Assembly (NCBI RefSeq): GCF_001281485.1
Contig: NZ_CP012669.1
Span: 2,449,501-2,513,500, forward strand
Direction of reading: 5' to 3'
DNA from: Altererythrobacter epoxidivorans
GTDB lineage: Bacteria > Pseudomonadota > Alphaproteobacteria > Sphingomonadales > Sphingomonadaceae
DNA: 64,000 nucleotides
In this document: positions 1 through 64,000 of the stretch, in pieces
How positions within the stretch are numbered: position 1 is the stretch's first letter
Layout: each line of letters starts with the position of its first letter
Position numbers and translations under genes: made by a program
Notes under the pieces: model-generated
The model's database searches: none
Told to the model about the DNA's origin: nothing
What the model saw: the letters and a program-made list of their open reading frames with translations, nothing else

Positions 1-1
1 C

Positions 2-517
2 TATCACAAGGAAGCGTTGATCGCTGATGCTCTTTCGGAAACGGATGCGCTGCTCGCGAAGGACCCCAACGACCCTTATTTTCTCGAATTGAAGGGGCAG
101 GTCCTGCTGGAATCGGGGCGCCCCGACGAAGCTCTCCCGGCGCTGCGCAAGGCAACCGAGCTGTCGAAGAACGAGCCGCTGATCGCCTCGATCCTTGGCC
201 ACGCGCTCATCGCGACAGAGGACCAGTCTAACTTCGAAGAAGCCGAGCAAGTGTTGCGCGCAGCTGTGGCTCGCGACCGGCTGAACCCCTTCGCCTGGTA
301 CCAGCTGGGCGTCGTCTATGCGGCGCGGGGTGATATGCCACGTGCGCGGCTCGCCAGTGCAGAACAACAGGTCATGAACCGGCGCTATGCCGAGGCATTG
401 CGCAGCGCGCAGGTCGCAGAGGAGGGCCTGCCGGTCGGTTCGCCGGACTGGATCAGGGCACAGGATATATCCTTCCAGGCGCGCGCCGAACTGGAACGGA
501 TACGCGACAGGAAATAG
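2..517 (+). CDS. TPR-repeat protein, C-terminal part (probably M48 metalloprotease family)
   Basis: The reading frame is open from the left edge, so the true start lies outside the window and only the last 172 codons are visible. The visible part consists of TPR-like helical pairs with the typical spacing of Leu, Ala and Pro residues (for example LRKATEL, ILGHALI and WYQLGVVYAARGD). This matches the C-terminal TPR region of BepA-like M48 peptidases, which act on outer-membrane proteins in the periplasm, but the HExxH domain is not visible, so that assignment is inference. It is followed after 17 bases by a DsbA-like gene and then by a true M48 protease, which suggests a periplasmic protein-quality cluster. 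Confidence 0.7.
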   Translation, partial: YHKEALIADALSETDALLAKDPNDPYFLELKGQVLLESGRPDEALPALRKATELSKNEPLIASILGHALIATEDQSNFEEAEQVLRAAVARDRLNPFAWYQLGVVYAARGDMPRARLASAEQQVMNRRYAEALRSAQVAEEGLPVGSPDWIRAQDISFQARAELERIRDRK

Positions 518-534
518 GTGGGGGCAACCAGGAA

Positions 535-1227
535 ATGCTAAGACAATCACTGCTGACGGCAGCGCTCGCGCTGGTTTTCGGTTTTCTCGGCGCAGGCCTG
601 TTCAGCTGGACCGGCATGGCCAACAGCCAGACGCGTGCCTATCTCCTCGAAAACCCCGAAATCCTGCCGGAAATGGCAGATGCGTGGCAGCGACAAGAAG
701 GCGAGCGCAAGCTGGCCAGCGTGACCGACACGGTCAGCGAGCCCTTCCCGGGCGCAGTGCTCGGCAACCCCAATGGCAGCAAGGTTCTGGTCGAGTTCGC
801 CGATTACAATTGCGGCTATTGCAAGCAGAGCCAGGAGGATGTGGCGCGGCTGCTCGATTCCGATCCCGAGTTGAAGATCGTCATTCGCGAATGGCCTATC
901 TTCCAGGGCAGCGAGATGGCCTCGCGCATGGCCCTCGCCGCCGCGAAACAGGGCAAATACGCCGAATTCCACGAGGTGATGTACCGCCTCGCACCCGCAA
1001 CGCCCGAAACCATCAACCAGGCTGCGCGTGAAGTCGGACTGGACATGGAACAGGCGCAGGTGGACGGCGCAGCGCCAGATGTCGACCGTGAGCTAGCGAG
1101 CAATTACGCCCTCGCCCAGCAACTCGGCTTTTCGGGGACCCCAAGTTGGGTGACGTCGAACAAGGTGTTCGAAGGTGCAGTCGGTTTCGGAGCTCTCAGG
1201 AAAGCGATCGACAGCGCCGGCGAGTGA
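535..1227 (+). CDS. DsbA-family thiol:disulfide oxidoreductase
   Basis: This 230-residue protein begins with a hydrophobic N-terminal segment (about residues 4-25) that would anchor or export it to the periplasm. A thioredoxin-fold domain follows with the redox motif C93-G-Y-C96 in the context FADYNCGYCKQ, and the cis-proline loop is seen as GTPSW near residue 205. These fit the DsbA/Com1-like family, which oxidises or isomerises disulfides in exported proteins. An AGGAA sequence lies just before the ATG. Its stop overlaps the start of the next protease gene (TGATG), so the two are probably co-translated. Confidence 0.88.
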   Translation: MLRQSLLTAALALVFGFLGAGLFSWTGMANSQTRAYLLENPEILPEMADAWQRQEGERKLASVTDTVSEPFPGAVLGNPNGSKVLVEFADYNCGYCKQSQEDVARLLDSDPELKIVIREWPIFQGSEMASRMALAAAKQGKYAEFHEVMYRLAPATPETINQAAREVGLDMEQAQVDGAAPDVDRELASNYALAQQLGFSGTPSWVTSNKVFEGAVGFGALRKAIDSAGE

Positions 1228-2210
1228 TGTTCGGCCGCCTGCTCATTGCCGGACTGCTGTTCGCCAGCGTCCCTCACGGCGCGGCTCTGGCGAGTGACGA
1301 TGGTACGACTGCCGGATTGCGAAATACCCTGCGCGACTTCCAGGCGAAGGAAGCGCGCCTGTTCGAAGCCGGCTGGCGGCTTGCGCGGGGAAATGCGGCC
1401 TATTGCGAGGACAAGGAGCTTTCGCTCGGCTGGCTGCTCCACGATGCCGCTGCTTACGGCGATGCGGCTGCGGTGCGTGATGCACTCGGCCTGCAGGGCG
1501 ACATCGCAGTCCAGGCAGTCGCTTCCGGGTCGCCGGCAGCGCTCGCAGGAATAACGGCAGACGCCGCGCTCATCTCGGTCAACGAGGTGCAGATCGCCGA
1601 ACAGTTTCCAGCAATGGTCCCGGCCTGGCAGAGGATCCTAGAGGTCAATCGGGCGGTGGCTTTCGAACTCAGTCCCGATTCCCGTGTCGTGGTCGCCTGG
1701 GCTTTGCCTACAGGAGACGTGTCGGCAGAGGAAATCCTGCCGGTCGAAACCTGCGCCACGCGGTTCGAGCTGACCCCGAAAGGCGATCAGGCTCTTGCAG
1801 ATGGCAAACGGGTTCAATTCGGGGCGGAATTTGTCGGGATGGACTACCCGGATGACGAGTTCGCAGCGGCGGTTGCGCACGAGCTGGCGCATAACCTCCT
1901 CCGCCATCGCGCATGGCTCGACACCGAGGGCCGCAAGCGCAGGAACTTGCGACTGACCGAGCGCGAGTCGGACCGCCTGATGCCCTGGCTACTCGCCAAT
2001 GCCGGCTACCCTCCGGAGGCGGCGATACGGTTCATGGAACGCTGGGGACCACGCAATGATGGTGGCCTGTTCCGCAAGCGCACACATGAAGGCTGGGATG
2101 AACGTCGCGATGTGATCCGAACCGAAGTCGCACTGGTGAACGCGTTGATTTCCGAAGGAAAACCGGCTGATTGGGCCGCGCGTTTCAAGCGCGACATAAC
2201 CGCACCCTAG
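1227..2210 (+). CDS. PDZ-containing M48-family metalloprotease, exported
   Basis: The ATG at 1227 shares one base with the stop of the DsbA-like gene, and the protein then starts with a signal peptide (about residues 1-23, ending ALAS). Residues roughly 90-125 resemble a PDZ loop (VASGSPAALAGI). The zinc motif is H218-E-L-A-H222, and a downstream TERESDR segment supplies the probable third ligand, as in M48 peptidases. The final 100 residues are helical. The frame continues upstream of 1227, but that part lies inside the preceding gene. A periplasmic peptidase role is inferred from family and context; the substrate is unknown. Confidence 0.82.
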   Translation: MFGRLLIAGLLFASVPHGAALASDDGTTAGLRNTLRDFQAKEARLFEAGWRLARGNAAYCEDKELSLGWLLHDAAAYGDAAAVRDALGLQGDIAVQAVASGSPAALAGITADAALISVNEVQIAEQFPAMVPAWQRILEVNRAVAFELSPDSRVVVAWALPTGDVSAEEILPVETCATRFELTPKGDQALADGKRVQFGAEFVGMDYPDDEFAAAVAHELAHNLLRHRAWLDTEGRKRRNLRLTERESDRLMPWLLANAGYPPEAAIRFMERWGPRNDGGLFRKRTHEGWDERRDVIRTEVALVNALISEGKPADWAARFKRDITAP

Positions 2211-2221
2211 CGTGACCTAAC

Positions 2222-2251
2222 GCGGCACAGGGCGGCACAGGGCGGCACAGG
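2222..2251. repeat. Three exact 10-bp tandem repeats
   Basis: The unit GCGGCACAGG is present three times in a row without a mismatch, in the short gap between two convergent genes. It contains no obvious hairpin. It may be a slippage-prone microrepeat. Confidence 0.9.
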
Positions 2252-2261
2252 GCGCATCGGA

Positions 2262-2870
2262 TCAGTCGTCGACGACCTTGGCGTACATCGATGCCAGCGG
2301 ACGCTCCATCACCCGGCGCACCATCGGTTCGAAAAATTCGAGGCTCTCGCTTTCGTAATCCGGATCGAACGCGGCCTGATCGTATTTCTCGCAGAATTCG
2401 CGGCAGGCCTCGAAATGCGGGTGGCCGCGGAATTTCTCGCGCGCGTCCTTGTCCATGCCGAGGAAGTGGAAATAGTAATAGCCCTGGAACGCGCCGTGGT
2501 TTTCGCAGATCCAGTGGATCTCGTCGGTCACGAAGGGTTTGATGATCGATGCGGCCACCTCGGGGTGGTTATAGCTCCCCAGCGTGTCGCCGATATCGTG
2601 GAGCAACGCCATCACGACATATTGTTCGTCACGGCCGTCGCGGTGGGCGCGGGTCGCGGTCTGCAGGCTGTGTTCGAGGCGGCATACGGGAAAGCCGCCA
2701 AAATCGCCCTTGAGCAGTTTGAGATGGTCGAGGACGCGGTCGGGCAGGCCCTTGGCAAACTCGCGATATTCCTTGCCGATGATGGCCCAGTCTTCTGCCG
2801 TGCCTTCCTTCATCTCGCGGAACTTCGCGTGTTCGTGTGCGCCGTGCAGCGTCTCTGTCATCGTGTTCAT
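2262..2870 (-). CDS. HD-domain protein of the PhnZ/TmpB-like type
   Basis: The start at 2870 is chosen because GGAG lies a few bases upstream; an upstream extension has no support. The 202-residue product has the HD pattern H67, H91-D92, H102, H125 and D164, which gives six metal ligands in the order H-HD-H-H-D. The segment FRGHPHFEACREFCEKYDQ resembles the C-terminal signature of mixed-valent diiron oxygenases such as PhnZ. In that family the metals oxidise small hydroxylated substrates rather than hydrolyse phosphate. No phosphonate genes are nearby, so the substrate is unknown. It is transcribed divergently from the sensor kinase gene. Confidence 0.72.
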   Translation of the reverse strand: MNTMTETLHGAHEHAKFREMKEGTAEDWAIIGKEYREFAKGLPDRVLDHLKLLKGDFGGFPVCRLEHSLQTATRAHRDGRDEQYVVMALLHDIGDTLGSYNHPEVAASIIKPFVTDEIHWICENHGAFQGYYYFHFLGMDKDAREKFRGHPHFEACREFCEKYDQAAFDPDYESESLEFFEPMVRRVMERPLASMYAKVVDD

Positions 2871-2969
2871 TGTCGCTCTCCTACGCCGAGCAGTGTAACC
2901 GACGCGCCGGAAACGGGCAAAACAAACTGCACCTTCGCGCAAAATCCGCTATCGGAGGAGGTTATGGCG

Positions 2970-4181
2970 ATGCTGCCCTTCCGCCCCACGCCCTTCTTCG
3001 CGAACAAGAACAGGGCTTTCTGGAACCTCCAGCTGGCCGGCTGGGGCGGCGCATTCCTGCTGCGCGCCATGTCCGCACTGGCAAATGGCCAGTCATGGGA
3101 ATTGCTGGTCGTCATCCTGATCACGACGATCACCGGCTTTTCGATCAGCCTGATCCTGTCGGTGATCTATCGCCAGCTGATCAACCGCAAGCCGCTGGTG
3201 ACGTGGGGCATGACCGGCGTCGTGCTGATCGTGGCGGTGATCATCCATGCCTCGATCGATGCCTGGGTGCAGGGCATCTATTATGCCGGTATTCGCGAGA
3301 CGACCTTTGCCCAGCGCTTCATCGGCCTGTCCTACATCCCGCTGACCCTGCTCGGCGGGTGGAGCGCGCTCTATTACGCGACCAATTACTTCCTCACGAT
3401 CGAGGAGCAGACCGACCGGCTCGAGCGATTGGAAGCGCAGGCGACCAGCGCGCAGCTTGCGATGCTGCGTTACCAGCTCAACCCGCATTTCCTGTTCAAC
3501 ACGCTAAACTCGATCAGCACCCTCGTGCTGCTGAAACAGACCGAGCCTGCAAATGCGATGCTGACACGTCTGTCGTCCTTCCTGCGCCATACGCTGGTGA
3601 CCCAGCCGGGCAGCCAGGTGACGCTGGCGCAAGAGATCGAGACGCTGAAGCTTTACCTCGGGATCGAGCGGATGCGGTTCGAGGAACGGCTGCGCACCCG
3701 CTTCGAGATCGAGGATGCAGCCTGCGATGCCAGCCTGCCTTCGATGCTGCTTCAACCGCTGGTCGAGAACGCGATCAAATATGCCGTCTCGCCGCAGGAA
3801 GAGGGTGCCGAAATCGCCGTGACCGCACGCGTTGTCGGCGAAAGGGTGCGAATCACGGTCGAGGACAGTGGCCCGGGCATGGACGGTCCGGTCCAGCGAG
3901 ACCTGCTCACCTTGGCTGCGAACCGGCCTGGCGAACCGGTGTCGACCGGGGTCGGCCTGGCGAATATTCGCAATCGGTTGCTGCAGGCATATGGAGAAAA
4001 CCACCGTTTCGAAACGCGATCCGAGCCCGGTGGGGGGTTCAGCGTACTGATCGAAATCCCCTTCGAACCCGAGGCGAGCGAAGAACCCGATTTCGCCCCG
4101 GCAGCGCAAAAATTGAAACCCACACCCCCTGAGCCCGTTATCCCCCTTGAAGCGGGCCGCCCTATTGGAAGTAACGCATGA
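2970..4181 (+). CDS. LytS/YehU-type sensor histidine kinase
   Basis: The first 150 residues hold about four membrane-spanning helices. A short coiled linker leads to a His_kinase domain with the phospho-acceptor motif RYQLNPHFLFNTLNS, then an HATPase domain with N-box (LVENAIKYA) and G-box (DSGPGMDG, GVGLANI). A strong Shine-Dalgarno (GGAGGAGG, 2954-2961) is 8 bases from the ATG at 2970; an in-frame ATG at 2964 is too close to it. The last bases overlap the response-regulator start by ATGA, so the two form a two-component operon. The signal sensed is unknown. Confidence 0.9.
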   Translation: MLPFRPTPFFANKNRAFWNLQLAGWGGAFLLRAMSALANGQSWELLVVILITTITGFSISLILSVIYRQLINRKPLVTWGMTGVVLIVAVIIHASIDAWVQGIYYAGIRETTFAQRFIGLSYIPLTLLGGWSALYYATNYFLTIEEQTDRLERLEAQATSAQLAMLRYQLNPHFLFNTLNSISTLVLLKQTEPANAMLTRLSSFLRHTLVTQPGSQVTLAQEIETLKLYLGIERMRFEERLRTRFEIEDAACDASLPSMLLQPLVENAIKYAVSPQEEGAEIAVTARVVGERVRITVEDSGPGMDGPVQRDLLTLAANRPGEPVSTGVGLANIRNRLLQAYGENHRFETRSEPGGGFSVLIEIPFEPEASEEPDFAPAAQKLKPTPPEPVIPLEAGRPIGSNA

Positions 4182-4975
4182 CTATTCGCACAATCCTGGT
4201 CGATGACGAGAAGCTGGCCATCCAGGGCCTGCAACTGCGGCTCGAGCCCTTCGAAGACGTCGAAATCATCGGCACCTGTTCGAACGGCCGCGAAGCCATC
4301 CGCAAGATCAAGACGGAAAAACCCGATCTCGTCTTCCTCGACATCCAGATGCCCGGTTTCGACGGATTTTCGGTCGTGAAGGGTGTGATGGAGATCGAAC
4401 CCCCGCTGTTCGTGTTCGTCACTGCATTCGAGGAACACGCCATCCGCGCCTTCGAAGCGAATGCGGTCAATTATCTGATGAAGCCGGTCGATGAAGACAA
4501 GCTGGCAGACACGATCGAACGTGTGCGCATGCGCATCGCCGAAAAGAAGAGCGCCGAAGAAGCCGAAAAGCTGATGCACGTGCTGAGCGAAGTCGCGCCC
4601 GACAAGGCCGAGGAATTCTCCGATGGCGAAGGCGAGGCCGGCGACCGTTACGAGAAGCTGATCAACGTGAAGGATCGCGGCCAGATCTTCCGCGTCGAAA
4701 CCGACACGATCGAACATATCGAGGCGGCCGGCGATTACATGTGCATCTACACCGGCGACAATTCGCTGATCCTGCGCGAAACGATGAAGGACCTCGAACG
4801 CCGGCTCGATCCGCGCAAGTTCCAGCGCGTCCACCGTTCGACCATCGTCAATCTCGACCAGGTGCGCCAGGTCCGCCCGCACACCAATGGCGAATGTTTC
4901 CTCGTGCTCGACAGCGGCGCAGAAGTGAAGGTTTCGCGCAGCTATCGCGACGTCGTGGCGCGCTTCGTTCATTGA
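4178..4975 (+). CDS. LytTR-family response regulator
   Basis: The 265-residue protein has a receiver domain with the acidic pair D9/D10 and phospho-acceptor D55 in LVFLDIQMPG. An alpha-helical acidic linker (about 125-150) leads to a LytTR DNA-binding domain recognisable by FQRVHRSTIVNLDQV and the closing VSRSYRDVV. It overlaps the upstream histidine kinase by four bases and is surely its partner. A second LytS/LytTR pair occurs at 42.0-44.0 kb, but the linkers and N-termini differ. Confidence 0.92.
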   Translation: MTIRTILVDDEKLAIQGLQLRLEPFEDVEIIGTCSNGREAIRKIKTEKPDLVFLDIQMPGFDGFSVVKGVMEIEPPLFVFVTAFEEHAIRAFEANAVNYLMKPVDEDKLADTIERVRMRIAEKKSAEEAEKLMHVLSEVAPDKAEEFSDGEGEAGDRYEKLINVKDRGQIFRVETDTIEHIEAAGDYMCIYTGDNSLILRETMKDLERRLDPRKFQRVHRSTIVNLDQVRQVRPHTNGECFLVLDSGAEVKVSRSYRDVVARFVH

Positions 4976-4988
4976 TTTGTTTGCCGCA

Positions 4989-5080
4989 CCGACCTCCGTC
5001 GGAGCGTCCTCGCTAGACGTGCAGCAAGCTGCACCCGCTGCGGGCGGGCGGTCGCCCTTGCCGGGCCTCCACCGGCCCGG
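4989..5080. repeat. Cluster of intergenic hairpins
   Basis: The gap before nadC holds three inverted repeats in under 100 bases: CCGAC/GTCGG with a 4-nt loop (4989-5002), GTGCAGC/GCTGCAC with a 2-nt spacer (5019-5034), and CCGGGCC/GGCCCGG with a 6-nt loop (5061-5080). None is followed by a T-run, so a classical terminator is unlikely. It could be a REP-like intergenic palindromic element or a structured nadC leader. Confidence 0.55.
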
Positions 5081-5093
5081 TTAGGAACACTGC

Positions 5094-5954
5094 ATGACAT
5101 TTAAACTGACCGGTTTCGATCTCGACAAATTCGTCCGTGACACGCTGGCCGAAGATCTTGGCGAGGGGCTGCCCGGAGGCGGGAAGGACGTCACTTCCGA
5201 AAGCGTGATTCCCGCAGACGCGCGTTTTTCGGGCGTGATGGACACGCGCGATGCAATCCATGTCGCGGGACTACCCGTGGCAGAGGCGTTCTTCCGCACG
5301 CTCGACCCCGACATGACCATCACCATCCTCGTCGAGGAAGGCGCGAGCGTTCCGGCCGGAACCGACCTCATGCATCTCGAGGGCAATGCCCGCGCCATGC
5401 TGACGGCAGAGCGCGCCGCGCTCAATACCGTCCAGCACCTCTCCGGCATCGCCACCATGGTCGCCGAGTATGTGCGGGCAATGGACAATCCCGATTGCAC
5501 GCTGCTCGACACGCGCAAGACCATTCCGGGCCTGCGCCACCTCGAAAAATACGCGGTGCGCATGGGTGGTGGCAGCAACCACCGCATGGGATTGTGGGAT
5601 GCTGCGATGATCAAGGACAACCACGTGCTTGTCGCCGGATCGGTGGGCGAGGCCGTCCGCCGCGCCGTCGAAGGTGGCGTGAAGGACATCATCTGCGAGG
5701 TCGACCGGATCGACCAGATCGAACCTGCACTGCAAGCGGGCGCGACCCGCCTGCTGCTCGACAATATGGAACCTGATACCCTGCGCGAAGCGGTAGCTCT
5801 CGTCGCAGGCCGCGTACCGACAGAGGCAAGCGGCGGGATCAACCTGCAAACGATCAAGGCCAAGGCGGCGACAGGCGTCGACTATGTCTCTGTCGGACGA
5901 TTGACCCAGAGCGCGCCGGCTGCGGATATCGGGCTGGATTTCACGCCGCTCTGA
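5094..5954 (+). CDS. nadC: Nicotinate-nucleotide pyrophosphorylase (carboxylating)
   Basis: The enzyme converts quinolinate and PRPP to nicotinate mononucleotide in NAD synthesis. The 286-residue length is normal for NadC. Family signatures are present: ERAALNTVQHLSGIAT, the substrate-binding LLDTRKTIPGLR followed by EKYAVRMGGG, and IKDNHV. The C-terminal barrel segment LLLDNMEPDTL and the final SVGRLTQSAPA are also typical. nadA and nadB are not adjacent, so the gene stands alone downstream of the LytTR pair. Confidence 0.95.
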   Translation: MTFKLTGFDLDKFVRDTLAEDLGEGLPGGGKDVTSESVIPADARFSGVMDTRDAIHVAGLPVAEAFFRTLDPDMTITILVEEGASVPAGTDLMHLEGNARAMLTAERAALNTVQHLSGIATMVAEYVRAMDNPDCTLLDTRKTIPGLRHLEKYAVRMGGGSNHRMGLWDAAMIKDNHVLVAGSVGEAVRRAVEGGVKDIICEVDRIDQIEPALQAGATRLLLDNMEPDTLREAVALVAGRVPTEASGGINLQTIKAKAATGVDYVSVGRLTQSAPAADIGLDFTPL

Positions 5955-6012
5955 TTGCCCTTGCCGGATAAACCGTTATTCTCTCCGCAGTTTTCATGGG
6001 GGAGGGTACGCC

Positions 6013-6432
6013 ATGCGTCCTGCATCAATACAAATGTTCGACAAGCTTTACCTGGGTTCGCTTGTCGTCGGCCTGATCAATTTCGTGCTGTTTTTCGACG
6101 ACATGGTCGCGATGACCCAGGGCGACCTGGCAGAAATCGGCATGGGCAGCGGCTTCATGATCGGCGTATTTGCCTTCGGCATCACGATCTCGCTGCTGCT
6201 GTGGTATTTCATCTCGCGCCGCGCGAGCAAGGTGGCGAAATGGATCCTCGTGGTCCTCACCATATGGGGCCTGATCGGCATTCCGGCGACGCTGGCCCTT
6301 CCCACTGTCCAGATGCTGATGTCGCTGCTCGCGACGGCACTGTCGCTGGGTTCGATCTATTTCCTGTTCACGCCCGATGCGAAGGCATGGTTCGACGGAA
6401 GTTCGGCCGCCGACCCTTCGGTTTTCGAATGA
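6013..6432 (+). CDS. Small four-helix membrane protein, unknown function
   Basis: A GGGGGAGGG ribosome-binding site precedes the ATG. The 139 residues contain four hydrophobic segments (about 13-30, 47-66, 77-97 and 98-117) separated by short loops, with a short acidic tail. I do not recognise a characterised family. The stop overlaps the start of the RNase T2 gene by ATGA, so they are likely co-translated, though no functional link is evident. Confidence 0.7.
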   Translation: MRPASIQMFDKLYLGSLVVGLINFVLFFDDMVAMTQGDLAEIGMGSGFMIGVFAFGITISLLLWYFISRRASKVAKWILVVLTIWGLIGIPATLALPTVQMLMSLLATALSLGSIYFLFTPDAKAWFDGSSAADPSVFE

Positions 6433-7136
6433 GGATCAGCGCCGCAGGCATCGTCTGGCTTGCGGCGCTTTTCACTACCGGCGCGGCACAGGCACAATCC
6501 TATCAATGCCGGATGCCGCGAGCGGTTACCCCGCCCTTCGCCGAACGCGAGGGGCCGATCCGGCAAACGCCGGTCAGCGGCTATACCATGGCGCTCAGCT
6601 GGAGCCCCGAATACTGTCGTGGGCGCGAAAGCAGCAGGGCACAGGCGCTGCAATGTTCGGGTCGCCACGGACGCTTCGGCTTCGTGCTGCACGGACTATG
6701 GCCCGATAGCGAGCGCGGATGGCCGCAATGGTGCCCGACGCAGCAACACCCGACCGGAATCGACGTCGCACGGCAGCTTTGCGTGTCGCCATCGACCAGC
6801 CTCGTCGTCCATCAATGGGCAAAGCATGGCAGCTGCATGACGCGGCGCCCGGCGACCTATTACAAGGTCGCGAACATCCTCTGGAACTCCTACCGCTGGC
6901 CCGATTACGACCGCATTTCGCGGCAGGACGGGCTGACCGCAGGCGAAATCCGCAAGGCCTTCGTCGATGCCAATCCGGGCTGGACCTCGGCCGGGGTCGG
7001 CGTGCACCTCAACCAGCGCGGCTGGCTCGAGGAATTGCGCCTCTGTTACGACAGGCGCTTCCGCCCCTCGCGCTGCGACCGCAGCCGCATGGGCGCAAAG
7101 GACGATGCCAAGGCTAAGATCTGGCGCGGGCTCTAG
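6429..7136 (+). CDS. Secreted ribonuclease T2 family protein
   Basis: A signal peptide (ending AAQAQ, near residue 23) leads a 235-residue protein with both T2 active-site blocks: CAS I as FVLHGLWP (catalytic H88) and CAS II as HQWAKHGSC (H128, K132, H133). Several cysteines would form disulfides in the periplasm. RNase T2 enzymes cleave single-stranded RNA through a 2',3'-cyclic phosphate. The start at 6429 gives the signal peptide and overlaps the previous stop. A role in nutrient scavenging is inference. Confidence 0.9.
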   Translation: MRISAAGIVWLAALFTTGAAQAQSYQCRMPRAVTPPFAEREGPIRQTPVSGYTMALSWSPEYCRGRESSRAQALQCSGRHGRFGFVLHGLWPDSERGWPQWCPTQQHPTGIDVARQLCVSPSTSLVVHQWAKHGSCMTRRPATYYKVANILWNSYRWPDYDRISRQDGLTAGEIRKAFVDANPGWTSAGVGVHLNQRGWLEELRLCYDRRFRPSRCDRSRMGAKDDAKAKIWRGL

Positions 7137-7139
7137 AGC

Positions 7140-7595
7140 CTAGCGTCGCTCGCGGAAGAATTCGCGCAGCATGTCGCCCGCTTCCTGCTCGGCAAGTCCG
7201 GTATAAACCTCGGGCCGGTGGAGGCACTGATCCTGCTCGAACACGCGTGCGCCATGTTCGACCGCGCCCCCCTTGGGATCGCTCGCCGCGTAATAGAGCC
7301 GGGCGATTCGCGCGTGGCTGATCGCGCCTGCACACATCGCGCAAGGTTCGAGCGTGACATAGAGGTCGCATCCGGTCAGCCGATCCTGCCCCAGCGCTTC
7401 TGCCGCCATGCGAAGCGCGCGAATCTCGGCATGGCCTGTGGGATCGGGCGGCTGGCGGGTGCGGTTGGCGGCAACCGCGACAATCTCACCATCGAGCGCC
7501 ACGACCGCGCCGATCGGCACTTCGCCTTGCGTGCCAGCCTCGCTTGCGGCATCGAGCGCACGGCGCATCGGCTCGGGGACCGGCCATCTAGTCAT
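7140..7595 (-). CDS. tadA: tRNA-specific adenosine deaminase
   Basis: TadA deaminates A34 to inosine in tRNA-Arg(ACG). The deaminase zinc motif is complete: HAEI with the catalytic Glu, then EPCAMCAGAI for the two cysteine ligands. The 151-residue form starts at the ATG at 7595, aligning with other TadA N-termini (RALDAASEAG...VPIGAVV). A GTG at 7613 would add six residues, with no better ribosome-binding site. The gene converges with the RNase T2 gene only 3 bases away. Confidence 0.92.
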   Translation of the reverse strand: MTRWPVPEPMRRALDAASEAGTQGEVPIGAVVALDGEIVAVAANRTRQPPDPTGHAEIRALRMAAEALGQDRLTGCDLYVTLEPCAMCAGAISHARIARLYYAASDPKGGAVEHGARVFEQDQCLHRPEVYTGLAEQEAGDMLREFFRERR

Positions 7596-7659
7596 GAAGG
7601 GGATCCGCAGCACGTCATCGCACCGCGCTAGCGGCTTGTCGGGCAGGCGGCAACTTTGC

Positions 7660-7688
7660 TTGACGATTCGCCCATGCCCCGCTAAGCG
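7660..7688 (+). promoter_or_regulatory. Candidate sigma-70 promoter of rpmB
   Basis: TTGACG (7660-7665) and TAAGCG (7683-7688) are separated by 17 bases. The transcript would have an untranslated leader of about 75 bases containing a small CGGG-AAAA-CCCG hairpin. Confidence 0.4.
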
Positions 7689-7771
7689 CGCCGCTTTCCG
7701 GGAAAACCCGACTGGTAATGGGTCTGCCGAATCACTTGGCGGCCTGCAATTGTGAACGAACGAGAGATATC

Positions 7772-8059
7772 ATGTCGCGCATCTGCGAACTGACCGGCAA
7801 AGGCCGCCAGGTTGGCCACAACGTGAGCCACGCCAACAACAAGACCAAGCGGGTATTCCTGCCCAATTTGCAGAACGTCACGCTGCTGAGCGAAAAGCTC
7901 GACCGCAGCTTCAAGTTCCGCGTTTCGACACAGGGCCTGCGTTCGGTCGAACACAATGGCGGTCTCGACAACTGGCTGCTGAAGACCAGCGACGAGAAGC
8001 TTTCGGCAGGCGCGCTCAAGGTGAAGCGCGAGCTGAAGAAGGCGATGGCTGCGGCCTGA
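7772..8059 (+). CDS. rpmB: 50S ribosomal protein L28
   Basis: The 95-residue protein opens with [20 protein letters not shown] and continues [13 protein letters not shown], the standard bacterial L28 pattern. The start is fixed by that N-terminus. No zinc-binding CxxC pairs are present, so this is the C-minus type. It is monocistronic, with a clear upstream promoter candidate. Confidence 0.97.
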
Positions 8060-8128
8060 CCTTCCGGCCTCACGGCCAGCTTTGGTATTCGAAAGGCGTG
8101 CGGGGGCGACCCTGCGCGCTTTTTCGCG

Positions 8129-9121
8129 TCAACCGTCCTTCATGGCGTTTTCGCGCGTTGCGGCAGGATCCCAGCGCAGCTTGTAGAGCAGCGTGCGCTG
8201 GAAACTCGCGCCATTGTCGTCCGACATGATCCAGAGCGTCAGGCCGCCACCCTCGCGCTGCTGCACCGCCAGACCTTCGAAATTGTCGCTCGGCAATGAG
8301 GCGGGAAAGGTCGCGAGCACTTCGGCACGCCAAATCTCGCCGGCCCTGATTTCTGCCGGATCGGCAATCGCCAGTTTCGCCCCGAATCGCGGGGGCAGGT
8401 AACCCTTGATAGAACGCATCAGGATCACCACGCGCCCGTCGGGCAACGCATGGGCATCGGTCGCACGAAAGCCATCGGGCGCAGCGAAGCGGAACGAGGT
8501 CGCCTCTGCGCCCGCAACCGGATCGCCATCGAACAGCAGCGCCGGATAGCCCACTTCTCCCAATCCGGCCTTTCCTTCACCGATGGCGAGGAAGCGCCCG
8601 CCTGCCAGCCGGGTCAGCGTTTCCGCCCCGCCATTGATCGGCCAGTCCTTCATTCCGGCAGGTTTCGCGCGCTGCGCCCCCTTGAGGTCATAGCCGCTGC
8701 GCTCGATCGTGTTGGTGCCTTCATAGGCGATCCACACGCGGCGGCTCGTTGCATCCAGCGTCACCGCCTCCGCATCGACCTGCCGCTTGTCACCCAGCCG
8801 CGCCCGGTCTAGTTCGCCAAACACAGCCCCTGTTCCGGACCCCGGCACGCCAAAACGCATCCAGCTGCCCTTGTCGCTGACCGCCAGAAATTCGTCGTCA
8901 CCGATGGCGGCCAGCCCGGAGAACCCGCCGAACAGGTCGTTGGGGCTGGTCAGGTGCCACACGCCCTCTATCTCGAAGCCATCGAATGAGCGGGGCTCGT
9001 GCGTGAGCGGCGCCATGCGGAGGATCGGCCGAAGGTCCGGCTCCCCCATCGGCGTGCGGACAAAGGTGCCGGGAGCCAGCGCAAGCGCGACCAGCGCAAT
9101 CATGACCAGCCGCCATTTCAT
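8129..9121 (-). CDS. Esterase-like activity of phytase family protein, exported
   Basis: A signal-like N-terminus (hydrophobic residues 5-17) precedes a beta-propeller domain. Motifs such as GGFSGLAAIGDDEFLAVSDKG near residues 65-85, VDAEAVTL and WIAYEGTNTIER match the family called esterase-like activity of phytase. The C-terminus contains SDNFEGLAVQQREG, another propeller-blade signature. The actual substrate is not established for most members. The 330-residue length is usual. It lies just downstream of the M23 peptidase gene on the same strand, 50 bases away. Confidence 0.8.
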   Translation of the reverse strand: MKWRLVMIALVALALAPGTFVRTPMGEPDLRPILRMAPLTHEPRSFDGFEIEGVWHLTSPNDLFGGFSGLAAIGDDEFLAVSDKGSWMRFGVPGSGTGAVFGELDRARLGDKRQVDAEAVTLDATSRRVWIAYEGTNTIERSGYDLKGAQRAKPAGMKDWPINGGAETLTRLAGGRFLAIGEGKAGLGEVGYPALLFDGDPVAGAEATSFRFAAPDGFRATDAHALPDGRVVILMRSIKGYLPPRFGAKLAIADPAEIRAGEIWRAEVLATFPASLPSDNFEGLAVQQREGGGLTLWIMSDDNGASFQRTLLYKLRWDPAATRENAMKDG

Positions 9122-9171
9122 GGGAAAACGTGTTTGCCGCCGCGCCGCGTCAGGTCAAGCCCGCGGGCGCT

Positions 9172-10110
9172 TCAGGACATGGGACCGGTGAACAGCAGCG
9201 GATCGAGCCGCGCATTGAACCATTTCAGGCTCCAGTGGAGATGTGGCCCGGTGGCGCGACCGCTCGCACCGATCCTGCCGATAACCTGCCCCTGTTTCAC
9301 CCGGTCACCTTCCTTCACGAGAAGTTCCGAGGAATGGAGGAAGGCGCTGTTGAGGCCCTGCCCGTGGTCGATGATCAGCAGCTTGCCTTCGAGCGAGAAA
9401 TCGTCAGCTGCCAGCACGACGACACCATCGGCAGGGGCAACATAAGGCGTCCCGCTGGTGCCGGTCGAAATGTCGATTCCCGAATGATAGCTTCCGGGTT
9501 CGCCGCGGTAGATGCGCTGGGAGCCGAACCGGCCCGAGATTCGCCCGGTCACCGGCCAGATGAATTGCTGGCTCCACCCTCCGGCGCCCGTGCGTTTTTC
9601 GCGCGCGTTCCAGATCGCGTCGAGTTCGGGGCGGCGGCGCGCCATGAAGGCCTCGCTCGAACCGCCGGGACGACGGGCGGCATTGACCCGTTCGATCTGC
9701 CAGTCCCGCGGCGTCACCGTCAGGGGCGAAATTACAGTCTTGCCGCCCTTCAGTTCGGCGACGAGCGTTTCCTGCGTTCCGGCATCGCGGTCGAATGCGG
9801 CGAAAAACCGCCCTTCCTCACCCAAAACCAGTTTCTGCTCGCCCAGCCGCGCCGCGACTGTGCCCGCAGGTGCCTGGCCACGAATCCAGCCGCCTTGCGT
9901 CAATTCACCCGAATAGAGAAAGGTGGTCGGACCCTTCGGCGTATCAGGGGTGGGAGTAGGGGCCGGCGCTCTAGCTGCAACGGGAGATGCCGCCGGTGTC
10001 GGCAGAGCCTGCACTGTCTCGCCGCTTTCGGCAGGGCCACCGCTGCATGCCGCCAGCAGGCAGCTCGCAGCCAGGAATATTGCGAATTTCGATCCGGCTG
10101 CGCGAATCAG
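9172..10110 (-). CDS. M23 family metallopeptidase, lipoprotein
   Basis: The C-terminal LytM/peptidase M23 domain is clear, with GSYHSGIDI (zinc ligands His and Asp) and TGPHLHW (the HxH motif), so it is a cell-wall endopeptidase or an amidase activator. The N-terminus carries a lipobox (LLAAC) within 25 residues of the proposed start. No ATG, GTG or TTG lies between the lipobox and a TTG at 10224 that is deep inside the upstream gene. The best start is a CTG at 10110 that overlaps the preceding TGA stop (CTGA), with GGAGCAGGA directly upstream; ATT at 10107 is the alternative. The 312-residue length is typical. Confidence 0.85.
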   Translation of the reverse strand: MIRAAGSKFAIFLAASCLLAACSGGPAESGETVQALPTPAASPVAARAPAPTPTPDTPKGPTTFLYSGELTQGGWIRGQAPAGTVAARLGEQKLVLGEEGRFFAAFDRDAGTQETLVAELKGGKTVISPLTVTPRDWQIERVNAARRPGGSSEAFMARRRPELDAIWNAREKRTGAGGWSQQFIWPVTGRISGRFGSQRIYRGEPGSYHSGIDISTGTSGTPYVAPADGVVVLAADDFSLEGKLLIIDHGQGLNSAFLHSSELLVKEGDRVKQGQVIGRIGASGRATGPHLHWSLKWFNARLDPLLFTGPMS

Positions 10111-10310
10111 TCCTGCTCCGCCAGGCGCTGGGCAGCTGCCTCTGCAGAAGCATAGGGTTCCTGGTGCTTGGCGCTCCAGTACCGCAGTTCCTCCAGCGGG
10201 ATCGCCTCGCCGGTGATCGCACAAAATACGTGCTGGCCTGCGCGAAGCACGCGGAAACTATTGGGGCCGTAGTGGAGCTTCGCCCCGTCGTCGCTCGATG
10301 ACATCAACAT
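10107..10310 (-). CDS. DUF2093 family protein
   Basis: This 67-residue protein has the DUF2093 pattern, with FRVLRAGQHVFCAITGEAIPLEELRYWS near the middle. The family is small, alphaproteobacterial and uncharacterised. The conserved single Cys and short beta-rich fold do not suggest an enzyme. The gene lies between xseA and the M23 lipoprotein gene and overlaps the proposed start of the latter, so the three probably form one transcript. Confidence 0.85.
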   Translation of the reverse strand: MLMSSSDDGAKLHYGPNSFRVLRAGQHVFCAITGEAIPLEELRYWSAKHQEPYASAEAAAQRLAEQD

Positions 10311-10334
10311 GGCAGTCCCCTTAGCAAAGCGCGC

Positions 10335-11840
10335 CTATCCGAACAAATCATCCTGCACGGGCGGGGTTCCTCCTGCGGCGGACGGTTTCGCACGGCGAGG
10401 TTTGGAGCTGGCGGGCTTGGGCGGTGGCGGCGGTGAGGATGGGCTGGCATCGGACCCCTCGCGCAGGACGGAGAGCTTGCCATCGCGGAACTGCAGGACA
10501 AGCCGGTCATGGTGCTCCGCAGCGGTTTTCCCGGTCAATGCATTGCCATCGGCATCGCGAACGATGGCATAACCGCGTTCGAGCGGCTTTTCCGGATGAA
10601 ACTGGCTCGCGACCCGCCACAATGCGTCGAGACGGTCGCGGCCAAGCCCGATGGGGCGGGTGACGAGCGCTGGCTGCAACCTAGCGCCATCGAGCCTGCG
10701 CCTAGCATCGCGCAATCCGCCTTCCAGCAATCGCGGGGAAAGGCGTGCAGCGCTGCGGGTCAGCTTGTCGCGGCCGGTCGCGGCACGGTCCATCAGCCCG
10801 CGGCGTAGACGCTCCGAAAGTTCATCCAGGCGCTGTGCCTGCGGTTGCAGGAGGTTCTGTGCCTGCGGCAGACGACGGACGCGGGCGTCGAGGCGTTCGC
10901 GCCCCATCTCGATCGGCCGATAGACCGCGCGGCGCTGGCGATTCCCGAAATCGGCGACGGTCGCAATCAGCTCCGTCCTGACCGGGACCGCCATTTCGGC
11001 GGCCGCAGTAGGGGTCGGCGCGCGCCGGTCGGCAGCATAGTCGGCAAGGGTCGTATCGGTCTCGTGACCCACCGCAGAAATAACCGGAATGGAACATTCC
11101 GCGATTGCGCGAACGACGACCTCTTCGTTGAAGGACCACAGGTCCTCGATCGAGCCGCCGCCGCGCGCAACGATCACCAGGTCCGGACGGGGCACGGAAC
11201 CCTCCTCGGAAAGCGCTGAAAACCCGCGAATTGCCTGTGCAACCTGTTCGGCGGCACCCTGCCCCTGCACCAGCACCGGCCACACCAGCACGTGCGAGGG
11301 GAAGCGGTCTTCCAGCCGGTGCAGGATGTCGCGGATAACCGATCCGGTTGGCGAAGTGACAACGCCAATCACCTTGGGCAGGTAGGGAATTTCGCGCTTC
11401 CGCTCGCGCGCGAACAGCCCTTCAGCCTCCAGTCTTGCCTTGGTCTTCTCGAGCAAGGCGAGCAATGCCCCCTCGCCCGCGATTTCCATGCTGTCGACCA
11501 CGATCTGGTACTTCGACCGCCCGGGATAGGTGGTGATCTTGCCGCTCGCGATCACTTCGATCCCGTCTTCGGGCCGGAATGCCAAGCGCCCGGCATTGCC
11601 GCGCCACATGACCGCATCGATCACGGCATTTTCGTCCTTGAGCGAGCAGTACATGTGACCCGACGCGGCGCGCTTGACGCCCGACAGCTCGCCCCGCAGG
11701 CGCACGAAGCCGAACCGATCCTCGACCGTCCGCTTCAATGCCGACGAAATCTCGCTGATTGTCAGCGGCTCGGCGTTGTCGCCCTTGGCCGAGCGCGCTA
11801 CCAGCCCTCCAGCATTGTCGTATTCTTCGGGAGCAGCCAT
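10335..11840 (-). CDS. xseA: Exodeoxyribonuclease VII large subunit
   Basis: XseA with XseB degrades single-stranded DNA. The OB-fold N-terminal domain ([27 protein letters not shown], in part) and the catalytic centre are present: [32 protein letters not shown] and [18 protein letters not shown]. The 501-residue length is near the usual 450-500, with a proline-rich basic tail of about 40 residues. The only usable start is the ATG at 11840, whose CAT shares two bases with the ATG of purD on the other strand. Confidence 0.95.
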
Positions 11841-13122
11841 GAATATCCTTCTTCTGGGCTCGGGCGGGCGCGAACATGCGCTGGCGTGGAAACTGGCGCA
11901 ATCCCCCTCGCTCACAAAGCTTTACGCTGCCCCCGGAAACCCGGGCATCGCCGAGGAAGCCGAACTGGTTGCACTCGATGCGACCAATCACGCAGCCGTG
12001 ATCGCATTTTGCCAGAAGCACGGGATCGCGCTCGTCGTGGTCGGGCCCGAGGCCCCGCTTGTGGACGGGCTGGCCGACAGCCTTCGCAGCGCCGGAATCG
12101 CGGTGTTCGGCCCGTCGAAGGCGGCGGCACAGCTGGAAGGCAGCAAGGGCTTTACCAAGGATCTGTGCGAGCGCGCAGGCATTCCGACCGCTGGATATGT
12201 CAGGACGTCCACCCTCGGCGAAGCGACGGCGGCGCTCGACCGTTTCGATGCGCCCTATGTCCTGAAGGCAGACGGGCTTGCTGCTGGCAAGGGCGTCGTG
12301 ATTGCCGAGACCCGCACGCAAGCCGAGGCCGCGCTGGCCGACATGTTCGGCGGCCAGTTCGGCGATGCCGGTGCCGAGGTCGTGATCGAGGAATTCATGC
12401 GCGGAGAGGAAGCAAGCTTCTTCGCGCTTACAGACGGTACCGCGATCCTGCCCTTTGGCAGCGCGCAGGACCACAAGCGTGTCGGCGAAGGCGATACCGG
12501 CCCCAATACCGGCGGCATGGGTGCCTATTCCCCTGCGCCGGTTCTGACGCCGGAGCTCGAGGCGCAAGTGATGCGCGAAATCATCGAACCGACAGTCAAC
12601 ACGATGCGCGCAGAAGGAATGCCTTATTCGGGCGTACTTTACGCAGGGCTGATGCTGACCGAGACCGGGCCGAGGCTGATCGAATACAATTGCCGTTTCG
12701 GCGATCCGGAATGTCAGGTTCTGATGATGCGTTACCGGGGCGACCTCGCGCAGCTGATGCTCGCCTGCGCGGAAGGGCGACTGGACGGCTGCGATGCCCC
12801 CTTTGGCGACGAAACCGCGCTTACCGTCGTAATGGCGGCCAAGGGCTATCCCGGCACGCCAGAGAAAGGCGGCGCGATCAATGTGGGCGGCGCGCAATCG
12901 GTATCCGGCAAGGTCTTCCACGCCGGAACCGCGATGGCTGACGGCGCGCTGGTGGCAAACGGAGGCCGCGTGCTCAACGTGACGGCGATGGGCCAGAACG
13001 TGACCGAGGCGCAGCGGATTGCCTACGAAGCGGTTGATGCAATCTCATTCCCGAGCGGCTTCTGCCGCCGCGATATCGGCTGGCGCGAGGTCGAACGCGA
13101 AGCAGCGAACAAGGCGGGCTGA
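11839..13122 (+). CDS. purD: Phosphoribosylamine-glycine ligase
   Basis: PurD makes GAR from phosphoribosylamine, glycine and ATP in purine synthesis. The N-terminus [19 protein letters not shown] fixes the start. Other signatures are [44 protein letters not shown] and [13 protein letters not shown] [11 protein letters not shown]. The 427-residue length is normal. It is transcribed divergently from xseA with overlapping start codons, so its ribosome-binding region and promoter must lie inside the xseA coding region. Confidence 0.97.
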
Positions 13123-13162
13123 GCGCGCTTGCCAAGCCCGCCTGGTGGTGGGATGCTTGGCC

Positions 13163-13187
13163 AGTTGGTTGGCGCCAAGTTGGTTGG
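13163..13187. repeat. Short direct repeat with palindromic centre
   Basis: AGTTGGTTGG occurs at 13163-13172 and again at 13178-13187, and a degenerate copy follows. A perfect 10-bp palindrome (TTGGCGCCAA, 13169-13178) lies between them. The site is 38-60 bases upstream of the cytochrome lipoprotein gene and could be a regulator site or purD 3' structure. Confidence 0.4.
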
Positions 13188-13224
13188 GCCAATTTGATTG
13201 GAATCGGGTTTCGGAGAATCGATA

Positions 13225-13608
13225 ATGCGGCGTATCCTGTTTCTCGCGGCGCTCGTCCCACTGGTGGCGGGATGCATGACCTCCGAAATTCCGGAGACGG
13301 CTCCGCGCGGCGCGCAGCAAACCGCCGCCAAGACCGTCGATCACGATACGCTCGCCTTCGTCCAGGCTGCCTGCGGCGGCTGCCACGCGTTGGAAGACAA
13401 CGAGTTGTCGCCCAATCCGCATGCCCCGCGCTGGGTCGATATCGCCAACCGCGAGGAACTGACCGAGGAAACCATGGTCAGCTGGCTGCTCGACGCGCAC
13501 AACTATCCCGAGGTGATGGATTTCGACCTCGAACCGAAGCAGGCGCAAATGGTCGCAGACTATCTGATGACGCTGCGCACTGACGACTACAAGCGGATGC
13601 CCGACTGA
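13225..13608 (+). CDS. Small c-type cytochrome lipoprotein
   Basis: The 127-residue protein has a lipoprotein signal peptide with lipobox LVAGC (Cys17). A single haem-binding motif C50-G-G-C53-H54 follows in the context AACGGCHALEDNE. The remaining domain is small, consistent with a monohaem class I cytochrome anchored to the membrane. The ATG at 13225 has a GGAGA just upstream and gives the signal peptide. Redox partners are not apparent in the neighbourhood. Confidence 0.85.
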   Translation: MRRILFLAALVPLVAGCMTSEIPETAPRGAQQTAAKTVDHDTLAFVQAACGGCHALEDNELSPNPHAPRWVDIANREELTEETMVSWLLDAHNYPEVMDFDLEPKQAQMVADYLMTLRTDDYKRMPD

Positions 13609-13633
13609 GGCTCCAGTCAGGCCGCGAGCCGGG

Positions 13634-14629
13634 TCAGCCCAGCTTTTCGTCCATCAATGCCTTGAGGTTCGCCTCGGTACGCGCGCCATAGTGCGAAATG
13701 ATCTCGCACGCGGCGATCGCCCCGCGGCGCAGGCATTTCTGCAGCGGTTCGCCATTGACGTGGCCATAGAGGAAGCCTGCTGCGAACAGGTCGCCGGCGC
13801 CGGTCGTATCGACAACCTGGTCGATCGGTTCGGCGGCGACTTCTGCGCGCTCGCCATTCCGCGTCGCCACGGCACCGTCGGAACTGCGCGTCACGACCAA
13901 CGTCGGCACCTTGTCCTTGAGCGCGGCGATGCCCGCCTCAAGGTCGTCCTCGCCGGTCAGGGCAGCCAGTTCGAGGTGGTTGGCGAACAGGATGTCGATC
14001 AGCCCGTCGTCGATCAGCGCGCGGAAATCGTCGCCGTGGCGGTCGATCACGAAGACCTCGCTAAGGGTGAAAGCAACCTCTCGCCCGGCATTTCGGGCGG
14101 CCTCGATGGCGCGGCGCATGGCGGCACGCGGTTCTTCCGGATCCCACAGATACCCTTCGAGATAGAGCACGCGGGCGCCGCCGATCGCCTCTTCATCGAG
14201 AGCTTCGGCAGGAAGGAACTGGCTCGCCCCGAGGAAGGTGTTCATCGTACGCTGCGCATCGGGCGTCACGAAGATCAGGCAGCGCGCGGTCGAGGGTTCG
14301 CCCTGGCGCGGTGCGGTGTCGAAATCGATCCCCACGGCGCGGATGTCATGCGCGAAGACCTCGCCCAGCTGGTCGTTCGATACCTGCCCGATGAAAGCGC
14401 ATTGCGCGCCGAGCGCCGAGAGACCCGCCAGCGTGTTCGCCGCCGATCCGCCCGAAATCTCGCGCGCCGGACCCATCGCGTCGTAAAGCTCCTTTGCCCG
14501 CTCGGCATCGACCAGGGTCATGCCGCCGCGATTGAGCTGCAGTTCCTCGATCAGGTCGTCGGTGGCAGGGGCCATAACGTCGACGATGGCATTGCCGATG
14601 GCGATGACGTCGTATCTCGGCTCGGTCAT
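13634..14629 (-). CDS. PfkB-family carbohydrate/nucleoside kinase, adenosine kinase-like
   Basis: The 331-residue protein carries the PfkB signatures: GGSAANTLAGLSALG near residue 60 and DTTGAGDLFAAGFLYG near residue 290, the latter with the catalytic Asp. The N-terminus YDVIAIGNAIVDV is characteristic of bacterial proteins annotated as adenosine kinase. In the family these phosphorylate adenosine or related sugars, but substrate cannot be fixed from sequence alone. It converges with the cytochrome gene and is divergent from the EI24 gene. Confidence 0.85.
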   Translation of the reverse strand: MTEPRYDVIAIGNAIVDVMAPATDDLIEELQLNRGGMTLVDAERAKELYDAMGPAREISGGSAANTLAGLSALGAQCAFIGQVSNDQLGEVFAHDIRAVGIDFDTAPRQGEPSTARCLIFVTPDAQRTMNTFLGASQFLPAEALDEEAIGGARVLYLEGYLWDPEEPRAAMRRAIEAARNAGREVAFTLSEVFVIDRHGDDFRALIDDGLIDILFANHLELAALTGEDDLEAGIAALKDKVPTLVVTRSSDGAVATRNGERAEVAAEPIDQVVDTTGAGDLFAAGFLYGHVNGEPLQKCLRRGAIAACEIISHYGARTEANLKALMDEKLG

Positions 14630-14679
14630 AGGTAGGGTCACATTTTCCTGAATTGCATTACTGGTGGCGCGCCTAGCGA

Positions 14680-14699
14680 CTTGGCGGGGGATCGCCAAG
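14680..14699. other. Perfect inverted repeat in a divergent promoter region
   Basis: CTTGGCG and CGCCAAG flank a 6-nt spacer in the gap between the divergent kinase and EI24 genes. Its position would suit a shared operator or a leader hairpin. Confidence 0.4.
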
Positions 14700-14757
14700 G
14701 GCAATGACCTCGAAATCGTTGACTTGGCGCCGATGCGCTCCGAAACGATCAGCTACC

Positions 14758-15444
14758 ATGCGCGCCGTCATTTCCGCCATCAGCCTGTCGCTGCGACAAT
14801 TGGGCGACCGCGCGATCCTGGCGGTGCTGGCAAAGAGTGTGGCGATCACCGTCGCGCTGTTCGTTGCTGCCGGATACGGCGTGTCGAAGGCGCTCCCGTG
14901 GTTGGTGTCCGACTATCTCGACCTCAGCAGCGATACCTATGTCGTGCTGTCGGCGCTCCTGATGCTGGCGGGGGCCTGGTTCCTGTTCCGTGTCGTTGCC
15001 ATCGCCGTGATCCAGCTGTTCGCGGATGAAATCGTGATCGCGGTAGAGCGCAAGCACTATCCCGCAGCTGCAAACCGGGCGCGCAAGCTGCCGCTGAGCG
15101 AAGACATTTCGAACAGCCTGCGGAGCATCGGCCGCACCATCGGCGTAAACCTCGTCGCGATCCCGGTCGCCCTCCTGCTGATCCCGACCGCCATCGGCCC
15201 CGCAATTGCCTTCTTCGGTGCCAATGCCGTCTTGCTGGGGCGCGAATTGACCGACATGGCTTGGCTCAGGCAGCGCATCCAACCGGACAGCGCAAACCCG
15301 GTGCATCTGGGCGAGAGATTGCTGTTGGGATCGGCCATTGCCGGTATGATGCTGGTTCCTTTCGCCAATTTCCTCGCGCCGGTCATCGGTGCCGCGGCGG
15401 GAACCCATCTCGTCAATCACAGGTTCGGTCGTCATGATCCGTAA
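14758..15444 (+). CDS. EI24/CysZ-like membrane protein
   Basis: The 228-residue protein has about four to five hydrophobic segments (near residues 27-45, 60-85, 130-160 and 190-215). The pattern SIGRTIGVNLVAIPVALLLIPTAIG and the preceding amphipathic helices resemble the EI24 domain family, which includes the sulfate transporter CysZ. I chose the ATG at 14758 because the frame upstream of it is low in hydrophobic content; an ATG at 14704 is possible. It overlaps the next lipoprotein gene by 11 bases. Confidence 0.68.
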   Translation: MRAVISAISLSLRQLGDRAILAVLAKSVAITVALFVAAGYGVSKALPWLVSDYLDLSSDTYVVLSALLMLAGAWFLFRVVAIAVIQLFADEIVIAVERKHYPAAANRARKLPLSEDISNSLRSIGRTIGVNLVAIPVALLLIPTAIGPAIAFFGANAVLLGRELTDMAWLRQRIQPDSANPVHLGERLLLGSAIAGMMLVPFANFLAPVIGAAAGTHLVNHRFGRHDP

Positions 15445-15874
15445 GCTCGCCATCGTCATGCTATCAGGAGCGCTCGCTGCCTGCGGCGGGGGCGGCATGC
15501 CGCCTGTGCAGAGCACGCAGAGCGTGTTGCGCCCGGCAACCACCCCGCCGCCGCAGCGCCCGTCAACACCGCAAGTTGCGCCGTCCGCCTCGGGCTTCAT
15601 CGCGCCGCAAGTCATGCGTGCAGCCGGGCTCGAAAACGTGATCGGGCGCAATGCCGATGCGTTGCAGGCTTTGCTGGGCAAGCCGCGGCTCGATGTGAAG
15701 GAAGGCGACGCGCGCAAGCTGCAATTCAGCGGCGAACCCTGCGTGCTCGATATCTATCTCTATCCGCTCAGTCCCGGAGCCGTGCCGAGCGCAACCCATG
15801 TCGAGGCACGGCGGGCCAGCGACGGCCAGGCGGTCGACAGGGCCGCCTGCGTTCGCGCGCTCGGGAGGCGCTAA
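15434..15874 (+). CDS. Proline-rich lipoprotein of unknown function
   Basis: The start at 15434 lies inside the end of the EI24 gene. A lipobox (GALAAC) is at about residues 13-18, then a flexible Pro/Gln/Thr-rich linker of about 40 residues, then a compact domain with GRNADALQALLGKP and EPCVLDIYLYP. The latter resembles SmpA/OmlA-like small beta domains, but this is only a visual similarity. The tight overlap suggests co-expression with the membrane protein. Confidence 0.7.
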   Translation: MIRKLAIVMLSGALAACGGGGMPPVQSTQSVLRPATTPPPQRPSTPQVAPSASGFIAPQVMRAAGLENVIGRNADALQALLGKPRLDVKEGDARKLQFSGEPCVLDIYLYPLSPGAVPSATHVEARRASDGQAVDRAACVRALGRR

Positions 15875-15981
15875 CCCGCGGGAAGCATGGGCCAGGGGCC
15901 CGCGGTAACCCGGTCTTAAGCTTGATATGCGATTGCACCTTCCTGAAAGTGGACGATCCCACGGGGAAAGGTTGAGACCGC

Positions 15982-16923
15982 ATGAGCCATCAGTTTACCG
16001 AACTCGCCAAGCAGGTGGCGGAAGACGGCGTAATCTCGCCTTCCGAACTGCTCAGCCTGCGCCAGCTAGGCTGGGGTGACGGACAGATCCATCGCGGAGA
16101 AGCCGAAGCGATCTTCGCGATCAACCGCTCGTTGACGCATCCAACCACCGAGTGGGTCGATTTCTTCGTCGAGGCGATCACGGAATTCGTGCTCAACGGC
16201 AGCGAACCGCGCGGGATGTGCGACGAAGGCGAAGCCCAATGGCTGATGCAGGCGCTCGACCACGACGGGCGCCTCGAAAGCATGGGCGAACTCGAACTGC
16301 TGGTGCGGATCGTAGAACGCGCCCGCAACGTGCCCGATAGCCTCAAGAATTATGCCCTGAACCAGATCGAAAAGGCCGTCCTCACCGGGACCGGGCCGAC
16401 GCGCCACGGCGGCGACCTGTCGGCAACGCACATCAGCGCGGCCGAATGCGCCATTGTCCGCCGCCTCGTATTCGCATCGGGCGGGCACGGCCCGGCAGTC
16501 GTGACACGTTACGACGCCGAAATGCTGTTCCGCCTCAAGGACGAGACCGTTTACGACGAGAATGCGCCCCAGTGGGACGACCTGTTCGTCGATGGCGTCG
16601 CGAACTACCTCAAGGGTTTCCAGCTGCAGAATGCGCATCTGAGCCATGAGCGGGTGAAGGAGCTGGAAAGCTTCGTAGCCGACAACAGCGCCAGTGTCGG
16701 GCGTTTCTTTGGCGCAATGGCCAAGGAAATGCCGCAGGTTAAGAACCATTTTGGTAAAGTGTTCGGCAAAAATGTGCGCGGAACGAACTTTGCCGAGGCG
16801 CAGGCTGCTGGCAACATCGTGACCGATCACGAGCAGGAATGGCTCGAAAAGATGATCGATTCAGACGGTCAGGTCGACGACCTGGAACGCGCCCTGCTCA
16901 GCCGGATCGTCGACGAGGGCTGA
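15982..16923 (+). CDS. Hypothetical protein with internal duplication
   Basis: The 313-residue protein has no signal peptide or membrane segment. Its two halves look related. HRGEAEAIFAINRSL, EWVDFFVEAITEFVL and DEGEAQWLMQALDHDGRLE, ELELLVRIV in the first half correspond to RYDAEMLFRLKDETV, QWDDLFVDGVANYLK and DHEQEWLEKMIDSDGQVD, ERALLSRIV in the second. The acidic DHDGRLES and DSDGQVDD loops recall EF-hand or TerB-like turns. No function is known to me. The gene is a single transcription unit, 43 bases from the converging sufA-like gene. Confidence 0.75.
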   Translation: MSHQFTELAKQVAEDGVISPSELLSLRQLGWGDGQIHRGEAEAIFAINRSLTHPTTEWVDFFVEAITEFVLNGSEPRGMCDEGEAQWLMQALDHDGRLESMGELELLVRIVERARNVPDSLKNYALNQIEKAVLTGTGPTRHGGDLSATHISAAECAIVRRLVFASGGHGPAVVTRYDAEMLFRLKDETVYDENAPQWDDLFVDGVANYLKGFQLQNAHLSHERVKELESFVADNSASVGRFFGAMAKEMPQVKNHFGKVFGKNVRGTNFAEAQAAGNIVTDHEQEWLEKMIDSDGQVDDLERALLSRIVDEG

Positions 16924-16966
16924 TCGGGTTTGCAGCGGTGCAACCTTGGCGCCGCCCGGGACCTGT

Positions 16967-17329
16967 TCAGACCATGAAGCTTTCGCCGCAGCCGCAAGCG
17001 CCTTTGGCGTTCGGGTTTTCGAACACGAAGCCTGCGGTGAAATCGTCTTCCTGCCAGTCCATCGTCGAACCGACGAGATAGAGCACGCTTGCGCCATCGA
17101 TGTAGAAGATGCCGCCCGGCGTCTCGATCTTTTCGTCGAATTTGGTTTCTTCACTGACGTAATCGACCGAATAGGCGAGTCCGCTGCAGCCGCGGCGCGG
17201 GGTCGACAGCTTGACGCCGATCGCATCCTCGGGCGCCTTCGCCATCAATTCTGCGATGCGCTCTTCCGCCGCCGGGGTCAGGATCACAGCAGCAGGGCGG
17301 GCCCGGGATGATGTCGTCGTTTCGGTCAT
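16967..17329 (-). CDS. sufA: A-type iron-sulfur carrier of the SUF operon (SufA-like)
   Basis: The 120-residue protein has the HesB/IscA fold with three conserved cysteines: C48 in RRGCSG and C112/C114 in GACGCGES. These carry a [2Fe-2S] or [4Fe-4S] cluster for delivery to apoproteins. It is the last gene of the SUF operon on the minus strand and overlaps the preceding GNAT gene by four bases. An ErpA-like paralogue is present at 49.7 kb. The name sufA is assigned by context. Confidence 0.88.
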   Translation of the reverse strand: MTETTTSSRARPAAVILTPAAEERIAELMAKAPEDAIGVKLSTPRRGCSGLAYSVDYVSEETKFDEKIETPGGIFYIDGASVLYLVGSTMDWQEDDFTAGFVFENPNAKGACGCGESFMV

Positions 17330-17823
17330 GTCAGTTTCTTCTGCCAGAACAATGCGCTGCCTGCGGCGGGATCGAGGGCATAGTCGCCGTAACCGCATGA
17401 GCGGTAGAGCGATTGCGCGGTGATATTGCCGCTCAGCACCTCCAATGTGATCTTGCAGGCGCCGCGCTTCAAGGCCTCGCCCTCTACCGCCCCCATCAGC
17501 GCGCGCCCGATACCGGTACCGCGATGGCCCGGAAGGACGGCCATGTCGTGGATGTTGACCACCGGTGCCCCGGCGAAGGTCGAAAATGTGGTGAAGCAAT
17601 TGGCGAGGCCGACAGGCTCGCCGCCCAGCCTTGCGATCAGCGAGAATGCGCCTGGCGTTGCCGCCATGCCGGATACAAGGCTGGTGCGGGCGTGATCCGA
17701 TAGCGGCTCGCCGCCGCCCATCGGGTCCCTTGCATAGGCGTCCAGCAGCGAAAGCAGGATTTCCGCGTCGTCGGCTGCGCTGTAGTCAGCGACCGTGATT
17801 GAAAGGGATTGCTGATCGGTCAT
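17326..17823 (-). CDS. GNAT family N-acetyltransferase
   Basis: The 165-residue protein has the GNAT acetyl-CoA loop (VLPGHRGTGIGRALM, near residues 100-114) and the C-terminal LEVLSGNITAQSLYRSCGY signature. These enzymes acetylate amines or protein termini; the acceptor is unknown. It sits in the SUF operon between a small unknown gene and the sufA-like gene, with ATGA overlaps on both sides, so it is transcribed with iron-sulfur assembly genes. That does not prove a functional link. Confidence 0.88.
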   Translation of the reverse strand: MTDQQSLSITVADYSAADDAEILLSLLDAYARDPMGGGEPLSDHARTSLVSGMAATPGAFSLIARLGGEPVGLANCFTTFSTFAGAPVVNIHDMAVLPGHRGTGIGRALMGAVEGEALKRGACKITLEVLSGNITAQSLYRSCGYGDYALDPAAGSALFWQKKLT

Positions 17824-18110
17824 GAAGCCTGCTTCCTGAAGTAATCGCGATGCGCCTCGATCTGGTCGATAGTCTGGGGCGGGAGACCTTCGACCGGAGC
17901 AGTCATCAGGATCCCGGCTTCGCGCCAGATATTGGCAATGCTGTCGCCGATGAGGCTCAACATGGCCGGGTCATGGCTCCAGTCGAGGTTCGATGCTTCG
18001 AACAGGTAGGGGAGAGCAGGCCGACCGTGCCTGTCGAGATCCTGCACCGCATGCATGCGCTGCCATTGCTCCGAATCCGGATCGAGCAGGATGTCGGCGG
18101 TCGCGAGCAT
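17820..18110 (-). CDS. Small acidic protein of unknown function in the SUF operon
   Basis: The ATG at 18110 is preceded by GGAAGAG. The 96-residue product starts MLATADILLDPDSEQWQRMHAVQDLDRH and appears all-helical. A longer form beginning at 18152 would enter the preceding gene. I recognise no family. It lies 10 bases after the sufT-like gene and overlaps the GNAT gene. Confidence 0.65.
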   Translation of the reverse strand: MLATADILLDPDSEQWQRMHAVQDLDRHGRPALPYLFEASNLDWSHDPAMLSLIGDSIANIWREAGILMTAPVEGLPPQTIDQIEAHRDYFRKQAS

Positions 18111-18120
18111 CTCTTCCAAG

Positions 18121-18624
18121 TCAGAGCATCCCCAGTTCGAGCCGCGCCTCATCCGTCATGCGGTCCGGCCCCCACGGCGGATCCCAGACGAGATTGACCT
18201 CTGCATCGCGCACTCCGGGCACGCTGGCGGCGCGCAGTTCGACCTCGCCCGGCATGCTTTCTGCGACCGGGCAATGCGGGGTCGTCAGCGTCATGGTGAT
18301 GTGGGCATCGCTTTCATCGGAAATCTCGACGCCGTAAATCAGGCCGAGATCGTAGATGTTCACCGGGATTTCGGGATCGTAGATTTCCTTGAGCGCGGCA
18401 ATGACCGCCTCGTAGAGATCGCCGCCGGGTTCGCCGGGCGAGAGGCCCTCGGGCTTCTTCTGCAGGAAACCCTCCAGATAGTCGCGCTTGCGCTCCATCG
18501 TTTCGCGCGGGGTTTCGTCGGGATCTACCGCGTCCGAAACACGTGCGCGCGGCGGCTTCTGCACCACATCCTCGTTGGGCGCCGGTGCGGCTACGAAATC
18601 CTGGTCTTCGGATGGCTTGTTCAT
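18121..18624 (-). CDS. SUF system Fe-S assembly protein (MIP18/DUF59, SufT-like)
   Basis: The 167-residue protein has a disordered N-terminal half, then a DUF59 domain with EIYDPEIPVNIYDLGLIYGV, the conserved TTPHCPVAESMP loop (with the functional Cys) and VWDPPWGPDRM near the end. MIP18/SufT proteins help mature [4Fe-4S] proteins. Its start overlaps the stop of sufS by four bases. The N-terminal extension of about 65 residues is typical of alphaproteobacterial SUF homologues. Confidence 0.9.
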   Translation of the reverse strand: MNKPSEDQDFVAAPAPNEDVVQKPPRARVSDAVDPDETPRETMERKRDYLEGFLQKKPEGLSPGEPGGDLYEAVIAALKEIYDPEIPVNIYDLGLIYGVEISDESDAHITMTLTTPHCPVAESMPGEVELRAASVPGVRDAEVNLVWDPPWGPDRMTDEARLELGML

Positions 18625-19847
18625 CCGTTGCTACTCCCAAAAATACGGCGGGTGCGCTCGATGCCGGCGAGCATGGCGTCGATATCGCTATCGTCGGAAT
18701 AAAGGCCGAAGCTGGCGCGCGCAGTCGCCGTCACGCCGAGGTGGTCCATCAGCGGCTGGGCGCAATGGTGCCCGGCGCGAATGGCGACGCCTTCTTCGTC
18801 GAGGATGGTGCCGAGGTCGTGCGGATGCACCCCGTCGATCGCAAAGCTGACGATGCCGGCACTTTCGGCAGGGCCGAAGAGCGTAACATCGTTCATCTTG
18901 CCGAGTTCGCGGCGCAGGCGGGCAACCAGCTCCGCCTCGCGCCGATGAATCCGGTCGAGACCGATTTCCTCGACGTAATCGATGGCCGCATGCAGCGCGA
19001 CTGCTTCGGCGATGGCGGGCGTACCCGCCTCGAACCGCTGCGGCGGCGGAGCGTAGGTCGTGCGATCGAACGTCACCCGGTCAATCATCGCGCCGCCGCC
19101 CTGATATGGCGGCATGTCCTCGAGAATTTCGGCACGCGCCCAAAGCGCCCCAATCCCCGTCGGGCCGTAGAGCTTGTGCGCGCTGAAGACATAGAAATCG
19201 CAGCCGATTTCTGCGACATCGACAGCAATGCGCGGGGCTGCCTGACACCCGTCGAGCAGCAGCTTCGCGCCTACCGAATGCGCAAGCTCGGCAGCGCGTT
19301 TCGCGTCGAGCACCGAACCCAACACGTTCGAAACATGAGCCAGTGCAACCAGCCTGGTTCGCGGCGTGAGGATCGCCTCGAGTGCGCCGAGGTCGATTTC
19401 GCCGCTTTCGGTCAACGGGCAGACGTCGATCTCGGCCCCGGTGCGTTCGGCCACCATTTGCCAGGGAACGATGTTCGAATGATGCTCGAGCGTGGACAGC
19501 ACGATCCGGTCGCCCTCGCCCAGACGGGTCATGCCCCAGCATTGCGCAACGAGGTTGATCGCCTCGGTTGCCCCGCGGGTAAAGACGATCTCGTCCTCCT
19601 GCCCGCCGAGGAACCCGGCCACACGCCGGCGCGCCGCTTCGTAGCGCAAAGTCATGTCGGCGGAACGTGCGTAAACCCCGCGATGAACGGTCGCATAGTC
19701 GCTGCCGAGCGCGCGCGTCATCGCATCGATCACCGTCTGCGGCTTCTGCGCGGTCGCGGCGGTATCGAGATAGTGCCACGGCGCGCCATCCGGTGTTTTC
19801 ATGCCGGGAAAATCGTCGCGCAGGGACAGTTCGAGCGTCCGGGTCAC
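18621..19847 (-). CDS. sufS: Cysteine desulfurase SufS
   Basis: This PLP enzyme takes sulfur from cysteine for cluster assembly. The 408-residue protein shows the PLP lysine in FSAHKLYGPTGIG, the catalytic cysteine loop RAGHHCAQPLM and the N-terminal YLDTAATAQKPQ. Class II (SufS/CsdA) features are clear. No sufE is adjacent, so the sulfur acceptor must be encoded elsewhere. It overlaps sufD by four bases. Confidence 0.96.
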   Translation of the reverse strand: MTRTLELSLRDDFPGMKTPDGAPWHYLDTAATAQKPQTVIDAMTRALGSDYATVHRGVYARSADMTLRYEAARRRVAGFLGGQEDEIVFTRGATEAINLVAQCWGMTRLGEGDRIVLSTLEHHSNIVPWQMVAERTGAEIDVCPLTESGEIDLGALEAILTPRTRLVALAHVSNVLGSVLDAKRAAELAHSVGAKLLLDGCQAAPRIAVDVAEIGCDFYVFSAHKLYGPTGIGALWARAEILEDMPPYQGGGAMIDRVTFDRTTYAPPPQRFEAGTPAIAEAVALHAAIDYVEEIGLDRIHRREAELVARLRRELGKMNDVTLFGPAESAGIVSFAIDGVHPHDLGTILDEEGVAIRAGHHCAQPLMDHLGVTATARASFGLYSDDSDIDAMLAGIERTRRIFGSSNG

Positions 19848-20596
19848 AGGTGCGCGTCCAGCTTGTCGAGCGCGGCGCGCATCAGGCGCTCGCCCTCGTC
19901 CTCGTCATCAAGAGCGACGAATGCGTCACCGATGAAGGCCTGCACCAGCAGTCGGCGGACGGTTTCGGGCGGAAGTCCGCGCGCGGCCATGTAGAACTGC
20001 GCCGTCTTGTCGAGCTGGCCCACGGTCGCGCCATGCGCGCACTTCACGTCGTCGGCGAAAATCTCGAGCTGCGGCACGGCATTCACGCTCGCGCCCTTTT
20101 CGAGCAGCAGGCCCTTGAAGTCCTGCGCCGCGTCGGTCTTCTGCGCGTGGCGGACGACGTCGATATTGCCGAGGAAATTGCCGGTGCCCTGCCCCCAGTG
20201 AACGCTGCGCACGGTCTGGTTGCTGGTCGCATCGGGTTCAGCATGGATCACATGGGTGACGAATTCGCGCACCGTATCGCGGCCGCCCACCGTCACTCCG
20301 CCGAGCTCGAAATGCGCACCCCGGGCAAGCGTTACCTGCACTTCCACCCGGGCATAATCGCGCGATGCGATCGTGCCGAAGATTTCGCAGCGCGCGCCCT
20401 CACCCACCGAAACGCGCAGGCGGCGGACTTCGCTGTCGGAGCCATCCGCGCCGTCTTCGATGGCGAAACATTCACGCAAAGTCTCGCCCTCAGGAACGGC
20501 GATCTCGCGCCATTCGGGCAGGGTGCCGAGCCGATCGATGGCAGCATAGCGCCATGCTTCGTCGCGCCGCGTTGGAAGGGTTCCGGCCTCGCTCAT
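19844..20596 (-). CDS. sufD: SUF scaffold subunit SufD
   Basis: SufD forms the SufBC2D scaffold. The 250-residue protein is shorter than E. coli SufD (about 420) but typical of alphaproteobacterial forms lacking much of the N-terminal helical part. The beta-helix core contains GQGTGNFLGNIDVVRHAQKTDA and the conserved ADDVKCAHGATVGQLD with the functional Cys-His. The C-terminal helical tail RRLLVQAFIGDAF is usual. It overlaps sufC and sufS. Confidence 0.93.
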   Translation of the reverse strand: MSEAGTLPTRRDEAWRYAAIDRLGTLPEWREIAVPEGETLRECFAIEDGADGSDSEVRRLRVSVGEGARCEIFGTIASRDYARVEVQVTLARGAHFELGGVTVGGRDTVREFVTHVIHAEPDATSNQTVRSVHWGQGTGNFLGNIDVVRHAQKTDAAQDFKGLLLEKGASVNAVPQLEIFADDVKCAHGATVGQLDKTAQFYMAARGLPPETVRRLLVQAFIGDAFVALDDEDEGERLMRAALDKLDAHL

Positions 20597-21354
20597 GCCT
20601 CGGCCATCACCGCGTCATAGCCTTCGTTTTCGAGGCGTAGGGCGAGTTCCGGCCCGCCGGTCTGGACGATGCGGCCAGCCGCAAGCACAGAGACCTTGTC
20701 CGGCTTCACCACGTCGAGCAGGCGCTGGTAGTGGGTGATCAGCAGCACGCCCTTGTCGGGTGCGCGCATGATCGCATTGATGCCTTCGCCCACGATGCGC
20801 AGCGCATCGATGTCGAGCCCGCTGTCGGTTTCGTCGAGTACCGCGAATTTCGGATCGAGGATGCCCATCTGGACCATTTCGGCGCGCTTCTTCTCGCCGC
20901 CCGAAAAGCCGACGTTCACGTTGCGCTTGAGCATTTCCATGTCGAGCTTGAGCAGGCCTGCCTTTTCCTTCGCCAGCTTGAGGAATTCGCCGCCCGAGAG
21001 CGGCTCTTCATCGCGGTACTTGCGCTGAGCGTTCAATGCTTCGCGCAGGAACTGGACATTCGACACACCGGGGATCTCTACCGGGTACTGGAAGCCGAGG
21101 AACAGGCCCGAGGCGGCACGTTCATGCGGGTCGAGCGCCAGCAGGTCCTGGCCGGCGAACCGCACGCTGCCCTGCGTCACCTCATATCCCGGACGTCCGC
21201 CGAGCACATAGGCGAGCGTCGACTTGCCTGCACCGTTGGGCCCCATGATCGCATGCACTTCTCCGGCGGCGACCGACAGGGTAAGTCCATTGAGGATCTG
21301 CTTACCGTCAATTTCGGCGTGGAGGTTTTCGATTTCGAGAATCGGGTTGGTCAT
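20593..21354 (-). CDS. sufC: SUF ATPase subunit SufC
   Basis: The ABC-type ATPase has Walker A (MGPNGAGKST), the signature loop FSGGEKKR, Walker B with AVLDETDSGLD and the H-loop LLITHYQRLLD. The 253-residue length and the SGG-EKK signature identify SufC rather than a transporter ATPase. It energises the SufBCD scaffold. Its start is 20 bases after the small membrane protein gene, which separates it from sufB. Confidence 0.96.
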   Translation of the reverse strand: MTNPILEIENLHAEIDGKQILNGLTLSVAAGEVHAIMGPNGAGKSTLAYVLGGRPGYEVTQGSVRFAGQDLLALDPHERAASGLFLGFQYPVEIPGVSNVQFLREALNAQRKYRDEEPLSGGEFLKLAKEKAGLLKLDMEMLKRNVNVGFSGGEKKRAEMVQMGILDPKFAVLDETDSGLDIDALRIVGEGINAIMRAPDKGVLLITHYQRLLDVVKPDKVSVLAAGRIVQTGGPELALRLENEGYDAVMAEA

Positions 21355-21374
21355 CGTTTCAAAAAGCCTGTGAA

Positions 21375-21566
21375 TCAGAAGAGCGAGGCAAAGCCTGGCA
21401 TGAAATAAATCGCCAATGCGGTGAAAATGGCGATCAAAACGTAACCGCCGATGGTGAAGCCGCGGCTCAAATTCATCACCAGCGTGCCTATGGCGAACAG
21501 CACCGGCAGCAGGAATGCCAGCAGCTTCTGCATGTCGGGCGAAATTACACTATCGAGACCTGTCAT
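21375..21566 (-). CDS. Small two-helix membrane protein in the SUF operon
   Basis: The ATG at 21566 is preceded by GGGGGA. The 63-residue protein has two transmembrane helices (about residues 17-35 and 39-58) and a short N-terminal cytoplasmic stretch. No known family. Its start overlaps the end of the DUF559 gene by 17 bases, so it is translated as part of the operon between sufB and sufC. Confidence 0.68.
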   Translation of the reverse strand: MTGLDSVISPDMQKLLAFLLPVLFAIGTLVMNLSRGFTIGGYVLIAIFTALAIYFMPGFASLF

Positions 21567-22086
21567 TGCGTGATCCCCCTGGTCGATCATACCGCGGCCG
21601 GGTCTGGCGCGGATTTTCGGCGTTGTGCTTGCGCCTTGCCTCGTTCCTGTCGGCGATGCGCATGCGCATACCGGCGGTGATCCGTTGCAGGACGGCGTCC
21701 ATGTTTTCGAGAATGTCCGTCGCCTTGATCCGCATCACGCGGATGCCGACGCTTTCGAGGCTCTTGTCGCGCCGCTTGGCGAGGGTTTCGTCCTGTCCTT
21801 CCTCATCGATCATGATCGCCATGCCGAGATTGTGGCAGTTGAAGTCGACGATGGCCGAACCCACCACGGCGAAGCGCTTGAAAGTGTAGCGCCCGAGATC
21901 CGCCTTGCTGAAGCGTTCGGCCAGTGCCTTGTGCGCTTCGCTCGCATCGCGACGCTTCTGCCGCGCCATGTCATGCAGCGCATCGAGCCGCTTCTCGCTG
22001 ATCTCCCACCCGCGGCCCTTCTTCTTGAGCGCGGGTGTTTCGGCTTCCGATGTGTCGCGGAGGTTGAGGGTTTTGCGTTCAGTCAT
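21550..22086 (-). CDS. DUF559-like endonuclease-fold protein
   Basis: The 178-residue protein contains the DUF559/very-short-patch-like core: a VVGSAIVDFNCHNLGMAIMID segment with the catalytic Asp region, then RRDKSLESVGIRVMRIKATDILENMDAVLQ. Flanks are basic and rich in Arg/Lys, and the C-terminus is disordered (RPRYDRPGGSRNDRSR). The family is related to restriction-type nuclease folds, but most members are uncharacterised. It lies between sufB and sufC, overlapping neighbours on both sides. Confidence 0.75.
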   Translation of the reverse strand: MTERKTLNLRDTSEAETPALKKKGRGWEISEKRLDALHDMARQKRRDASEAHKALAERFSKADLGRYTFKRFAVVGSAIVDFNCHNLGMAIMIDEEGQDETLAKRRDKSLESVGIRVMRIKATDILENMDAVLQRITAGMRMRIADRNEARRKHNAENPRQTRPRYDRPGGSRNDRSR

Positions 22087-22478
22087 AGTTGGCACTCTTG
22101 AGTCGACCAATCATCGCCATCCGAGTTTAGGCATTTCCAGCGCGACCACGAGCCAACCATATTCCAATCACCATCATCGCGCCGGGCAAACTCGAAACGC
22201 TCGTTTCTCTCGCGATAGATACCGGTATCTGGATTTTGATAGATCACGTCTGCCCAAAGGTGCGCGCTGTCGTCGCGTGTCCAATCTATCGAGATTGATG
22301 GATTGCTCTGCTCAGGCTCGAATCGGGGATCCGCCCCGATCGCGTCGGTTGGATTTTTAACAATCATGGTTGAGACTTGCTCGGCGCGAAATCCGTCCAA
22401 CGGATCGGACACAGGCCCCATAGATGCGAGAGCCGGCGTGGCGAAAAGAGCAACGGCCGAGACAAACTGATACCTCAC
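22083..22478 (-). CDS. Small secreted protein of unknown function, lower GC
   Basis: The GTG start at 22478 overlaps the sufB stop by four bases (GTGA). The first 18 residues form a signal peptide ([12 protein letters not shown]). The rest of the 131 residues is acidic and rich in Asp/Trp, with two Cys near the C-terminus that could form a disulfide. The line 22201-22260 counts to 28 G+C (47%), visibly below the flanking suf genes, so horizontal acquisition is possible. I recognise no family. Confidence 0.62.
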
Positions 22479-23989
22479 CCCACGCTCCCCTCAAGCGAGA
22501 TCGCCAGCAGCTTCTGCGCTTCGACGGCGAACTCCATCGGCAGCTCTTTCAGTACATCCTTGGCAAAACCGTTGACGATCAGCGCCACGGCTTCTTCTTC
22601 GCCGAGCCCACGCTGCATGGCGTAGAACAGCTGGTCGTCGCTGATCTTCGATGTGGTCGCCTCGTGCTCGATCTGGGCACTGGGGTTCTTTACCTCGATA
22701 TAGGGTACTGTATGCGCGCCGCATTGGTCGCCCAGCAGCAGGCTGTCGCACTGGGTGAAGTTGCGGACATTGTCGGCATTGGCGCCCACGCGAACCAGCC
22801 CGCGATAGGTGTTGTTCGACTTGCCCGCCGAAATCCCCTTGGAAATGATCGTCGAGCGGCTGCCCTTGCCATTGTGCACCATCTTGGTGCCGGTATCGGC
22901 TTGCTGGAAATTGTTGGTCACGGCGACCGAGTAGAATTCACCCACGCTGTCTTCGCCGTTGAGCACGCATGAGGGGTATTTCCACGTCACCGCGCTGCCG
23001 GTTTCGACCTGCGTCCAGCTGATCTTGGACCGCGCGCCCTGGCACAGCCCGCGCTTGGTCACGAAATTGTAGATGCCGCCCTTGCCCTCGGCATTGCCGG
23101 GGTACCAGTTCTGGACGGTCGAATACTTGATCTCGGCATCTTCCATCGCGACCAGTTCGACCACGGCGGCATGGAGCTGGTTCTCGTCGCGCATCGGCGC
23201 GGTGCAGCCTTCGAGATAGCTGACGTAGGTGCCCTTCTCCGCGATGATCAGCGTGCGTTCGAACTGGCCCGTATTTTCGGCATTGATGCGGAAATAGGTG
23301 GAAAGCTCCATCGGGCAGCGCACCCCTTCGGGCACATAGACGAAGGTGCCGTCCGAAAAGACCGCGCTGTTGAGCGTGGCGAAGAAGTTGTCTTTCTGCG
23401 GCACGACCTTGCCGAGCCATTTCTTCACCAGCTCGGGATATTCCTTCACCGCTTCAGAAATCGACAGGAATATGACGCCAGCCTTCTTCAGTTCCTCGCG
23501 GAAGGTGGTGGCGACCGAAACGCTGTCGAATACCGCATCGACCGCGATCTTCTTTTCCGCCATCGGGTTGCGTGCACCCTCGACCCCGGCGAGCAGCTCC
23601 TGCTCCGCCACGGGAATGCCGAGCTTGTCGTAAACCGCCTTGATCTCGGGATCGAGTTCATCGAGCGATTTCAGCGTCGGCTTCTTCTTGGGCGCGGCGT
23701 AGTAATAGGCATCCTGGTAATCGATCGCCGGATAGCCGAGCTTCGCCCAATCGGGCTCTTCCATCGTCTGCCACAGGCGGAACGCCTTCAGGCGCCAGTC
23801 GAGCATCCATTCCGGCTCGCCCTTCTTGGCGCTGATGAAACGGACGGTGTCCTCGGTCAGGCCCTTTTCGGCGAATTCGGTTTCGATGTCCGCCGACCAG
23901 CCATGCTCATACTCGGCAGCCTTTGCGGCGGCCTCGCGCGCATCGCGGTCCTGGATTTCGGTATCCTGGGTGTCGAAATTGTCGCTCAT
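22475..23989 (-). CDS. sufB: Fe-S cluster scaffold SufB
   Basis: The 504-residue protein is a full-length SufB with [20 protein letters not shown], the conserved [33 protein letters not shown] [16 protein letters not shown] and the C-terminal [19 protein letters not shown]. It is the main scaffold that receives sulfur from SufS/SufE. It overlaps the stop of the Rrf2 regulator by four bases and is the first structural gene of the operon. Confidence 0.97.
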
Positions 23990-24396
23990 GCGGGTACTTC
24001 TTCACGCGCGAGCCGGGTCAGCGGGATTTCCGCCAGCGCCCCGCGCAATGCCTGGTTGATGACCGGCCAATGCGATTTGACCGAGCAATTGTGATCGACG
24101 GCGCAGGCGTCGCCATCGACGCACTGGGTGAGGGCGATCGGCCCTTCCACCGCCTCTACGATATCGGCGACGCTGATTGCCGCAGCAGGCCGGGCCAGCT
24201 GCAGGCCGCCACCCGCCCCGCGAACCGAACGCAGCAGGCCGGCCTTGCTGAGCATGCTGACGACCTTCTGCACGGTTGGGGCCGGAAGGCCGGTTTCTGC
24301 CGCCAGTTCGGCCGCGCTGGTGCGCGCACCGCCGCAATGGCGCGCGGCTGCGCTCATTGTAACGACGGCATAATCGGCCAGGTTTGAAAGTCTCAT
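23986..24396 (-). CDS. Rrf2-family iron-sulfur regulator of the SUF operon
   Basis: The 136-residue protein opens with the Rrf2 helix-turn-helix ([19 protein letters not shown]) and carries three cysteines at C92, C98 and C104 ([14 protein letters not shown]), the usual [2Fe-2S] or [4Fe-4S] ligand pattern of IscR/SufR-like regulators. It is the first gene of the operon, so autoregulation by cluster status is likely. A palindrome lies just upstream over the predicted transcription start. Confidence 0.93.
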
Positions 24397-24413
24397 TGCG
24401 CAGTCAGTTCTTT

Positions 24414-24436
24414 AATCGGACCATTTCGTTCCGATT
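24414..24436. promoter_or_regulatory. Candidate operator of the Rrf2/SUF operon
   Basis: Perfect inverted repeat arms AATCGGA (24414-24420) and TCCGATT (24430-24436) with a 9-nt spacer. It lies 18 bases upstream of the Rrf2 start codon and covers the transcription start expected from the promoter at 24439-24467. The regulator bound is inferred from position. Confidence 0.55.
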
Positions 24437-24438
24437 TG

Positions 24439-24467
24439 CAGCTATGCGCCGGGATGCCTGATTTCAA
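24439..24467 (-). promoter_or_regulatory. Candidate promoter of the SUF operon
   Basis: On the minus strand TTGAAA (24467-24462) and TAGCTG (24444-24439) are 17 bases apart. The first transcribed bases would fall in the adjacent palindrome. Confidence 0.4.
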
Positions 24468-24500
24468 CGCATTTCCGCTTGTTGCGAGTCGTTAGCAATC

Positions 24501-25400
24501 TCAGTCCTGATCGGGGTGGCGCAATCCCGACGACGCAAAGAGGTCGGCCAGTCCGTATCCTTCCGGCCCGAGCATGTCGCTGACGATCGACTTCCCGGGC
24601 TGCGACAGGAACCGCGGGGTACGTCCGGTGAATTCCCGGATTTCGCGGATCAAGTGCGCCTGATCATAAAACGCATCGCGGATTTCATTGCGCTTTTCTT
24701 CGCTCAGCTTGCTGTCGCCCAGAAGGGTTGCCGCACGGATCGCGCGATACCTCCGCTTGAGCCGCGCAGGGGGCAGTCCGAAGAACCGTTTGACCAGCCG
24801 CTGCGTCTGGCGGTCCGAATAGGGCAACTTTGCATAAAGGTCGGGCGGCTGGGGGCTGAAACTGCTGTTGAGCCAATCATAGACCGTCTCGATCAGCCGG
24901 GCATGTTCCTGCGGCAGCGGTTCGATCCATTCGCGCATCAACTCTGCGAGCCGGTCGAGGCCCCCGGCAGCGTCGATCTCGCCGGATTCGAATGCGGCGG
25001 CGAGTTCGGACAGCTGCGGCCCTATGTACTCGACCATGCCCTTGCCCGGCGCGAACATGCGGTCACCGGTCTTCGATACCGGCAGCCGCGTCAGCGCAGC
25101 CCAGCCGTGGAAGGTGAAGGATACGCCGAGTATCTCGGTCGGGCCATCGATCCTGAAGGGGCAGGCCACGGTGAGCGGGCCAACGAAAAAGCCGCCCTTC
25201 GGCGATTTGACCGGCCCGTCGCCGAAATCGATTTCCCCCTTGCCCTTCCGCGCGACCAGCAATTGGCCCGAATAGGCCGGTAGCTGTTCCCGGACCCCCT
25301 TGGGTGACACGCGCAGGAGGTAGAGCGAGTTCAGATACGGCGCCAAATCCACAGGTGCGGGCACGAATTCGAAGGCATAGGGCGATGTTTCGGCATCCAT
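24501..25400 (-). CDS. AraC-type helix-turn-helix regulator (first of a tandem pair)
   Basis: The 299-residue protein has an N-terminal sensor-like domain (cupin-type pattern with YSGQLLVARKGKGEIDFG) and a C-terminal AraC HTH region: LPYSDRQTQRLVKRFFGLPPARLKRRYRAIRA, then FYDQAHLIREIREFTGRTPRFLS. The last part is the usual second HTH. No metabolic partner is adjacent. It is separated by 6 bases from its paralogue, with which it shares the C-terminal half closely. Confidence 0.85.
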   Translation of the reverse strand: MDAETSPYAFEFVPAPVDLAPYLNSLYLLRVSPKGVREQLPAYSGQLLVARKGKGEIDFGDGPVKSPKGGFFVGPLTVACPFRIDGPTEILGVSFTFHGWAALTRLPVSKTGDRMFAPGKGMVEYIGPQLSELAAAFESGEIDAAGGLDRLAELMREWIEPLPQEHARLIETVYDWLNSSFSPQPPDLYAKLPYSDRQTQRLVKRFFGLPPARLKRRYRAIRAATLLGDSKLSEEKRNEIRDAFYDQAHLIREIREFTGRTPRFLSQPGKSIVSDMLGPEGYGLADLFASSGLRHPDQD

Positions 25401-25406
25401 GGACGG

Positions 25407-26330
25407 TTACTCGTCCTCGCCGAATTCGGGCAGCTTGATCTCGCGAAGGTTCCGCGGCGCGAGCATTTCGCTCAGGAACGGGCTGGCGTCGTCAGACAGG
25501 CGAGCCGGCGTCCTGCCCACGAACAGGCGGATTTCGCGAATTAAATGCGATTGGTCGTAAAAGGCCTCGGCCAGCTCCGCCTCAACCTCGTCGCTCATCA
25601 TGGGGAGCGAGAGGAGCATCGCCGCTCGCAAGGCGCGGTACTTGCGGGCAAGCGCCCGCGGCGGCAGGCCGAAGAAGCGCTCGACCAGACGCTGGACCTG
25701 CCGCGCAGAATAATTGGCGTCCTGCATCAGCTCCCCGACATCGGGATTGAGCGAAGAACTGACCCAGGCCACGGTCTTCTTGATCAGTTCCGCGTGGCGC
25801 GCGGGGACGGGTTTGACCGAAGCCGCGATGTAATCGCACAAGGCATGCGCGAGGTCTGGGCCGCTTGCCTTGCCGTCGCGATAGTCACGGCACAGCTCGC
25901 TTCCCATCTGTTCGATCTCCGGCCCCAGCCAGTCGGAAGCGCGATAGAGATGGTTGCAATGTTCGGAAGCATCCAACCCGGTCAGCGCGACCCAGCCGAG
26001 CGGCGAGAATACCGCCCCGATCGAATGGAACGGCCCGTCGACCTCGAAAGGAGCTGCAACCGTGAACGGGGTCAGCAAATTCGTTTCGTGGCTCGGATCG
26101 GCGTGCCCGTTGGCGAACTGCATTTCCCCGACACCGCGCGGGAACAGCGTCAGGTGACCGATGGCCGCAGGCTGTATGTCGCGGATATGCGGCTCGTCAC
26201 AACGGAAATGGTACAGCGTCGTGATGTAATCGCTGAGTGCTGTCGGCGGGGCGATATAGTCGATTTCGAACAGCGCAGGCGGAGTAAGGGCAATCGGCTT
26301 GCCCTCCTCCAGTTCGCCCCCCGCGTGCAT
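25407..26330 (-). CDS. AraC-type helix-turn-helix regulator (second of a tandem pair)
   Basis: The 307-residue protein resembles its neighbour: YSARQVQRLVERFFGLPPRALARKYRALRA and FYDQSHLIREIRLFVGRTPARLS match positions of the first paralogue. The N-terminal half (FEIDYIAPPTALSDYITTLYHF) is more divergent. The ATG at 26330 is used because it places the N-terminus like the paralogue's; a GTG at 26351, with GAGGG upstream, would add seven residues. The pair looks like a tandem duplication. Confidence 0.82.
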   Translation of the reverse strand: MHAGGELEEGKPIALTPPALFEIDYIAPPTALSDYITTLYHFRCDEPHIRDIQPAAIGHLTLFPRGVGEMQFANGHADPSHETNLLTPFTVAAPFEVDGPFHSIGAVFSPLGWVALTGLDASEHCNHLYRASDWLGPEIEQMGSELCRDYRDGKASGPDLAHALCDYIAASVKPVPARHAELIKKTVAWVSSSLNPDVGELMQDANYSARQVQRLVERFFGLPPRALARKYRALRAAMLLSLPMMSDEVEAELAEAFYDQSHLIREIRLFVGRTPARLSDDASPFLSEMLAPRNLREIKLPEFGEDE

Positions 26331-26379
26331 GTTCGAACTCGTGCTATCCACCCATAGCCCTCGATCAGTTATCTTTGTT

Positions 26380-28185
26380 TCATGACTTTTGGCCTTGGAT
26401 CCACGCATCGATGTTCTCTTCGAGAATATCGAGCGGGACAGGCCCTGACGTCAGAACTGCCTCGTGGAATTCGCGGATGTCGAACTCCCCGCCCAACTCA
26501 ACCTTTGCGCGCTCGCGAAGTTCCATGATCTTCAGTTTGCCGATCATATAGGCCGTCGCCTGACCCGGGAAAACGATGTAGCGCTCGATCGCCTTGCGCA
26601 CGTCGCCCTCGGGGTTCGGTGTATTGGTCATCAGGTAGGCGATAGCCTGTTCGCGGCTCCATTTCTTGTGGTGGATGCCGGTGTCGACGACGAGGCGGCA
26701 TGCGCGCCAGAGCTCCATCCCGAGCCGGCCGAAGTCGGAATAGGGATCGGTGTAGAAGCCCATGTCCTTGCCCAGTTCTTCCGAATAGAGGCCCCAACCT
26801 TCGGAATAGGCAGTCACGCCGCCGAACCGGCGGAAAGGCGGAACATCGCCCAGCTGCGTCTGGATCGAAAGCTGCAGGTGATGGCCCGGCAGGCCCTCAT
26901 GATAGGCAAGCGCCTCGAGCTCGTTCTTGCTCATGTCTTCGAGGCGATAGAGATTGACGTAATAGGTGCCGGGGCGCGAACCGTCGGGCGCAGGACGCTG
27001 ATAGAACGCCTTGCCAGCGCTCTTCTCGCGGAACGCCTCGACCGGTTTTACCGTCAGAGGATCGGTTGGCAGCGTTAAGAAATATTCGGGCAGCTTCGCT
27101 TCCATCGCCGCCAGCTTCTCCGACACATCGGCAAGATATGCCTCGCGGGTGTCGTAATAGAAGCGTTTGTCGGTGCGCGTGTATTCGAAGAATTCCTGCA
27201 GCGTCCCATTGAAGCTGACCTGCTTCATGATCGCTCGCATCTCGTTGTGGATGCGTTCGACCTCGCGCAGGCCGATTGCGTGGATCTCGTCGGCGGTAAG
27301 GTCGGTTGTCGTATAGTTGGCGAGCAGCGCCTTGTAGTATGCAGCCCCCTCGGGGAAGCGCCAGATGCCGTCATCGGTCGGCGCAATCGCCTGCTGGCGT
27401 TTCATTTCGGCGAGCAGGCGCTGGTAGGCAGGCTTCGCCGATTCCAGCCAGGCATTGGTCGCCGCGACCTCGAGCGGTGCCGTCTGTGCGCCGAGGTCTG
27501 CGCCCGAAATCTTTTCGCGGAAATCTTCAAGCACGGCATTCTGCGTATCGGCTGCCAGCAGGTTCTCTATGTCCGAGACGACATAGGCATAGACCCAGCG
27601 CGGCGGCATCACGCCTGCTTCCGCGCGTTCGCGCGACTGGCGCGTCAGATCGTCGATCGCCGGGCCGAGGCCAGCGATCCGCTTAACATAGTTGGCGGCA
27701 TCTTCGGCGCTATCGACCCGGTGGATGTTGATGAGGAAAGCGGGATAGCCGCTCTGCGCACCGTTCATCTGGTCGAAGATGTATCCGTAATTGTGAAACG
27801 GCCACAGCGCCGCTTCACGTTTTGCCATTGCTTCGAACAGTCGGACCGAGAGTTCGTCTGCCCGGGAAAGCTCTGCCTCGCCGTACTGTTCGCGCACCGC
27901 GGCGTAGGTCGACTGGAGCAGTTCGTGACCACGACGTTCGTGTTCGTAGGAGGTGTCGCTCCAGGAGCCATAGTCGGCATCGCGGATCCCGCGATAGGCT
28001 TTGCCTTCAGGCGACAGGTCCAGCTGCGCCTTGTCATAGAGTTCGAACAAGGCGGCAAGATCGGCATTGGCTTCAGCCGTCTGCGCCTCGGTCGCAGAGG
28101 CACTTTTCATTTCCTCTGCCACAGGCGTGCAACCGGTGGCGGCGAGCGCAAGTGCGCTGGCGAACTTTACGAATTTTGCTTTCAT
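26380..28185 (-). CDS. DUF885 lipoprotein, probable zinc metallopeptidase
   Basis: The 601-residue protein starts with a lipoprotein signal peptide (LAATGC lipobox). The DUF885 core contains the zinc motif-like YHEGLPGHHLQ near residue 425, followed by GWGLYSEELGKDMGFY with an additional Glu. DUF885 proteins are gluzincin-like and some have peptidase activity. The ATG at 28185 has AAGGG upstream and gives the lipoprotein signal; the open frame further upstream is unlikely to be translated. The substrate is unknown. Confidence 0.85.
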   Translation of the reverse strand: MKAKFVKFASALALAATGCTPVAEEMKSASATEAQTAEANADLAALFELYDKAQLDLSPEGKAYRGIRDADYGSWSDTSYEHERRGHELLQSTYAAVREQYGEAELSRADELSVRLFEAMAKREAALWPFHNYGYIFDQMNGAQSGYPAFLINIHRVDSAEDAANYVKRIAGLGPAIDDLTRQSRERAEAGVMPPRWVYAYVVSDIENLLAADTQNAVLEDFREKISGADLGAQTAPLEVAATNAWLESAKPAYQRLLAEMKRQQAIAPTDDGIWRFPEGAAYYKALLANYTTTDLTADEIHAIGLREVERIHNEMRAIMKQVSFNGTLQEFFEYTRTDKRFYYDTREAYLADVSEKLAAMEAKLPEYFLTLPTDPLTVKPVEAFREKSAGKAFYQRPAPDGSRPGTYYVNLYRLEDMSKNELEALAYHEGLPGHHLQLSIQTQLGDVPPFRRFGGVTAYSEGWGLYSEELGKDMGFYTDPYSDFGRLGMELWRACRLVVDTGIHHKKWSREQAIAYLMTNTPNPEGDVRKAIERYIVFPGQATAYMIGKLKIMELRERAKVELGGEFDIREFHEAVLTSGPVPLDILEENIDAWIQGQKS

Positions 28186-28506
28186 GCGACCCTTTGTGAT
28201 CGGTATTGTTTCTGTGTCGTGACTAATTTTTGCCTGAAGTTGCGAGACAAAGCCATAGACAGAGAAAAAAAGGGCGGCCTCAACAAAGAGGCCGCCCTTG
28301 TGAAGTTGAGGAACTCTTCGCATCGCTGCTCCGAGCCCTTCGGGTCGCAGAAGTGTTATACCCAAGCGCAATGACCGGTTATTGTATGCAAGCGACAAGA
28401 TGGATGTGGGCACGTTTTTTGGGCGCGAGAATCATTTTATGTCCGATTTCTACGGGCTTAGCGCCATGCTCGACAGCCGTTCCCGGCGTTGGCATAGGCC
28501 TCGCCC
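28186..28506. other. 321-bp divergent gap between DUF885 and pyrD
   Basis: No protein gene is visible. It holds a strong minus-strand terminator (28262-28299), and 70 bases beyond it a near-palindrome (CAAT-ACCGGT-ATTG with one mismatched pair, 28369-28384). Between them a CCC-GAA-GGG hairpin is embedded in a larger CTGC/GCAG stem on the minus strand. A short non-coding transcript ending at the terminator would explain this arrangement. Confidence 0.5.
28262..28299 (-). terminator. Strong intrinsic terminator, minus strand
   Basis: A perfect stem with arms AAGGGCGGCCTC and GAGGCCGCCCTT around a 6-nt loop is followed on the minus strand by TTTTCTCT. No minus-strand coding gene lies between it and pyrD, so it would end an unannotated transcript. 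Confidence 0.75.
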
Positions 28507-29532
28507 ATGATCTTTAACGTTATCAAACCAGCGCTGTTCGCACTCGAGTCGGAAACCGGCCACCGACTCGCGATCCAGGGCCTCAAGGCGATTCGCCACT
28601 TGCCGCCAGCAAAGCCCGGACCGCTCGCCACAACAGTGGCAGGTATCAAATTCGCCAACCCGGTCGGCGTGGCGGCAGGCTTCGACAAGAATGCCGAGGT
28701 GCCCGACGCCTTGCTCGGTCTCGGGTTCGGAAGCGTGGAGGTCGGCTCCATCACCCCCCGCCCCCAGCCGGGCAATCCGCGTCCGCGCCTGTTCAGGCTG
28801 GTCGAGGATCGGGCGGTCATCAACCGGATGGGCTTCAACAATGACGGGATCGATTCCGCGTTGAAACGGCTCGAGCGGCGCAAGCGGCGAGGCATCGTCG
28901 GCGTCAATGTGGGCGCGAACAAGGATTCGGCGGACAGGGTCGCGGATTACGTTGCCGGGATCGCGGCTTTTCGCGGCGTTGCCGATTACCTCACGGTCAA
29001 CATCAGTTCGCCCAACACGCCGGGGCTGCGCAACCTGCAGGCCAAGGGCGAACTCGAGCTTCTGCTCGAAGCAGTCGGCGCGGCGCAGCAGGCTGGCGAT
29101 CCGCCGGTTTTCCTCAAGGTCGCACCCGATCTGGAGAGCGGCGACCACGAACGCATCGTGAAATCGGCCATCGACAACGGTATCGCCGCGCTCATCGTCT
29201 CCAACACGACCATCAGCCGGCCCGAACTTAAATCGCGCCATGCAGGCGAGACCGGCGGGCTTTCGGGTGCACCGCTCAAATCGCTTGCGCTGGAGCAGTT
29301 GCGCCGGTTCCGCGAGGTCAGTGCAGGGGAACTGCCGCTGATCGGGGTCGGCGGCATCGCGACAGCCGATGATGCATGGGAACGCATCTGTGCCGGCGCG
29401 AGCCTGATCCAGCTGTACAGTGCGATGGTATACGAGGGGCCCGGGCTAGGCGCGCAGATCGTGCGAGGGCTCGAAAAGTTGATGAAGCGCGACGGTTTCA
29501 CCAGCATTGCGGAGGCCGTCGGAAGCGAATAG
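28507..29532 (+). CDS. pyrD: Dihydroorotate dehydrogenase (quinone), class 2
   Basis: PyrD oxidises dihydroorotate to orotate and passes electrons to quinone in pyrimidine synthesis. The 341-residue protein has the class 2 N-terminal extension for membrane attachment (FALESETGHRLAIQGLK), the FMN-binding NPVGVAAGFDKNAE, and the active-site serine region VNISSPNTPGLRNLQ. The C-terminal GVGGIATADDAWERICAGASLIQ is the phosphate-binding part. The next gene follows after 10 bases. Confidence 0.97.
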   Translation: MIFNVIKPALFALESETGHRLAIQGLKAIRHLPPAKPGPLATTVAGIKFANPVGVAAGFDKNAEVPDALLGLGFGSVEVGSITPRPQPGNPRPRLFRLVEDRAVINRMGFNNDGIDSALKRLERRKRRGIVGVNVGANKDSADRVADYVAGIAAFRGVADYLTVNISSPNTPGLRNLQAKGELELLLEAVGAAQQAGDPPVFLKVAPDLESGDHERIVKSAIDNGIAALIVSNTTISRPELKSRHAGETGGLSGAPLKSLALEQLRRFREVSAGELPLIGVGGIATADDAWERICAGASLIQLYSAMVYEGPGLGAQIVRGLEKLMKRDGFTSIAEAVGSE

Positions 29533-29542
29533 CCTCGACCGC

Positions 29543-31288
29543 ATGAAATCGATCATCGCATCGCGACTCGTCGCAGCCTCGCTTTTCGTCGGCGTAACAC
29601 TCACCGGTTGCACCACCTACCCGGCAGGCGACACGGCTGTCGCCGAACCCGTTTCGGCAAGCGCTGTCCCGCAGCAAGGCGCGGTTACCGCAGCCGATCT
29701 GCGGGCAGAGGCTGCCGGGCAAGCAATGCTCGATGCAGGCGGCAGTTCGACCGATGCAGCCATCGCGGTGATGCTGGCGCTGACAGTGGTCGAACCGCAA
29801 AGTTCGGGCATCGGCGGCGGCGGCTTCCTGGTTCGCGGGACTGCCGACGGCGACGTGACGACCTTCGACGGCCGCGAGACTGCACCGGCTGGCGCTACGC
29901 CCGACTGGTTCCTCAATGCCGACGGTTCGCTGCCGAGCTTCGATGAATCGGTGCGCAGCGGCCTCAGCGTCGGCGTCCCGGGCAATCTTCACCTCGCGCT
30001 GATCGCGCACAACAAGCATGGCAAGCTGCCCTGGGCCAAACTGTTCGAACCTGCCATCGCGCTGGCCCGCGACGGTTTCGAGATCAATCCGCGCCTGTTC
30101 CACTACTTGCAGACCGAACCCGAGCTTGCCGCAGCCACCCCTGCAGGGCGGGCCCTGTTCTACGATGCATCCGGAACCGCGCTGCCGGTCGGGACCAAGG
30201 TCAAAAACCCCGAACTCGCGCGCACTCTGGAAACGATCGCGACGCAGGGCGTGAAGGCATTCTATGGCGGCGAACTGGCGCGCGATCTCGTAACGACCGT
30301 TGCCGCTGCAACCCCGCGCGATGGCGCAATGACGCTGGCGGACATCGAATCCTACCAGGCGAAACAGCGCGACGCGGTGTGCGGATCCTATCGCAGCTAC
30401 AGGATCTGCAGCATGGGCCCGCCCACATCGGGCGGTGTCGCAATCCTGCAGATCCTGGGCCAGCTCGAACGGTTCGACCTGTCGGCACTGGGCAAGGACA
30501 ATCCTGTTACCTGGCACCTGTTCCTCGAATCGCAGCGCCTCGCCTATGCCGACCGCGAGCTGTATCTTGCCGATCCCGACTTCGTTCAGATCCCGGTCAC
30601 CGGCCTCCTCGATGCAAATTACCTCGCCAAGCGTAGCGCGCTGATTTCACCAACCGGTTCGATGGCAAAGGCGCTGGCAGGATCGCCCCCGGGCGCCTCG
30701 AACGTGCTCGCCGATGGCAACGAACCGCCTGAAAACGGCACCTCGCATTTCGCCGTGGTCGATGCCGATGGCACCATGGTCAGCTATACCTCGACGATCG
30801 AAAGCGTCTTCGGCTCGGGCCTGATCAGCCACGGCTATTATCTCAATAACGAGCTGACCGATTTCAGCCGCTCGCCGCTCGTCGACGGGCGTTTCGTCGC
30901 CAATCGTGTCGAAGGCGGGAAACGCCCGCGCAGCTCCATGTCGCCGACCGTCATCTGGGACCCTCAGGGCAGGCCCTTCATGATGGTGGGCGCAGCTGGC
31001 GGCTCGACCATTCCCATCACCACAGTGCGCGCGATCATCGGCGCGATCGATTTCGATCTCGACGCGAACGACGCCCTGGACCTGCCGTTCACGATGGCGT
31101 TCGGCGACACGATCATGCTCGAAAAGGGTACATGGCTCGAAACCGCTGCACCGGCGTTCAAGGCGCTGGGGCATGGCCAGATTACGATCCGCGATGCCCC
31201 GATCAAAGGGAATGCGATTACCCGTGGGCCCGGCGGATGGATCGCGGCACGCGACCCCCGCATCGAGCGCAGCCTCGCCGTACCCTGA
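29543..31288 (+). CDS. ggt: Gamma-glutamyltransferase, lipoprotein type
   Basis: The 581-residue precursor has a lipoprotein signal (TLTGC lipobox near residue 23). The self-processing site is NGTSHFAVVDADG, where the Thr becomes the catalytic nucleophile of the small subunit. Other family blocks are the N-terminal AGGSSTDAAIAVMLALTVVEPQSSGIGGGG and the C-terminal SSMSPTVIWD and GAAGGSTI. The enzyme cleaves glutathione in the periplasm. The gene starts 10 bases after pyrD. Confidence 0.93.
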   Translation: MKSIIASRLVAASLFVGVTLTGCTTYPAGDTAVAEPVSASAVPQQGAVTAADLRAEAAGQAMLDAGGSSTDAAIAVMLALTVVEPQSSGIGGGGFLVRGTADGDVTTFDGRETAPAGATPDWFLNADGSLPSFDESVRSGLSVGVPGNLHLALIAHNKHGKLPWAKLFEPAIALARDGFEINPRLFHYLQTEPELAAATPAGRALFYDASGTALPVGTKVKNPELARTLETIATQGVKAFYGGELARDLVTTVAAATPRDGAMTLADIESYQAKQRDAVCGSYRSYRICSMGPPTSGGVAILQILGQLERFDLSALGKDNPVTWHLFLESQRLAYADRELYLADPDFVQIPVTGLLDANYLAKRSALISPTGSMAKALAGSPPGASNVLADGNEPPENGTSHFAVVDADGTMVSYTSTIESVFGSGLISHGYYLNNELTDFSRSPLVDGRFVANRVEGGKRPRSSMSPTVIWDPQGRPFMMVGAAGGSTIPITTVRAIIGAIDFDLDANDALDLPFTMAFGDTIMLEKGTWLETAAPAFKALGHGQITIRDAPIKGNAITRGPGGWIAARDPRIERSLAVP

Positions 31289-31393
31289 GCCCGAGACACT
31301 GGAATTGCCCTCCCTTGCCGTAACGGCACAGGGAGCCTAATCGCTCGAATACCGTTCTTGAAAAATATAATAGAACCCGCAGAGGAAGCCGAA

Positions 31394-33196
31394 TTGCTGC
31401 ACGATATCGATTCCGCCAATAACCTGGTCGAGTTGTTCCTGAAACGCGCCGACGAGCGGAGCGATAAGCCGTTCCTGGGCCGGAAGGATGGCGGTCAATG
31501 GACGACCCAGACATGGGGCGAAGTCGTCGACCAGGTCTGCCTGCTATCGGAAGGGCTGCGCAAGCTGGGGCTGGAGCCGGGCGACCGCGTTGCCCTCGTT
31601 TCCGAAAATCGCCCGGAATGGTGCATCGCCGATCTGGCGATCATGGCGGCCGGATGCATCACCGTCCCGACCTACATCACCAATACCGAGCGCGATCACG
31701 TCCATATCCTCGACAATTCGGGCGCGCGTGCCGTGATCGTGTCCAACGAGAAGCTGCTACAGCCACTCCACGGCGCATTGCAGGCGAGCGGTATCGCCGA
31801 ACATGTGATCGGTATCGAGGACCTGCACCGCCACCAGTCGAGCGGCTTCACCTTCCATAACTGGGCCGAGATGACCGCCGGTGACGCAGCCGAGGCGCGC
31901 AAAGCGGTCGAATCCCGCATCGCCGGTATCGGGCGCGATACGACTGCCTGCATCATTTATACGAGCGGCACGGGCGGCGCACCGCGCGGCGTGTTGCAGC
32001 ATCACGGATCGATCCTCTGCAATGCGGCAGGTGCCGCAGAAATCCTGATTGAGGATTTCGGCATCGACGACGACGAGCGTTTCCTCTCGTTCCTGCCGCT
32101 CAGCCACGCATACGAGCATACCGGCGGGCAGTACCTGCCGATCAGCGTCGGCGCGCAGATCTATTATGCCGAGGGCCTGGAAAAGCTCGCCAGCAATATC
32201 GAGGAAACCCGGCCAACGATCATGGTCGTCGTACCGCGCCTGTTCGAAGTGCTGCGCAGCCGCATCATGAAACAGGTCGAAAAGCAGGGTAAGCTCGCCA
32301 ACTACCTGATGGACAAGGCACTTTCGATCAGCGAGCACCAGGTCGAGGGCAAGAAACGCCTGCGCGACAAGCCGATGAACGCGATCATCGAAAAGACGCT
32401 GCGGCCGAAAATCCGCGCCCGTTTCGGAGGCCGGATGAAGGCGATGGTTTCGGGCGGCGCACCGCTCAACCCCGATGTCGGCACATTCTTCGAGGCGATG
32501 GGCCTCACCATGTTGCAGGGCTATGGCCAGACCGAAGCCGGCCCCGTCATCAGCTGTAACCGCCCTGCTGCGGGCCTGAAGATGGACACCGTCGGCCCGC
32601 CGATGCGCGGCGTCGAACTGAAGATCGCCGACGACGGGGAAATCCTCGTCCGCGGCGAACTGGTGATGCACGGTTACTGGCGCAACAAGGCCGAAACCGA
32701 ACGCACGATCCAGGACGGGTGGCTGCACACGGGCGACATCGGCCATCTCGACGAGAAGGGCCGGATCGTCATCACCGACCGCAAGAAGGACATGATCGTC
32801 AACGACAAGGGTGACAATGTCGCTCCGCAGAAGATCGAAGGCATGCTGACGCTGCAACCGGAAATCGCGCAGGCGATGGTGAGCGGCGACAAGCGGCCCT
32901 ATGTCGTGGGACTGATCGTGCCCGATGCAGAATGGGCCGTGGAATGGTCGAAGGCCAATGGCGAGAAATTCGACATGGTCGCGCTGCAGGACCTGCCTGC
33001 TTTCAAGAGCGCCGTGCGCGCCGCAATCGATCGCGTCAACAAGGACCTGTCGGTTATCGAAAAGGTGCGCCAGTTCACCTTTGCCGACGAGGCCTTCACC
33101 ATCGAGAACGAGGAAATGACGCCGAGCATGAAAATCCGGCGTCACAAGATCCGTGACCGTTACCAGGAACGGCTCGACGGGCTTTATCGCGGCTGA
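31394..33196 (+). CDS. Long-chain acyl-CoA synthetase (AMP-binding)
   Basis: The ligase activates fatty acids to acyl-CoA via acyl-adenylate. A TTG at 31394 with AGAGGA seven bases upstream is the preferred start; a TTG at 31358 is also open. Motifs are IIYTSGTGGAPRGV (an unusual P-loop with Gly for Thr and Arg for Lys), YGQTEAGPVIS, HTGDIG and DRKKDMIV. The 600-residue length is normal. The C-terminus ends PSMKIRRHKIRDRY, which includes the second-half catalytic lysine region. Confidence 0.9.
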   Translation: MLHDIDSANNLVELFLKRADERSDKPFLGRKDGGQWTTQTWGEVVDQVCLLSEGLRKLGLEPGDRVALVSENRPEWCIADLAIMAAGCITVPTYITNTERDHVHILDNSGARAVIVSNEKLLQPLHGALQASGIAEHVIGIEDLHRHQSSGFTFHNWAEMTAGDAAEARKAVESRIAGIGRDTTACIIYTSGTGGAPRGVLQHHGSILCNAAGAAEILIEDFGIDDDERFLSFLPLSHAYEHTGGQYLPISVGAQIYYAEGLEKLASNIEETRPTIMVVVPRLFEVLRSRIMKQVEKQGKLANYLMDKALSISEHQVEGKKRLRDKPMNAIIEKTLRPKIRARFGGRMKAMVSGGAPLNPDVGTFFEAMGLTMLQGYGQTEAGPVISCNRPAAGLKMDTVGPPMRGVELKIADDGEILVRGELVMHGYWRNKAETERTIQDGWLHTGDIGHLDEKGRIVITDRKKDMIVNDKGDNVAPQKIEGMLTLQPEIAQAMVSGDKRPYVVGLIVPDAEWAVEWSKANGEKFDMVALQDLPAFKSAVRAAIDRVNKDLSVIEKVRQFTFADEAFTIENEEMTPSMKIRRHKIRDRYQERLDGLYRG

Positions 33197-33206
33197 TTGT
33201 GCCTAG

Positions 33207-33230
33207 ATCCCGCGAATGAAAAGGCGGGAT
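33207..33230. terminator. Candidate bidirectional hairpin between convergent genes
   Basis: Perfect arms ATCCCGC and GCGGGAT around a 10-nt loop lie between the convergent acyl-CoA synthetase and hypothetical genes. No long T-run follows on either strand, so termination is only likely by position. Confidence 0.45.
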
Positions 33231-33285
33231 TGCAAGTCCGAGTGCGTGCGAATTGCCGAAAGAAAGCGTTGCCGGATGGCCCTGA

Positions 33286-33813
33286 TCATGCCGCTTCGGC
33301 ATCGATGAATTCGGGATAGAAGCTCGGCGCACGATCGGACCAGCCGGGCGCGGTGGCCGCAGCTTCCGAAAGGCTCTGAAGCAGTGTCTTGCGCCGTTCC
33401 GGACGGATTTGCGGCAGGGCGGCGGCGGCGCAGAACGCGCTGGGCAGCCACGGGCGCACATCGGCACCGAGAAGGCGTTCATAGAGAAAGCGGAAGGCCG
33501 AAAAGCTCTCGATCCGTTCCTGAGCGAGGTCGAACGCGGCGACGCGCGTCAGCTTGCCGATGAAGCTTTCGATTTCACCGAAACCGCTACCGCCCGGAAT
33601 CATCGAGCGCAGTGTCTTGAGTTCCTGATAGGCGACGTATTGGCTGCGGATCGCGGCGCTTTCGCCCTCGTCCCGCGCCCACAGCTTGAAAGCGTCCTGG
33701 CGACCGAGCCCGATGTCGAGGCTGCGCCGGATGTAGCGCTGCTCGCATGCTTCGAAGCTGGCGAACTCGCGCATTTCACTAATCGTCATCGATGCACTGT
33801 TGGTAACGGCCAT
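33286..33813 (-). CDS. Hypothetical helical protein
   Basis: The 175-residue protein has no signal peptide or transmembrane helix and looks largely alpha-helical. It begins MAVTNSASMTISEMREFASFEACEQRYIRRSL and has a strongly charged middle. The start at 33813 has GGGGG upstream. I do not recognise a family. It is a single gene between thiSG and the convergent acyl-CoA synthetase. Confidence 0.6.
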   Translation of the reverse strand: MAVTNSASMTISEMREFASFEACEQRYIRRSLDIGLGRQDAFKLWARDEGESAAIRSQYVAYQELKTLRSMIPGGSGFGEIESFIGKLTRVAAFDLAQERIESFSAFRFLYERLLGADVRPWLPSAFCAAAALPQIRPERRKTLLQSLSEAAATAPGWSDRAPSFYPEFIDAEAA

Positions 33814-33913
33814 CGTCTTGCCCCCTGTTGTGAGGGCAGTTTCGCCAAGTTTGGTTAACGACCGGTAACCATGATCCCGATTTTCCGCAGCGAATGGCTG
33901 CAGGCCCAATGGA

Positions 33914-34897
33914 TCAGATCAGGCCGGCAAGCGGGCTGGAAGGATCGGCATATTTGCGGCGGCCCATGCGGCCGGCGAGATAGGCCTCGCGCCCGGCCTC
34001 GACCGCCAGCTTCATTGCGCGGGCCATGCGGATGGGATCTTTCGCTTCGGCAATGGCGGTATTCATCAGGATGCCGTCGCAGCCCAGTTCCATGCCGACC
34101 GCGGCATCGCTCGCCGTGCCGACACCGGCATCGACAAGTACCGGCACATTGGCACCTTCGACGATCAGCCGGATCGTGACCTGATTCTGGATGCCCAGCC
34201 CCGAGCCGATCGGGGCGCCGAGCGGCATGACCGCGACCGCACCAGCTTCTTCCAGCTGCTTCGCCGCGATCGGATCGTCGACGCAATAGACCATGGGCAG
34301 GAAGCCTTCCTTGGCCAGGGTCTCCGTCGCCTTCAGCGTCTCGCGCATATCGGGATAGAGCGTTCGCGCCTCGCCCAGTACCTCGAGCTTCACGAGGTCC
34401 CAGCCGCCCGCCTCGCGCGCGAGGCGCAGCGTGCGGATCGCGTCGTCGGCGGTGAAACAGCCTGCGGTGTTCGGCAGGTAGGTGATCTTCTTGGGGTCGA
34501 TGTAGTCGGTCAGCATCGGCGCCTTGGGGTCGCTGACGTTGACGCGGCGGACCGCCACCGTGACGATTTCGGCGCCCGATGCCTCGACCGCAGCGGCGTT
34601 CTGCTCGAAATCCTTGTACTTGCCCGTGCCGACGATCAGCCGCGAAGTGAACGTGCGACCGGCGACAGTCCAGCTGTCGGCATTCGCGGAACCGCCGCCT
34701 ACGAAATGGACGATTTCCAGGGTGTCGCCATCGCAGAGCGCGATCTCGGCCAGCTGCGAGCGGGGTGCGATCTCACCGTTGCGCTCGACAGCGACCTTTT
34801 CAGGTACGAGATCGAGTTCGCGAACCAGCTCGGCAATGGTGGATGCTGTGCTGCGGCGGGTCTCGCCGTTAACCGTGATCTGTTTGTGAGCGCTCAT
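33914..34897 (-). CDS. thiSG: ThiS-ThiG fusion, sulfur carrier/thiazole synthase
   Basis: Residues 1 to about 69 are a ThiS beta-grasp domain (ITVNGETRR...[11 protein letters not shown]...EIVHFVGGG), directly fused to a ThiG TIM barrel ([13 protein letters not shown]...EIVTVAVRR...[10 protein letters not shown] with K170 as the probable Schiff-base lysine). ThiS is normally activated at its free C-terminal Gly-Gly; here G67-G69 are internal, so a processing step or altered chemistry is implied. The start at 34897 is chosen over a TTG at 34918. No thiE, thiF or thiO is next to it. Confidence 0.92.
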
Positions 34898-34914
34898 GGC
34901 GCCGCACATAATGG

Positions 34915-35286
34915 TCAATGCGAATGACGCAAGTTGAGGATGTGCCCGGTCGAAACCAGAGCAACGCCGATAATGGTCAGGACCGCTTCTTCCAGGCCAT
35001 GCGGAACGGCCAGCGCGCCGCCCATGAATGTCAGCCCCATCATCGCGGTAACGAACGGCGCCGCCTTGCGGTGACGCAGTGCGCCCCAGCCGATAGCAAC
35101 CGCCGCGATGACCAGCGCCATGACGAGGCCATAGCGATGAATCTCAGGCGCAAGGAGCAGCTGGCCACCCATGCCGAGCGCGGAAACGAGGATGATGGTC
35201 GCAAGGCAATGCAGCAGGCACAGGCTGGAAAGCCAGATGCCGGCGCGGTCGAGCACACGGCGAATCGAGTAAGATGCGCGTTCCAT
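34915..35286 (-). CDS. MerC-domain membrane protein
   Basis: The 123-residue protein has three to four membrane helices. The MerC metal motif is present as C23-L-L-H-C27 in the first helix ([10 protein letters not shown]). MerC proteins transport Hg(II) or, in non-mer contexts, are often Zn-related. The ATG at 35286 is used; a longer open frame upstream is unlikely since it runs through the operator. The end lies 17 bases before the thiSG start, so co-transcription is likely. Confidence 0.85.
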
Positions 35287-35295
35287 TACACGGGC

Positions 35296-35324
35296 GATGT
35301 ATGTTACGGTGTAACATCTTGCAA
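35296..35324 (-). promoter_or_regulatory. Candidate promoter of merC-like gene, with embedded operator
   Basis: On the minus strand TTGCAA (35324-35319) and TACATC (35301-35296) are 17 bases apart. The spacer holds a perfect palindrome: ATGTTAC and GTAACAT with a 3-nt spacer (35301-35317), similar to Zur/Fur-type sites. The expected transcript would start only a few bases from the ATG. Confidence 0.6.
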
Positions 35325-35393
35325 GGGGTGCGGCTGCAATCCGTCGCAATTTGGCTTGCCAGCGCCGCACGTGCTTTGCCATGAGCGCCGTCG

Positions 35394-36449
35394 ATGAACG
35401 CAAAATCTCCCGCACCGCAGATTTCTCTGGCTCGACCTGTTGCAATCGCCAACTGGCTGTTCGTCGTCGCCACCATGGTCGTGATCATCGTGATGGTCGG
35501 CGGGATTACGCGCCTGACGGAAAGCGGATTGTCGATCACACAATGGAATCCGGTCACCGGCGTGCTGCCGCCACTATCGGAGCAGGCGTGGCAGGCCGAA
35601 TACAACCTTTATCGCCAGACGCCCGAGTTCATTTACGAGGCAGGTCCGGCGGGCATGACGCTGTCTGATTTCAAATTCATCTTCTTTTGGGAATGGTTCC
35701 ACCGCCTGATCGGCCGGTTGATCGGGATCGCTTTCGCGCTTCCGCTCGCGTGGTTCTGGATCCGCGGCTCGATCCCCAAGGGTTACAAGCTGCGCCTGCT
35801 GGCCTTGCTGGCGCTCGGCGGATTGCAGGGCACGTTCGGCTGGCTGATGGTCCGTTCGGGCCTGTCGGGCACGATGACCGACGTGAGCCACTTCTGGCTG
35901 TCGATACACCTTCTTACCGCGCTATTCACGCTCGGCGGTCTGGTCTGGACCGCGCTTGACCTGCGCGCACTTGCCCGGAACGCTGCAGCTAGGCCTTCGC
36001 GACTGACCGGCGTAGCAATCCTGGCGGCAATGGTTCTTTTCCTCCAGCTCCTGCTCGGGGCATGGGTGGCTGGGCTCAATGCCGGACACGCTTCTTCCGA
36101 CTGGCCCTTGATGCAGGGCCGCTTCATTCCCGAATACGATACGACGAAGGGTCTTTTCTGGGCCGTGACCCATGACCCCTTCCTGCTGCATTTCCTCCAT
36201 CGCTGGTGGGCCTGGGTCGCAGTCGCCGCGCTCGTCTGGCTCGCAAGGTGCGTGCGCAAGACAGACCGGCGCGCATCGAAAGCCGTACACAGCGCCTTCG
36301 GCACGCAGATCATCCTAGGCATCGCAACCGTCATGACCGGCGTCGAGCTGTGGCTGGCTGTTGCCCACCAGCTGGTCGGCGCGCTGCTGGTCATAGCGAC
36401 CGCATGGGCGATGCATTCGGCAGGTCGGCGGGACGGGACGGCGCTTTGA
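35394..36449 (+). CDS. ctaA: Haem A synthase, COX15/CtaA family
   Basis: The enzyme oxidises haem O to haem A for cytochrome oxidase. The 351-residue protein has eight membrane segments and the conserved GGITRLTESGLSITQWNP, EFIFFWEWFHRLIGRLIG (haem-ligand His) and LHFLHRWWAW blocks. A second His-bearing helix ends WLAVAHQLVGALL. The type 2 form (with the long first loop) is used in alphaproteobacteria. It is followed at once by cutA with a TTGA overlap. Confidence 0.95.
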   Translation: MNAKSPAPQISLARPVAIANWLFVVATMVVIIVMVGGITRLTESGLSITQWNPVTGVLPPLSEQAWQAEYNLYRQTPEFIYEAGPAGMTLSDFKFIFFWEWFHRLIGRLIGIAFALPLAWFWIRGSIPKGYKLRLLALLALGGLQGTFGWLMVRSGLSGTMTDVSHFWLSIHLLTALFTLGGLVWTALDLRALARNAAARPSRLTGVAILAAMVLFLQLLLGAWVAGLNAGHASSDWPLMQGRFIPEYDTTKGLFWAVTHDPFLLHFLHRWWAWVAVAALVWLARCVRKTDRRASKAVHSAFGTQIILGIATVMTGVELWLAVAHQLVGALLVIATAWAMHSAGRRDGTAL

Positions 36450-36763
36450 GCGCGCTCATCTATGCTCCCTTCCCCGATCGCGGCACGGCGCGCGCAATCG
36501 CGTCCAAACTGCTCGATGAACGGCTGATCGCCTGCGCCAATATCCTCGCCCCCGTGGAATCGCTGTTCGTGTGGGAGGGTCAGCGCGACAGTGCCGAGGA
36601 AATCGGCGTCCTGTTCAAGACCGATGAAAAGCTGCTGGATCAAGCGGTTGAGCGCTTGGGTACGCTCCATCCTTATGATACGCCTGCGATATTGGGATGG
36701 CGCTGCGATGCTGCGCCGCGAGCCACTCGGGAATGGCTCGGCTCCCTCGGGTCGGAGGATTGA
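36446..36763 (+). CDS. cutA: CutA-like divalent cation tolerance protein
   Basis: The TTG start at 36446 overlaps the ctaA stop by four bases (TTGA). The 105-residue protein shows CutA motifs: FPDRGTARAIASKLLDERLIACANI, ESLFVWEGQ (WxG) and HPYDTPAILGW. CutA is a trimeric ferredoxin-like protein linked to copper tolerance and to cytochrome c biogenesis; its exact role is still debated. It starts an apparent operon with the following exported protein. Confidence 0.9.
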   Translation: MSALIYAPFPDRGTARAIASKLLDERLIACANILAPVESLFVWEGQRDSAEEIGVLFKTDEKLLDQAVERLGTLHPYDTPAILGWRCDAAPRATREWLGSLGSED

Positions 36764-37480
36764 ATGGCCGGATTTTGCGGGCGAAGCGTCGCCCCGTTGT
36801 TTGCTCTTGCGGCACTGATTGCCGCGCCAGGCACCCTGTCTGCCGAGGAAACCCTCGCGCTGCCAACAGGTGACATGGTGCTGACGCGGGTGCTGGAACG
36901 CTCGCTCGCCGACGGAAAGAGCATCATCGTCGAACGGCAATGGATCGTGAGGTTCGATCGCACGGAAACGGGGATCGCCATCCTCGGCAGGCAGCTGTCG
37001 GCGCGGGTCGATGCCCCTCCTTCTCTCAGGCAGTTTGCCGAACTGGAAGAGCGCCGGTCGACGAGCGCGATGTTCCCGATCCTGCTCGATGTGCAAGGCA
37101 GGATCGTAAGCGCAGGCCGCCCAGCCGATGGCAACTTGCGTCAGGCTGCCTATGCCACCGCAACAGACGCGCTCGCATCGACCTTCAAAGATACTGCAGG
37201 TCTCGCCGATGCACGTGAGGGGCTCGCACACCTGCAGAAGTCGAGCGAAAGCTGGCTGACCCAGTTGCCGCAGGACCTTTTCTATCCCGCCGCGCAAGGC
37301 AGCCACATGGCAAAAGACCTTGCATTGGACGGCGGGCTGAAAGGCAGCTTCACGCTGGATTACGATGCGAAGGCGTCTGCAGACGGAGCATGGCTGAGCA
37401 GCGCGGAGCGTCAGGTCACCACGGCGATCGGCGGGCAGCGCAAGGTCTCTCGGGAAATCTGGACCCTGAGCCGCGATTGA
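36764..37480 (+). CDS. Exported protein of unknown function
   Basis: It begins directly after the cutA stop. The 238-residue protein has a signal peptide (residues 1-27, ending TLSA) and then a soluble domain rich in beta-strand pattern. I recognise no family. Segments such as FDRTETGIAILGRQL and SREIWTLSRD have no identifiable catalytic residues. Tight linkage suggests co-translation with cutA. Confidence 0.65.
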   Translation: MAGFCGRSVAPLFALAALIAAPGTLSAEETLALPTGDMVLTRVLERSLADGKSIIVERQWIVRFDRTETGIAILGRQLSARVDAPPSLRQFAELEERRSTSAMFPILLDVQGRIVSAGRPADGNLRQAAYATATDALASTFKDTAGLADAREGLAHLQKSSESWLTQLPQDLFYPAAQGSHMAKDLALDGGLKGSFTLDYDAKASADGAWLSSAERQVTTAIGGQRKVSREIWTLSRD

Positions 37481-37550
37481 TCCAGCCAAAAAAGATGCTT
37501 CGAGATCGTTTGCGGTATTATTTTACCTCTCTTGAAACCCGCAGTTTCGC

Positions 37551-37579
37551 TTGACTTGCAGGTCTTCTGGCGACAAATG
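37551..37579 (+). promoter_or_regulatory. Candidate promoter of rplM-rpsI
   Basis: TTGACT (37551-37556) and CAAATG (37574-37579) are 17 bases apart. The -35 is good but the -10 is weak. The leader of about 90 nt includes a GCCGCG/CGCGGC hairpin with a 9-nt loop (37625-37645), near the ribosome-binding site; this could serve autoregulation by L13. Confidence 0.4.
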
Positions 37580-37669
37580 GCCCTCGTTTTGGCACGCCGT
37601 TTCCGGACGGTGATGCGATTCGATGCCGCGGCCTGATGTCGCGGCGATTTAATTTAGGACTTTGGACCC

Positions 37670-38149
37670 ATGAAGGCGCTCAGCAAGCAGACCCGGTCGA
37701 TCAAACCGGCCGAGGTCGAAAAGAATTGGCACCTGATCGACGCAGACGGCCTCGTTGTCGGCCGTCTCGCCGCGATCATCGCCAACATCCTGCGCGGCAA
37801 GAACAAGCCGAGCTACACTCCGCATGTCGATTGCGGCGACCACGTCATCGTCATCAATGCCGACAAGGTGAAATTCACCGGCAAGAAGACGACCGACAAG
37901 AAGTATTACAAGCACACCGGTTATGCCGGCGGCATCAAGGAAACGACCCCGGCCAAGGTGCTGGAAGGCCGCTTCCCCGAGCGCGTGCTCGAAAAGGCTG
38001 TCGAACGCATGATTCCGCGCGGTCCGCTTGGCCGCCAGCAGATGAAGGCGCTTCACCTCTATGCCGGCACCGAGCATCCGCATGACGGCCAGAAGCCCGA
38101 AGTGCTCGACGTTGCTTCCATGAATCGCAAGAACAAGGTCACCGCATAA
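37670..38149 (+). CDS. rplM: 50S ribosomal protein L13
   Basis: The 159-residue protein shows L13 features: [41 protein letters not shown], and [16 protein letters not shown]. Its stop overlaps the rpsI start (TAATG), a conserved arrangement that couples L13 and S9 production. Confidence 0.98.
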
Positions 38150-38670
38150 TGGCTGACGAACAGAACAACGAAACCGTCTCGGATCTGGCCGATCTGAAGG
38201 ACATCGCCGGCGACGCTCCTGAAGCCAATGCCGCTGTGATCGCAGAAAGCACTGCTCCGCTGCGCGAACAGGAACTCGACGCCCAGGGTCGCGCCTATGC
38301 CACCGGCCGCCGCAAGGATGCGACCGCTCGCGTCTGGCTGAAGCCCGGCACCGGCAAGGTTACCGTCAACGGCCGTGACCAGGAAGTTTACTTCGCACGT
38401 CCGACGCTGCGCCTGATCATCGACCAGCCCTTCACGATCACCGATCGCCAGGGTCAGTACGATGTCGTCGCAACCGTCAAGGGTGGCGGTCTTTCGGGCC
38501 AGGCAGGCGCCGTGAAGCACGGTATTTCGCAGGCTCTCTCGAAGTACGAGCCGGCCCTGCGTGCAACCGTCAAGGCTGCCGGCTTCCTGACCCGCGACAG
38601 CCGCGTGGTCGAGCGTAAGAAGTACGGCCGTGCCAAGGCACGTCGTAGCTTCCAGTTCTCGAAGCGCTGA
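38149..38670 (+). CDS. rpsI: 30S ribosomal protein S9
   Basis: The S9 core begins about residue 48 with [17 protein letters not shown] and ends with the conserved basic tail [19 protein letters not shown]. The preceding roughly 45 residues are an acidic N-terminal extension ([21 protein letters not shown]), seen in several alphaproteobacteria. It follows rplM with a one-base overlap and is followed by an intrinsic terminator. Confidence 0.98.
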
Positions 38671-38696
38671 TTTTACAGACTTTTGTCGACACGAAG

Positions 38697-38725
38697 AGGG
38701 CGGTCCTGCGGGGCCGCCCTTTTTC
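38697..38725 (+). terminator. Intrinsic terminator of rplM-rpsI
   Basis: AGGGCGGTCC and GGGCCGCCCT form a ten-pair stem with one G-U pair around a TGCG loop, followed by TTTTCT. It lies 26 bases after the rpsI stop. Confidence 0.9.
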
Positions 38726-38904
38726 TATGTAGCCGGCCCCAAGACCTGCACAGTGTTTTGCATAAACCGTGTTAATGCCTTTCGAACTCACGGCCTGAAA
38801 ATAACGATGAAAAACAGCGGCATGGGTGATTAATTCGGCGCCTTAACAGCCGTTAGGGATTTCGCGTCCTAGTCTGGGCACTCCAGACAGAAGCGGAGTC
38901 ACAC

Positions 38905-39348
38905 ATGTCACGCACCACCATGCTCAGGAAACAGCACGATTTCATTCTCGACCTTGCAGGCGAGATCGACAAGGTGCTGGATCAGCTCGTCACCGAAATC
39001 GACGTTGCAAGGCTGCAAAAGCTCCTCGCAAGGTTCGACAATATCCTGACCATCCACCTCCAGTCCGAAGATACGTTCCTTTATCCCGCCATGCAGGCTT
39101 CTTCGAACTAGGAAGCATCGGAGACTGCCACGCGGTTTCACGAGGAAATGGGCGGGCTGCTCGGCGTATATGCCAAGTTCTCCCTACGCTGGGCCTCGGC
39201 CAAGGCGATCTTCGAACAGCAACCCCTGTTCCGGCAGGAATGGAACGACCTTTGCGCGGCGCTGGGAAATCGCATCGAGAGAGAAAACGGCGAGCTTTAC
39301 CCGCTGGCCGATGCGATGGGCCCGGACGCCGAAAGGAAGTCGGCCTGA
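38905..39348 (+). pseudogene. Hemerythrin-domain protein split by an in-frame TAG
   Basis: The gene reads as one continuous frame of 147 codons, except that codon 69 (39109-39111) is TAG. The first part has H11, H51 and E55 (HLQSEDTFLYP), and the second continues FHEEMGGLL and RIERENGELYPLADAMG, all typical hemerythrin iron-ligand blocks. The ATG at 38905 has GCGGAG upstream. The coding signal is continuous on both sides, so this is a single nonsense change rather than two genes. It may be a real inactivation, programmed readthrough or a sequencing error. Confidence 0.8.
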
Positions 39349-39373
39349 TCTTCAGGCCGCCCTTCCCGGACTG

Positions 39374-39574
39374 TCACTTCTGCATCAGCATGATGCCCCA
39401 GGAAAGACCGGTGCCGGCAAAGAAAAGCCGCCAGGACCAGTAAACCTCGTATCCGGGATATGGGCGCGCGAGATAGATCGACAGCTGGCCGCCGCCCGAA
39501 TCCTGCGAACCGATAATGAGCGCGACCACTACGGTCAGCAACATGCCCAGTATGATAGACTTTACGAGTTCCAT
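39374..39574 (-). CDS. Small membrane protein of unknown function
   Basis: The 66-residue protein begins MELVKSIILGMLLTVVVALIIG, one transmembrane helix, and then has a short hydrophilic loop and a second weakly hydrophobic region (RLFFAGTGLSWGIML). The ATG at 39574 has a GGAACGGG upstream. No recognisable family. It converges with the split hemerythrin gene 25 bases away. Confidence 0.6.
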   Translation of the reverse strand: MELVKSIILGMLLTVVVALIIGSQDSGGGQLSIYLARPYPGYEVYWSWRLFFAGTGLSWGIMLMQK

Positions 39575-39663
39575 ACATCCCGTTCCGCTTCTTCGGCCTG
39601 AATAGCAGGCAAAAGATCGCACCACAGGGTAAGGTTCGGGTGAAGCGGTTTGGTAAAGCGGAA

Positions 39664-40419
39664 TTAAGAAGCTGGCTCGCAACTTTCGAACGGCCGCGTT
39701 TCCACCGAGATCCCGTCTTCGAGAGAGCAGGTCAGGACGCTGTAGCACGGTAGTGCGCCGCGCAGCCTGGTCGACAACGTGCCCGTGCCGATCATGCGCA
39801 TGCGGCGGCCGTCGCGTTCGCGCATCTGGTCGAACGGAAAGTGGATATGACCCGAAATCACTGCATCCGCGCCCGATGATGCGATGGTGGCGAAGGCCTC
39901 GTCGCCCCCGATCGTTTCATTGTGTTCTTCGTCTGTGGCCGCCAGCAAAGGGTGGTGGCAGGTCACGATCTTGATCCGTTCATCCCCGGTGAGCGCGGCC
40001 AGCTGCTCTTTCGTCGCCTGGAGTGCATCCTTGGTGACGAAGCCATCGGACCACGGAAAGCGCGGCTGGATGCGGACGGTTGTCTTCAGCGGGACTAGGA
40101 CGACGTCCTCCGAGCTGAACACGCCCCCGACTTGCGCATAAAGCTTGCGAAAGCGGCGGTACGGATCGGTGAACCGCTCCCACATGTTATAGTAAGGCAT
40201 GTCGTGATTGCCCGCGCACATGATCACCGGCGCTTCGAACTGCGCGAAGTATTCTGCGGCCTGATCGAACTGCTCGTGCGTGGCGCGCTGCGTCAGGTCG
40301 CCCGTGCACACGATCGCGTCGGGATTTTCTGCGGCCGCGGCTGCCGCGAATGCGTCGAGCGCGGCGCGGTTCTCGACACCGAAATGCGTATCGCTGAGAT
40401 GGAATAGGCGGGTAGTCAT
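39664..40419 (-). CDS. Calcineurin-like metallophosphoesterase
   Basis: The 251-residue protein has the five metal-binding blocks of the family: LSDTHFG, CTGDLTQ, AGNHD, VTCHHP and SGHIHFP. They form a dinuclear metal site that hydrolyses phosphoesters, most likely cyclic nucleotides or DNA ends in close relatives (class III phosphodiesterases). The start MTTRLFHLSDTHF at 40419 is preferred over an upstream Met. The next gene on the strand starts 70 bases away. Confidence 0.9.
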   Translation of the reverse strand: MTTRLFHLSDTHFGVENRAALDAFAAAAAAENPDAIVCTGDLTQRATHEQFDQAAEYFAQFEAPVIMCAGNHDMPYYNMWERFTDPYRRFRKLYAQVGGVFSSEDVVLVPLKTTVRIQPRFPWSDGFVTKDALQATKEQLAALTGDERIKIVTCHHPLLAATDEEHNETIGGDEAFATIASSGADAVISGHIHFPFDQMRERDGRRMRMIGTGTLSTRLRGALPCYSVLTCSLEDGISVETRPFESCEPAS

Positions 40420-40489
40420 GTCGGAAAGGGCCAACAGGTTCGGGCCTCTCGAATCAAGTCCAAACTTTGCCGCTTGTGATTATCCAGAC

Positions 40490-41344
40490 TCAATCGGCGT
40501 GTCCGGTCACCAGCAGATCGACCGGGCAGCGCGCCGTTGAGACCACTTCTTTGGGCCTGCCGGCCACCGGTTCGCCATCAAGCAGGAGATCGAGCTTCGA
40601 AGCATCGTCGCTGCCGAGAGTGACTTCCTCGACAATGCCGACGCGATCATGCGGTCCTTCCCGAAACCGGCGACGCAGCACCGCCCAGCCCTGGCGCGCG
40701 AAATCGCCCACCGTATCGGCATAGAACCCGTCGAGCTGGAGGCCGAATTCACCCGGAGTGATCTCGATCAGCTGGTATCCCTGATCCCGGCCGATCTGCG
40801 GAACTTGCGCATGGACAGGCGGACCATCCGCCGTCTGCCCGATGGCGTCGATCGTACCGCCTGCGATCGCCGGAATATCGACATCGCGGGTCGCCTCGCG
40901 CACGTTGCTCCAGCAGGTGCCTGGTCCTACCAATAGCCCGGCGAGCGCCCAGCCGTGATCGCATCGGCAGACATTGGGGCGCATGCGGCGCGCCGAGCCA
41001 GCCGCCACGAGCTTGATGATCGTTTCCGCGTCGAATTCGCCGTGGAGGCGCTTGCTGAGGAGGTTCTTGGTGCCGCCAGGCAGGAACAGAACGGCCCCGT
41101 CCCATCCTTCGAGCGAGCTGATCGCCGCGTTCGCGCTGCCATCGCCGGTATAAATGACCACGAGTTCGATGCCTGCGGTGCGCAGTTCGTCATGCGTCGG
41201 CAAATCGTCATCGGGAAATTCGCAGTGGCGCGCGATGGCAATGCCATTGCTTTCGAGCGCTTCACGCACGGCAACCACCGCTGCATCGCGGTTACTTCCG
41301 CTCGACGGATTGGTGATCAGGCAACATTGATCGAAACGGTCCAT
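40490..41344 (-). CDS. Diacylglycerol/lipid kinase family protein
   Basis: The 284-residue protein has the N-terminal NPSSGSNRD nucleotide-phosphate loop and the sugar-kinase-like TGDGSANAAISSLEG, where the usual GGDGT is replaced by TGDGS. A later PGGTKNLLSKRL also fits (the family has PxGTxN). The C-terminal half is beta-rich as in DgkB/YegS proteins. The variant active-site Gly/Thr makes the precise activity uncertain, so I name only the family. Confidence 0.8.
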   Translation of the reverse strand: MDRFDQCCLITNPSSGSNRDAAVVAVREALESNGIAIARHCEFPDDDLPTHDELRTAGIELVVIYTGDGSANAAISSLEGWDGAVLFLPGGTKNLLSKRLHGEFDAETIIKLVAAGSARRMRPNVCRCDHGWALAGLLVGPGTCWSNVREATRDVDIPAIAGGTIDAIGQTADGPPVHAQVPQIGRDQGYQLIEITPGEFGLQLDGFYADTVGDFARQGWAVLRRRFREGPHDRVGIVEEVTLGSDDASKLDLLLDGEPVAGRPKEVVSTARCPVDLLVTGHAD

Positions 41345-41380
41345 ATTCAGGCAAAGGCCGTAAGCGCCCGTAGTTCCCGA

Positions 41381-41647
41381 TCAGAGGCGCCCGCTCAGGA
41401 TAAGCCAGGCCGACACAAGGTTGAGCACGCTGTAGATCGCATAGGCCCAGACCAGGGCTGGCCAGCCGTTTGCTGCAAGCAGGAGCGCAGCCAGCAGGAC
41501 TAGGAATTCAGTGACCATGGTGATGCGGCCGCCGAGCATGTGCACGAACCACGGCATCTGCCCCAGCAGGGGATGGCCGCTTTCGAGCACAGCCTTGTGC
41601 AAGGCAAAGTTGCCGATGCCGAGAAAGAAGATGATCACGATCGCCAT
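41381..41647 (-). CDS. Small three-helix membrane protein
   Basis: The 88-residue protein begins MAIVIIFFLGIGNFALHKAVLES and contains three hydrophobic helices. Between helices 1 and 2 there is HPLLGQMPWFVHMLGG. No known family. TTGGAAC precedes the ATG at 41647. It lies 36 bases from the lipid-kinase-like gene on the same strand and may be expressed from its own promoter. Confidence 0.65.
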   Translation of the reverse strand: MAIVIIFFLGIGNFALHKAVLESGHPLLGQMPWFVHMLGGRITMVTEFLVLLAALLLAANGWPALVWAYAIYSVLNLVSAWLILSGRL

Positions 41648-42009
41648 TGTTCCAATATTGCGCCAACGCCCGCCGGATGGAAATAGTCGTTCGTCGGACG
41701 GTTTATGGAGTCGGTCCGGGTGATGTGTCGCTGATCGACCATGCAGCCGCGGTCGTAGAAGCCGGGGCGGCCGCAAGGCTCATTTGGGTTACAAGGGTTT
41801 CAACGGCGGGGAGGGGAAAGCATCCCGACTGCGCTGAACATGACCGGGCCTGGCACTGCCAACCCTTTGCCTACCGGCCAAGCCGGCGGCAGGCGGCGCA
41901 CGGTCTGGTTGCACTCCGGTGCAATGCGGCTCGGACCCAATCCAGTCCCGGGGTCCGGGCCGCCCCTTTATCCGGTAAATGCGAGATGGGCAGTCGGGCG
42001 GCGGCGCAA
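41648..42009. other. 362-bp gap without a recognisable gene
   Basis: Open frames here are short or lack coding character. A TTGCAC-TCCG-GTGCAA stem-loop near 41910-41925 and GC-rich inverted segments around 41935-41970 suggest structured RNA or downstream terminators of the LytTR gene, but I could not match a known RNA family. I searched for tRNA and RNase P features and found none. Confidence 0.4.
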
Positions 42010-42768
42010 TCAGCGGCCGGCCATTGCCTTTACCTTCGGCAGATAGGTGCGCCCGATGCGCAGTGCTTCGCCATCGCCGAGTTCGACCGACCAAACGCCA
42101 AGCCCGTCGTGCCTTAGGCCGGTGATGCGGTCCTTGCGCAGGATCGTGCTGCGATGGATGCGGATGAATTCGGACGGATCGAGTTTCTCCTCCAGCCCGG
42201 CAATCGTCTGCAACAGAAGGTATGACCTGCCACCGTCACTTTCGGATCCGACGTGGAGGCGCACATAGTCGCGCTCTGCATCGATGCGTGAAACTTCGCT
42301 GACGGCAATTCGCAGCAGTTCGCTGCGATGCGGAACCCATAGTTCCTCGAGCCACTGGCTGCCGGTTTCCCGCCGTTCGCCGCGCCGCGAAAGCGCGCGT
42401 TCGATGGCCCTTTCGAGCCGTTCCGGGGCGACCGGCTTGAGCACGTAATCGATCGCCTCGAGATCGAAGGCCTCGACGGCGAAATTGTCATGGGCCGTCA
42501 CGAAGATGACCGCCGGGGGATTTTCCGTGTCGGAAATGGAGCGCGCCACGCCCAGTCCGTCGAGTTCCGGCATCGTCATGTCGAGCAGGATCAGGTCGGG
42601 CGTGAGGGCTTCCACCAGCCGCAGCGCTGCGGCACCGTCGCTCGCCGTGCCGACGACATTGATCGAATCAAGGCTGGCGCAGATCACCTGGATCCGTTCG
42701 ACAGCCAGCGGTTCGTCATCGACGATCAGGGTGCGAAGGGGCGTATCGGTTGCGGTTTCTTCAGCCAT
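42010..42768 (-). CDS. LytTR-family response regulator (second pair)
   Basis: The 252-residue protein has a receiver with D17/D18 and phospho-acceptor D63 (LILLDMTMPELDG), then the LytTR domain with FIRIHRSTILRKDRI and RIGRTYLPKVK. It overlaps the end of the partner kinase gene by eight bases (the kinase lies upstream). The receiver carries a 10-residue N-terminal extension. It is a paralogue of the regulator at 4178-4975, but the pair is not closely similar beyond the domains. Confidence 0.92.
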   Translation of the reverse strand: MAEETATDTPLRTLIVDDEPLAVERIQVICASLDSINVVGTASDGAAALRLVEALTPDLILLDMTMPELDGLGVARSISDTENPPAVIFVTAHDNFAVEAFDLEAIDYVLKPVAPERLERAIERALSRRGERRETGSQWLEELWVPHRSELLRIAVSEVSRIDAERDYVRLHVGSESDGGRSYLLLQTIAGLEEKLDPSEFIRIHRSTILRKDRITGLRHDGLGVWSVELGDGEALRIGRTYLPKVKAMAGR

Positions 42769-43999
42769 TGCGGGTCAAGGGTATGCGGATTTCAGTCTTG
42801 TATCCACCCTCCACAGGACCCGACGACAGGACGACATCGGTCCCGAAGCGTGCCTCGAGGCGGTCGCGGACATTGGCAAGTCCGATCCCGAAACCATGGT
42901 CCGCCCCTGCAGGGATGCCGGGACCATCGTCGCTGACGGTGATGACCAGCCGGTCGAATTCTTCCCGCGCGGCAATCGTGACGGTCACCGGGCGGCTGAC
43001 CGCGGACACGGCGTATTTGACGGAATTTTCAACCAGCGGTTGAAGGATCATGCCGGGGACACGTGCGTCCTCGAGGCTGCGAGGCAAGTCGAACCTTGGC
43101 ACCAGCCGTTCGGGGAAGCGCACGGCTTCAATGTCGAGATAGAGCTTCTGCAGGTCGAATTCCTGCTCGAGAGCGACATCGGAGGTCGGATCTTCGGCAA
43201 GGCTGTGCCGGTAGAAGCGCGAAATCGTCTGGATCATCCGTTCCGCTCGGTCGACCTTGCCGGTCATGACCATCGCCGAGAGCGAATTGAGCGTGTTGAA
43301 CAGGAAGTGCGGATTGACCTGATAACGCAGCGATCGGAGTTCGGCCGCTTTTGCCGCCTCCCTGAATTCGCCTGCGCGCCGTTCTGCCAGCCGGACTTCT
43401 GCCACTGCCAGCAGTGCGAAATAGAGCGACGCCCAGGCAATCAGCAGGAAATACCTGCCGAGCGCGACGTCGATGACCATCATCCATTTTTCGTGGGACG
43501 TCGGGGCCGGCGCAATGATGTAGCTTTCCGCGACCTGGTCTTCCTCGGCTAGCGGATCGTCACCGTCTCGCGGAGAAATCGGGCTGCGGGTAGGAATGTC
43601 GACCATCAGATTGCCCGCATCGTCGCGCCGCATGTTGATGCCCGCCTCGCGGCCCATCCGCTCTTCTTCCTTCTTCTGGATGTCCTGGAACATCCATTGG
43701 TTCGTCTGGGCGATGGGGATCGAAACTGGGACGGCCACGATCAGGCCGGCCGCGACCTTCATCCACAAGGGGCGCGCATCGAACAGGCGCAGGACGAGCC
43801 AGAGGACCATGGTCATGGCGATGCCGACCGAAACCACGGCACCGCGGCGCCACAGCATTTCGGTCTGCATCTCAAACCCGATCACACTGGCGCGGATCGT
43901 CGTGATGGTGAAATAGGCCGCCCACAGGACGACCATCGACAGCAGAACCGTACGAAACGGCACGCGCGCCTGCGGCTCTGCTTGGGAAAATCTGCTCAT
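42761..43999 (-). CDS. LytS/YehU-type sensor histidine kinase (second pair)
   Basis: The 412-residue protein has four N-terminal hydrophobic segments with a longer hydrophilic insert between helices (residues about 115-170), then the His-kinase motif RYQVNPHFLFNTLNSLSAM and an HATPase domain with VENSVKYAV and SDDGPGIPAGADHGFGIGLANV. The ATG at 43999 is chosen; a TTG at 44008 has no clear advantage. It is directly upstream of its response regulator. Confidence 0.9.
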   Translation of the reverse strand: MSRFSQAEPQARVPFRTVLLSMVVLWAAYFTITTIRASVIGFEMQTEMLWRRGAVVSVGIAMTMVLWLVLRLFDARPLWMKVAAGLIVAVPVSIPIAQTNQWMFQDIQKKEEERMGREAGINMRRDDAGNLMVDIPTRSPISPRDGDDPLAEEDQVAESYIIAPAPTSHEKWMMVIDVALGRYFLLIAWASLYFALLAVAEVRLAERRAGEFREAAKAAELRSLRYQVNPHFLFNTLNSLSAMVMTGKVDRAERMIQTISRFYRHSLAEDPTSDVALEQEFDLQKLYLDIEAVRFPERLVPRFDLPRSLEDARVPGMILQPLVENSVKYAVSAVSRPVTVTIAAREEFDRLVITVSDDGPGIPAGADHGFGIGLANVRDRLEARFGTDVVLSSGPVEGGYKTEIRIPLTRNG

Positions 44000-44104
44000 T
44001 GACGGCAATTACCCCCCCGCCCCGCACATAGCGAATCCGTCGTCGGCTGCAAAATGCCGTTCATCGAATGCTCGTCGAGCGGGATCGGCGGGTCGAAACC
44101 CGCA

Positions 44105-45625
44105 TCAACCCAGCAGGTGTTCCTCCGCGATCCGCTTGCGCCACTGTGCCGGGGCCAGCGTGTGGACGTTGTTGCCTTCGGAATCGACCGCAACGGTGAC
44201 CGGCATGTCCTTCACCGTAAATTCGTAGATCGCTTCCATGCCGAGGTCTTCGAAGGCGACGACCTTCGCTTCCTTGATTGCCCGTGCGACCAGATAGGCG
44301 GCACCGCCCGTGGCCATCAGGTAAGCAACCTTGAAACGGCTGATCACATCGACCGCATCGGCCCCGCGTTCCGCCTTGCCGATCATGGCGAGCAGACCGA
44401 GGTCGAGCATCATCTCGGTGAACTTGTCCATACGGGTGGCGGTGGTCGGCCCTGCCGGGCCGACGACTTCGCCCATCACCGGGTCGACCGGGCCGACGTA
44501 ATAGATTGCGCGGCCCTTGAACTCGACAGGCAGCTCTTCGCCCTTCTGGAGCATGTCGTGAATGCGTTTGTGCGCTGCATCGCGCCCCGTCAGCATCGCA
44601 CCGTTGAGGAGCAGACGGTCGCCATGCTTCCAGCTTGCGACTTCTTCCGGGGTGAGATTGTCGAGATCGACCCGCTTCGCTTCAGCGTCGGGCTCCCAAT
44701 GGACGTCGGGCCACTGGTCGAGATCGGGCTGCGGGATATAGGCTGGTCCGCTGCCATCCATGGTCACATGGGCATGGCGCGTGGCCGCGCAATTGGGAAT
44801 CATGGCGACCGGCTTGCCCGCTGCGTGGCACGGCCAGTCGTAAATCTTGACGTCGAGGACCGTCGAGAGGCCACCGAGACCCTGCGCGCCGACACCCTGC
44901 GCGTTCACGGCATCGAAAATATCGATGCGCAGCTGCTCGATATCGCTCTGCGCGCCGCGGGCCTTCAGCTGGGCCATGTCGATCGGGTCCATCAGCGATT
45001 GCTTGGCGAGCTTCATGCAGTGTTCTGCAGTGCCGCCGATACCGATGCCGAGCATACCGGGAGGACACCAGCCGGCACCCATTGAGGGGATCTGTTCCAG
45101 CACCCAGTCGATGATGTTGTCGCTGGGGTTCATCATCTTGAACTTCGACTTGTTCTCGCTGCCGCCACCCTTGGCGGCAACGTCGATCGAGATCGTATTG
45201 CCCGGCACCATCTCCACGCTCAGCACACAGGGCGTGTTGTCGCGGGTGTTGCGGCGGGTGAAGGCCGGATCGGCGAGGATCGAGGCGCGCAGCTTGTTGT
45301 CGGGATGGTTGTAGGCGCGGCGCACGCCTTCATCGACGACCTCCTGCAACGACATCTTCGAATCGAGCCTGCAGTCCTGCCCCCACTTGATGAAGACGTT
45401 GACGATGCCGGTGTCCTGGCAGATCGGGCGATGCCCTTCCGCACACATGCGGCTGTTGGTCAGGATCTGCGCAATCGCGTCCTTGGCAGCCGGGCCCTGT
45501 TCCGCCTTGTAGGCCTCGCCCAGCGCCTGGATGTAATCCATCGGGTGGTAATACGAGATATACTGCAGGGCATCCGCCACGGTCTCGATCAGATCGTCTT
45601 CGCGGATGATTGTCATGTCGCTCAT
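44105..45625 (-). CDS. fumA: Fumarate hydratase class I
   Basis: The [4Fe-4S] hydratase converts fumarate and malate in the TCA cycle. The 506-residue protein contains ICQDTGIVNVF (cluster Cys), the N-terminal GGGSENKSKFKMMNP, GIGGTAEHCMKLAKQSLMDP, and the C-terminal PGPTTATRMD-like AGPTTATRMD. Length and layout fit the aerobic FumA/FumB form. The ATG at 45625 has AGGAAGG upstream. It is divergent from the pcm-like/tolC genes, with a TTGACG-N17-TTAAGG candidate promoter at 45688-45660. Confidence 0.95.
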   Translation of the reverse strand: MSDMTIIREDDLIETVADALQYISYYHPMDYIQALGEAYKAEQGPAAKDAIAQILTNSRMCAEGHRPICQDTGIVNVFIKWGQDCRLDSKMSLQEVVDEGVRRAYNHPDNKLRASILADPAFTRRNTRDNTPCVLSVEMVPGNTISIDVAAKGGGSENKSKFKMMNPSDNIIDWVLEQIPSMGAGWCPPGMLGIGIGGTAEHCMKLAKQSLMDPIDMAQLKARGAQSDIEQLRIDIFDAVNAQGVGAQGLGGLSTVLDVKIYDWPCHAAGKPVAMIPNCAATRHAHVTMDGSGPAYIPQPDLDQWPDVHWEPDAEAKRVDLDNLTPEEVASWKHGDRLLLNGAMLTGRDAAHKRIHDMLQKGEELPVEFKGRAIYYVGPVDPVMGEVVGPAGPTTATRMDKFTEMMLDLGLLAMIGKAERGADAVDVISRFKVAYLMATGGAAYLVARAIKEAKVVAFEDLGMEAIYEFTVKDMPVTVAVDSEGNNVHTLAPAQWRKRIAEEHLLG

Positions 45626-45659
45626 CGATTGCGCCTTCCTGTCGGTCGATTCGAAAATC

Positions 45660-45688
45660 CCTTAAGCGCGAGACGTGCCTAGCGTCAA
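45660..45688 (-). promoter_or_regulatory. Candidate promoter of fumarase gene
   Basis: On the minus strand TTGACG (45688-45683) and TTAAGG (45665-45660) are separated by 17 bases, about 35 bases from the start codon. Confidence 0.45.
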
Positions 45689-45726
45689 AGCGCTTGGCGC
45701 AGCGCGACGCATTGGGTAGGGAGGAT

Positions 45727-45756
45727 TTGACGCACTGTGTTATCAGTGTAATACAG
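45727..45756 (+). promoter_or_regulatory. Candidate promoter and operator of pcm-like/tolC
   Basis: TTGACG (45727-45732) and TAATAC (45749-45754) are 16 bases apart. Across the spacer and -10 lies an imperfect palindrome with arms CTGTGTTAT and GTAATACAG (45735-45756), seven of nine pairs matching. A regulator bound here would cover the promoter, as with a TetR-type repressor of an efflux gene, but none is adjacent. Confidence 0.5.
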
Positions 45757-45770
45757 TTTTCGAGTATGCC

Positions 45771-46358
45771 ATGACCCAGTTTGAAATGTCCGCTCCCCGC
45801 AAGGCCATGATCGACAGCCAGCTCCGCACCAGCGGCGTGAACGAGGATTTCGTTCTCGCACGCATGGGCACTGTCCCGCGCGAGGAATTCGTGCCGGAAT
45901 CGGCACGCGATGTTGCCTATATCGATCGCGCCATCCCGCTCGGTGACGGCAATTTCCTCGCCGCGCCGCTGGTTCACGGCAAGATGCTGGCCGAAGCCGC
46001 GCCGAAGACCGACGACAGCGTATTGGTGGTCGAAAGCGGCAGCGCCTATCTGACCGAGCTGGTTCGCCCGCTGGTTGCATCGGTCGAAACGACGACCGCG
46101 GAAGAAGCGGCGGCAAAGTCATCCAAACGCAAGAGCTTCTCGCTCATCCTCGTTGACGGTGCGATCGAGGATCTGCCCGACAGCCTCGTAAAGCGGCTGG
46201 ACGAAAACGGTCGCATCGTGACCGGCACTGTTACGCGCGGCGTCACCCGTCTCGCCAGCGGCCGCAAGGTTGCAGGGCAGGTCGCGCTGCAACCGCTGGG
46301 CGAAATCGGGATCCCGGTTTTGCATGCCTTCGCCAAGAAGAAGGAATGGAGTTTCTGA
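45771..46358 (+). CDS. Protein-L-isoaspartate O-methyltransferase-like protein, degenerate
   Basis: The N-terminus (RKAMIDSQLRTSGVNEDFVLARMGTVPREEFVPE) is of the PCMT family. In place of the SAM-binding GxGxG loop (usually GTGSGY) the protein has VLVVESGSAYLTELVRPLV, followed by a shortened middle and AEEAAAKSSKRK. The 195-residue length is shorter than usual (about 210-220). Methyltransferase activity is therefore doubtful. Its position just before tolC, 3 bases apart, is conserved in related genomes, which may imply a role tied to it. Confidence 0.8.
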   Translation: MTQFEMSAPRKAMIDSQLRTSGVNEDFVLARMGTVPREEFVPESARDVAYIDRAIPLGDGNFLAAPLVHGKMLAEAAPKTDDSVLVVESGSAYLTELVRPLVASVETTTAEEAAAKSSKRKSFSLILVDGAIEDLPDSLVKRLDENGRIVTGTVTRGVTRLASGRKVAGQVALQPLGEIGIPVLHAFAKKKEWSF

Positions 46359-46360
46359 AA

Positions 46361-47848
46361 ATGACGCATGCGGCCAAGTCCACACGGCGCCTGGCCGTCG
46401 CGCTCATGCTGGGCTGTGCGGTCGTCGCCGCACCGGCACAGGCAGACACGCTGCGCGAGGCCCTCGCCAGCGCCTACAACACCAATCCGACCTTGCAGGC
46501 AGCGCGCGCCAACCAGCGCGCGACCGACGAGAATGTCGTCATCAACAAGGCGCAGGGCCTGCCCAGCGTCACGGCGACCGCGTCGCATGTCGAATTCGTC
46601 TATGCCTCGCCCGACGATCCTGCCTCGCCGGAACGGCGCTTCTCGATTGGCCCAGACCTGCAGGTTCCGCTCTATACCGGCGGAGCGATCAAGAATTCGG
46701 TGAAGGCTTCGAAGGAACGCGTATCTGCCGGACAGGCCGATTTGCGCGGCACCGAGAGCGCGATCTTCAGCCAGGTCGTGGCCGCCTATATGGACGTGCT
46801 GCGCAATGAGGCGCTGGTTTCCCTGTCGGAAAACCAGGTCGAAGTGCTGTCGGTGAACGTCCAGGCCACCAGCGACCGGTTCGAGATCGGCGATCTCACC
46901 AGGACCGACGTCGCCCAGTCGCAGGCCCGCCTCGCATTGGCACAGGGTGACCTGCGCGGCGCTCGCGCCAATCTGATCCGCGCCCGTGAAGATTATATCG
47001 AGCTGGTCGGCACGGCGCCCGACGATCTCCAGCCGCCTCCGCCGCTGCCCGGCCTGCCCGACAATGTCGAGCAAGCCGTTGAAGTAGCGATCGAGAACAA
47101 TCCCGACCTGATCGCCGCGCGCGACCGCGCAGATGCGGCAGGATATGATTCCAGGGTAGCCGGATCGGGCCGACTGCCCACCGTGGGCGTGTTCGCCGGC
47201 CTCGACTACACCGATTATTACGGCTCGCTGGGCGGTCCGTTGTCGAGCCAGTTCGACCAGAACAGCACCGCGGCGAGCGCCGGGGTGTCGGTCTCCATCC
47301 CGATCTTCCAGGGCGGCCTTCCTGCAGCCCGGCAGCGGCAGGCATATGCCCGCGAAAGCGCTGCGCTGGAGCAGGTCGTTGCAGCCGAACGGGGAGTAAT
47401 TTCTCAGGTTCGCGCCGCATGGTCGGCATGGCAGGCATCGCTCGCGATCATCGAAAGTTCGCAATCCGCTGTCGATGCAGCGGCCCTCAGCCTCGAAGGC
47501 GTGCGTGCCGAAAACTCGATCGGCAACCGTACCATCCTCGACGTGCTGAATGCCGAACAGGAACTGCTTTCGAGCCGCGTCCAGTTGGTGACGGCACGCC
47601 GCAATGCCTATGTCGCCGGTTTCAGCCTGCTTGCAGCCATGGGCCGGGCAGAGGCTCGCGATCTCAACCTCGACACGGGCGGACCGCTTTACGATCCGCA
47701 GGTTAACTACGACCGGGTCAAGGGAATCATCTTCGACTGGCAGCGCGATCCGGAACCTCAGGCAGTTTCAACCAGGACCGTTGACATACCCGCCCCCGAC
47801 GCGACAATTGAGGGCGAAACAGAATCGGATGACGGGTTAGCTAACTGA
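46361..47848 (+). CDS. tolC: TolC family outer-membrane efflux protein
   Basis: TolC-type channels span the outer membrane and periplasm for type I secretion or multidrug efflux. The 495-residue protein has a signal peptide (ending APAQAD), and two repeated OEP domains with the heptad-like helical stretches. NPTLQAARANQRATDENV and GRLPTVGVFAGLDYTDYYG are typical. The start at 46361 has GGAG upstream and follows the pcm-like gene immediately. Partner inner-membrane genes are not in the window. Confidence 0.93.
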   Translation: MTHAAKSTRRLAVALMLGCAVVAAPAQADTLREALASAYNTNPTLQAARANQRATDENVVINKAQGLPSVTATASHVEFVYASPDDPASPERRFSIGPDLQVPLYTGGAIKNSVKASKERVSAGQADLRGTESAIFSQVVAAYMDVLRNEALVSLSENQVEVLSVNVQATSDRFEIGDLTRTDVAQSQARLALAQGDLRGARANLIRAREDYIELVGTAPDDLQPPPPLPGLPDNVEQAVEVAIENNPDLIAARDRADAAGYDSRVAGSGRLPTVGVFAGLDYTDYYGSLGGPLSSQFDQNSTAASAGVSVSIPIFQGGLPAARQRQAYARESAALEQVVAAERGVISQVRAAWSAWQASLAIIESSQSAVDAAALSLEGVRAENSIGNRTILDVLNAEQELLSSRVQLVTARRNAYVAGFSLLAAMGRAEARDLNLDTGGPLYDPQVNYDRVKGIIFDWQRDPEPQAVSTRTVDIPAPDATIEGETESDDGLAN

Positions 47849-47875
47849 CGTCATTCCACGCCAAGGGACCTGACG

Positions 47876-48367
47876 TTGTCGCAACACAATGAAGCATCCG
47901 TCGAGGAAATCCTCGAATCGATCAAGAAGGTGATCGCTCGCGACAATCGCGAGGGTGCACGCGAATTGCAGCGCCAGCGCGAAGCCGAAGGTGTCGTTCG
48001 CACCGAAGAAGCCCGCCCTGCCCCCACACCGGCAGAGGAAGAGGAAGTGCTCGACCTCGCCGAGATGGAATTCGCCGAAGATCACGCGGTCGATCACGAC
48101 AATGACGAAGATCAGGAAGATGGCGACTCGCCCCTGACCAGCGAAACCGTGCGCGATTCGATGCGCGACAATTTCGCAGCACTAGCAATGCTGGCCGAAC
48201 CGGGCGCAAAACCGCAGATCGTGCGCTCGGGCGAAACTTCGCTGGAAGGCATGGTGCGCGACATGCTGCGCCCGATGCTGGCCGAATGGCTCGACAAGAA
48301 CCTTCCGGGCATGGTCGAAAAGATGGTGCAGGCGGAAATCGCCCGCATCGCCGGCAAGCGCGGCTGA
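47876..48367 (+). CDS. popZ: PopZ/DUF2497 polar organising protein
   Basis: The 163-residue protein begins with the conserved EASVEEILESIKKVIARDN, followed by an acidic disordered middle and the C-terminal oligomerisation helix LEGMVRDMLRPMLAEWLDKNLPGMVEKMVQAEI. This is the typical PopZ arrangement; in Caulobacter it anchors the origin/ParB complex at the cell pole. The TTG start at 47876 has AAGGGA upstream and follows tolC by 27 bases. Confidence 0.9.
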   Translation: MSQHNEASVEEILESIKKVIARDNREGARELQRQREAEGVVRTEEARPAPTPAEEEEVLDLAEMEFAEDHAVDHDNDEDQEDGDSPLTSETVRDSMRDNFAALAMLAEPGAKPQIVRSGETSLEGMVRDMLRPMLAEWLDKNLPGMVEKMVQAEIARIAGKRG

Positions 48368-48395
48368 GTCCAATCCTCCGACCTCCAGGAATGAT

Positions 48396-48788
48396 GTGAG
48401 CCGTTCGGGCAAGCTCGAGGAAGCGCAAAAAGCGCTCACCAAGATTGGCGGTGAAACCATCGAACGGCATATTTTCCTATGCGGAATCAGTGACAAGCAG
48501 AAGTGCTGCCGCCGCGAAGAAGGCGAGCGCGCCTGGAAGTACCTGAAAAAGCGTCTGAAGCAGCTGAAGCTGGCAGGGCCGCTTCGCGAAGATGGTGGTG
48601 GGATCCAGCGGACGAAGGCGGACTGCCTTCAGATCTGCGCTGCGGGGCCGATCGCCTTGGTCTGGCCCGATCGCGTCTGGTATCACTCAGCCGACGAAGA
48701 AGTGCTCGAACGGATTATCCAGGACCACCTGATCGGCGGCAAAGTGGTCGAGGAATACCGGCTGAAAACGCCGCCTGCGGGCGACTGA
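48396..48788 (+). CDS. (2Fe-2S) thioredoxin-like ferredoxin
   Basis: The 130-residue protein has the thioredoxin-like [2Fe-2S] pattern: C29 and C37 (with C38), then C77 and C81 in KADCLQICAAGP. The following IALVWPDRVWYHSADEEVLERIIQDHLIGG closes the fold. The GTG start at 48396 is preceded by CCAGGA. These proteins shuttle electrons; the partner is unknown. Confidence 0.88.
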   Translation: MSRSGKLEEAQKALTKIGGETIERHIFLCGISDKQKCCRREEGERAWKYLKKRLKQLKLAGPLREDGGGIQRTKADCLQICAAGPIALVWPDRVWYHSADEEVLERIIQDHLIGGKVVEEYRLKTPPAGD

Positions 48789-48801
48789 GCCGGTTACGCC
48801 C

Positions 48802-49095
48802 CTAATCTTCGTCGTGGCCTGGCAGGCGGTTGTCGACCGATTCGTCGTGACCCGTGCCGTTCGACAGGAACATCAGCCCCATCAAAGCGCTCGCCAATAG
48901 CATGGTGAAGCCCACGCCAAGGGCCGTGGCGATGTAGTAGTGCACCGATACCGCGCCATTGTGCTTGTAGAGCAGGGCAACCGCGATGCCGACCGTCCCC
49001 AAAGTTATGAGGAACATCAGGCGCATGACGCGGCGATAGCGCGCCCAGGCGTGGGCGGCATTTTCCGGATCGTCGAGCGGAGACTTGCGCGTCAT
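48802..49095 (-). CDS. Two-helix membrane protein, unknown function
   Basis: The 97-residue protein has two transmembrane segments (about residues 26-45 and 54-75), a charged N-terminus (TRKSPLDDPENAAHAWARYRR) and an acidic C-terminal tail. The start at 49095 is the first Met with a plausible N-terminus; a Met at 49158 is possible. No family recognised. It converges with the ferredoxin gene and is divergent from the CBS gene. Confidence 0.62.
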   Translation of the reverse strand: MTRKSPLDDPENAAHAWARYRRVMRLMFLITLGTVGIAVALLYKHNGAVSVHYYIATALGVGFTMLLASALMGLMFLSNGTGHDESVDNRLPGHDED

Positions 49096-49228
49096 GCGGG
49101 CGAGATGGGCGCTGCAAGGGTGAATGGCAACCGCTGTCTTGACGTGTTTGAGGCTCATGCTGATGCAGATTCGCTTTTTCGCCCGCAAAATGGCATTCTT
49201 TGCAGACTGCACAGCAAAGGAGAGGGCC

Positions 49229-49660
49229 ATGGACATCGCAGGCATCGTTCAAAATCGCAGCAATGCCGATATCGTGAGCTGCGATGTCTCGACCAAAGTG
49301 CACGACGCCATCCGTCTCCTTGCCGAAAAAAGGATCGGCGCCCTTCCCGTAACGGAAGGCGGCCGGGTCGTCGGCATATTCTCCGAACGCGATGTGATCT
49401 ACCGCCTCGCCGAAGAAGGCGAGATGTGCCTTTCGCGGCAGGTCGGCCAGGTCATGACTGCACCGGCCATTACGGTGGAATCGGGCACCAAGATCGACGA
49501 AGCGTTGTCGCTGATGACGCGGCGCCGCATCCGGCACCTGCCGGTGATGGACAATGGCGCGATGAGCGGCTTCATTTCGATCGGCGACCTGGTGAAGAGT
49601 CGTATGGACGAGGTGCAACACGAAGCCGACGCCATGCGCAGTTATATCCAGACCGCTTGA
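49229..49660 (+). CDS. Two-CBS-domain protein
   Basis: The 143-residue protein consists of a Bateman pair. CBS1 is SNADIVSCDVSTKVHDAIRLLAEKRIGALPV...GIFSERDVIYRLAEEG and CBS2 is MTAPAITVESGTKIDEALSLMTRRRIRHLPV...GFISIGDLVKSR. Such stand-alone proteins bind adenine nucleotides and regulate partners. AGAGG lies just upstream of the ATG at 49229. It is followed after 34 bases by erpA. Confidence 0.92.
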   Translation: MDIAGIVQNRSNADIVSCDVSTKVHDAIRLLAEKRIGALPVTEGGRVVGIFSERDVIYRLAEEGEMCLSRQVGQVMTAPAITVESGTKIDEALSLMTRRRIRHLPVMDNGAMSGFISIGDLVKSRMDEVQHEADAMRSYIQTA

Positions 49661-49694
49661 GGTTGGCGCTGCGCGCACCTACATCGCGGTAACG

Positions 49695-50024
49695 ATGGCA
49701 GAAGCACTCACCCTCACGCCCGCCGCAGCGCAGCGTATCGCCAAGATCGCCGAGAAGCAGGCCAAGCCTGCAATCCTTCGCCTGTCGGTTGAAGGAGGTG
49801 GATGCTCGGGCTTCCAGTACAAGTTCGACCTCGCCGAAAATGCCGAGACCGACGATAGCGTGAGCGAAACCGCCGGCGTACGCCTGGTCGTCGATCCCGT
49901 AAGCCTCGACCTTGTCGGGGGAAGCACCGTCGATTTCGTCGAATCGCTCGGCGGTGCGGCTTTCAGGGTCGAAAACCCCAATGCCGCGGCCGGTTGCGGC
50001 TGCGGTTCGAGTTTCGGGATTTAG
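49695..50024 (+). CDS. erpA: Iron-sulfur cluster insertion protein ErpA-like
   Basis: The 109-residue HesB-fold protein has the three ligands C37 (GGGCSGF) and C101/C103 (AGCGCGSSF). It is more like ErpA than the SUF-operon copy, in length and in LRLSVEGGGCSG. Together they give the cell two A-type carriers. It is 38 bases upstream of xthA. Confidence 0.9.
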   Translation: MAEALTLTPAAAQRIAKIAEKQAKPAILRLSVEGGGCSGFQYKFDLAENAETDDSVSETAGVRLVVDPVSLDLVGGSTVDFVESLGGAAFRVENPNAAAGCGCGSSFGI

Positions 50025-50062
50025 GTTAGACCCGTCGCGAATTCTCGGGCACACAAAGCCCC

Positions 50063-50848
50063 ATGAAAATCGCGACATTCAACATCAATGGCATCAAGGC
50101 GCGGTTGCCGCGTCTCAAGGAATGGCTGGCGGAAACGCGGCCGACCGTCGCTTGCCTGCAAGAGATCAAGAGCCAGGACGACGGCTTTCCCGCCGACGAG
50201 TTCGCAGAGCTGGGTTACGAGGCGATCTGGCACGGTCAGAAGAGCTTCAACGGTGTCGCGATCCTCGTCGATGGCAGCAAGCCGGTCGAGATCAAGCGCG
50301 GTCTGGGGATCGACGGCCCCAAGGACGGCGAGGGCGAGCAATCGCGCTATATCGAGGCTGACGTGGATGGCGTGCGTGTCGTCTGCATTTATCTGCCGAA
50401 CGGCAATCCGCATCCCGGACCGAAGTTCGATTACAAGCTCGCCTGGATGGAGAAGCTGCGTGCCCGGATGGCCGAGATATGGGCCGAAGAGATCCCTTGC
50501 GCCGTCGTCGGCGATTTCAACGTCATCCCGCATGACGACGATGTCTGGTCGCCCAAGGCGATGGCATCGGACGCGCTGATGCAACCGGAATCACGCGACG
50601 CCTACAGCAGGTTGCTGGCAGACGGCTGGACCGACGCCGTTCGCACGCTCAATCCGCGCGGCGGCGTCTGGACCTATTGGGACTACCAGGCAGGCGCTTG
50701 GCAACGCGACCATGGCTTCCGCATCGACCACATACTACTGACGCCGGAACTGGCGGACCGGCTGGAGGCTGTCGGTGTCGACCGCGATCACCGCGGGCGA
50801 GAAAAGGCGAGCGATCACGCCCCCGTCTGGGCGCGCATCCGCGACTGA
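50063..50848 (+). CDS. xthA: Exodeoxyribonuclease III
   Basis: The AP endonuclease/3'-exonuclease for base-excision repair. The 261-residue protein has the metal and catalytic blocks TFNINGIKARLPRL, CLQEIKSQD, GDFNVIPHDDDVW, and KASDHAPVWARI (the final Asp-His). The length is normal. It lies 38 bases after erpA and may be expressed with it, then converges with the cell-wall hydrolase gene. Confidence 0.96.
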   Translation: MKIATFNINGIKARLPRLKEWLAETRPTVACLQEIKSQDDGFPADEFAELGYEAIWHGQKSFNGVAILVDGSKPVEIKRGLGIDGPKDGEGEQSRYIEADVDGVRVVCIYLPNGNPHPGPKFDYKLAWMEKLRARMAEIWAEEIPCAVVGDFNVIPHDDDVWSPKAMASDALMQPESRDAYSRLLADGWTDAVRTLNPRGGVWTYWDYQAGAWQRDHGFRIDHILLTPELADRLEAVGVDRDHRGREKASDHAPVWARIRD

Positions 50849-50864
50849 TCTCCGCTTAAACGAA

Positions 50865-50895
50865 AAGGCCCCCTCCCATGGCGGGAGAGGGCCTT
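50865..50895 (-). terminator. Intrinsic terminator of the SleB-like hydrolase gene
   Basis: A twelve-pair stem with one mismatch (arms near 50865-50877 and 50883-50895, loop ATGGC) is followed by TTTT on the minus strand. It lies between the convergent xthA and hydrolase genes. Confidence 0.8.
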
Positions 50896-50921
50896 ACTCG
50901 ATTGGTTTCTAGCCGCAGTGT

Positions 50922-51596
50922 TCAGCGGTAGAAGATATGCGTGTTGATGGTCGCGCGGGCGACCTTCTTGCGGCTCCAGCTTGGACGCACGTATTTCGCA
51001 TGAAAATAGAGCGAATCGGCGGCTTCCGATTCCCACTGGCCTTCGTGGGCGATCTTGGCGATCGCCTTAGCCTTGCGCCAGGCTGCCGAATTGGTCCGGA
51101 TCGACGGCATGCGCCCACCCTTCACGAACGAGAACTGCGACCGCTGGTAAACCACGCCGCAATAGCTCGAAGGAAAGCTCGACGAATCGGCGCGATTAAT
51201 GATCACCTGTGCAACGGCCAGCTGGCCCGCAAGCGGTTCACCGCGCGATTCGAAATAGATCGCACCGGCGAGGCACTTCATCTGCTCGCTCAGCGCGTAA
51301 TCGGTACCGGTCGACGACACCAGTTCGCGCAGGGAAGCTGCGGAAGGTGCGGTTTCGTCGGACTGGGTTTCTTTCTGCGCTGCATCTTCGGGCAACGGCT
51401 GGATAATTTCTTCGGAAACGAATTGCGGAGCGGGTTTCTCGGAACCGTCGGCTGCCGTCTTGGTTGTTTCCATGCCCGCAGCGGAAATATCCTGCTGGTC
51501 CTGGGCGAATGCGCCGCTGGTTTCGGCGCTGGCAAGAGTTAGACTCGTGGCTGCAAGAATGGCAGCCGCACTTATACTATGGGTCTTACGACTCAT
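50922..51596 (-). CDS. Cell-wall hydrolase, SleB family
   Basis: The 224-residue protein has a signal peptide (ending AETSGAFAQ) and, after a flexible region, a SleB/PF07486 domain: LAGAIYFESRGEPLAGQLAVAQVIINRADSSSFPSSYCGVVYQ, with the catalytic Glu in YFESRGE. It ends with the PSWSRKKVARATINTHIFYR characteristic of the family. It would cut peptidoglycan during growth or division. A terminator follows. Confidence 0.9.
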   Translation of the reverse strand: MSRKTHSISAAAILAATSLTLASAETSGAFAQDQQDISAAGMETTKTAADGSEKPAPQFVSEEIIQPLPEDAAQKETQSDETAPSAASLRELVSSTGTDYALSEQMKCLAGAIYFESRGEPLAGQLAVAQVIINRADSSSFPSSYCGVVYQRSQFSFVKGGRMPSIRTNSAAWRKAKAIAKIAHEGQWESEAADSLYFHAKYVRPSWSRKKVARATINTHIFYR

Positions 51597-51798
51597 ATTC
51601 CCGTCACATACGTGCGGTGAACGAGCTCAGACGCAGGCGGGACCTGTTCGCGTTTTTTGCGTTAAGAGAGGTGGTCCAAGTTAAAGGCCTGCCGGCCGTT
51701 CCCCGTCTGCGTGCTAGCTTGCGAACCTGATTGTTCGCCAAACCGCCTACGCACCTGGAAGCTGGCGGCCAAATAGTCGGCTTTACGGATAGGTCAAG

Positions 51799-52134
51799 TT
51801 AACGCGGCAAAGACGCGACGAACCGTTCCCCATCCGCGACGTCCAGTTCAATCACCCAGATATCTGGGTCCTGGCGCTTCCTTTTCGCCACGTATTCGTC
51901 GATTTCTCGCGGATTTTCAGGGTTTTCCCGCTTTGCAGCAATAAAAGGTCTGCTTCCATCCAGCTGTGGCATCCGTTCGAAAAGTGTAACCTGATCACCA
52001 CGATACATCGTTAAGATGAGGATCGTCCCTGCATCCTGTTCGCCGCGGTGGATCACCGTTCCGAAGCCGCCTTCCGCCTGGACAGCCCGCAGGATAGCGC
52101 CGATTTCGAGGTGCGCGGGAAGCCGCGTGTCCAT
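51799..52134 (-). CDS. DUF1491 family protein
   Basis: The 111-residue protein has the DUF1491 pattern: LPAHLEIGAILRAVQAEGGFGTVIHRGEQDAGTILI in part, then YRGDQVTLFERMPQ and DPDIWVIELDVADGERFVASL. The family is alphaproteobacterial and of unknown function. Start at 52134 is 5 bases from the end of the PaaI-like gene. It ends the hpf-ptsN cluster. Confidence 0.85.
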   Translation of the reverse strand: MDTRLPAHLEIGAILRAVQAEGGFGTVIHRGEQDAGTILILTMYRGDQVTLFERMPQLDGSRPFIAAKRENPENPREIDEYVAKRKRQDPDIWVIELDVADGERFVASLPR

Positions 52135-52138
52135 CAGT

Positions 52139-52612
52139 TCAACCCGCGTCCGGGGAATATCCCGGAAGGCTGGACAGGGCGATGCGAGAACGCATGAAGG
52201 TACCGGTACCGCGCCCGATCTCTTCCCCTTCGGCATCGACTAGCCGCGATTCGGCGACGAAAACGCGGCGCTTGCCACTGACCCAGCGTCCTTCGGCAAC
52301 GACCTCGCCGGTCTTCACCGGCTTGGTGAAGTGGAGGTTGAAACTGGTCGTCAGCAGAAAACGATCGGTCGCCAGCGTGTTCGCCGCATAGAAAGCGGCA
52401 TCGTCCAGCATCTTGAAATAGATCGTCCCGTGGGCCGCGCCGGCAGCGTGATAGGCGCTTTCATCGACCATGAACCTGATGCGCGCGCGGCCTTCCTCGA
52501 TGATTTCGAGGCTCGATCGAAACAGCGAATTGACCGGTGCCGAGGCATAAAGCGTCTCGAGCGCGCGAAAATGGAGCTGCGCGCCGCTGGACGAGGAGCC
52601 TTCAGGCTGCAT
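52139..52612 (-). CDS. PaaI-type hotdog thioesterase
   Basis: The 157-residue protein has the hotdog-fold pattern with HAAGAAHGTIYFKMLDDAAFYAANTLA (active-site Asp region) and TTSFNLHFTKPVKTGEVVAEGRWVSGKRRVF. Such enzymes cleave acyl-CoA or acyl-ACP thioesters. The start overlaps the ptsN gene by 11 bases. It lies between ptsN and the DUF1491 gene. Confidence 0.85.
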   Translation of the reverse strand: MQPEGSSSSGAQLHFRALETLYASAPVNSLFRSSLEIIEEGRARIRFMVDESAYHAAGAAHGTIYFKMLDDAAFYAANTLATDRFLLTTSFNLHFTKPVKTGEVVAEGRWVSGKRRVFVAESRLVDAEGEEIGRGTGTFMRSRIALSSLPGYSPDAG

Positions 52613-53063
52613 CGCGATCCAGCTGGTTGGTGATCAGGGCATAAAGCGCCTGAGTGTCGGGAGCTTCCGACAATGCCTCGTGCATCGCGTCATCACGAAC
52701 CAGGCGAGAGATCGCCGCCAGCGCATGAAGGTGCGTCGCACCCGCATTCTCGGGCGAGATCAGTCCGAACACCAGATCGACGGGCATTCCATCGGCTGCA
52801 GCAAAATCGACTGCATGGTCCAGCCGCAGCAATACGACCGTCGGCCGGCTGACTGCCGCCGAACGGGCATGCGGAATGGCCACGCCGCGACCGAAACCGG
52901 TAGATCCGAGAGCTTCGCGCTCCTCAAGCCCGTCGAGGATCGCGGTCTCGTCCACCCCGTAGACGCTGGCGAAAAGGCGCGCGACTTCGCTGAGTACACC
53001 GGATTTTGAATCGGCCCCGGCCGTGGCAACTGCCTCGGGAAGGAGATGGAAATTGGCGTTCAT
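52602..53063 (-). CDS. ptsN: PTS IIA-Ntr protein
   Basis: The 153-residue protein has the phospho-accepting His65 in GRGVAIPHARSAAVSRP and the rest of the IIA fold. PtsN receives phosphate from PtsP/NPr and regulates nitrogen, potassium and carbon responses. It lies next to hpf, as in many proteobacteria with the rpoN cluster. rpoN itself is not in the window. Confidence 0.92.
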   Translation of the reverse strand: MNANFHLLPEAVATAGADSKSGVLSEVARLFASVYGVDETAILDGLEEREALGSTGFGRGVAIPHARSAAVSRPTVVLLRLDHAVDFAAADGMPVDLVFGLISPENAGATHLHALAAISRLVRDDAMHEALSEAPDTQALYALITNQLDRDAA

Positions 53064-53189
53064 GGCAGGTTTTTCGATTACGTTCTGAGTTGGCGACGAA
53101 CGACACGCTCCTGCACCCCTGATCGGGCACTTATCGCCAGCGGTCGGTTTGAATGCCCCCCACAGGATTCCGCCAACGGAATCGGGACA

Positions 53190-53759
53190 TTATTTCGGTT
53201 CGACCCAGCCGATCGAACCGTCGGAGCGGCGATAAACCATATTATGACGACCAGTTCCAGCATTTTTGAAGAACAGGGCATTGGTATCGCGCAGGTCGAG
53301 CATCATGACCGCGTCCGCTACCGAGGCTTCGGGAATATCGGTGCTGGTTTCCGCGATGATCGGTGGTGCATCTGCCACCACTTCTTCGTCTGCATCCTCT
53401 TCAGCTGGCGCGAAGATGACATAGGCTGCCTCTTCTTCCTTCATGGCGTGCGCCGCCTGTTCATGCCGATCCTTGATCCGGCGCTTGTAACGGCGCAGCT
53501 GCTTGTCGATCTTCTCCGCAGCCGCATCCAACGCGTGATGGGCGTCCTGCGCCTGGCCCTGCGCCTTCAGAATCAGGCCCTGCATGACATGGGTCACGAT
53601 GTCGCAGGTAAAGCCACCAGCCGGTCCCTTGCCGAAAGTTACGTGAGAGGAGATGGCGCGGTCGAAATACTTGTCGACGATGCTGCCAAGTCGGTCGGCT
53701 GCATGCTCCTGAAGGGCTGCGCCGGTTTCCACCTGATGTCCCGATACGCGGATATCCAT
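53190..53759 (-). CDS. hpf: Ribosome hibernation-promoting factor, long form
   Basis: The 189-residue protein consists of the N-terminal S30AE domain (MDIRVSGHQVETGAALQEHAADRLGSIVDKYF) and a C-terminal dimerisation domain with ALFFKNAGTGRHNMVYRRSDGSIGWVEP. The long form dimerises 70S ribosomes into 100S particles in stationary phase. It is upstream of ptsN on the same strand. Confidence 0.93.
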   Translation of the reverse strand: MDIRVSGHQVETGAALQEHAADRLGSIVDKYFDRAISSHVTFGKGPAGGFTCDIVTHVMQGLILKAQGQAQDAHHALDAAAEKIDKQLRRYKRRIKDRHEQAAHAMKEEEAAYVIFAPAEEDADEEVVADAPPIIAETSTDIPEASVADAVMMLDLRDTNALFFKNAGTGRHNMVYRRSDGSIGWVEPK

Positions 53760-53812
53760 GACTCAGTGTCTCCTTTTCTATTCTTGCCGGACCCTGGGGC
53801 AGGATCCGGATG

Positions 53813-54517
53813 TCAGCTTGACCAGAGCGGGGATTCGATCTGTTCAAGAAACGCACGGTGACGGGCTAGTTCCTCTGCCGTTGCGAAATGTGGCCTCGGT
53901 TCGCGCCGCTCGCCTGTGGGGCGCGAAAGGATCACCTCGACCGACCCGGAATCCTGCGAGGAAGAAACGCCGATCTCGATCTCGGCTGCCAGTTCGAGAC
54001 CGATCTGCCGGCCACCTGTCAGTTCGACGTAAACCTGGGCTAGCAATTCGGCGTCGAGCAACGCGCCATGCTTGACGCGGTGGCTGCGGTCGATTCCGTA
54101 ACGCGTGCACAGCGCATCGAGCGACAGTTTGGCACCAGGATGACGTTTGCGAGCGATCGCGACGGTGTCGATCATCCGCTCGAGACTCACGATCTCGCGT
54201 CCGATCAGTTCGAGTTCGTTGTTGATGAAGCCGAAGTCGAACCCGGCATTGTGCGCGATCAGCGGGGCATCGCCGATGAAGGACAGGAAATCGTCGACCG
54301 CATCGCGGAACAGCGGCTTGTCGGCCAGGAAAGCCTCGGACAGGCCATGCACGGCCTCCGCAGCTGCGGGCATGTCGCGTTCGGGATTGAAATATGCGTG
54401 ATAGGTGTCGCCGGTCGGGACCCTGTTGAAGAGTTCAACGCATCCGATTTCCACCATTCGGTCGCCCGTCTTGGGGTCGAGTCCGGTCGTTTCGGTGTCG
54501 AAAACAATTTCTCGCAT
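53813..54517 (-). CDS. dnaQ: DNA polymerase III epsilon subunit
   Basis: The 234-residue proofreading exonuclease has ExoI FDTETTGLDP, ExoII HNAGFDFGFINNE and ExoIII HRVKHGALLDAELLAQVY blocks, with the four acidic residues and the catalytic His of the DEDDh type. The C-terminal region lacks an obvious beta-clamp motif but is typical in length. It is part of the origin-proximal cluster. Confidence 0.94.
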   Translation of the reverse strand: MREIVFDTETTGLDPKTGDRMVEIGCVELFNRVPTGDTYHAYFNPERDMPAAAEAVHGLSEAFLADKPLFRDAVDDFLSFIGDAPLIAHNAGFDFGFINNELELIGREIVSLERMIDTVAIARKRHPGAKLSLDALCTRYGIDRSHRVKHGALLDAELLAQVYVELTGGRQIGLELAAEIEIGVSSSQDSGSVEVILSRPTGERREPRPHFATAEELARHRAFLEQIESPLWSS

Positions 54518-54576
54518 TAATGGTCATATCGGCCGTTAGTTTGCCGCTGGCAAGGGGTCCGAATGCCTTTGAACGC

Positions 54577-55173
54577 TTAATTCCTGGCGGAGAAATAATC
54601 GATCAGCGTGCGCACCTGTTTTTCCGTCTCGGCCAAGGTGACCCCGGTGTCGATGACGTGGTCCGCGCGGGCGCGCTTTTCCGCATCGGGCACCTGCAGC
54701 GACAGGATGTGCGCGAATTTTTCGGGGGTCATTCCGGGGCGCGCGAGAACTCGTTGGCGCTGGACCTCGGCAGGAGCGGAAACCACGATAATCGAGTCGA
54801 CCTGAGAATGGCCGCTTCCTTCGAACAGCAGCGGAATGTCGAATACGACCATCGGTGCACCGGCATGCTCGATCATGAACGCCTGCCGTTTCGCGCCGAC
54901 AGCCGGGTGGACGATGGCTTCGAGCCGCTTGAGAGCGGCCGGATCGGCAAAGACCTGCGCGCCCAATGCCTCGCGTCTGACCCCTTCTGGCCCGGTCGAG
55001 CCTGGAAACTCCGCCTCGATGGCATCGATCAATTCGCCATTGGGCCCCTGCATGCGGCGCACTTCGGCATCGGCATCGAAAACGGGCACGCCTGCGCGCT
55101 CGAACATTTCTGCGACGGTCGACTTGCCCATGCCGATAGAGCCGGTGAGGCCGAGGATGCGGGGGTGGCTCAT
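54577..55173 (-). CDS. coaE: Dephospho-CoA kinase
   Basis: CoaE carries out the last step of coenzyme A synthesis. The P-loop GLTGSIGMGKSTVAEMF is at the N-terminus, followed by VFDADAEVRRMQ and HPAVGAKRQAFM; the C-terminal part has VIDTGVTLAETEKQVRTLI. The 198-residue length is standard. The ATG at 55173 overlaps the aroE stop (ATGA). It is in the conserved dnaQ-coaE-aroE-maf-ppsR order. Confidence 0.95.
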   Translation of the reverse strand: MSHPRILGLTGSIGMGKSTVAEMFERAGVPVFDADAEVRRMQGPNGELIDAIEAEFPGSTGPEGVRREALGAQVFADPAALKRLEAIVHPAVGAKRQAFMIEHAGAPMVVFDIPLLFEGSGHSQVDSIIVVSAPAEVQRQRVLARPGMTPEKFAHILSLQVPDAEKRARADHVIDTGVTLAETEKQVRTLIDYFSARN

Positions 55174-56027
55174 CTGGTGAGGATCTCTCTCAATTGCAGG
55201 TCGCAATCGCGCGGCGGTTGCTGGCCGAAAAACCGCTCGAAGGCGTGGGCAGCCTGACCGATAAGCATGGACAGCCCGTCGATCGTTTCATGCCCTGCAG
55301 CGCGGGCGTTCTTCAGGAAATCCGTCTCGACCGGGTCGGTGACGATGTCATAGGCGATCGCACCCGGCGGCGTATGGCTCCAGTCGAAATTCAGCGGCGG
55401 CTGGCCGCGCATGCCGAGTGGGGATGCGTTGACGACAAGGTCGCAACACCCGTCGCGGTCGTCGAAGGTGAAATCGGTCGGTTCGGCAAAATGATCGAGC
55501 GGAGGGGAATGGTGTTCGCCCTTTGGGGCAAGCTCGTCGAGCAGCGTCCGTGCCTTGCCGGTGTTTCGCCCGGCAAGGACCAGAGTAAATCCCTCGTCGC
55601 TCAAACCCTTTACGATGGCGCGGGCAGCACCCCCGGTCCCGAGGATACGGGCCATCCGGAAAAAGTGGTTTTCCTTCAGCTTGGCCTTCAGCGGTTCGAT
55701 GAAGCCTGAAATGTCCGTATTCCAGCCCACCAGTTCGCCCGCAGTGTTGCGCGTGATCGTATTGACCGCGCCGACGGTTTTGGCCTGCGGGCTGATCTTG
55801 TCGAGCAGCGGGATAACCGCCTGCTTGTGCGGCATGGTGACATTGCACCCACGCCAGTCGAGGTCTGCGCGGCGATCGTCGAGATAATCCGCCAGACCGT
55901 CACCGGTCACATGGCAGGCGCGGTATTCGGCATCTATCCCGAGTTTCTCGAGCCAGAAATTATGGATCGCCGGGCTCTTGGACTGCTTGATCGGATCGCC
56001 GATCACCTCGGCATAGGGCTGGCTCAT
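55170..56027 (-). CDS. aroE: Shikimate dehydrogenase (NADP+)
   Basis: The 285-residue enzyme reduces 3-dehydroshikimate to shikimate. The signature GDPIKQSKSPAIHNFWLEKLG is at residues about 9-30, NVTMPHKQAVIPLLD has the catalytic Lys and Asp pairing, and ARILGTGGAARAIVKGL is the NADP-binding loop. The ATG at 56027 overlaps the maf stop by four bases. Confidence 0.96.
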   Translation of the reverse strand: MSQPYAEVIGDPIKQSKSPAIHNFWLEKLGIDAEYRACHVTGDGLADYLDDRRADLDWRGCNVTMPHKQAVIPLLDKISPQAKTVGAVNTITRNTAGELVGWNTDISGFIEPLKAKLKENHFFRMARILGTGGAARAIVKGLSDEGFTLVLAGRNTGKARTLLDELAPKGEHHSPPLDHFAEPTDFTFDDRDGCCDLVVNASPLGMRGQPPLNFDWSHTPPGAIAYDIVTDPVETDFLKNARAAGHETIDGLSMLIGQAAHAFERFFGQQPPRDCDLQLREILTR

Positions 56028-56611
56028 GCCTCGAGCTCCCCGAGGTCGCGCAGCGCGCCAAGAACCTGGAGCAGCGGCATTCCGAGCACGGTGAACTGGT
56101 CGCCTTCGATCGCGCTGAACAGCTGGGGGCCGAGAGCCTCGATCCTGAATACGCCGACGCAATGCGAAACTTCGGGCCATTCGGCATCGAGGTAATTTTC
56201 GATGAAGGCGTCGGACAATTCCCGCACATGCAGTTTGGAAAGCGCCGTGCCGCTCCATTCGCAGGTGTCGTCCCGCACCAGAGCGGCGCCGCTGTGCAGT
56301 TCCATTACCTTGCCGGAAAAGAAGCGGAGATGTTCGACTGCCTGTTCGCGCGTTTCGGGCTTGTCGAACCGGTGACCTTCGCAAACGACGAGGCTGTCAC
56401 TGCCAAGAACCAGCCTGCCGCCATGGACGGCGGCGATATCCGATGCTTTGGCTACGCTCAGCGCTTCGGCCACCTCGCCGGGCGCGGATCCGGCAAGTCC
56501 CTCCTCGACCGCGCGTTCGTCGATACCGGCCGGAATGCTTTCATATCGGACGCCGACAGCATCGAGCATGGCCCGCCGCGACGCGCTCTTGGAAGCGAGG
56601 ATGATGCTCAT
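56024..56611 (-). CDS. maf: Maf-type nucleoside triphosphate pyrophosphatase
   Basis: The 195-residue protein begins with the conserved Maf motif IILASKSASRRAMLDAVG and continues LVLGSDSLVVCEG and KPETREQAVEHLRFFSGK. Maf proteins hydrolyse canonical or modified nucleotides and affect septum formation. It overlaps ppsR and aroE by four bases each. Confidence 0.94.
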   Translation of the reverse strand: MSIILASKSASRRAMLDAVGVRYESIPAGIDERAVEEGLAGSAPGEVAEALSVAKASDIAAVHGGRLVLGSDSLVVCEGHRFDKPETREQAVEHLRFFSGKVMELHSGAALVRDDTCEWSGTALSKLHVRELSDAFIENYLDAEWPEVSHCVGVFRIEALGPQLFSAIEGDQFTVLGMPLLQVLGALRDLGELEA

Positions 56612-57456
56612 ATCGGCTTGATCCCCTGATCGCCTGCGCCGTCTTCACCGGAGGATCGCTGGTTGTAGAGCCTGATAGCGGCGGCGGCCGTCTCCTCGAT
56701 GGAGCGACGCGTCACATCGATCACCGGCCAGCCATTGTCGGCGAACATCCGCCGCGCATACTTGAGTTCGTCGCGCACGCGGTCGTCGTCGACATAGGCG
56801 GTTTCGGTATCCTCGTGCAGGCTGAGCAGCCGGTTGCGGCGGATCTGTACCAAGCGATCCGGCGCGGTGGTGAGGCCGATGACCAGCGGACGGCGCAGGC
56901 GGAACAGCGCATCAGGCGGGGGGCTTTCGACCACGATCGGGATATTGGCGGTCTTGAACCCGCGATTGGCGAGGTAGATGCTGGTCGGTGTTTTGGAAGT
57001 CCGCGAAACACCGGCAAGCACGATGTCGGCCTGTTCCCAGTTTTCCCAGCCGATCCCGTCGTCATGCGCGATGGTGAACTGGATCGCCTCGACCCGCTTG
57101 AAATAGGCTTCGTCCATCGTGTGCTGGCGCCCGGGACGGCCACGCGCTTCTTGCCCCAGTTGCGATTCCAGTGCCTCTGTCACGGCGTCGAGGGCGGGGA
57201 CGGCCGGAAGACCAAGTTGTCGACAATGTTCCTCCAGCCTGGCGCGCGTTTCGGCATTCACCAGGGTAAAGAGCACCAAGCCGGGATTCGCGGCAAGATC
57301 GGGCACGATCCTGTCGAGATGCTGGCGCGAACGGACCATGGGCCAGAAATGGCGGGTAACGTCGGCATCCTCGAACTGCGCGAGTGCCGCCTTGGCGATC
57401 ATCTCCAGCGTTTCGCCGGTGGAATCCGAGACGAGATGAAGGTGGAGGCGGAGCAT
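56608..57456 (-). CDS. ppsR: Pyruvate, water dikinase regulatory protein (DUF299)
   Basis: The bifunctional kinase/pyrophosphorylase regulates phosphoenolpyruvate synthase or PPDK. The 282-residue protein starts MLRLHLHLVSDSTGETLEMIAKAA and has the P-loop GVSRTSKTPTSIYLANRG. The start at 57456 is supported by homologue N-termini. The first gene on the minus strand from the putative origin, divergent from hemE. Confidence 0.95.
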   Translation of the reverse strand: MLRLHLHLVSDSTGETLEMIAKAALAQFEDADVTRHFWPMVRSRQHLDRIVPDLAANPGLVLFTLVNAETRARLEEHCRQLGLPAVPALDAVTEALESQLGQEARGRPGRQHTMDEAYFKRVEAIQFTIAHDDGIGWENWEQADIVLAGVSRTSKTPTSIYLANRGFKTANIPIVVESPPPDALFRLRRPLVIGLTTAPDRLVQIRRNRLLSLHEDTETAYVDDDRVRDELKYARRMFADNGWPVIDVTRRSIEETAAAAIRLYNQRSSGEDGAGDQGIKPI

Positions 57457-57790
57457 GTTTTGCGCGTTTGATCCCTGTCGCGAGGGGCTGTGGAGAACAC
57501 GGGCATAAACCACGGGAGAAACCTGCCGACAAGTTCGGGGATGAGTTCCATGCCCGCTGTTCGCCGTTTCACCAGCATGCTTACCGACAGAAACCGGTGT
57601 TTTCCGACAGGCTGGGGACAGTGGGGAAAAGTTTGACTCGACTCAGGCGATCCGGCGATTCGATGGCAAGCAAAACCCTGTTCATCGCGGGAGAAATCGG
57701 GCAGGGGCCTGCTGTCCCCGTAATCCACAGGGCCAACAGACTCCATAATCCTATTTAAAATATACTTTTATTATTGATTGGACTCCTCGA
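57457..57790. other. Putative chromosomal replication origin (oriC)
   Basis: This 334-base gap separates ppsR (minus) and hemE (plus). In Caulobacter crescentus and Rickettsia the origin lies next to hemE, and the genes on the other side have the same ppsR-maf-aroE-coaE-dnaQ order. The gap shows an AT-rich block (57741-57780, 8 of 40 G+C) and two DnaA-box-like 9-mers, each one mismatch from TTATCCACA: TAATCCACA (57721-57729) and, on the minus strand, TTCTCCACA (57497-57489). Repeated CCGACAG elements lie at 57584-57610. Box strength and helicase loading cannot be tested here. Confidence 0.7.
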
Positions 57791-58807
57791 ATGCCCGGCT
57801 TTCTCCTCGACACGCTGAAAGGAAAGCGCTCGGACAAGGTGCCCATGTGGCTCATGCGCCAGGCAGGTCGATACCTGCCCGAATATCGCGCCTTGCGGGC
57901 AGAGAAGGGCGGTTTCCTCGACCTGGTTTACGATAGCGATGCTGCGGCCGAAGTTACCTTGCAGCCGATCGATCGGTTCGGTTTCGACGGGGCAATCCTG
58001 TTTTCTGATATCCTGATCGTGCCGCATGCGATGGGGCAGGGGCTCGAATTCCTCGCCGGCGAAGGGCCCAAGCTTTCGCCCCGCCTGCTCGATGCCGATC
58101 TGGAAGGCTTCACCCCGCATCCCGAACGGTACGAGGCGGTGTACGAGACCGTGCGCAAATGCGTGGCGCGCCTGCCCGATGGTGTGACCATGCTCGGCTT
58201 TGCGGGCAGTCCGTGGACCGTGGCGACCTACATGGTGAACGGCGAGGGGAGCCGCGATCAGCATGATACGCGCGCGCTTGCCTATCGCGACCGCGGACGT
58301 TTCCAGGCGATCATCGATGCGATAACCGCCGAGACGGTCACCTACCTGCGTGGCCAGATCGATGCCGGGGCCGAAGCGGTGCAGTTGTTCGACAGCTGGG
58401 CTGGCAGTCTTGCCCCTGATGAATTCGAACGCTGGGTGGTCGCGCCCAATGCGCGGATCGTTTCCGAGCTGAAGCAATCGCATCCTGAAACCCCGATCAT
58501 CGGTTTTCCCAAGGGTGCAGGCGCCAAGCTGGTCGACTATGCCCGCGAAACGGGTGTCGATGCGATCGGCATGGACGAAACGCTCGATCCGGTATGGGTC
58601 AACGAGAACCTGCCCGACGGGATGCCCGTCCAGGGCAACCTCGATCCCTTGCTGCTGCTGGCAGGCGGTGAACCCCTGACTGAGCGGATCCGCTTCATTC
58701 TCGATACCTTTGCCGACCGCCCCCATGTTTTCAACCTCGGCCATGGCATCGGCCAACATACGCCGATCGAAAATGTCGAGCGGCTGGTGGCCACCGTCAG
58801 GGGGTGA
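57791..58807 (+). CDS. hemE: Uroporphyrinogen decarboxylase
   Basis: The 338-residue enzyme converts uroporphyrinogen III to coproporphyrinogen III. The N-terminal PMWLMRQAGRYLPEYR and the GFAGSPWTVATYMV, DSWAGSLAPDEF and GNLDPLLLL segments are diagnostic. It starts the plus-strand transcription from the putative origin. HemJ and Rho follow. Confidence 0.97.
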   Translation: MPGFLLDTLKGKRSDKVPMWLMRQAGRYLPEYRALRAEKGGFLDLVYDSDAAAEVTLQPIDRFGFDGAILFSDILIVPHAMGQGLEFLAGEGPKLSPRLLDADLEGFTPHPERYEAVYETVRKCVARLPDGVTMLGFAGSPWTVATYMVNGEGSRDQHDTRALAYRDRGRFQAIIDAITAETVTYLRGQIDAGAEAVQLFDSWAGSLAPDEFERWVVAPNARIVSELKQSHPETPIIGFPKGAGAKLVDYARETGVDAIGMDETLDPVWVNENLPDGMPVQGNLDPLLLLAGGEPLTERIRFILDTFADRPHVFNLGHGIGQHTPIENVERLVATVRG

Positions 58808-58856
58808 AATTCCGGGCCGACCGCACTAGATCGGCCCCATGCAGGATGTTCTCGCG

Positions 58857-59282
58857 ATGACCTATTTCTGGCTCAAGGCAGGCCACATCATCTTCGTCAT
58901 CTTCTGGATGGCCGGATTGTTCATGCTGCCGCGCCTGTTCGTCTATCACCAGGAAGCGCCTGAAGGATCGGAAGAGGCAGCCCGCTATGTCGAGCGCGAG
59001 CGGCGCCTGCTCAAGATCATCCTGCTGCCTTCCATCATCGTGGTCTGGGTGCTGGGCCTGATGCTGGCCATGACTACCGGAGCTTTCAGTCAGGGCTGGT
59101 TCCATGCCAAGCTGCTCTTCGTGATCGTGCTGTCGGGCTATCACGGCTGGCTGTCGGCCTATGCGAAGAAGCTGGCTCGCGGCGAACGCAGCATGGATGG
59201 CAAGACCCTGCGCCTGCTGAACGAAGTGCCCGGCCTCGCCGCCGTGGTCATCGTCATACTGGTGGTGATCAAGCCCTTCTGA
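58857..59282 (+). CDS. hemJ: Protoporphyrinogen oxidase HemJ
   Basis: The four-helix membrane protein oxidises protoporphyrinogen IX in haem synthesis. The 141-residue form from the ATG at 58857 (AGGATG upstream) begins [22 protein letters not shown] and has the conserved His near residue 10 and the [25 protein letters not shown] and LNEVPGLAA motifs. An ATG at 58839 would add six residues. It is next to hemE, an expected pathway neighbour. Confidence 0.92.
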
Positions 59283-59314
59283 CGAATTAGCGCCACGGCC
59301 CGACGAACGCCGAT

Positions 59315-59343
59315 TGACGGCGGCGCGGGCGAATCGTATTTTA
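59315..59343 (+). promoter_or_regulatory. Strong candidate promoter of rho
   Basis: TTGACG (59315-59320) and TATTTT (59338-59343) are separated by 17 bases. It leaves a leader of about 138 nt. Confidence 0.65.
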
Positions 59344-59344
59344 T

Positions 59345-59420
59345 ACCCACCTTACCGGTTCAGGCTTCGCATCCCGCGCAGCCAAGTCCGCTTTCTCCAA
59401 GCCCGGCCTCTCCATCAACA
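59345..59420 (+). promoter_or_regulatory. C-rich, G-poor rho leader (possible rut site)
   Basis: The leader holds runs such as CCCACCTTACC and TCCGCTTTCTCCAAGCCC, with few G residues. This fits a Rho utilisation site that would let Rho limit its own transcript, as is known in E. coli. Confidence 0.4.
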
Positions 59421-59487
59421 GGGAGGGGCGACTGCGTCCCAGGCGCAGTTCACGACTTGCCGGCCATCCCAACTGGAATCGAAGAAT

Positions 59488-60753
59488 ATGCATCTCAAGG
59501 AATTGAAACAGAAAACCCCGGCCGAGCTGGTCAGCATGGCCGAAGAGCTTGGTGTAGAAGGCGCGTCGACCATGCGCCGCCAGGACTTGATGTTCTGCAT
59601 CCTGCGCGAACTCGCCGAGGATGAGGAATACGAAGAAAAGATCATGGGTATCGGCACGATCGAGGTGCTGCAGGACGGCTTCGGCTTCCTGCGCAGCCCC
59701 GAGGCGAACTATCTCGCCGGTCCCGACGATATCTATGTCTCGCCCAACCAGATCCGCAAATGGGGCCTGCGTACCGGCGATACGGTCGAAGGCGAAATCC
59801 GTGCACCCAAGGAAGGCGAGCGTTATTTCGCGCTTACCAGCCTCACCAGCGTGAATTTCGACGATCCGGAGGCCGTGCGCCATCGGACCAATTTCGACAA
59901 CCTCACGCCGCTCTATCCGGACGAGAAGCTGACACTCGACACGCTCGATCCGACGGTAAAGGACAAGTCGGCCCGTGTGATCGACATCATCGCGCCGCAG
60001 GGCAAGGGCCAGCGCGCCCTGATCGTTGCGCCGCCGCGTACGGGTAAGACCGTGCTGTTGCAGAACATCGCCAAGGCAATCACCGACAACCACCCGGAAG
60101 TGTTCCTGCTGGTCCTGCTGGTCGACGAACGTCCGGAAGAAGTCACCGACATGCAGCGCAGCGTGAACGGCGAAGTCATCTCCTCGACCTTCGACGAACC
60201 TGCCAACCGCCACGTCCAGGTCGCCGAAATGGTGATCGAGAAGGCCAAGCGCCTCGTCGAGCACAAGAAGGACGTTGTCATCCTGCTCGACTCGATCACG
60301 CGTCTCGGCCGCGCCTACAACACCGTGGTCCCAAGCTCGGGCAAGGTGCTGACCGGCGGTGTCGATGCAAACGCCCTGCAGCGTCCCAAGCGCTTCTTCG
60401 GTGCTGCACGTAACATCGAGGAGGGCGGATCGCTCTCGATCATCGCCACCGCGCTGATCGATACCGGCAGCCGGATGGACGAGGTTATCTTCGAAGAATT
60501 CAAGGGCACCGGTAACTCGGAAATCGTGCTCGATCGCAAGGTTGCCGACAAGCGCATCTTCCCTGCACTCGACGTCGGCAAGTCGGGTACCCGCAAGGAA
60601 GAACTGCTGGTCGATCAGGGCCAGCTGTCGAAGATGTGGGTCCTGCGCCGTATCCTGATGCAGATGGGCACGGTCGACGCGATGGAATTCCTTCTCGACA
60701 AGATGAAGGATTCCAAGACCAACGAAGACTTCTTCGCGACCATGAACCAGTAA
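59488..60753 (+). CDS. rho: Transcription termination factor Rho
   Basis: The 421-residue hexameric RNA helicase has an N-terminal RNA-binding (cold-shock-like) domain and an ATPase domain with Walker A ([12 protein letters not shown]) and the Q-loop [13 protein letters not shown]. The R-loop region [26 protein letters not shown] is nearly invariant. The start at 59488 is the first ATG after the leader. Confidence 0.98.
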
Positions 60754-61219
60754 GCGTCGAACCTGCGCGGGATCGTCCTCACGCGGGGGCGGGGCGCAGG
60801 ATAGACGAGCTTGCTTGCAGATTTGGCCCGGCGCGGCTTCCGGATTTTACCGGAGGCGGCCCGGGCCTTCTTGCATCGGCAGGAGCGCTCAATCTGCGCC
60901 TGCGACCTGCTCGAGGACTCAGGGTGGAATGAATCCAGCCAGGAAGCCGCGGCTAGCGATATGTCCGTTGCAGCCGCCTGGAAGGCCGCTGGTTACAAAC
61001 TCATCGACTTCCCTCTCACGAGCCCGTTCAAGCGCGCAGCATCAATTCTGGGGCATCTACGAGGCCCCCCGGCGCGGCAGGCAAAGTGCGTGGGAGGTCA
61101 GACATGTTGCGCTTTCGACCGAGCGGGGTCACGCGGAAGCAACCATCCGACAATAGAATTTGGCAAACATTTCTGTTTTACCGGTGTGCAAGGGATCGCT
61201 GAAATCGCGGAATGATGGG
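60754..61219. other. 466-bp gap between rho and the BLUF gene
   Basis: I see no protein-coding gene with good support. Open frames on the plus strand lack known domains and conserved composition. A long hairpin (CTTCCGG-N6-CCGGAGG at 60837-60856) about 85 bases after the rho stop may end the rho transcript, though it has no T-run. mnmE, mnmG and parAB, which follow rho in several relatives, are absent, so a rearrangement occurred here. Confidence 0.45.
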
Positions 61220-61672
61220 ATGGAACGGCTCATTTATACCAGCGTGGCACGTCCGGACATCGGGCCGGAAGAAATCGACAGCATCGTCCAATCGTCTGCA
61301 CTCGCCAATCCGTTGAGAAGCGTAACGGGCTTCCTGATCTTCGATCACGGTTGTTTTTTCCAATACCTAGAAGGCCCAACGAACGAACTCGATGCACTGC
61401 TGGTCAAGATCAAGCGGGATCGACGCCATTCCGGCGTAAAGGTCAGGGCACGTTCGGCGGCTCGGTCGCCATTATTCGCAAGATGGCGCATGCAGCGGGT
61501 CAGGATCGGCGGCGAGGTCGAAAAGGACCTGCTGGCACGGTTTACCGCCGAGCATGAGACCCTGGAATTTGCGCGATTGTTGCGCAGGTTCCCGAAGGAG
61601 AAACCGGACTTGGCCATTATCCGGCCTTCTGGCGATCCAGCTGCGCGGCCATCATTTCCCAGACCTTGTTGA
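61220..61672 (+). CDS. BLUF-domain blue-light photoreceptor
   Basis: The 150-residue protein is a stand-alone BLUF domain with a short helical tail. The flavin-contact residues Y6, N30 and Q48 have exactly the spacing of AppA Y21, N45 and Q63; W89 and M91 match AppA W104 and M106. FAD absorbs blue light and rearranges the Gln hydrogen bonds. No output domain is present, so it must act through a partner protein. Its end overlaps the convergent NTF2-like gene by 56 bases. The start is an ATG at 61220; no strong ribosome-binding site is seen. Confidence 0.88.
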   Translation: MERLIYTSVARPDIGPEEIDSIVQSSALANPLRSVTGFLIFDHGCFFQYLEGPTNELDALLVKIKRDRRHSGVKVRARSAARSPLFARWRMQRVRIGGEVEKDLLARFTAEHETLEFARLLRRFPKEKPDLAIIRPSGDPAARPSFPRPC

Positions 61673-62018
61673 TCGCCTTGAGCGGCCTGACCATCACCTT
61701 GAAATCGGTGATCATGCCGTCATCGTCGAAGGTGATCATGTCGATCCCGTTGACATGGATGCCGTCCATTTCGGTTGTGAATTCGAGAACGGCTTCATTG
61801 CCATCGACGATCTCGCGCACATAGGTGAAGCTGTCGTTGTTTAGCGTCTGCCCTGCTGCCGAAAGGTAGGAGACGACGATCGGCCGGCCGCGCTGCGGCG
61901 TGTGGACGACCGGCGAATGGAACACGGCTTCTTCGCGTATGATCGCCGACAGGGCAGCGGGATCATTACCGCCTTCGATCACCTCGTACCATTTCTTCAG
62001 ACCTTCAACTGCACTCAT
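61617..62018 (-). CDS. NTF2-like (SnoaL-type) protein
   Basis: The 133-residue protein has the cone-shaped fold pattern: LKKWYEVIEGGNDPAALSAIIREEAVFHSPV, then VLEFTTEMDGIHVNGIDMITFDDDGMITDFKVMVRPL. AGGAGGG precedes the ATG at 62018. Such proteins can be polyketide cyclases, isomerases or ligand carriers. It overlaps the upstream FMN protein by four bases and is probably translated with it. Confidence 0.85.
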   Translation of the reverse strand: MSAVEGLKKWYEVIEGGNDPAALSAIIREEAVFHSPVVHTPQRGRPIVVSYLSAAGQTLNNDSFTYVREIVDGNEAVLEFTTEMDGIHVNGIDMITFDDDGMITDFKVMVRPLKAINKVWEMMAAQLDRQKAG

Positions 62019-63604
62019 CCCACCCTCCTGAAAGTATCCGCACTTGCTGCGTTCCAATGTCGTGCCAGCTTGGTCGAGTCCGGGTCATCGAGCAAGATGC
62101 CTTCGGGGACGAAGCTGTAAATCCGGTCGATCGAATCCGATCGCGCGCCGTTGACGCGTTCCCGCATGTCGTGGGGTGCGATGTCCCACGGTGTTTGCAG
62201 ACCCATGGCCACCACGATTTCGCGCAAGGAATGGACCGTCTGTTTCTGGAAGCGCGCCACCCGAGGTGCCTTGTCCTCAACCACCAGGCCGCGCTGGCGC
62301 CATGCCTGCTGTGTGGCGACACCGGTCGGGCAATTTCCGGTGTGGCATTGCATCGACTGGATGCAGCCGAGCGAAAACATGAATGGGCGCGCCGCGTTGC
62401 ACCAGTCGGCGCCCAGAGCAAACGCCTTGGCCATTTGCGCGCCAGAATGGATCTTGCCCGACGCGGCTACGGCGACCTTGTCCTTCATCCGGGTCCCGAC
62501 GAGAGCATTGCGGATGAAGATCAGGCCTTCGCGCAGGGGCATGCCGACCGAGTTCGACAGTTCAAGGGGCGCGGCGCCGGTGCCGCCTTCCGCCCCGTCG
62601 ACCGTGATGAAATCGGGATGAAGACCAGTTTTCTGCATCGCCTTGGCAATCGCCATGACCTCGTGCGGCTGGCCGACGCAAAGCTTGATTCCCACCGGCT
62701 TGCCGCCTGAAAGCTCGCGCAGCTTGGCGACCCATTCGAGCATTTCCACGGGCGTGGAAAAGGTCGAGTGCGCGGCGGGGGAATAGACGGTTTCGCCAAC
62801 GGGAACGCCGCGTGCCTCTGCAATCTCTTTGGTTACTTTTGCACCTGGCAAAACACCGCCATGACCCGGTTTTGCACCTTGGCTCAGCTTGATTTCGATC
62901 ATCTTGACCTGATCGCTGGTGGAATTTTCGGCAAAAAGGGCTGGGTCGAAGCTGCCATCTTTCGCCCGCGCGCCGAAATACCCGCTGCCGAGCTCCCAGA
63001 TCAGATCGCCTCCCGGCGAACGATGATAGCGGCTGATGCTTCCTTCGCCTGTATTGTGGGCGAAACCGCCCAGCTTGGCGCCCGCATTGAGAGCCTCGAT
63101 TGCCCGGGCCGACAACGAACCGAAACTCATGGCCGAGATATTGAGGAGGGCCGTGTCGTAGGGCTTGGCACAAGTGTCTTCACCGACGCGCTTCCGCCAG
63201 TATTCCGGCGCACCTTCGTCGGGTACGACCGAGTGGCTGAGCCATTCGTACTCGTCCGAATAGACGTCGAGCTCGGTACCCATCGGATGTGCGTCAAGGT
63301 CACCTTTGGCGCGCGCATAGACAAGTGCCCGCGCCTGGTGGCTGAACGGGCGGCCCTCCAGATCGCCTTCGACGAAATAGCTTTGCGCAAAGGGGCGGAG
63401 GTCTTCCGCCACCCAGCGGATGCGGGCGATCAGCGGATAATTTCGCCTAAGTGTATGATCGTGCTGAAAAAAATCCCACCACGCGACTGCGGCCATTATT
63501 CCAAGGAGTACTATCACCGGCCACAGCGAGGTCTGGTGGAGCACCAGCCATGCTGATCCGGCGAGGGCGGTCAGGAGCAGCGGGATGATATGGCGCCAGG
63601 GCAC
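62015..63604 (-). CDS. FMN-binding glutamate synthase-like protein
   Basis: The 529-residue protein has an N-terminal membrane segment pair (about residues 5-45), then the glutamate synthase central/FMN barrel with SISRYHRSPGGDLIWELGSGYFGAR, KLSQGAKPGHGGVLPGAKV and the TVDGAEGGTGAAPLE loop. A cysteine-containing segment MQCHTGNCPTGVATQ is the [3Fe-4S] binding region. The subunit lacks an amidotransferase domain, so it may act as a stand-alone oxidoreductase or membrane-linked variant. Confidence 0.88.
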   Translation of the reverse strand: MPWRHIIPLLLTALAGSAWLVLHQTSLWPVIVLLGIMAAVAWWDFFQHDHTLRRNYPLIARIRWVAEDLRPFAQSYFVEGDLEGRPFSHQARALVYARAKGDLDAHPMGTELDVYSDEYEWLSHSVVPDEGAPEYWRKRVGEDTCAKPYDTALLNISAMSFGSLSARAIEALNAGAKLGGFAHNTGEGSISRYHRSPGGDLIWELGSGYFGARAKDGSFDPALFAENSTSDQVKMIEIKLSQGAKPGHGGVLPGAKVTKEIAEARGVPVGETVYSPAAHSTFSTPVEMLEWVAKLRELSGGKPVGIKLCVGQPHEVMAIAKAMQKTGLHPDFITVDGAEGGTGAAPLELSNSVGMPLREGLIFIRNALVGTRMKDKVAVAASGKIHSGAQMAKAFALGADWCNAARPFMFSLGCIQSMQCHTGNCPTGVATQQAWRQRGLVVEDKAPRVARFQKQTVHSLREIVVAMGLQTPWDIAPHDMRERVNGARSDSIDRIYSFVPEGILLDDPDSTKLARHWNAASADTFRRVG

Positions 63605-63616
63605 GGCGACGGCCCC

Positions 63617-64000
63617 TTAGCAGAGGTTCTCCCTGAAGAATTCCGCAGTACGGCTGTCGGCCAGATTGGCGGCATCTTCGGCGCGGCGCTTGCCGAATTC
63701 GGTCGCAAAGCCGTGATCCAGCCCTTCGTAATCGTAGAGTGTGACCTTCGGGTGGTCGTCCAGCCCTTCGTGCATGGCTTTTTGCGTGTCCTTGTCGACG
63801 AACCCGTCCTCGGTCGGGATGTGCAGCAGCAGGGGATTGGCGATCGCGTGCTTTTCACCCAGCAGGCCGTCGATCCCGACGCCGTAGTAGCCAACCGATG
63901 CATCGATATCGGTGCGCGATGCGGTCATGTAGGCCAGGCGGCCGCCGAGGCAGTAACCTACGCAACCAACCTTTTCGACGCCCTCGGACGAGCGGATGAA
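63617..64000 (-). CDS. Dienelactone hydrolase family protein, partial
   Basis: Only the C-terminal 127 codons are inside the window; the start lies beyond 64000. The active-site nucleophile motif is GYCLGGRLAY (63929-63958 on the minus strand), the catalytic Asp lies in TEDGFVDKD and the His in LDHGFATEFG, giving the Cys-Asp-His triad of the family. These alpha/beta hydrolases open lactones in aromatic degradation. It is transcribed toward the FMN protein, 13 bases away. Confidence 0.85.
   Translation of the reverse strand, partial: FIRSSEGVEKVGCVGYCLGGRLAYMTASRTDIDASVGYYGVGIDGLLGEKHAIANPLLLHIPTEDGFVDKDTQKAMHEGLDDHPKVTLYDYEGLDHGFATEFGKRRAEDAANLADSRTAEFFRENLC

Follow-up and report, generated by a model that had tools for sequence, protein, structure and literature searches.

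The stretch of DNA analysed here, hereafter the window, covers 64,000 nucleotides of the Altererythrobacter epoxidivorans chromosome (2,449,501-2,513,500 of a single contig of 2,786,256 bases); five-digit positions are those of the window and longer ones are contig coordinates. Two divergent genes are encoded on either side of a 334-bp gap (57457-57790; contig coordinates 2,506,957-2,507,290). These are, on the left, ppsR (56608..57456, minus strand), coding for a COG1806/DUF299-type kinase/pyrophosphorylase (Pfam PF03618, E 2.6e-95), and, on the right, hemE (57791..58807, plus strand), coding for a uroporphyrinogen decarboxylase (Pfam PF01208, E 3.6e-110). Further genes follow ppsR on its strand, and Pfam assigned their products to the Maf, shikimate dehydrogenase (AroE), CoaE and RNase_T exonuclease families. 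The closest named relatives of this hemE are from Erythrobacter, in keeping with a member of the Sphingomonadales. A sequence-only reading of the window had placed the chromosomal replication origin in this gap, partly on the basis of hemE diverging from a ppsR-maf-aroE-coaE-dnaQ block; Pfam confirmed these families, the 'dnaQ' of that reading being the RNase_T exonuclease. The intergenic position between hemE and a COG1806/DUF299 gene, recognised by Pfam on both sides, is that of the alphaproteobacterial hemE-COG1806 origins, which is established for Caulobacter crescentus (Cori) and Rickettsia prowazekii (PMC1914354).

Two 9-mers at one mismatch from the DnaA box had been announced in the gap, and both are present as described: a left box TTCTCCACA of the TT(G/C)TCCACA form (57489..57497, minus strand) and a right box TAATCCACA (57721-57729, plus strand), the latter preceded by a TCCCCG (57715-57720) with which it makes up the right DnaA sites (57715..57729). 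They are the only two boxes at one mismatch, and exact TTATCCACA is absent from the gap. Their number is above chance, since 2000 dinucleotide shuffles gave a mean of 0.04 such boxes, with two or more in 0.15% of the shuffles; boxes at two mismatches numbered four, against a shuffle mean of 0.69. Across 210 contiguous kb, 14 boxes were found at one mismatch or fewer, and no 340-base stretch other than the gap held two of them. The form of the left box, TT(G/C)TCCACA, is cited as the perfect DnaA box for actinomycetes of high G+C content, and two TCCCCA sequences (57613-57618 and 57622-57627, within 57613..57627, minus strand) correspond to the W-box consensus given for Caulobacter (both in PMC4285127). 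In an alignment of 50 gaps, TCCACAGG and most of the right-site block are conserved at 80% identity or more. The DnaA protein of this organism ends in GGRDHSTVIHAVR, which we take to be a normal-looking DNA-binding motif.

The right box is adjoined by an AT-rich block (57735..57785), recognised from G+C count and nearest-neighbour stability, which is a putative DUE (unwinding element). The 40-base block with 8 G+C mentioned by the sequence-only reading is real, with a minimum of 7 G+C. Indeed, 11 overlapping 40-mers with at most 8 G+C start within 57735-57746, and they are the only such 40-mers among the 568,947 in 570 kb of sampled DNA of the same genome, about one fifth of the chromosome. 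By nearest-neighbour stability, the block is the weakest 40-mer of this sample and ranks second among 60-mers, while lying outside the six weakest 100-mers listed.

The gap was compared with its counterparts in other genomes. Within the family, hemE was found in 58 of 59 genomes, and loci were taken from 48 of these, that of A. epoxidivorans included (30 plus 18, with 10 left out); further family loci came from the best 80 of at least 592 confirmed relatives. In the class, 98 of 115 genomes have hemE and 40 of these were used, one of which (L160) is counted in the class sample although it belongs to the same family. Divergent ppsR and hemE were present in 157 of the 168 loci examined; the 11 others, in which ppsR was not found (among them L085, whose locus ends short upstream), were dropped. 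The comparison set consisted of 121 family gaps, all distinct and including the one described here, and 36 class-sample gaps. Boxes at one mismatch or fewer averaged 2.16 per family gap versus 0.05 in the gaps read backwards, i.e. about 40-fold more (n=121), and two or more were present in 84 of 121 gaps and in none of the reversed controls. The class sample behaved similarly (2.5 versus 0.03 reversed), 23 of its 36 gaps holding at least two. DnaA boxes are therefore above chance both in the gap itself and in its relatives, with TCCACA present in 121/121 family gaps and 30/36 class-sample gaps; some gaps, e.g. L007 and L028, carry no box within one mismatch, and the 30 gaps first aligned include two such cases.

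The family gaps form two groups. A first group of 58, mostly with Erythrobacter- and Novosphingobium-type names, has the layout of the gap studied here, and a second group of 63 (Sphingomonas, Sphingopyxis, Sphingobium and others) has another layout, with a GAGTCAA-CTGTTGGCAA block. Exact TTATCCACA occurs in 41/63 gaps of the second group versus 4/58 of the first. The split was made mainly by TCCACAG 40-130 bases before hemE, so that counts of TCCACAG within a group are not independent of it. Family origins thus keep their place and their DnaA and GANTC content, and the two groups differ in box strength and in their invariant elements.

Five GANTC (CcrM) sites are present in the gap: three start at 57635, 57640 and 57657 (57635..57661) and two more at 57739 and 57781. 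The shuffle mean was 1.56, and 1.35% of shuffles reached five. Family gaps hold 4.88 GANTC on average versus 0.40-0.74 for three like motifs, with at least one in 121/121, and class-sample gaps hold 3.14 versus 0.58-1.47. This enrichment is not specific to the origin, because two other stretches of the same 570-kb sample (in L058 and L041) also reach five or six sites and because GANTC enrichment in intergenic DNA has already been published (PMC3973325). A single CcrM-type (RAMA) protein is encoded in the genome; among 14 control genomes, the same model matched only Caulobacter. GANTC methylation by CcrM may have a role at the gap.

Regarding other regulators of initiation, no strict CtrA site (TTAA-N7-TTAA) was found in the gap, and such sites are rare in the relatives (0/58 in the same group, 2/63 in the other family group and 3/36 in the class sample). 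The loose form TTWW-N7-TTWW occurs once per strand within the AT-rich block, where such sequence easily produces it. No IHF consensus (WATCAN5WTR) was found in the gap either, and an IHF site is present in 10 of the 58 gaps of the same group (one in the reversed control). The gap thus has neither the CtrA nor the IHF site of the CtrA-controlled Cori type. DnaA-trios of the BUS unwinding system were sought as three or more trios with a middle A within 16 bases of a box, following rules from PMC8287927. The trios were assumed to lie on a given strand with respect to the box. A run of four is present in the gap, but three or more were found in only 13 of 57 gaps (this one included) versus 44% of shuffles, and in 17 of 57 on the other strand; the relatives are not above shuffles, and a BUS-type system was not retained.

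Between the left box and the centre of the gap lies a near-invariant element, ATAAACCACGG (57505..57515, plus strand), found exactly in 50 of 121 family gaps (25/75 from the best-80 set and 25/46 of the other family gaps, this one included), in 0/36 class-sample gaps and in none of the reversed-sequence controls. Its surroundings are rigid. Indeed, (i) the left-box core GTGGA lies just upstream in 44 of these 50 gaps, always 15-16 bases away, (ii) a GACAAG block (reverse CTTGTC; 57528..57533, plus strand), which is perhaps a weak DnaA site, follows 23 bases after the element and is present in 42 of the 50, with this spacing of 23 bases in 39 of the 42, (iii) the right box, found in 49 of the 50, comes a median of 219 bases after the element and 59-76 bases before hemE, and (iv) the distance from the element to hemE is 278-310 bases (IQR 283-286), whereas that to ppsR ranges from 13 to 150 in the 50 gaps. 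A role of ATAAACCACGG as the ppsR promoter is therefore disfavoured, the distance to ppsR being variable and those to hemE and the boxes nearly fixed. GCATAAACCACGG occurs exactly once in the A. epoxidivorans genome, as the gap copy, and at five sites with one mismatch or fewer (four for the pattern read backwards). Among the matches listed for the 59 genomes, 18 exact copies are in the ppsR-hemE gap and four are elsewhere (G017, G018, G024 and G047), so that the sequence is not confined to origins; the gap copy of ATAAACCACGG is assigned to the origin because of its rigid spacing. Separately, GCATGAACCACGG, which differs by one base from ATAAACCACGG, recurs once or more in many family genomes and is perhaps a conserved coding site.

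Since a small RNA, CcnA, is reported to be transcribed from the Caulobacter origin (PMC8959179), the gap could also, or instead, encode an origin-located RNA of this kind. This seems improbable: a comparison of 57000-58200 with Rfam yielded nothing at E values up to 1, and RNAalifold on ten windows of the 50 aligned gaps gave at best -0.4 kcal/mol, i.e. no shared RNA structure or Rfam family was found, although the folding test is weak because the alignment is gappy, and an RNA lacking conserved structure would be compatible with it.

The position of the gap as an origin was further evaluated from strand asymmetry, in the window and in 20 samples of 20 kb. GGGNAGGG and its complement switch strands somewhere within about 2.40-2.53 Mb, and a second time within about 1.05-1.18 Mb. 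In a change-point analysis of GGGNAGGG with dif as terminus, 107 of the 119 sites in 570 kb fit an origin at the gap and 12 disagree with it; this ties the best score, and the 2-lnL support interval is 2,489,000-2,507,000 (500-base steps). The strand-asymmetry switch is thus given by the GGGNAGGG change-point, with which GC skew is in broad agreement only: the skew averaged -0.012 over 13 left-arc stretches and +0.014 over 13 right-arc stretches, the window being left out. The cumulative GC-skew minimum that had been predicted at the gap was not observed, the local minimum in the 210 kb examined being at 2,410,742, about 96 kb away, where the curve is almost level. GC skew alone was therefore rejected as an origin locator, being locally too weak although of the correct sign on each arc.

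The 18-kb span of the support interval leaves some room for a gap that would be a mere double promoter for ppsR and hemE, with the origin elsewhere within about 20 kb, e.g. toward 2,489,000. Two genes diverging from a gap would be expected to have their promoters in it, and partial conservation was also seen in the hemJ-rho gap (22% of its A. epoxidivorans columns at 80% identity or more versus 34% in the ppsR-hemE gap; 19 sequences each). This explanation is very improbable, however, in view of the 40-fold excess of boxes in the family gaps, of the nearly fixed distance of ATAAACCACGG to hemE as opposed to ppsR, and of the uniqueness of the gap as a two-box stretch in 210 kb.

Markers of segregation and termination agree with an origin in the ppsR-hemE gap. 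Four parS-like sites (2,515,530, 2,515,568, 2,517,678 and 2,518,043) lie 8-11 kb from it. The genome holds 11 parS-like sites at two mismatches or fewer, of which only three have one mismatch or fewer, all among these four; the other seven, with two mismatches each, are scattered through the genome. The four sites stand amid trmE-, gidA-, gidB-, parA- and parB-like frames, of which ParB was checked with Pfam. In detail, the cluster (2,515,530-2,518,056; L057 2030-4556) lies shortly beyond the right-hand end of the window; part of it separates the trmE- and gidA-like frames and part falls inside the gidB-like one. The parB gene, which the sequence-only reading had named as another possible place for the origin, is about 12 kb from the gap and so forms part of one origin region with it. 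At 1,133,356-1,133,374 (L053), the dif pattern is matched perfectly, the only match in the genome at three mismatches or fewer; it lies about 19 kb from the antipode of the gap (about 1,114,000).

In many bacteria of other phyla, the origin is at dnaA, but such a location, a general rule there, can hardly be entertained here: dnaA (230,796-231,278) is 510 kb from the gap, the sampled stretches show no strand-asymmetry switch at it, and a search for a box cluster, which the sequence-only reading had named as contrary evidence, found one one-mismatch box in the surrounding 5 kb. Exact TTATCCACA boxes are uninformative genome-wide, because seven were found versus seven for the pattern read backwards. 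Their sole close pair (1,318,525 and 1,318,840) was not retained as an origin, as it sits inside one reading frame, presumably ligA.

In summary, the gene setting, the box enrichment, the AT-rich block, the fixed spacing in relatives, the asymmetry switch and the parS and dif positions are the basis for predicting oriC in the ppsR-hemE intergenic region (57457..57790), a prediction also consistent with conservation in the 121 family gaps. The gap is very probably the chromosome origin of A. epoxidivorans, and the sequence-only reading is supported on this point by the change-point, parS/parAB, dif and the boxes of the relatives. It lies where origins of this class are expected, and as an origin it is ordinary in kind and well supported in place. 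Once its origin is correctly placed, the genome can be read in replication coordinates.

Most probably, DnaA would bind at three places, namely the left box, the two weak TCCCCA sites in the centre and the right sites, and an oligomer starting at the last of these would extend to the AT-rich block that adjoins hemE. This block could then melt, probably in that direction, and allow helicase loading, after which two forks would leave, one through ppsR and the other through hemE. The kind of origin is already known from Caulobacter, Rickettsia and Sphingopyxis, and the clade-specific ATAAACCACGG element is the main point of interest. It might, tentatively, be the site of a non-DnaA, origin-specific protein limited to the Erythrobacter-Novosphingobium side, which, as part of a single rigid complex, would occupy the interval from the left DnaA box to the weak site that follows, and would replace CtrA or IHF in the control of initiation. 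The ATAAACCACGG element is not described in the titles and abstract openings of literature searched by topic rather than by motif, a search mostly outside subscription papers. Sphingomonas melonis is reported to be impaired neither in growth nor in viability by the loss of ctrA (PMC8116508). Through the contrast between the two family groups, the control of origins that lack strict CtrA or IHF sites becomes accessible to testing.

The comparison with Caulobacter origins that had been suggested confirmed the match of the setting with the hemE-COG1806 origin of Caulobacter and Rickettsia. In brief, the gap resembles the origins of C. crescentus and R. prowazekii in its two flanking gene families, its AT-rich block and its DnaA boxes (PMC1914354), and it resembles Cori in its weak TCCCCA W-box sequences (PMC4285127), its several GANTC sites (PMC3973325) and the linkage of the par locus to the origin (PMC4468827). 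It differs from Cori in having neither a strict CtrA site nor an IHF consensus, and its boxes TTCTCCACA and TAATCCACA differ from the Caulobacter box TGATCCACA. In Sphingopyxis granuli TFA, oriC is likewise located beside hemE, and a DUE as well as putative DnaA boxes that are conserved have been reported for it (PMC4741004). The three Sphingopyxis loci among those with record titles in the comparison set (L113, L114 and L117) belong to the other group and have no ATAAACCACGG, S. granuli itself being outside the comparison. A near-invariant GAGTCAAGCTGTTGGCAA block was also observed in Sphingomonas- and Sphingopyxis-type origins of that group (e.g. L097, L107 and L113), where, as L097 shows, the boxes point toward one another.
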